A DNA stretch of 21,559 nt from a virus: positions 1 to 21,559 of the IMG/VR virus record IMGVR_UViG_3300030104_000110, one strand, 5' to 3'. Position 1 is the first letter of the stretch; every line of letters begins with the position of its first letter. Under the pieces are notes generated by a model. That model had not been told where the DNA came from. It did not search any database and was given only the letters and a program-made list of their open reading frames with translations. Positions 1 to 21,559 of the stretch are shown piece after piece. The position numbers and the translations under genes are program-made.

Positions 1-1537
1 CAGTAGCTGTAACTGTTGTACTCATGTCTAACAATTGATTTGTTTGTGCAGTCGAAGATGAAAACTGGTCAGAGATACTAGGTGAATTACTGATGCTTCC
101 TGTTGCACTAGCCGATGTTGAACCGGAAGTTGCTAAGTTTGAGCTAGAGTTTGTTGATGTATTACCACCTGTTGTTGTGTATATACTTTCTCTAGCAGTT
201 TTAATTGTAGATGCAACCACAGCTAACGATTTTTCTTTTGTTAAACTAGAGCCTTTTTCTTCAGCAACAAGCTCCTCTTCTTCTATTTCTTCTTCTATAA
301 CTTCGTCTTCTTCGTCTTCAACAAGTTCTTCAATAAGTTCTTCCTCCTGCTCCTCTGCATACGCAAGTTCTTCTTCCACAATTGTCTCTTCCTCAAACCA
401 CTCCTCCACTTCTTCAATAAATGTTTCTTGAAATACAAACTCTTCAATCATTAAATCTTCAATAGGTATAAAGACTTCTTCGTCACGCATGAATGGTAGA
501 GGTTCTATAAATTCTTCTAGTGGTTGTAACTGTTCAAAGATTATTTCTTCTGCAAAAATAAACTCAGGTTCTTCAAAGATGTCATACTCAAATTCAAACA
601 CATACTCTTCAAAGATTTCTGGCTCTTCAAAAGTGTCATACATGTCATACTCTTCATAACCATAGTCAAACAAGTCTTCTTCATAACCATAATCAAAGTA
701 TTCTTCTTCTTGATAATAACCAATGTCCATTTCTTGCGTATATCCGGGACAGAAAGGACCGTATTGTGGGTCTAAGTCACACTGTAGATCATCGTAAGCA
801 TCCCAATATCCTGCACAACTTACATCGTTTAGTGGATTACTACAGTCAAGAGTCTCACTTGTACCATACAAAGAACCACCATCTTCTAGTAAAGTATTTG
901 CTGCAGTGTTATTCCAGTTAGTACTTACACACGAGCTAGTGTTGGTTGTGCCTGTATTACATTCATCGTGAAACAAGTATTGATAGTAAGTATCTGAATC
1001 TTTCTGTTGACCAATAAGAACATCGTGTTGAATAATATCTAAGTCACCATATCTAAAATCAAATGTAGAGTTAGTCCAAAGTATTACTTCAAAACTGTTA
1101 TCAGATGCACGGTTGTACTCTTTCAGATCGTACCAACCAAAGACTGTTTTATCGCTAAAGTTCTTGGCTAACATCTTAGACTGATTATCTCTAATGAGGT
1201 CAGTCCAAAATGGAAACAATGTATAGTTGTATTGTGGAAGTGGGTCAGGTGTATAATCACCACAGTAATTATTATAGTTTACATTACCTGTACCTAATCC
1301 AAAGTGAAGGCAACCATTCGTAGCCATACGAGCAGAGGTAAATTGTTTGTCGTAAAAAGTAAACGTAAAGTCTAAATTAAAAGCAGACGAAAGCTGGTCG
1401 TCACCAACATTAAGATTAGTAGTGCCTGATTCGTTTGTGAGGTCTACTAAAGACTGATTGCCTTCGTAGATATACTGACTAAAGACATTAAGACTTAAGA
1501 GACACGCTACTGCGTAGCATAAAATTCTTTTCTGCAT
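1..1537 (-). CDS. Secreted nidogen-like (NIDO) domain protein with Glu-rich tract, 3' end outside window
   Basis: This frame stays open from an ATG at 1537 to the window edge, giving 512 codons with no stop, so the C-terminus is missing. Residues 1-20 look like a Sec signal peptide: basic start MQKR, hydrophobic core, then a likely cut after VFS. Residues about 50-190 resemble an extracellular nidogen-like domain, with signatures ATNGCLHFG (72-80), LFPFWTDL (107-114) and SFEVILWTNSTFDFRYGDLD (148-167). A Cys-containing stretch follows (Cys 193, 203, 232, 241, 253, 263). Residues about 276-428 are an acidic, aromatic low-complexity tract, and the visible end is Ser/Thr-rich. The start overlaps the upstream gene by 31 bases and has AAAGG just before it. 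Family knowledge: NIDO domains occur in extracellular adhesive proteins. The role here is inferred: an exported adhesin or surface-modifying protein made late in infection. An outer virion decoration is the alternative. The reading frame is certain, the domain call moderate. Confidence 0.65.
   Translation of the reverse strand, partial: MQKRILCYAVACLLSLNVFSQYIYEGNQSLVDLTNESGTTNLNVGDDQLSSAFNLDFTFTFYDKQFTSARMATNGCLHFGLGTGNVNYNNYCGDYTPDPLPQYNYTLFPFWTDLIRDNQSKMLAKNFSDKTVFGWYDLKEYNRASDNSFEVILWTNSTFDFRYGDLDIIQHDVLIGQQKDSDTYYQYLFHDECNTGTTNTSSCVSTNWNNTAANTLLEDGGSLYGTSETLDCSNPLNDVSCAGYWDAYDDLQCDLDPQYGPFCPGYTQEMDIGYYQEEEYFDYGYEEDLFDYGYEEYDMYDTFEEPEIFEEYVFEFEYDIFEEPEFIFAEEIIFEQLQPLEEFIEPLPFMRDEEVFIPIEDLMIEEFVFQETFIEEVEEWFEEETIVEEELAYAEEQEEELIEELVEDEEDEVIEEEIEEEELVAEEKGSSLTKEKSLAVVASTIKTARESIYTTTGGNTSTNSSSNLATSGSTSASATGSISNSPSISDQFSSSTAQTNQLLDMSTTVTAT
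254..712 (-). repeat. Coding low-complexity tract rich in Glu, Phe and Tyr
   Basis: Residues about 276-428 of the NIDO-like protein are dominated by Glu, first mixed with Phe/Tyr/Asp and then almost pure Glu with Ile/Val. A tandem unit of nine residues (27 bases) is visible at 650-701, encoding FDYGYEE twice in succession. On the plus strand the tract reads as TTC/TCT triplets, which produces a spurious Ser-rich open frame. It may be an extended, highly charged linker between the globular head and a Ser/Thr tail; that role is inference. Confidence 0.7.
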
Positions 1538-2586
1538 TGACCTTTGGTTTTAGTTTTTCGTGTGTAAATAACCTTAACTGCCCCAACAACATCTTTGTTT
1601 ATTTTATCTCTGTTAGGGTTTCTTTCATGTGTGCATTGCTGTATAAAAAGTTTCTCTTGCTCTTTAGCATCAGGTCTTTTAGATTTGTTTTGTTCCCAAG
1701 CCATTGTTGCTTCTTTACCTATTTTACCTCGGTAAGGGCAAGGAGTACCAGCCATCTCCATAGCTTTAAATACTCTTGGGTCTTGACAAAGTATAGATAC
1801 TGAAGCGACTTTCATACCGGTATCGTATAGATACTTGGAAAGTTTTAAGCGTTCACAGTTCTCGTCAGTCACAGTTGCTCCTGTAGAGAACCCAAATACT
1901 TGCCCTTGAAAAGCCCCTGAACGACCTACTGTACATAGGTCTTGGGAATAACTCATAATGCTAGGTGCAATAGCAGAAGCAGGAGGTGCTTTACTTTTTA
2001 CGTTCTGATTAATAGTTTGGGTAGAGTTAGACTCATTAATATTTCTATTGGTATTATCAGATGTAGTGTTATTATTATTATTGTTAGTATTTTGAGTAGT
2101 AACATTTGAATCTGAAGTTGATTGATTAATGTTAGTATTAGTATTTGTATTAGTATTATTACTTGTAGAATTACTTGTATTGTTTACATTTTGATTTACT
2201 GTAGAGTTTACAGTAGATGTAGATGTAGACGTAGATGTGTTGACGTTGTTATTAGTATTGGTATTATTGCTTGTAGATGTGGAATTATTAACATTGTTAT
2301 TTGTGTTAGTTGATGTATTAACATTAGTATTGTTATTAGTTGAAGTGTTTACATTAGTATTAGAATTTGTATTGGTATTTGTATTTGTATTTGTGTTAGT
2401 ATTATTATTTGTATTTGTATTAGTAGTAACCGTTGTATTAATTGTAGTTAAACCATTATCTTCACAATACTGAGTACCTGACGTACAGTTACCTGTAGGT
2501 TCAGCACTTAACCCAAACGACAATGTAATTAAACTCAATATAAATAATGGTCCAAAAAATCCTCTATTTAAATCACCTCTTGACAC
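1507..2586 (-). CDS. Exported Asn/Thr-repeat protein with conserved Cys-containing C-domain (GTG start)
   Basis: I start this gene at GTG 2586, giving 359 residues. AGGAG lies nine bases upstream (2596-2600), and the start makes a clean signal peptide of about 28 residues ending LSFGLSA. An upstream in-frame ATG at 2652 would run through the preceding gene and lacks these features. After the signal come a short CTSGTQYC element (Cys 34, 41), then about 150 residues built almost only of Asn, Thr, Ser and Val (47-195), then a globular C-domain (about 205-359) with Cys 218, 244, 267, 283, 318 and 351. That domain contains DENCERLKLSKYLYDTGMK and AGTPCPYRGKIG. I recall similar C-domains in other marine phages but know of no assigned function. 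The layout suggests a stalk carrying a disulfide-stabilised head outside the cytoplasm. The gene follows the lysis cassette and overlaps the next gene by 31 bases. Confidence 0.75.
   Translation of the reverse strand: MSRGDLNRGFFGPLFILSLITLSFGLSAEPTGNCTSGTQYCEDNGLTTINTTVTTNTNTNNNTNTNTNTNTNTNSNTNVNTSTNNNTNVNTSTNTNNNVNNSTSTSNNTNTNNNVNTSTSTSTSTVNSTVNQNVNNTSNSTSNNTNTNTNTNINQSTSDSNVTTQNTNNNNNNTTSDNTNRNINESNSTQTINQNVKSKAPPASAIAPSIMSYSQDLCTVGRSGAFQGQVFGFSTGATVTDENCERLKLSKYLYDTGMKVASVSILCQDPRVFKAMEMAGTPCPYRGKIGKEATMAWEQNKSKRPDAKEQEKLFIQQCTHERNPNRDKINKDVVGAVKVIYTRKTKTKGQCRKEFYATQ
2002..2448 (-). repeat. Imperfect hexanucleotide tract encoding Asn-Thr/Ser repeats
   Basis: On the plus strand this stretch is dominated by variants of ATTAGT, ATTTGT and TGTATT. 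On the coding strand these are AAY-ACN and AAY-AGY dicodons, giving long runs such as TNTNTNTNTNTNSNTN. The tract fills residues about 47-195 of the gene at 1507-2586. Because the unit is six bases, gain or loss of units keeps the reading frame, so the stalk can change length without destroying the protein. Confidence 0.8.
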
Positions 2587-2587
2587 T

Positions 2588-2968
2588 TTATTTATCTCCT
2601 GCTGGTTTTTTAGATGTGCTAGTGTATAGACCAAACCATGCAGCTCCTGCACCTACAACAACAGATATTAAACCTGATTGTTCCATTGTAGGATTGTCTA
2701 GTCCCATAAACCAAAATGTGGTATAATATAATAAATACATGTAAACACTTAAAAAAGCTCGAGGTATAATCCTCCAGCTATCTACAGCTTGTGCTACAAA
2801 TATTAATTTTTGATAAGGGTTATCATTCTTAGTATCTTCTAACTCTCTTATCCTATCTTTTAATTCTGACTTTTCTTGTAGCAAAGCCATGAATTTATTA
2901 AGGTCAATTTCTACCTCATTTCTATCCATGTCGCCACTAAAGCCACCCATCATATTATTGTTTTGCAT
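2588..2968 (-). CDS. Small membrane protein of the lysis region, possible second holin or regulator
   Basis: This 126-residue protein has a polar N-terminus, a likely coiled coil at about 22-46 (LNKFMALLQEKSELKDRIRE) and two hydrophobic segments at about 68-90 and 98-116 separated by a short acidic turn (LDNPTMEQSG). It ends in a short Lys-containing tail. The start has GAGGG four bases before the ATG. It lies directly after the three-helix holin-like gene and within 0.7 kb of the lysozyme, so a part in membrane permeabilisation or in controlling the holin is reasonable. That is inference from position and topology only; I do not recognise the family with certainty. It is translationally close to the next gene, with one base between its stop and the GTG start. 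Confidence 0.6.
   Translation of the reverse strand: MQNNNMMGGFSGDMDRNEVEIDLNKFMALLQEKSELKDRIRELEDTKNDNPYQKLIFVAQAVDSWRIIPRAFLSVYMYLLYYTTFWFMGLDNPTMEQSGLISVVVGAGAAWFGLYTSTSKKPAGDK
2596..2600 (-). promoter_or_regulatory. Ribosome binding site that fixes a GTG start
   Basis: The coding strand reads AGGAG here, nine bases before GTG 2586. It sits inside the last codons of the upstream gene, whose TAA (2590-2588) ends one base before the GTG. The same arrangement, GGAGATAAA then a start, precedes the ATG at 20302. This favours the GTG over an upstream ATG at 2652. Confidence 0.75.
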
Positions 2969-2979
2969 AATGCCCTCTA

Positions 2980-3411
2980 TTATTTTTTAACTAAACTACC
3001 ACCAAAGTACATGCCTATAATAGCTGATACTAAGTTAGTATCTAGTTGCGTAATTACCAAGCCTTTAAATGTTATCCATTCAAAAACTTCTCTCCCTTCT
3101 GTTAAAAATAAAAATCCCGGATTAAATACAGTATAACCTACTGTTACATCTACATCTGGATAGTATACTGCTACTAGTTTAGGCAGTATAACAATTGCAA
3201 AGATAGATGATAAGGCAATGATACGTCTTGTCCATTGAAACCCTACATTATCCACGTTTCTTGCAGATTCAATTGCTTCTAATTGAAATTTACCACGAGT
3301 AATTAAAAGCTCTTGTTCTTTTTGTTTAGCTTTTAATCTTTGTGACCACAGACTTAGCATACTACTAATTAAAGTAGACCCAAGCATGGTTATAATTTCA
3401 AATGGAAACAT
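2980..3411 (-). CDS. Putative holin, three transmembrane segments (GTA-holin-like)
   Basis: This 143-residue protein has hydrophobic segments at about 4-22, 64-84 and 117-140. A basic, Gln/Lys-rich helix (SQRLKAKQKEQELLITRGK) lies between the first two, and the second segment begins with FQWTRRIIAL. This layout matches what I know of phage and gene-transfer-agent holins of the three-helix type, which oligomerise in the inner membrane and release the endolysin. The lysozyme gene is two genes upstream in the same transcript and has no signal peptide, so a holin is needed nearby. The start follows the previous stop by one base, with no strong separate ribosome site, suggesting coupled translation. 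The exact family assignment would need a profile search. Confidence 0.62.
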   Translation of the reverse strand: MFPFEIITMLGSTLISSMLSLWSQRLKAKQKEQELLITRGKFQLEAIESARNVDNVGFQWTRRIIALSSIFAIVILPKLVAVYYPDVDVTVGYTVFNPGFLFLTEGREVFEWITFKGLVITQLDTNLVSAIIGMYFGGSLVKK

Positions 3412-3412
3412 A

Positions 3413-3649
3413 TTATTTATCCAGTGTTAAAGTTGATTCAAGTAATTCGTTTACAGAGTTTATTAGGTACTCCGGTATTTCTGCACCTAATATATCGTCC
3501 GCATTATATGCTATCATATAAGATTCTAACAGGTCTTCGTATAAAGGTCTGAACTCTTCTCTAGTTACCCAAGCTTCGTTACATTTTGTACGAGCTTTAC
3601 AGTCTATTCGATACGCAACATCGAGTTGTTTTTCTGTATAGAGTAACAT
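3413..3649 (-). CDS. Small hypothetical protein in the lysis cassette
   Basis: This 78-residue protein is of no family I can name. It has no membrane segment or signal peptide. It is acidic overall with two Cys near the start (IDCKARTKCNEAW) and a predicted helical C-terminal half rich in Leu, Glu and Asp. Its ATG overlaps the lysozyme stop as TAATG, and its stop is one base from the holin-like start, so it is translated as part of the lysis set. It might be a small cytoplasmic regulator of lysis or simply a passenger; the sequence does not decide. Confidence 0.6.
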   Translation of the reverse strand: MLLYTEKQLDVAYRIDCKARTKCNEAWVTREEFRPLYEDLLESYMIAYNADDILGAEIPEYLINSVNELLESTLTLDK

Positions 3650-4098
3650 TATTGATCAAGGACAACCTGCTGTAGCTCAACGCTACGTCTACCTACTTGA
3701 GTAAACCACCGACTGTTTTGCATTTCGGCAGCCATTCTATCCCAGTTATGTTCTCTACAAGCCTGTAGCATATTTCTAAACTTTAAAAGTCTTGAACCAC
3801 CTAAATTAAAACACATGTTTACTAACACGTGCTGTATTTTTTCAGGAAGTTTATAAAAATCTTCTTGATTACCAAACACATGTATAGCTTCTTTATAATG
3901 TTTATTAAAATCATCTTCGTAATACATGTCAACTACTTCTTGTGATACAGGTGTACCAACTTCCCAAGAATATTCGGGGTCATTAGGCTGACATAAATGA
4001 CCAACTCCTAGAGTTTTATAGCCTAAACTGTCCATATAAATTTCTAGGACTTCGCCCTCGTGTCGTTTAATATCTGCTTTACATTGTTCAATGTTCAT
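3649..4098 (-). CDS. Endolysin, T4-type lysozyme (glycoside hydrolase family 24)
   Basis: This 149-residue enzyme is expected to cut the N-acetylmuramic acid to N-acetylglucosamine bond of peptidoglycan at the end of infection. The N-terminus carries the T4-lysozyme catalytic layout: RHEG with Glu14, Asp23 in YMDSLG, and Thr29 in YKTLGVGH. The spacing (8 and 5 residues between them) equals that of T4 Glu11-Asp20-Thr26. Later landmarks are VLVNMCFNLGG (about 92-102) and the C-terminal SRWFTQVGRRS, typical of the family. There is no signal peptide or membrane anchor, so release depends on a holin, and a suitable candidate lies just downstream. The ATG overlaps the stop of the preceding large gene as ATGA, and its own stop overlaps the next ATG. 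Length is close to the 164 residues of T4 lysozyme. Confidence 0.93.
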   Translation of the reverse strand: MNIEQCKADIKRHEGEVLEIYMDSLGYKTLGVGHLCQPNDPEYSWEVGTPVSQEVVDMYYEDDFNKHYKEAIHVFGNQEDFYKLPEKIQHVLVNMCFNLGGSRLLKFRNMLQACREHNWDRMAAEMQNSRWFTQVGRRSVELQQVVLDQ

Positions 4099-7000
4099 CG
4101 TTCTTCCTCGTCTTCTAATATAACACCTGCTTGTTCATCATATGGAACACCAGTCATTCTATCTTTTCTTTCATCAGGTTCGTCAATAACATTAGGTACG
4201 TTTAAAACTATACCTCCTTTTGCATAACTACCTAGACCTGCTGTTGATGTTGTTTCTGGTGAAGAACCTCTAGCTGCTCTTCTTAATTCTTTTTTAGTTC
4301 CTTCTCCTAATACTAAATCTAATGCTGAGTATCCGGGAATATTTGTAACTAAAATTTCAGGTATATTTTTTCTATATAAAATACCATCAATTGCATCTTG
4401 AGGTAAAGGACCAGCAAAAGCTTTTAGTGTTGCTGTATAAGCTCCTACATTTCTATCATATTCGTTAGCCCATCGAGACTGATAATCAAACGGACCAAAC
4501 CCACCCCATCTTCTAATTGATTCAGCTATTAATTTGCCATCATCTTTTTTTAAACCAGTTTCATAGTCTGTTAAGTTTTCTCCATTACTTCTAATTGTAT
4601 TACCAATATGTGCTACAGCACTCATTAATATAACTGTAGGAAGTACTTTAGGTATACTTTGCATTGGACTATTAACAGCTTCGTTTGAAAATCTTTTTAA
4701 TATTGTGTTGTTAAAAACTGTTGGATATCCAGCAAACTGAACTAATAACTGAGCAGCAGGAAGAGAGAACCATAAAGGTCTGTTAGCTTCTGCAGTGCTT
4801 GGGTTTAAAATAATTTCTTTTGTAAATCTATTAGCTCCTGATGTGTAAGCTCCTTCATAAAAATCTTGAGCTTTAGCTAATGCATCATCAAACTTACCAT
4901 CTTTTAATGATGCTCGATACCAAGCAACAGCTTCGTTTGCGTCAATTCCTAAATCATTAAGTTGTTGAGTTAAATATTTTTTGTTACTTTTACTTAAATT
5001 ACCTTCAGCTAATCTTTTAGCATTGGTTTTAATTAATCTTTTTCCAGTTGTAAAAGATGCTAATTGTACAGCTTTAGTCCACTGAGTTAATAAGTTAACT
5101 TTAAAAAAAGCAGCTTGTCCTCTTTTAGCCCACTTACCATACATTCCCTCACCAGCTAACCCTTCAATTCTTTCTTGAACTGCTTGTTCTAAAGCCAACC
5201 CAGTTTTGTATAGTTCTCCCCATACATCATCATCAACAGTAGCAAAAATAGATTCTCCTTCTTTTTGAATACCAATGTCTTTAATGCCTTTTGTTTTTTT
5301 GCCAAGTATTCCTCGTTGAATTCCTTTAATACTTCTATCAAGAACACTATTACCTTCTTTAACAATTGAACTTGCAATGTCTTTTATAACTGCAGGTGAA
5401 TCTTTTAAACCTGCACGACTTAAAAGTAAAAGAGGTTCAGTAACACTTGATAAAGTAGCAAAAGGTAAGTGAGCCATTTGCTGAGATAGTTTACCCCAAT
5501 CAGCCATACTTCTAGCCCAACCTTCTCTCTTTAATAAAGAACCGGCATCTGTTTCAATGCCTGTTACTCTAGCGTGGGTTGTTCTTGCTTGTTTTATAAT
5601 TTTATCAGCATCTGTTGCTGACATACCTGCAGCTTTTAATTCTTTAAACATTGGTTGAATTGTATTATCTTCAAATTCTTTTAAAGTTTTACCAAAATAT
5701 TTTGCCCGGGCAATTGCTTGACCAGTGTTTGTAAAATAAGTTTCTAATATTTGTTGAAGATCGTCTTCTAAAAATTCAGCCATATCTTCATCTTTAATAT
5801 TTCTAAATCTTCTTTCTTGTAAAAAACCTGTAGCATTTGCACGTTGACCTTTTTGACGTAATTCAAACGGTGTCCATCTATACTCTAACATGTCTTTAAC
5901 AATCATATCAGCTTTTAATTCTTTAGCTTTTAATAATTGTTCAGGTGTAGCATCTTCAATTCTATAAATTACTTGTTGAGTTTTACCTACTTTTGTACCT
6001 TTTACTCCAGCTTCTTTTAAAAAGTTTGTTCTAAAAATATCATCATCTACACCTTTAGCATCTCTTAATACACCTTTACGAACTTCATCAGTTAACTCAT
6101 CAACAAACTGTACTGTTGGTAGTTCGTTTATAGGATCAGCGTGTCCGGAATCAATTAATAATTTTTTAAATTTATCTTGTTTTTTTTCTAAAACTTCATA
6201 TTTAAAAAGTCTTGGGAAATAACCTTTAGTAAATTTAACAAAAGGTCCAAATAAACCTACTTGAGCTGCATCTTTAAAAGCTGTATCTAGAGTTTCACGA
6301 ACTCCTTTATAAGCTTGTATAACTGCTGGTTCAACTTGCCCTTTTAATTTATCTACATTATTTATATCTAATGTATTGTCTCTTAATAATTTTAAAAGAG
6401 AAGCTTCTTGTTTTTTATCTAATCTAGCTCTCCATCCTGTACGATATAAAACATTTAAACTTTTAGCTAAAGCATATTGATATTTTCCTATCATTTCTCC
6501 CATAAACAAACCAAAAGATTTTTCTTTAACTCCTTTTTCTCCTCTGCTTGTTAAAGTTGTATCATAGTCATATCTTAATTTTTTTAAAAATTCTTTAAGT
6601 GTTGGAGATTTTTCAACATAAGAATTAAACCATGTAGTAGGCTTACCAAATGTATTTGCAATAATTTTATTTAAAGTTGGACCACTAGAAGATAAAGCTA
6701 AATCAATTCTAGAATCTTCAACAACTTCTTTTCTAGTTTGTGATGAAGCTACATTATCAATTAAGTTTTCATTAGTATGTTTAAACTCTTTAGTTAAATA
6801 TCTATTACCATATAAACCGAGCCCACCACCAATAACACCACCAGCTATACCACCAAATAATCCACCAGCTACTGTCATCCCAGCAAGAGAACCTAAATCA
6901 TATTCATCTCTAATACCAAGATCAACATCAATATCCTGCACAAAAAACTCATGTGGTCCAGCCCAAGCCATGCCTTCAGCAGCACCAAAAAGTGCAGTTT

Positions 7001-7631
7001 GTTTAGCAGCTCTTACAGCTTTAGCTTGTTTTAAAGCTGCTCGTTTTGACAATTGTGAAGCTGTAAGTTTTTTAACACCTGCTTGTGCTGCAGCTCCTAA
7101 AGCTCCACGTGTAGCTAAACTAGCACCACCTGTAGGTATAGCAAATAATCCTGCAAGAATATTTAAAGGGTCGGTTAAAATATCTACAGATAAATCTTTA
7201 ACTAAATTAAATCGTTCTTTAAAACCTTTTAAGTTAGAATTATTAAATTTATTACGAAGGTAAATATAATCTTGTTTTTCTTGTTCAGTCCAATCACCAA
7301 CTTCAGTAGACCTAACAAATGCAGAACTTAAACTAAAATTTTCATCACGCAAGTATTCAAAAATATTTTCATTTCTACCTATACCCTGTAAAAATCTTTC
7401 TGCTCTCATAGCAAACTCAGGGTCTTTTTCTAAATCAGTTAAACTATAGTTATAACCAAGATTAGATGGAGTATCATACTCAGTAACTGAAGCTAAGTTT
7501 GGTTCAGGAGCTACTGTATATGTTTCTTCAGGAGTTAATCCATAAGATTCAGAAACAATATCAGCAAACAAAGGATTGTCATTTGTAGGTTCTTTAGGTT
7601 CATCTATAAACCTTGTAAGATCAACTGCCAT
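4095..7631 (-). CDS. Very large internal virion / DNA-ejection protein (T7 gp16-like by size and place)
   Basis: This 1178-residue protein is mostly predicted helical. Hydrophobic, Gly/Ala-rich segments at about 154-187 and 248-275 (the latter includes GGLFGGIAGGVIGGGLG) could insert in a membrane. A hydrophobic patch near VILMSAVAHIGN lies towards the C-terminus. The tail of the protein (from about 1132) has YAKGGIVLNVP followed by EPDERKDRMTG and an acidic end, a C-terminal motif I recall in large inner-virion proteins of marine podoviruses. No transglycosylase motif is evident here. It follows the 882-residue transglycosylase-bearing protein by three bases, and its stop overlaps the lysozyme start by four, so it closes the structural block. 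By size, order and helical, membrane-prone character it likely joins the ejection channel that carries DNA across the envelope; this is inference. Confidence 0.7.
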   Translation of the reverse strand: MAVDLTRFIDEPKEPTNDNPLFADIVSESYGLTPEETYTVAPEPNLASVTEYDTPSNLGYNYSLTDLEKDPEFAMRAERFLQGIGRNENIFEYLRDENFSLSSAFVRSTEVGDWTEQEKQDYIYLRNKFNNSNLKGFKERFNLVKDLSVDILTDPLNILAGLFAIPTGGASLATRGALGAAAQAGVKKLTASQLSKRAALKQAKAVRAAKQTALFGAAEGMAWAGPHEFFVQDIDVDLGIRDEYDLGSLAGMTVAGGLFGGIAGGVIGGGLGLYGNRYLTKEFKHTNENLIDNVASSQTRKEVVEDSRIDLALSSSGPTLNKIIANTFGKPTTWFNSYVEKSPTLKEFLKKLRYDYDTTLTSRGEKGVKEKSFGLFMGEMIGKYQYALAKSLNVLYRTGWRARLDKKQEASLLKLLRDNTLDINNVDKLKGQVEPAVIQAYKGVRETLDTAFKDAAQVGLFGPFVKFTKGYFPRLFKYEVLEKKQDKFKKLLIDSGHADPINELPTVQFVDELTDEVRKGVLRDAKGVDDDIFRTNFLKEAGVKGTKVGKTQQVIYRIEDATPEQLLKAKELKADMIVKDMLEYRWTPFELRQKGQRANATGFLQERRFRNIKDEDMAEFLEDDLQQILETYFTNTGQAIARAKYFGKTLKEFEDNTIQPMFKELKAAGMSATDADKIIKQARTTHARVTGIETDAGSLLKREGWARSMADWGKLSQQMAHLPFATLSSVTEPLLLLSRAGLKDSPAVIKDIASSIVKEGNSVLDRSIKGIQRGILGKKTKGIKDIGIQKEGESIFATVDDDVWGELYKTGLALEQAVQERIEGLAGEGMYGKWAKRGQAAFFKVNLLTQWTKAVQLASFTTGKRLIKTNAKRLAEGNLSKSNKKYLTQQLNDLGIDANEAVAWYRASLKDGKFDDALAKAQDFYEGAYTSGANRFTKEIILNPSTAEANRPLWFSLPAAQLLVQFAGYPTVFNNTILKRFSNEAVNSPMQSIPKVLPTVILMSAVAHIGNTIRSNGENLTDYETGLKKDDGKLIAESIRRWGGFGPFDYQSRWANEYDRNVGAYTATLKAFAGPLPQDAIDGILYRKNIPEILVTNIPGYSALDLVLGEGTKKELRRAARGSSPETTSTAGLGSYAKGGIVLNVPNVIDEPDERKDRMTGVPYDEQAGVILEDEEER

Positions 7632-7634
7632 GTA

Positions 7635-10283
7635 CTATCTACCTAAAAGACTTTTTAATGTTTGTTTGAAACCACCACTAACAAAACCATTATTTACTAA
7701 AAAGTTTTGTCTGGCTTCTTCTCTATCTTCTATATAAGTTGGAGATTTTGGGTCATATCGTACATAATTATCAACATAGTAATCTGCCATTGCTTCAGGT
7801 TCTGTAGGAATAGAATCTACAGCTACCATAAAGTAAGCTCTAGCTACAGCAGCAGAAACTACAGGTTGTTCTAAATCTTTTTTAGTAACATCCATTAAGT
7901 CTATATTTAAATTATCTTTTAAAAGTTCGTTGTATTTTTTCATATCTCTACCAATACCATCAGTAGATAATCTTCTTTTAATTTCAGCTAGACTTTGAGA
8001 TGGAATAATTTGCATAGGACCATAAGCATCTCTTGTTGTACTAAATGTATTTTTATTTAGCCCATAATTAGATTCTGCTTTAGCTACGTAGTTTAAAAAG
8101 TTTTTAGTTGTTTGTTTATAATTATCGCTTACACCTTGAATGTCAACAACAGCTTCAATAGCTCTTTTCATTACATCTTCACCAACAGCCTTAGGTTTTG
8201 TAATATCTAAATTAATTTCTTGTGTTTCTGTCACTTCTTCTTTTTGTACAGTTTGCATAGAACTTAATTCTTTTTTGTTTTTGTTATACTCTTCTTCTAA
8301 TCTTCTAAATTGAGATGGAGTTGAATTAAATTTTAAGTTAGTTCTATTAGTTTCAAATTCAGTTACTTTAGCTTGTAACTCATTCATACCTTTATCTCTT
8401 AATTCAGGCGATGCTAAAATAGTTCTTCGTTGATTTTCAAGTTCTGTAAGTCTAGTTTTTGCTTCTTCAATTTGTCTTGGTGAAGCTTCAATAACTGTAC
8501 CCATAATTTTATTACCACCTTGATTAATAAATCTAGTAGTTTGTCGTATTTGATTTTCAATTTGACTTATTTGAATAGCTTGATCACCACCTAAAGATGT
8601 TCTAGCTTCTTCTTCTTTAACTTGTAAGTACTCTATAATTGGTAAATTAAGAGGATTTGGTGTTGTATTATTAAGTTCTTCTAAAGCTTGTAATTTATCG
8701 TTTTCTGTACCTCTATTAGAATTTAATATTTGTAATGCCATAGAATACCAAGCATTGTCTTTTCCTCGTGCACTTAATTTAACATAATCTTGAGTAGCTT
8801 CTCCAGTTTTTAAATTAAACATAGGATTTAAAACTGGATCAATTTTATCTGAAGATTGTTTATCGCTGTACCCCATATTAGTTTTAATAGATTGTCGATC
8901 TACAATTTCCATTCCTAAACTAGCTAATGGGTCTTGAGCTCCATAAAATTTATAATCACTAAAAAATCCCGGATCGTATACTCCAGCTTGTAATACAGCT
9001 AAAGCTGCAAATTTGTTTCTAAACTCATCGTTTTCTAACTGTTTTATAAAATTAGTTGTTTGAGATGTATCAAACCCAGCACCTGCAGGACCTGCTTTTT
9101 TTATTATTTCTAAAGCAAATAGCTTATCATTTTTTAATCGAAGTGATAAAGCAAGAGCTCGTTTTTGAAAGTTTACTTTAACCGAAGGATTTTTTATATC
9201 TTTTTGTAAATCTTCAAACACACCATCATCAATATAAGATTGAAGACCATATCTTTCAAATACAATATCATTGTCTACGTCTCTAGCTAAACTTAATAAA
9301 ACTACATCAGTCATATTATTTCTTTGTGGTTCATATTGTTTACTATTAACCATATTTAAATATCTTTCAGGAGATTGTCTTGCTGATTGTAATCCTTTAT
9401 CAACAGCTTCCAATACTATACCTCTAACATTTAAACTACCTAAAACTTCTCGTAGTTCTGGAGTTTGTAAATTTTCAGGTTTTAATTTTTTAAAAAGATT
9501 TAAGTTGCCTTTAGCTTCTTGATCATTTCCTAGACTTTTAATAAATCCACCAAACGCTTCGAGCATACCTTGATTTGAAAGTTCTGATTCTTTTTGAGAA
9601 TATTTTTGTCTAAGATATTGACTATACCTACCTTTATCTAGTTTAAAAGATTCTTTTAAAACATCGTCTCTTGATAATTTATCATCATTAAAAAATTTTT
9701 CTAGTCCATTTAAATATTTAACATGATTGTCATTTGTAATCATTTGTTCAAATAAAGATTGAGCTGCAACTTCTTGAACAATATTATATGCTCTAGGGTT
9801 GTCTTTTTGCATTGTAGGTTGAGATGAAAACTTTAGTTGTTGGTCAATTAACGGACTAATTTTATCAGTAAAACCTTGTTTATTATCTAAATTACTAAAA
9901 AATCTTTTTGTATTTTCTTCAGTCGTGTAAACTTTACCAGTTACAGGATTAATTTCTTTGGTAAATTCTTCTAAAGACTTATAACCAACAGGTGCATAAT
10001 TATAAATTGTAGATAAATTTTGTATTTGTTTAGCATCACTTTCTGAACTAAGTAAATCTAATGTTTGTTGATTTGTTAATTCTTTTTGTCTACGTTTAAA
10101 TGCATTTTTCATTAAACCTTGACCAGCTAAAAGCACAGCTAAAGCTTGTTGAACTCGCATATCTTTTTTATCACGCTTTCTTTGTTGTGCTGCAAGTTCA
10201 CCTTTACGCTGAAGTAACGAACCTCCAAGCTCAGAAACTGACATGTTTTTATAATTATCTACAATATCACTATAGTTGGACAT
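7635..10283 (-). CDS. Internal virion protein with C-terminal lytic transglycosylase-like domain
   Basis: This 882-residue protein begins with a basic region (about 25-70), continues as a long mainly helical body, has a likely coiled-coil section at about 555-685, and ends with an enzyme-like domain at about 710-850. That domain carries AKAESNYG with candidate catalytic Glu737, then DAYGPMQIIP (about 752-761), then VSAAVARAYF. These match the ES, GxMQ and A-A-Y motifs of soluble lytic transglycosylase folds, which cleave glycan strands without water. In podoviruses such activity is packaged in the virion and opens the peptidoglycan during DNA ejection. AGGAG lies eight bases before the ATG. 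The gene stands between a 213-residue and a 1178-residue protein, echoing T7 gp14-15-16, though in T7 the transglycosylase is on gp16. Catalytic activity is not proven by sequence. Confidence 0.78.
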   Translation of the reverse strand: MSNYSDIVDNYKNMSVSELGGSLLQRKGELAAQQRKRDKKDMRVQQALAVLLAGQGLMKNAFKRRQKELTNQQTLDLLSSESDAKQIQNLSTIYNYAPVGYKSLEEFTKEINPVTGKVYTTEENTKRFFSNLDNKQGFTDKISPLIDQQLKFSSQPTMQKDNPRAYNIVQEVAAQSLFEQMITNDNHVKYLNGLEKFFNDDKLSRDDVLKESFKLDKGRYSQYLRQKYSQKESELSNQGMLEAFGGFIKSLGNDQEAKGNLNLFKKLKPENLQTPELREVLGSLNVRGIVLEAVDKGLQSARQSPERYLNMVNSKQYEPQRNNMTDVVLLSLARDVDNDIVFERYGLQSYIDDGVFEDLQKDIKNPSVKVNFQKRALALSLRLKNDKLFALEIIKKAGPAGAGFDTSQTTNFIKQLENDEFRNKFAALAVLQAGVYDPGFFSDYKFYGAQDPLASLGMEIVDRQSIKTNMGYSDKQSSDKIDPVLNPMFNLKTGEATQDYVKLSARGKDNAWYSMALQILNSNRGTENDKLQALEELNNTTPNPLNLPIIEYLQVKEEEARTSLGGDQAIQISQIENQIRQTTRFINQGGNKIMGTVIEASPRQIEEAKTRLTELENQRRTILASPELRDKGMNELQAKVTEFETNRTNLKFNSTPSQFRRLEEEYNKNKKELSSMQTVQKEEVTETQEINLDITKPKAVGEDVMKRAIEAVVDIQGVSDNYKQTTKNFLNYVAKAESNYGLNKNTFSTTRDAYGPMQIIPSQSLAEIKRRLSTDGIGRDMKKYNELLKDNLNIDLMDVTKKDLEQPVVSAAVARAYFMVAVDSIPTEPEAMADYYVDNYVRYDPKSPTYIEDREEARQNFLVNNGFVSGGFKQTLKSLLGR

Positions 10284-10286
10284 CTT

Positions 10287-10928
10287 TTAAACTCCTGTTT
10301 TACCTAACAAACTTTCGTTAGCTTGTGGTTGTTTTCTTTGTAAAATACTTTCTTTAATTTTACTTGTATCTAAATTATCTAATTGAGCTTTTAACTCTGG
10401 ACTAGTCATAGGTATGTTTTTAGGTTGAACTGGTAGCTCTCGAAGATTTTTAGGATTAGGTGTTACTTCATTACTTGTTTGTAAGTTTCTTGCAACCTGT
10501 ACATTTTTTTGTGCGATTGCTTTATCTTCTTCATCATCATCTAATGACTCATCAAGGTCTTCATCTTCTGAAAGGATTGGGTCAATACCTATTTTTTCTG
10601 CAACGGATAAAAGCATATACATAGTTGGTTCCATTAATGTAATAGCTAAATCAGGATTAATTTTACCTTTTTGAAAAGCTGTTTTAATTAATAACTCTGC
10701 AATGTTTGCTACTGGAACTTCATCAGACATCATACCTGCAAGAGTTTCCATGTTTTCAGGTTTAATAATTTCTAAAAACATTTTATCAATTGCTTCTCGT
10801 TGAGTTGTAATTTCAGGCGGTTGTTCCCAAGGATACGGAGTATCAGGAGAGTTTGTTAAAGACTGTCCGGGAACAGGAGCTTCAAACAAATAAGGTGTTG
10901 TTTCAGGGATTATATTTGCATTAGCCAT
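10287..10928 (-). CDS. Probable virion structural protein, 213 residues
   Basis: I begin this gene at ATG 10928, the tenth codon of the longer open frame, because GGAGG lies five bases upstream; the ATG at 10955 has no such site. The protein starts with a Pro-rich segment (VPGQSLTNSPDTPYPWEQPP, about 19-38). A compact helical region follows at about 44-115 with PVANIAELLIKTAFQKGKINP and a Met-rich stretch. Then come an acidic run at about 120-136 and a polar Pro/Asn-rich tail. I recall similar proteins next to ejection proteins in marine phages but know no function. It overlaps the upstream gene by eight bases. In size and position it parallels T7 gp14, the smallest ejection protein, which is an inference rather than a homology claim. 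Confidence 0.68.
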   Translation of the reverse strand: MANANIIPETTPYLFEAPVPGQSLTNSPDTPYPWEQPPEITTQREAIDKMFLEIIKPENMETLAGMMSDEVPVANIAELLIKTAFQKGKINPDLAITLMEPTMYMLLSVAEKIGIDPILSEDEDLDESLDDDEEDKAIAQKNVQVARNLQTSNEVTPNPKNLRELPVQPKNIPMTSPELKAQLDNLDTSKIKESILQRKQPQANESLLGKTGV

Positions 10929-12027
10929 ATGTTCCTCCAGTAGCATAATCAGCAAAGGTTAAACCATATCCCGGTGCACCTATTGCAGTATTTATAGGAT
11001 CAGTGCCGGGATTACCAAAAATTCCAGCATAAGCATTAGCTGCACTATTCATATTTGATGATGCATTCATTGGTATAAATGTAGCATCTGTTCCACCTAA
11101 AGTATATGGTTCGTTTGGTTGATTTAATTGGTTTGCCATTCCAATGTTTGGATTATAAAAAGCACCTTCTACATTATCAGGATTAAAATATTTATAGGCT
11201 GTAAAAACACCTGATGCATCTTTTGCAAGTGATGCTGCTTCTCCTACAGTTACTCCAGTTCCTAAAACTTCTGCATCACCTACTTTTGTTTTTAAATTTT
11301 GACTACCATCAACAATTTTTCTAAATATACCATCTTCTTTAATTTCTGGTGTATCAATAGTTTTAATTGTTGGAGCTTCTTTAGGGTCAATTCCTAAATC
11401 TTTAGCACGTGCTTTAGCATCAGCAGTAATTTTTCTTTGTCTTATTTGTTCTTTACGTAATTGTTCCGTTTTACCTGCTGGTAATTCTGCTCCTGAATCA
11501 ATTCTTTTTTCTAAATCTGCAAAACTTTCTTTTGCTTGATCAGTTACTTCAGTAGGACTTAAAGTATCAGGAGTAGCACTAAACCGATTAGCTGTATCAC
11601 TTACAAAATTTTTAAACGAAGTAGCTAATCCTTCAGAACCGGGACTCATAAAAGGTTTAGTTACCATATCAATCCCAGCAGTTAGTGCTTTACTTACTGT
11701 ATTATAAACAGCACCTATAGTATTATCATAAGCGAAAGATGCTGCACTTTTTATAGAACTTCCAATGCTTGATAAAGTACTAGCAAACTTTGAAGGTAAC
11801 ATATTCATAACTTTAGAACCAAACTGTCCCATCCAAGACGTAAGCACATTACCCATACCGGGCAATATAAAAAACAAAGCTAAATGACCTAGAGGTCCTA
11901 ATTTACCAAAAGCTTTTGTAAGTTTTTTAAAACCTTTTTTAATTCCTCTACCTATCTTACGCATTCGTTTAGCTATAGAGCTTCCAAGCTTTTTAAAACG
12001 TTTCTTTATACTTTTAAATAATCCCAT
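10921..12027 (-). CDS. Probable structural/ejection protein with highly basic N-terminus
   Basis: Of the first 42 residues of this 368-residue protein, 17 are Lys or Arg and none is acidic (it begins MGLFKSIKKRFKKLG). A hydrophobic segment at about 45-65 follows (PLGHLALFFILPGMG). The middle is polar and helical with many Lys, Asp and Glu. The C-terminus is Gly/Asn/Ala-rich and ends DYATGGTYG. The basic plus hydrophobic start looks like a membrane- or DNA-contacting element. It does not look like a normal signal peptide, because the charged part is too long. The gene is nine bases after the 757-residue structural gene, with AGAGG before its ATG, and overlaps the next gene by eight bases. I take it as a component of the virion interior or tail; the exact role is unknown. 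Confidence 0.65.
   Translation of the reverse strand: MGLFKSIKKRFKKLGSSIAKRMRKIGRGIKKGFKKLTKAFGKLGPLGHLALFFILPGMGNVLTSWMGQFGSKVMNMLPSKFASTLSSIGSSIKSAASFAYDNTIGAVYNTVSKALTAGIDMVTKPFMSPGSEGLATSFKNFVSDTANRFSATPDTLSPTEVTDQAKESFADLEKRIDSGAELPAGKTEQLRKEQIRQRKITADAKARAKDLGIDPKEAPTIKTIDTPEIKEDGIFRKIVDGSQNLKTKVGDAEVLGTGVTVGEAASLAKDASGVFTAYKYFNPDNVEGAFYNPNIGMANQLNQPNEPYTLGGTDATFIPMNASSNMNSAANAYAGIFGNPGTDPINTAIGAPGYGLTFADYATGGTYG
10934..10938 (-). promoter_or_regulatory. Strong ribosome binding site deciding the start of the 213-residue gene
   Basis: The coding strand reads GGAGG, then five bases, then ATG 10928. It lies within the last codons of the 368-residue gene. This supports the second in-frame ATG over the one at 10955. 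Confidence 0.8.
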
Positions 12028-12036
12028 ATTTTCCTC

Positions 12037-14310
12037 TTAATCGTTATCTAACCAACCGTCTACTAAGCTTGTAATAGCTTGTAAATTACCTGCCCAACTA
12101 TCTTTTCTATTTACACCTTCTTCATTACCTAGAGCAGCTACAAGTAAAGATGTTTTTCTTTGCTCATCATTATCCCATCTTTTAAATGCAAAGTCTGCTT
12201 CGTCTCTAAGTTCTTGCCATAAAAAGTTTTGAGCTGCTACTGTAAGACCATATGCATTCTGAGCATTCTGTTGATTAACTGCATTAATTGCTGCAGTCTC
12301 TGCTGTGTTTGCTTGTCTTCTCCATTGCACATTTGATTGTGCTATAGCTGTAGCATTTTGAACATTAAATTGTTCTCTATTATATTCTAACTGAGTATTA
12401 AACTGCTCAACTTGAGTAGCTAATTGAGCATCTAATTTATTAGCTTCAAACTCATTAGCAACTCTACGAGCTTCAGCAGCGTTTAATTGATTGCTATTAA
12501 ACTGAGCCATTGCATTATTTTGTTGAGCATTAAATTGCTCAACTGATGCATTTAAACTTGCCATAAATTGATTGGTTTGATTTTGACTTGTAGCATTAAA
12601 TTGTTGTGCAGCATTTTCAGCAGCTTGATTACTTAACATTCTTTGTTGCTCATTTTGTGCTTTAATCATACTAGCTTGTTGTTCATTACTTAAATTAGCC
12701 ATATCCATAGCTAAAAAAGCTTGAGCATTTTGTATACCAAACTTAGTATTTTGATCAGCTTCTGCTAAGTTTCTTTGTGACATTAATATAGCATTTTGAA
12801 CAGCAGCTTGTTGATCATTACTAGCATTAGTTAAACTAACTGTTTGTAAAAACTTACTATTATTAACAGCTCTTTGTTGATCAGCACTAAACTGAGCCAT
12901 GTCCATACTAAAAACATTTTGAGCATTAAACAAAGCTGTTTGTTGGTTTAGCTCTGCATCTTTTAATGCAGCAGTAGCTTCAATAGATTTTTGTTGTGAT
13001 ACACTAGTTTGTATAGCTTGAGCATTTGCTTGAGCTATCGGTAAGGCTGATGTTATAATAGTATTAATTAAGGCATCTCTTCCTACAGTAGAAACTTCCA
13101 TGCCACGTTTAGCTAACATTTGTTCAACAGATGCTACAGCAGGTCTAGCCCAAGCAGGTATATTACCTTCTTCAATACCAACTAGTAAACTATCTATTTG
13201 ATTTGATACTAAAGCTTCTTCAGGTAATCCTTCAACAATTCCTCTTTCTTCTTCAGTAAAATCTGTTAATTTAACTTCAAGAGATTCAGGATCGTTTCCT
13301 AATTCAGCAATATCTTCTTCACTTAAACCAGCATTACGTAATTGTTTTTTAGCTCGTGTAACTTTAGCAAGAGTTGTACCAGCTACTTTTGCAGCTTGAG
13401 CTTTTGCTTCAGGACTTATAGTTCCAACAACTCTTTGTTGTAAAGCACCTTCTACAACTTGAACATCAACTCCTTCAATAGGAGCAGTTATATCTACTCC
13501 AGCAACTTTAGCTAAAGCTTCGTCAACTTCAGGTGAAACTGTACCACTTGCAGCATCAACTACAGCAGTTTCAGAAACTTTTGCTATATCTTGTGCAGCT
13601 ATATTTGCAGCTTCAAATGATTTAGGTTCATTTGCTGTAGCAACATCTTCAATGGTCGATACTTGTTCAGGCGAAACAGCAGCTACTTTTGCAGCTTCTG
13701 CATCTTTAATATCTTTTATTTGAAGAGCAGCAGCTTGTTCAGGAGTAATTTCTGTACCTTCTCGACTAATAGGTGTTGGTGCATCAATCTGTGGAATATC
13801 TTCAGGTTTAACACCAGCAGCTAACTGTTCAGCTCTAGCACCAGTTCTTAAACCTCTATATTCTCTACCAATTTGAAAAGCTGATTTACCTGCTGGGTCT
13901 TCCATCCCAATAGGAGTAGTTCTTTTCATAGCTCCTGTAGCATCAGGCTTTTGTTCGTCTGAATATTCACCCGGCTGTACATTTCCAAAACCCGGATCAA
14001 ATGGTGTTTGTTCAGGTGGAGCTGGTTGTACTTGAGTAACCTCACCAGTAGATTGCTCTTGAGGTTGATTATTTTGAGTAGTTGTTTGAGTTGTTGTAGT
14101 AGTTTCTGGTGTAGTTTGAGTAGTAGCAACAGGAGTTTCAGAAGCAGGAGGGTTATCTTTTACTTGTTGATTTAGTCTATCTTGTCGTCTTACTTCGTCA
14201 AACTCTTCTCTTCCACGACCACCTCTTTGTAAAGAAACTCTACCACCTTTAGTATAATCTTCTCTAGAACCTTTACTGTATCTTTTTCTATCTTTTCTTT
14301 TATTTGCCAT
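12037..14310 (-). CDS. Structural protein with long 11-residue helical repeat
   Basis: This 757-residue protein has four visible parts. Residues 1-40 are basic and Gly-rich (YTKGGRVSLQRGGRG). About 50-130 is a Thr/Gln/Pro-rich linker. About 160-420 is Ala/Glu-rich and helical. About 451-650 is a Gln/Asn/Ala-rich region with a clear 11-residue period, listed separately. The end (about 660-757) contains WRRQANTAETAAINAVNQ and NFLWQELRDEADFAFKRW, which I recall as a conserved tail of such proteins in marine phages. It has no signal peptide. It lies between the fibre block and the ejection proteins. A long rod or tube-forming virion part, perhaps an ejection or tape-like component, fits the repeat; this is inference. 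The plus-strand frames over it are shadows. Confidence 0.72.
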   Translation of the reverse strand: MANKRKDRKRYSKGSREDYTKGGRVSLQRGGRGREEFDEVRRQDRLNQQVKDNPPASETPVATTQTTPETTTTTQTTTQNNQPQEQSTGEVTQVQPAPPEQTPFDPGFGNVQPGEYSDEQKPDATGAMKRTTPIGMEDPAGKSAFQIGREYRGLRTGARAEQLAAGVKPEDIPQIDAPTPISREGTEITPEQAAALQIKDIKDAEAAKVAAVSPEQVSTIEDVATANEPKSFEAANIAAQDIAKVSETAVVDAASGTVSPEVDEALAKVAGVDITAPIEGVDVQVVEGALQQRVVGTISPEAKAQAAKVAGTTLAKVTRAKKQLRNAGLSEEDIAELGNDPESLEVKLTDFTEEERGIVEGLPEEALVSNQIDSLLVGIEEGNIPAWARPAVASVEQMLAKRGMEVSTVGRDALINTIITSALPIAQANAQAIQTSVSQQKSIEATAALKDAELNQQTALFNAQNVFSMDMAQFSADQQRAVNNSKFLQTVSLTNASNDQQAAVQNAILMSQRNLAEADQNTKFGIQNAQAFLAMDMANLSNEQQASMIKAQNEQQRMLSNQAAENAAQQFNATSQNQTNQFMASLNASVEQFNAQQNNAMAQFNSNQLNAAEARRVANEFEANKLDAQLATQVEQFNTQLEYNREQFNVQNATAIAQSNVQWRRQANTAETAAINAVNQQNAQNAYGLTVAAQNFLWQELRDEADFAFKRWDNDEQRKTSLLVAALGNEEGVNRKDSWAGNLQAITSLVDGWLDND
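12361..12960 (-). repeat. Hendecad (11-residue) protein repeat, about 18 units
   Basis: In residues 451-650 of the 757-residue protein, Asn-Ala or close variants recur at 462, 484, 495, 506, 528, 539, 550, 572, 594, 605, 638 and 649. All fall in one register of 11. Phe in the same phase occurs at 571, 582, 593, 604, 637 and 648. At the DNA level the unit is 33 bases but is strongly diverged. An 11-residue period is typical of straight or right-handed coiled coils and of some amphipathic surface helices. Confidence 0.78.
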
Positions 14311-14331
14311 TTTAAATCCTATATACCTATT

Positions 14332-14574
14332 TTACTTAACTTCAAACAATTTGTCAAGCTTTTCACTGATTTTATCTATTCTTTCCATGAGTCTAGACAT
14401 ATCATCTCTTAACTCAGCTTTAGTTACGTATTCTCTTGCAATCTCTTCACGAGTTTTGTTTAGCAAGATGTCTTGTCTTTTAATTTCTGCAGAGTTTTGT
14501 CTAATGCCATAAACTATTGGAGCTAGGACAAGAGTTACAAAAACATTCCATATAATGTATGCTGAGATTTCCAT
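14332..14574 (-). CDS. Small membrane-anchored coiled-coil protein
   Basis: This 80-residue protein has one hydrophobic N-terminal segment (about 5-24, IWNVFVTLVLAPIVYGI) followed by a charged helix with heptad-like spacing to the C-terminus (LRDDMSRLMERIDKISEKLD). The topology is probably one membrane helix with the coiled coil in the cytoplasm or periplasm. I have an impression of similar small proteins in marine phage structural regions, without known function. It could be a lysis helper such as a holin or spanin-like piece, or a scaffold for virion assembly. It starts one base after the stop of the upstream fibre-associated gene, so translation is probably coupled. Confidence 0.62.
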   Translation of the reverse strand: MEISAYIIWNVFVTLVLAPIVYGIRQNSAEIKRQDILLNKTREEIAREYVTKAELRDDMSRLMERIDKISEKLDKLFEVK

Positions 14575-14575
14575 C

Positions 14576-15139
14576 TTAGCCTACAGATGGTAATTCGCCA
14601 ATTGGTCTAACTGCTGGGTCTGCATTGTTATATACATATAAAGCTGCTAAAGCATCTACGTCTGCAGCGTTATCTATTTGTGTACACATAGCATTAGCCT
14701 TAGTTCTTACTGCAGCTCTTTGAGTTGTAATAGAACTAGGAACTGCTGTACCACCTTCTGAAGCTCGAACAACCATCCAGTCTGTAGGTGATAGTCTACC
14801 GGCTGCTCCTGAGTTGATAACTTCTTTGTGTAAAGTTTTCAAACCTTTAACTAAAGTATCGCCTGAACCTGAATCATTTAAAGGTTTAGCTGTAGCCGTA
14901 CCATAGGTTGCAGTAACTGTACCACTTGCAAAGTTAAACGATTGGTCAGTGTTATTGTAATATTTAGGGTTTTTATAATTAGTGCCATCTTGCACGACCT
15001 CATAAATTCCAATAGCTTCTAACTCAGATGCAGACCACATAGTAAATATATTACTAGGATAGTTTACATTTCCTATAGTTAGTGCTTTAGGTCTTGTATA
15101 GACCTGTGTTACGTTATTTGATTCTACTAAAGCCCACAT
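14576..15139 (-). CDS. Fibre-associated small tail protein, possible fibre-assembly factor
   Basis: This 187-residue protein begins MWALVESNNVTQVYTRPKAL, the kind of opening seen in short phage proteins encoded next to tail fibres (a residue-facing strand followed by a trimming domain). The centre is polar and beta-rich (about 60-90). The C-terminal half is helical (SSITTQRAAVRTKANAMCTQ) and ends with a short Pro/Gly tail. AGGTAA just before the ATG serves as a ribosome site. It stands last in a run of three adhesin genes, which supports a role in fibre assembly or as a small fibre subunit. I cannot place it in a named family with confidence. Confidence 0.6.
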   Translation of the reverse strand: MWALVESNNVTQVYTRPKALTIGNVNYPSNIFTMWSASELEAIGIYEVVQDGTNYKNPKYYNNTDQSFNFASGTVTATYGTATAKPLNDSGSGDTLVKGLKTLHKEVINSGAAGRLSPTDWMVVRASEGGTAVPSSITTQRAAVRTKANAMCTQIDNAADVDALAALYVYNNADPAVRPIGELPSVG

Positions 15140-15141
15140 AA

Positions 15142-16212
15142 TTACCTCGCTGTTGTTGGGATTCCTGTTGATGTTACCAATGGATTTTCTGCAAATGCCA
15201 TATACAAATAAGTATGGTCGCTAAAATTAAGGTTATTATCATCTCTGCATTTAAACCCATTACTTAAAAAATCTATATTCTTTGTTGAACTTGCACCTTG
15301 AGGGTCACTTGCTTGAGCAACTAAATAATCATCCATTACATTTGATGTGCTTCTAGCAGTATCCATAATATCCCAACCCATATTTGCTTGGGTAGATTTA
15401 AACATTATCCATTTTGGTTTAAATCCTGTATAAACAAAAGCACCATCATCTGCAGAATTTCCTTTATAACTACCAAACTTGCTGTAGCCTTGTTTTTCTG
15501 TCCAAGCCCAAAAAATATACTCGTCACCATTTATATTACAATTATCATAAGCACTTGAACCTTGAAATACAGTAAAAATACTTGAAGTACCTCTACTGTT
15601 ACTAGCTCTTGCACTAACCCTACCTGATGCACTATCAGTTTCACCATTAGTATAGAACCTCATTACATGATTAGCTGAATTTTTTTCATGCCAAACAAGC
15701 CACGCTGCAGCAGTATCTTTCCTTTTTACTATTATCCAATTAGGTTTTGCTCCAAGTCCATGTCCTATTGTTTGGTTATCCGAACCGTTACCTGTGTAAG
15801 TTCCTATGGTAAAACCAGCAGTAGAATTTGTTTGTATCGTACTTGTAATATCGCCATCTGAATTAGAGCTGGTAGAATTTCCGTTAGCTTTCCATTGCCA
15901 CGCAACATTTTTTTCACCATTTACATTATTACTACTATTATTTGTTATACCAAATCCATCTGTATTAAATGAACTTATTAAAGAACTAGCAGTACCTATG
16001 GCTGATGTTACATTACTCCTAAAATATTTTGTAACACCATAGTTTGATGTTTGCCATATATGTGCAGTATTTGAATCCATACATTTCATCCAAACAAAAT
16101 CTGGTTGCAAATCACTATTACCATCATTGGTAATATTTGTAGCTGTAGCATTACCAGTCCATCTAGCAACCTGAAAGTGTGCTGATGGGTCGTCTATTGT
16201 TGTATAAGACAT
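15142..16212 (-). CDS. Tail adhesin of three DUF7483-like repeats
   Basis: This 356-residue protein is beta-rich and appears to contain three copies of one unit, at about 12-108, 133-242 and 243-344. Each unit shows an opening strand with a Gly-rich turn (RWTGN, GTYTGNGS, GSYKGNS), then a P-x-W/F-V/I strand (PDFVWMK, PNWIIVK, PKWIMFK), then a Trp-containing strand, and closes with a Gly-Phe or aromatic pair and an A-W/F-A/E strand (VAWQWKA, IFWAWTE, LYMAFAE). It ends NPLVTSTGIPTTAR, an ending I associate with DUF7483 proteins of marine phages. There is no signal peptide. It follows the LamG-SPRY adhesin by one base. It is likely a distal tail or receptor-binding part; the ligand is unknown. 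Confidence 0.72.
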   Translation of the reverse strand: MSYTTIDDPSAHFQVARWTGNATATNITNDGNSDLQPDFVWMKCMDSNTAHIWQTSNYGVTKYFRSNVTSAIGTASSLISSFNTDGFGITNNSSNNVNGEKNVAWQWKANGNSTSSNSDGDITSTIQTNSTAGFTIGTYTGNGSDNQTIGHGLGAKPNWIIVKRKDTAAAWLVWHEKNSANHVMRFYTNGETDSASGRVSARASNSRGTSSIFTVFQGSSAYDNCNINGDEYIFWAWTEKQGYSKFGSYKGNSADDGAFVYTGFKPKWIMFKSTQANMGWDIMDTARSTSNVMDDYLVAQASDPQGASSTKNIDFLSNGFKCRDDNNLNFSDHTYLYMAFAENPLVTSTGIPTTAR

Positions 16213-16213
16213 A

Positions 16214-17707
16214 TTATCCGTACTCCGCTAAATTTTTTGTACACAAGGCATAGTAGCCTGTTGGTGGTGCATACTCGAATGTTCCATATCCGTTTGCATC
16301 TGTTGCTGCACTTGAGATTGATATATTTGTAAAACCACCAAAGTTTACTAACCAACCTGCATTACCAGTATAAGAACCATGTGTTGCTTTATAGGCTGAT
16401 ACTGCAAACATATAAAGACCTTCTGCATCTCCACCTGTAGGAATTGATATTCCGTTTGTTCCGTTTACTGGGTCTCCACTACTTTGATAAGTTCCGTCTT
16501 TTGACCAATAAACCTTACCATTGTCAGCATCAAGAGCCACACCTATTATATTGCTATTAGTATAATCATTGGCTGATGCTGGTAAGGAATCTCCAACTTC
16601 AGCTTTAGGTGTTCCATAACCTATAGCTTTACCAACCATTACATTATCATTGTTTCTACCCCAATTTTCTATATCTCCAAAATCTCCAACGCCTATACCA
16701 GCCATTGCAGGGTCATAAATTAATTGTCCTTCCATGTACCACTTACCTGATGTAACTCCTATAGTTGAAATAGCTGTTTGCCAATAGTCATCAAGAGTGC
16801 TGGTAGTTCTTGTGCTGCCTTCAGTATAAGTTGGGTTATTACTAGCTGTTGCTGAGTTTCTGTTTAAAACATTAAGTGTTGCAAAATTATTAGTCGGAGT
16901 ATCTGTAGACTGGTCGGCTGCTGTTATATTGTTTAAACTCCAATTATTTCCATTTCCACTAGCATCAGCACCCAAAGAACCTGAATTACTAAAATCTAAA
17001 TAAAAACCATTTGTTCCATAAGAGCCTTCGTATTCTTTAGGCATCCATATAGCACTATCTTCATCAAACTCTCCAAAGTCTGTTGGAGCTAATGCTTCAC
17101 CTTCAACCCAATGTATTTCAGCCATATAACCATTAAATCCTTGAGCAAAACCTGTAGAAGCATTAATAAAAGCTCCAATAGCATGAACAACATTACCATC
17201 TGTACCATCGTTCTTTTTGCCCCAAATAGATTTTTCGTTTTGACTAGGTTGAGTATCTGTAGAAAAATCAGTTATTTCTTCACCGTTAACATACAGTCTC
17301 ATTCTATTTCCAGCAGTAGCGTTGGCTGTGTCCCATACTGCTACAACGTGCATCCAAGCACTATAATCTCGAAAAACTGCTGTTGTTCTAAGTTCAGCAA
17401 CACCATCAACATCTGAATTATTTCTAAACCCTATTGGTTGTCCTCTAAAACGAATATCAAAATCACTTTGAGCATCTGATGCACCAAACATTCTTTCTTT
17501 TGGAGCAGTGGCTGAACTTTCTGTCGGTATATGTTTTACCCACATAGAAGCAGTCCATTTTAACCTGTTCCAATCTGAACCTGAAGTATCTCTAGTTATA
17601 TACAAATATTCTGAGTTATCAGATTCAAACTTCAAAGAGTTACCAATATTATACCCAGTATCTGTAGATATACTACCTCTATTATGTAACCTTTGTAAAG
17701 TTTCCAT
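16214..17707 (-). CDS. Tail adhesin with LamG-like and SPRY-like domains
   Basis: This 497-residue protein has an N-terminal concanavalin A/LamG-type jelly roll at about 22-215. Its marks are SLKFESDNSEYLYITR, the Trp-rich WTASMWVK, the strand MRLYVNGEEI and FNGYMAEIHW. After a linker comes a second beta-sandwich at about 290-490 resembling SPRY/B30.2, with SGKWYMEGQL, GVALDADNGKVYWSKDG and a closing YYALCTKNL. Both folds are common carbohydrate- or protein-binding modules. The domain calls are by eye. The ATG has only a weak ribosome site and lies six bases after the fibre gene stop. Together with its neighbours it likely forms the host-recognition surface. Confidence 0.75.
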   Translation of the reverse strand: METLQRLHNRGSISTDTGYNIGNSLKFESDNSEYLYITRDTSGSDWNRLKWTASMWVKHIPTESSATAPKERMFGASDAQSDFDIRFRGQPIGFRNNSDVDGVAELRTTAVFRDYSAWMHVVAVWDTANATAGNRMRLYVNGEEITDFSTDTQPSQNEKSIWGKKNDGTDGNVVHAIGAFINASTGFAQGFNGYMAEIHWVEGEALAPTDFGEFDEDSAIWMPKEYEGSYGTNGFYLDFSNSGSLGADASGNGNNWSLNNITAADQSTDTPTNNFATLNVLNRNSATASNNPTYTEGSTRTTSTLDDYWQTAISTIGVTSGKWYMEGQLIYDPAMAGIGVGDFGDIENWGRNNDNVMVGKAIGYGTPKAEVGDSLPASANDYTNSNIIGVALDADNGKVYWSKDGTYQSSGDPVNGTNGISIPTGGDAEGLYMFAVSAYKATHGSYTGNAGWLVNFGGFTNISISSAATDANGYGTFEYAPPTGYYALCTKNLAEYG

Positions 17708-17713
17708 AGATTA

Positions 17714-20302
17714 TTAAGTTTGTGCCATGTTCTGTACTCTGCCAATTTCTTGCCATACAGAACCATTGTATCTAAATGCAAATATATCTGTTTTATTGGC
17801 TGTAGCAGTAACCGTAGGAGCTGTTGAAGCTGCGAACTCAAATACAGTATTCCAAGCAACCGTCCTAGCTGTACCACCTTGAGCTATCTCAATACTAATA
17901 ATAGCTCCTTCTACTGCATTACTTGGTGCAGATATGGTTGTGTTTTCACTAGTACTATAATATGCATTAGCTGCTGCTGCAGCATCCCAAGCTGTTGCAT
18001 TAGAACTTGAACTAATAGCTACTTGAGAAATGTTTGCTGAAGTTTGACAAGTTACTACACCTGAAGTGTTTAATGTTCCATCAATGTCTGTGTTGTCTAA
18101 GTTTGCAGTTCCGTCTACATCTATGTCTCCAGATATATCTAAACTACCTGCATCAAGCTCACCAGTAATAGTTATATTCCTACCACCAGTAATGTCTTTA
18201 TTGGAATCTGTAATAATAGCCTTACTTGCAATAACTGTACCGTTTGTAATACCATCTATTAAATTAATATCTGTAGCACTTGCAGTAACACCGTCTAGGA
18301 TGTTTAACTCTGCAGCAGTAGACGTTACATTTGTACCACCTATATCAAGTGTAGTCATTGATACTTCACCAGCTACTGTCAATACTCCATCAGCAACAGT
18401 CATTAAGTCTGTGTCATCGGTATGACCAATAGTAGTACCATTAATAATTACATTGTCAACTGTAAGTGTTGTTAAAGTTCCAAGACTTGTAATATTTGAT
18501 TGTGCTGCACCTGTTACTGTAGCTGCAGTACCACTTGTATTTCCTGTAACATTACCTGTTAGATTTCCTGTAAATTGTGTTGCTGTTAGTATACCCGAAC
18601 TTGGATTATAAGTAAGACCTGTATCAGTTTCTAAACCTTGTGTACCTGTAGCACCATCAACAAACACAGGAAAAATTGTTTCATCTGTACTGTTGTTTGC
18701 AGACACTGTAACTGTAGTAGCTAAAGCTGCAGTACCTGTAGTATCTTGGTTAAGTGTACCAATTACAAAATCTAACGTATTATCACTATCATCATAGGTT
18801 ACTGATATGCCAGTTTCTGTGTTAGAACTAACCATAGCACCTACTGTATCAGATATAGTTTCGGCTAGTGTTACACCTCCAATAGTTATTGCATCAGCTT
18901 CTAGCGTACCATCAATGTCTGCATCACCTGAAATATCTAAACTAGTAGCATCTACTTCTCCTGCTACAGTTACAACACCACTTGATAAAGTTATTAAATC
19001 AGTATCGCCTGTATGTCCAATTTGTGCACCATTAATAAAAACATCATCAACGGTTAAAGATGTAAGAGTACCAAGACTTGTAATATTAGGCTGTGCTGCA
19101 TCAACAACAAAATCTAACGTACCATCAGCATCTTGATAAGTTACTGTTATGTTTGTTTCTGTGTTAGAACTAACCATAGCTCCAACAATATCTTGTATTT
19201 GTTCAGTGGTTGGTATTTCAGAAGTTATTGCTAATGTTCCTGTTGTAACAGGTAAAGTAGCTGTAACGTTTCCTGAGTATGCACTATGGGCTGCAGCTTG
19301 TAGTCTAGTATAATGAGCATTAGATGATTCACAATAAAAATCTACATAAGATTGTGTCCCACCATTTTTAATTGCTATAGCACCTTGAGATATTGCTACT
19401 CCATTTGTAGAGCCACCAGCAACACCTAATGTTCCTGCAACAGTAGCGTTAGTATCTGCTGTTAAAACACCAGTAACATCTAACGTACCTGCAATATCTA
19501 TGTTAGTATCAAGCATTGAACTAACAATAGAGTCAGCACCGATTACAAAATCTAATGTATTATCTGAATCATCGTAAGTTACAGATATACCTGTTTCAGT
19601 ATTAGAGCCAACCATAGCTCCTACAGTATCACTAATTGTTTCTGCTAACGTTACACCTGCTATTGTAATTGCATCGGCTTCTAAAGTTCCGTCTATATCT
19701 GCATCACCTGATATGTCTAAGGTAGCAGCATCAAGTTCTCCAGAGATTGTAATGTTTCGTCCACCAGTAATATCTTTGTTAGCATCTGTAATAATAGCTT
19801 TACTAGCTATGACAGTTCCGTTAGTTATACCATCTATAAGGTTTATATCTGTTGCACTAGCTGTAACACCATCTAAAATGTTTAGTTCTGCAGCAGTTGC
19901 TGTGATAGCTGTACCATTAAAGTTAATAGCATCTGCATAAAGAGTACCGTCAAAGTATCCATCTTTAAACTCTAAAGAGCTAGTACCTAAATCTATATCG
20001 TTATCTGTAACAGGTACAATAGCACCATCGGCTATATATAACTGTTGTACAGAACTACTTGATACTTCTACATAAAACTCAATGTAGTTATTTGATGTAT
20101 CTATTAATACTTTATTGTTTGGAGAAGTTTCTCCTGCATCACCAATAAGACCAATCACTGGACCTTCGGCTGTTGTACCATCATGTGCGTGACCTGATGT
20201 ATTGCTGAAAGCATTTAAAATTTGATTGTATTCGTTATTGAATAGTGCAGCAGTTATTGTGTCTCCATCTGAAAACGAACTCTGTCTTATGTACCCTGCC
20301 AT
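17714..20302 (-). CDS. Modular tail fibre protein with shuffled internal repeats
   Basis: This 862-residue protein begins with a short module, MAGYIRQSSFSDGDTITAAL followed by NEYNQILNAF and GHAHDG, which I take as the virion-attachment end. The shaft (about 130-730) is Thr/Asp/Gly/Ile-rich and made of recurring modules, listed separately. A run containing QFTGNLTGNVTGNTSGTAAT (576-595) adds a further short repeat. The end (about 765-862) contains ISIEIAQGGTARTVAWNTVF and DIFAFRYNGSVWQEIG, a C-terminal fibre domain. No chaperone or enzyme motif is seen. GGAG within the stop region of the nozzle gene precedes the ATG. It is likely a trimeric beta-structured fibre that contacts the host. Composition and repeats make the fibre call strong; the receptor is unknown. 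Confidence 0.82.
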   Translation of the reverse strand: MAGYIRQSSFSDGDTITAALFNNEYNQILNAFSNTSGHAHDGTTAEGPVIGLIGDAGETSPNNKVLIDTSNNYIEFYVEVSSSSVQQLYIADGAIVPVTDNDIDLGTSSLEFKDGYFDGTLYADAINFNGTAITATAAELNILDGVTASATDINLIDGITNGTVIASKAIITDANKDITGGRNITISGELDAATLDISGDADIDGTLEADAITIAGVTLAETISDTVGAMVGSNTETGISVTYDDSDNTLDFVIGADSIVSSMLDTNIDIAGTLDVTGVLTADTNATVAGTLGVAGGSTNGVAISQGAIAIKNGGTQSYVDFYCESSNAHYTRLQAAAHSAYSGNVTATLPVTTGTLAITSEIPTTEQIQDIVGAMVSSNTETNITVTYQDADGTLDFVVDAAQPNITSLGTLTSLTVDDVFINGAQIGHTGDTDLITLSSGVVTVAGEVDATSLDISGDADIDGTLEADAITIGGVTLAETISDTVGAMVSSNTETGISVTYDDSDNTLDFVIGTLNQDTTGTAALATTVTVSANNSTDETIFPVFVDGATGTQGLETDTGLTYNPSSGILTATQFTGNLTGNVTGNTSGTAATVTGAAQSNITSLGTLTTLTVDNVIINGTTIGHTDDTDLMTVADGVLTVAGEVSMTTLDIGGTNVTSTAAELNILDGVTASATDINLIDGITNGTVIASKAIITDSNKDITGGRNITITGELDAGSLDISGDIDVDGTANLDNTDIDGTLNTSGVVTCQTSANISQVAISSSSNATAWDAAAAANAYYSTSENTTISAPSNAVEGAIISIEIAQGGTARTVAWNTVFEFAASTAPTVTATANKTDIFAFRYNGSVWQEIGRVQNMAQT
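18149..18319 (-). repeat. Fibre module X, copy 2
   Basis: Residues 662-718 of the fibre are the partner of 19727-19897. The only protein differences are Ala/Ser and Ser/Thr. Copy 2 is followed by a different segment rather than by module Y. Confidence 0.88.
18341..18502 (-). repeat. Fibre module Z, copy 2
   Basis: Residues 601-654 of the fibre begin QSNITSLGTLTTLTVD. This copy runs into module X copy 2 instead of module Y, so the same module has different neighbours at its two sites. Confidence 0.8.
18758..18940 (-). repeat. Fibre module Y, copy 2
   Basis: Residues 455-515 of the fibre are the partner of 19538-19720. Two shared serines use different codon families: AGT at 18785-18787 against TCA at 19565-19567, and TCT at 18851-18853 against AGT at 19631-19633. 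A third, diverged partial copy of the second half lies at 19103-19195 (residues 370-400). Confidence 0.88.
18932..19093 (-). repeat. Fibre module Z, copy 1
   Basis: Residues 404-457 of the fibre begin QPNITSLGTLTSLTVD and include INGAQIGHTGDTDL and TVAGEV. They match copy 2 at about 39 of 54 positions. The module runs into module Y copy 2. Confidence 0.8.
19538..19720 (-). repeat. Fibre module Y, copy 1
   Basis: Residues 195-255 of the fibre, from LDISGDADIDG to LDFVIG, are 61 residues long. They match copy 2 at 59 of 61 positions. The module directly follows module X copy 1. Confidence 0.88.
19727..19897 (-). repeat. Fibre module X, copy 1
   Basis: Residues 136-192 of the fibre, from TAAELNILDG to GELDA, are 57 residues long. 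They match copy 2 (18149-18319) at 55 of 57 positions, while the DNA differs at many third codon positions. Confidence 0.88.
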
Positions 20303-20306
20303 TTGT

Positions 20307-21559
20307 TTATCTCCTACCTGAAGGTATAAAATCTATATATAAACCATTTATTTTGTATGGTGGTTTTGTATCCTCTGTAACAACTGTAAAGTTATTACTT
20401 GTACCACTTCCTTGTACTGGTATTCTTATCATCGGTGCTGCAGTACCACCAAACACTGTTGAGTTAAAAACTGCATCTCCAAAAATTGAAGGTGGATTAA
20501 CTGTACCAAAAGAAAAATCACTTGTTGGTTGTGGAATATCTTGACTGTTAAAGTCGTATTTAATTTGTAGTGCTGGAGTTACAACTCCTTCGGCTGAACA
20601 AGAAACTCTAACGTAATGTAAAGTTTTTAAAGTTCCTAAGTCTCCGTAGTCATAGTCTGGTGTGGCATATCTAGCAAGTATGTTAGACCCATTAAAGTCG
20701 TCACCTGAATCGTGTACAAGCACATAGCCATCAGTATCACCGTGAAAATATTTTTCAACACCATCATCATTAAATCCAGCTCCTATGCTGGTTACTTCTA
20801 TTCCTTTTGTTTCTGACCACTCAAATCCGTTTGGTCTAAGTGTTCCTATAATTCCTTCTTGTTGTGCATTAATAACACTTGTATTTGTATAAAATAATCT
20901 ATACTGAGACTTTTCTCTAATAACAACACTTGAAATTATATATTTATCAATGTTTTCTGCCAACTGTGTAATAATAGGTTGGATAGCTTTACTAACTGTA
21001 CCCAACTCAACGTCTCCAATCCTTGCAGTACCAGCAACTGTTCTTAGTCCATCGGGTGCTAAGAATATAAGGTCACCACCTATCTCTTGGATACTGTAGC
21101 CTGATAGACAACCAATGTTCTTTGCCACTGGAATTACTGCTACAGAACTTGCATCATTTATATTTTGTAATTTAAATATACTGTTTCTACAAAATATAAA
21201 AAGTTCATTACGGAAACTTTTAATGCCTACTACTTGGTCTGATAAAGTTACAGAACCATTTCCAGTACCATTAAAAGTTGTTGGGTCTAATGTTGTGCTG
21301 TAAAATACTGTACTAAGATTATCTTCAACACCTGCAACAATTAAATGTTTATCGTGTATTTCAGAATGTGTTGCAAACTTTGTACTTGTTACAGTTATCT
21401 CACCACTAAAGTATGTTCTACTATTAATGTTAGAACCTGTACCTTCCATTCTAAAATAGTAAGGTTTGTTAGCTCCATCACAAATTACTAGTAGTCCATA
21501 ATCATATGTAGGTCCTTCAAACAATGAAAAGCTAATTTTGCCTTGTCCTGTTCTAGAAA
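20307..21559 (-). CDS. Tail tube/nozzle-type protein, C-terminal part (5' end outside window)
   Basis: The frame is open to the window edge, giving 416 residues plus the stop. The true start lies upstream, since codons before the TTG at 21524 continue in frame as SRTGQGKISFS. The protein is beta-rich with a repeated strand-turn pattern suggesting a propeller-like body. It shows FLAPDGLRTVAGTARIGDVE, which I recall from marine phage tail proteins placed where T7 has its nozzle gp12. It precedes the fibre gene by four bases, and its last codons hold the fibre ribosome site (AGGAG). Assignment as the nozzle or tubular protein B is by position and general character, not proven homology. Its role would be to extend the short tail and anchor fibres. 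Confidence 0.55.
   Translation of the reverse strand, partial: SRTGQGKISFSLFEGPTYDYGLLVICDGANKPYYFRMEGTGSNINSRTYFSGEITVTSTKFATHSEIHDKHLIVAGVEDNLSTVFYSTTLDPTTFNGTGNGSVTLSDQVVGIKSFRNELFIFCRNSIFKLQNINDASSVAVIPVAKNIGCLSGYSIQEIGGDLIFLAPDGLRTVAGTARIGDVELGTVSKAIQPIITQLAENIDKYIISSVVIREKSQYRLFYTNTSVINAQQEGIIGTLRPNGFEWSETKGIEVTSIGAGFNDDGVEKYFHGDTDGYVLVHDSGDDFNGSNILARYATPDYDYGDLGTLKTLHYVRVSCSAEGVVTPALQIKYDFNSQDIPQPTSDFSFGTVNPPSIFGDAVFNSTVFGGTAAPMIRIPVQGSGTSNNFTVVTEDTKPPYKINGLYIDFIPSGRR

Follow-up and report, generated by a model that had tools for sequence, protein, structure and literature searches.

A conserved three-gene set encoding predicted envelope proteins of aquatic phages, with a possible spanin-like role in lysis

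The window analysed here is the whole stretch of 21,559 nucleotides that makes up positions 1 to 21,559 of the IMG/VR virus record IMGVR_UViG_3300030104_000110. Gene A, on the minus strand at 1507–2586, encodes a protein of 359 aa with an export signal, a stalk rich in Asn, Thr and Ser and a head with four conserved Cys; its coordinates and strand had been given correctly in a first-pass annotation made from the letters alone. The GTG start codon at 2586 has the Shine-Dalgarno sequence AGGAG 9 nt upstream (2596–2600, minus strand), and relatives, such as the one on contig L016, have an ATG at the equivalent position; an alternative in-frame GTG at 2652 (381 aa) has neither a Shine-Dalgarno sequence nor support from the starts of relatives.

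From this GTG start, and in line with the earlier annotation, the hydrophobic residues 1–28 (2503–2586) resemble a signal peptide in a heuristic scan (MSRGDLNRGFFGPLFILSLITLSFGLSA|EP), with predicted cleavage at LSA|EP, and signals of this kind are kept across 359 relatives. Residues 29–44 (2455–2502), with the Cys pair C34 and C41, are conserved only in the lineage of the window. The stalk (residues 45–204; 1975–2454) corresponds to the Asn/Thr/Ser repeat of about 150 residues that had been noted before: its 160 residues are 80.6% Asn, Thr and Ser, with 6 charged and no aromatic residues. A recent slippage run was dropped as the origin of the stalk because its DNA has only imperfect short tandem repeats and mixed codons. 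The head core (residues 205–306; 1669–1974), delimited by alignments and an AlphaFold model, contains C218, C244, C267 and C283, and a C-terminal extension seen in the alignments (residues 307–359; 1510–1668) adds two Cys, which gives the mature protein eight Cys, six in head and extension in addition to C34 and C41. The earlier description of a conserved-looking head with six Cys holds for the four core residues, which are kept in 355 of 359 relatives alongside invariant D/C/G positions, but not for the two in the extension, which are lineage-specific. All these parts lie on the minus strand, and the product of gene A is probably exported to the host cell envelope.

The placement of A as a late gene after a lysis cassette also held in the window. 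The order on the minus strand is an endolysin (3649–4098; Pfam Phage_lysozyme, E 2e-8; phrog_7 endolysin), a 78-aa soluble protein (3413–3649), a putative holin-like protein of 143 aa with hydrophobic segments and relatives in pelagiphages and roseophages (2980–3411), a 126-aa membrane protein that matches phrog_10198 (2588–2968), A and B.

Gene B (2–1537, minus strand) overlaps gene A by 31 nt and is cut by the contig end; contig L011, which overlaps the window with 100% DNA identity over 2682 bp, supplies the complete B of 656 aa. The protein has a signal peptide, a beta domain at about residues 22–256 and a Glu-rich disordered region, and the general layout of B proteins is an export signal, a variable N-terminal domain and an acidic Glu-rich spacer that is of low confidence in the model of the L012 homologue. 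The N-terminal domains are hypervariable and include NIDO-like, CBM-like and other forms; the match of B to NIDO (PF06119) reached 12.8 bits (E 0.12), below the Pfam gathering score of 25, and a PDB fold search with B gave no matches. In HTVC033P and S28C10, B is annotated as 'carbohydrate binding'. The C-termini of NIDO-type B proteins are clearly homologous to those of several other types (probability 96.4), whereas NIDO-type and pelagiphage CBM-type C-termini have only a short motif in common (probability 11), so that a single B family is not proven. At one locus (L065 5423–7387), B is split into several ORFs, through decay or sequencing error, and A is intact.

Downstream of B in the lineage of the window, L011 encodes a 66-aa TM protein, an IscU-like protein and gene C (122 aa); the window's own C lies outside the window, on this contig. 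C proteins are short, with an N-terminal TM (predicted in 179 of 180 distinct C proteins), a coiled coil assigned from weak matches to coiled-coil families, and an NP[LMI] end. The IscU/NifU-like iron-sulfur scaffold gene lies between B and C in this lineage (L011 3318–3719, L012 7601–8002 and L016 7575–7988) and is a possible auxiliary metabolic gene in the late operon. Two genes annotated as 'lysozyme', CRP-810 gp51 (L008 6162–6584) and CRP-207 gp73 (L092 3292–3873), are actually C-type, with an N-terminal TM, a coiled coil and an NPLGR/NPL end, and the label is likely a mis-annotation.

Against PHROGs, gene A matched phrog_20531, listed as of unknown function (E 3.3e-14, residues 105–299), and the head alone did so at E 1.6e-14; a Pfam search of gene A gave no matches. 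The earlier view of an exported, probably non-virion protein without an assigned function is supported, and the conserved head is probably held by disulfides. The A proteins of a roseophage and of Mosig and a protein of phiAxp-2 match the same family, which was already known and carries neither a function nor the B and C context. By tblastn, the Pelagibacter phages HTVC115P, HTVC202P, Mosig, Baldr, HTVC033P and HTVC023P carry A, as do the roseophages CRP-207 and CRP-810, the podovirus genome S28C10 and two phages from spring water. Head queries confirmed 542 (window A), 478 (HTVC033P) and 125 (CRP-810) IMG/VR stretches, sets that may overlap and of each of which the best 80 were kept. With more than 500 IMG/VR contig stretches, nearly all from marine and freshwater phages, the head family is widespread. 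A scan of genome contigs gave 24 A loci, chiefly from marine sources; nearly every one lies on a MAG or bin contig. In ctXG6705 (L007 4860–5366), A is unannotated, its place being taken by two antisense ORF calls, and B is labelled 'transport protein tonB'.

Across 359 family ORFs, the A N-termini are wholly different in sequence, and nearly all complete ones carry a hydrophobic signal. A heuristic scan assigned 304 type-I-like export signals and 13 lipobox matches, of which 10 were clean, these ten all in pelagiphage-type proteins. Six A ORFs end in a C-terminal TM, and the A of HTVC115P has a weaker one. With a clean lipobox in ten A proteins and a terminal TM in six others of the family ORFs, the means of tethering A to a membrane appears to be interchangeable. 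The Achromobacter phage phiAxp-2 has a distant relative of A (phrog_20531, E 1.4e-5), on the strand opposite to its tail and lysozyme-like genes and with no recognisable B or C. This A-like gene, for an exported protein with a Cys head (L367 44598–45155), adjoins one for an exported Gly/Ser/Ala-rich protein (45216–45710).

The structure prediction of the head, proposed in the first-pass annotation, gave an AlphaFold model in which helices come after a beta hairpin bounded by Cys (pLDDT above 90 in the core and 77 on average). A PDB fold search with this model gave no matches; in BFVD, every named match with E below 0.001 belonged to the same family, and the phiAxp-2 protein was a weaker match. 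Because Cys3 and Cys4 are lost together in two IMG/VR relatives (L166 and L168, both residues replaced by Ala), these two may pair, in which case C1 and C2 would bracket the hairpin of the model; this suggests disulfides C1–C2 and C3–C4.

An HMM of the A head alone, run against 14,288 ORFs, retrieved A proteins and nine short ORFs directly upstream of A that contain a lipobox (E 2e-6 to 7e-5), and hhalign aligned the head with these lipoproteins over 41 columns at a probability of 97.8. By these profile comparisons, the A head is in part homologous to the small lipoproteins encoded directly upstream in roseophage-type loci, the only loci at which A is accompanied by a separate lipoprotein gene. 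In CRP-810 and ct7L0027, a TM-coiled-coil gene lies upstream of the lipoprotein gene. An 80-aa protein of the window with an N-terminal TM and a coiled coil, encoded after the tail genes (14332–14574, minus strand), belongs by HMM to the family of the gene just upstream of the lipoprotein gene and A in roseophages, with phrog_462/7885 matches common to L093.

Gene A is one of a conserved three-gene set, which the earlier annotation had missed. The ORFs of A and B overlap or lie within 10 nt of each other at 201 of 236 loci, B and C lie within 50 nt at 156 of 182, and a C-like protein is encoded downstream of A at 48 of 52 testable loci; the corresponding counts are 0 for the upstream side and 2 for the minus strand. 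As judged from these genomes, A is nearly always accompanied by B and C in SAR11 and Roseobacter phages. We looked for a C homologue in cyanophages and found none, and a literature search gave no description of the A-B-C module or its function.

At 96 of 120 testable loci, a gene for a murein hydrolase or a holin is found no more than about 5 kb from A, a raw count obtained with seeds from which the C-type 'lysozyme' entries CRP-810 gp51 and CRP-207 gp73 had been left out. The gene order of S28C10 (Autographiviridae) runs tail fibre, further genes, holin-like gene, A, B, C, further genes and TerL. In T7, it is tail fibre, holin, TerS, Rz/Rz1 and TerL, and the S28C10 module occupies the interval that holds Rz/Rz1 in T7. 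In Baldr and HTVC202P, A-B-C lies just upstream of TerL, and the lysozyme or M15 peptidase gene is far off. A lipobox scan that recovered both T7 18.7 and lambda Rz1 turned up no convincing candidate for a lipoprotein gene in HTVC202P, S28C10 or the first 50 kb of HTVC033P; Baldr yielded a single doubtful ORF. Because the scan also found no lipoprotein gene in the pelagiphages HTVC142P and Skadi-4, which lack A, this absence is not specific to phages with A-B-C. At the T7 Rz/Rz1 position, HTVC142P, which lacks A, encodes a TM-coiled-coil protein and, directly after it, a small exported protein with two Cys and no lipobox (gp47–gp48; L363 4933–5497). Skadi-4 gp23 (L364 5653–6186), an exported, Asn-rich, Cys-containing protein encoded near a holin-like gene, may be an analogue of A and is not matched by the A profile (E 29).

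Because of the genome position, the topology of C and the lipoprotein link of the A head, we prefer, tentatively and at somewhat short of an even chance, a reading in which A-B-C is a lipoprotein-free, periplasm-spanning, spanin-like lysis complex that may help to break the outer membrane at lysis. A, B and C would be co-expressed as one envelope complex with A as one subunit. C would be anchored in the inner membrane and reach across the periplasm, and A, its head held by disulfides, would add reach through its flexible Asn/Thr/Ser arm. B would dock on the complex through its conserved C-terminus and contact a host-specific outer-membrane component through its variable N-terminal domain. Once holin and endolysin have acted, the complex would link the inner and outer membranes and complete the disruption of the outer membrane, and so do the job of Rz/Rz1 without an outer-membrane lipoprotein.

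Compared with two-component spanins (lambda Rz/Rz1, T7 18.5/18.7 and T4 PseT.3/PseT.2), C shares the predicted i-spanin topology, the S28C10 module has a T7-like position, A is an exported Cys-bearing partner, and roseophage loci likewise hold a pair of TM-coiled-coil protein and lipoprotein. However, window A lacks the o-spanin lipobox, there is a large extra partner in B, and homology is not convincing: the C of L012 matched phrog_739 (Rz-like spanin) at E 1.8e-5 in its TM/coiled coil, where chance matches are common, and the other C proteins tested against spanin families gave no matches. Those A proteins in which an export signal is joined by a C-terminal TM, or that have a lipobox, resemble the unimolecular spanin T1 gp11; a lipobox and a C-terminal TM together were seen in none of the family ORFs, window A included. 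Further points count against a lysis role: variability like that of the B N-terminus is more often a mark of receptor binding than of membrane fusion, A-B-C is far from the lysozyme or M15 gene in Baldr and HTVC202P, and the A relative of phiAxp-2 lies on the opposite strand from the tail and lysozyme-like genes.

Superinfection exclusion or receptor masking, in which the complex binds a receptor from the periplasm or the surface and progeny do not re-adsorb to cells or debris, is rather unlikely in our estimate; it comes close behind the spanin-like role because of the variable B domain, the analogy to the Rtp45 hairpin, the tail-fibre-linked Cor cassette and the phiAxp-2 relative outside the late operon. 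The hypervariable N-terminal domain of B would then provide receptor specificity, with A and C holding B in the envelope. Known exclusion lipoproteins (T5 Llp and Rtp45 of phage Rtp) bear a disulfide and act on the receptor from the periplasm, the side from which they can insert a beta hairpin into it (PMC12685063), and the AlphaFold model of the A head has a Cys-bounded hairpin likewise. Cor is encoded directly behind the tail-fibre genes, in a cassette of three genes whose other two products are membrane proteins (PMC13164509), and in CRP-810 the TM-coiled-coil gene, the lipoprotein gene and A come after the tail-fibre region. A resembles T5 Llp, T1/phi80 Cor and Rtp45 in export, disulfides and hairpin, but it is far larger, mostly not a lipoprotein and encoded late. 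Its head and hairpin are kept in phages whose hosts are unrelated (SAR11, Roseobacter and freshwater ones), unlike a receptor-specific plug; A-B-C sits in the late region beside lysis and terminase genes, and some A proteins end in a TM. At 359 aa and without a lipobox, as in most relatives, window A is not a small lipobox-bearing lipoprotein of the Llp/Cor/Rtp45 kind, and because it lacks the lipobox we class it neither as an o-spanin nor as an exclusion lipoprotein of the Llp/Cor type.

The nearby holin-like and endolysin genes, and the precedent of Melnitz CsgGF, repurposed envelope proteins to which a part in controlling lysis has been ascribed as a proposal in related phages (PMC9004378), would also fit an accessory or timing role, in which the module would regulate the holin, activate the endolysin or target peptidoglycan instead of disrupting the outer membrane; we hold this to be improbable, as no enzymatic or peptidoglycan-binding domain was detected in the module, which is conserved even where the lysozyme gene is distant. 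The curli pore proteins CsgG/CsgF of pelagimyophages and Melnitz are likewise envelope proteins encoded by phages of the same kinds of host (PMC9004378), but no sequence similarity to A-B-C was detected and A-B-C has no pore domain; curli-type secretion was dropped because the module lacks a CsgG/F-like partner. The low-complexity stalk and head of A and the lectin-like appearance of B could also suit envelope remodelling or adhesion, with A and B coating the infected cell surface or debris and altering aggregation or grazing. This is more improbable still, as the module includes neither a secretion partner nor an anchor in the outer membrane, C belongs to the inner membrane and some A forms are tethered at their C-terminus. 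Because of these C-terminal TMs, the inner-membrane anchoring of C and the homology of the head to neighbouring lipoproteins, the evidence favours a periplasmic role over the surface action (superinfection block, adhesion or debris coating) proposed earlier. The late position and the adhesin-like B might point to a virion component, such as a decoration or adsorption protein acquired in the periplasm; this is very improbable given the Sec-type signals on A and B, the cytoplasmic assembly of phages and the neighbouring lysis and terminase genes. We looked for a virion proteome of an A-bearing phage and found none.

A survey of spanins found none in about 13% of the 677 phage genomes that it covered and raised the question of an alternative route through the outer membrane; its text does not name SAR11 or Roseobacter phages (PMC6139136), and those that we scanned are mostly without lipoprotein genes. 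If the spanin-like role is true, A-B-C would be the missing lysis step, an undescribed device that lyses some of the ocean's most abundant bacteria. The broader claim of an undescribed, lipoprotein-free lysis machine of three proteins that spans the periplasm, with a new disulfide fold and a swappable domain facing the outer membrane, that replaces spanins in abundant aquatic phages is more doubtful. An exclusion role would instead make A-B-C an aquatic counterpart of Llp and Cor with a broad distribution. With either function, proteins now labelled 'hypothetical' become one testable unit.

Elsewhere in the window, the protein encoded at 10287–10955 has a segment, APVPGQSLT..P..YPWE.PPEI, in common with the conserved late protein gp46 of roseophage CRP-2 (L366 4947–5513), and the gene at 15142–16212 in the tail region matches DUF7483 (E 1.9e-87).
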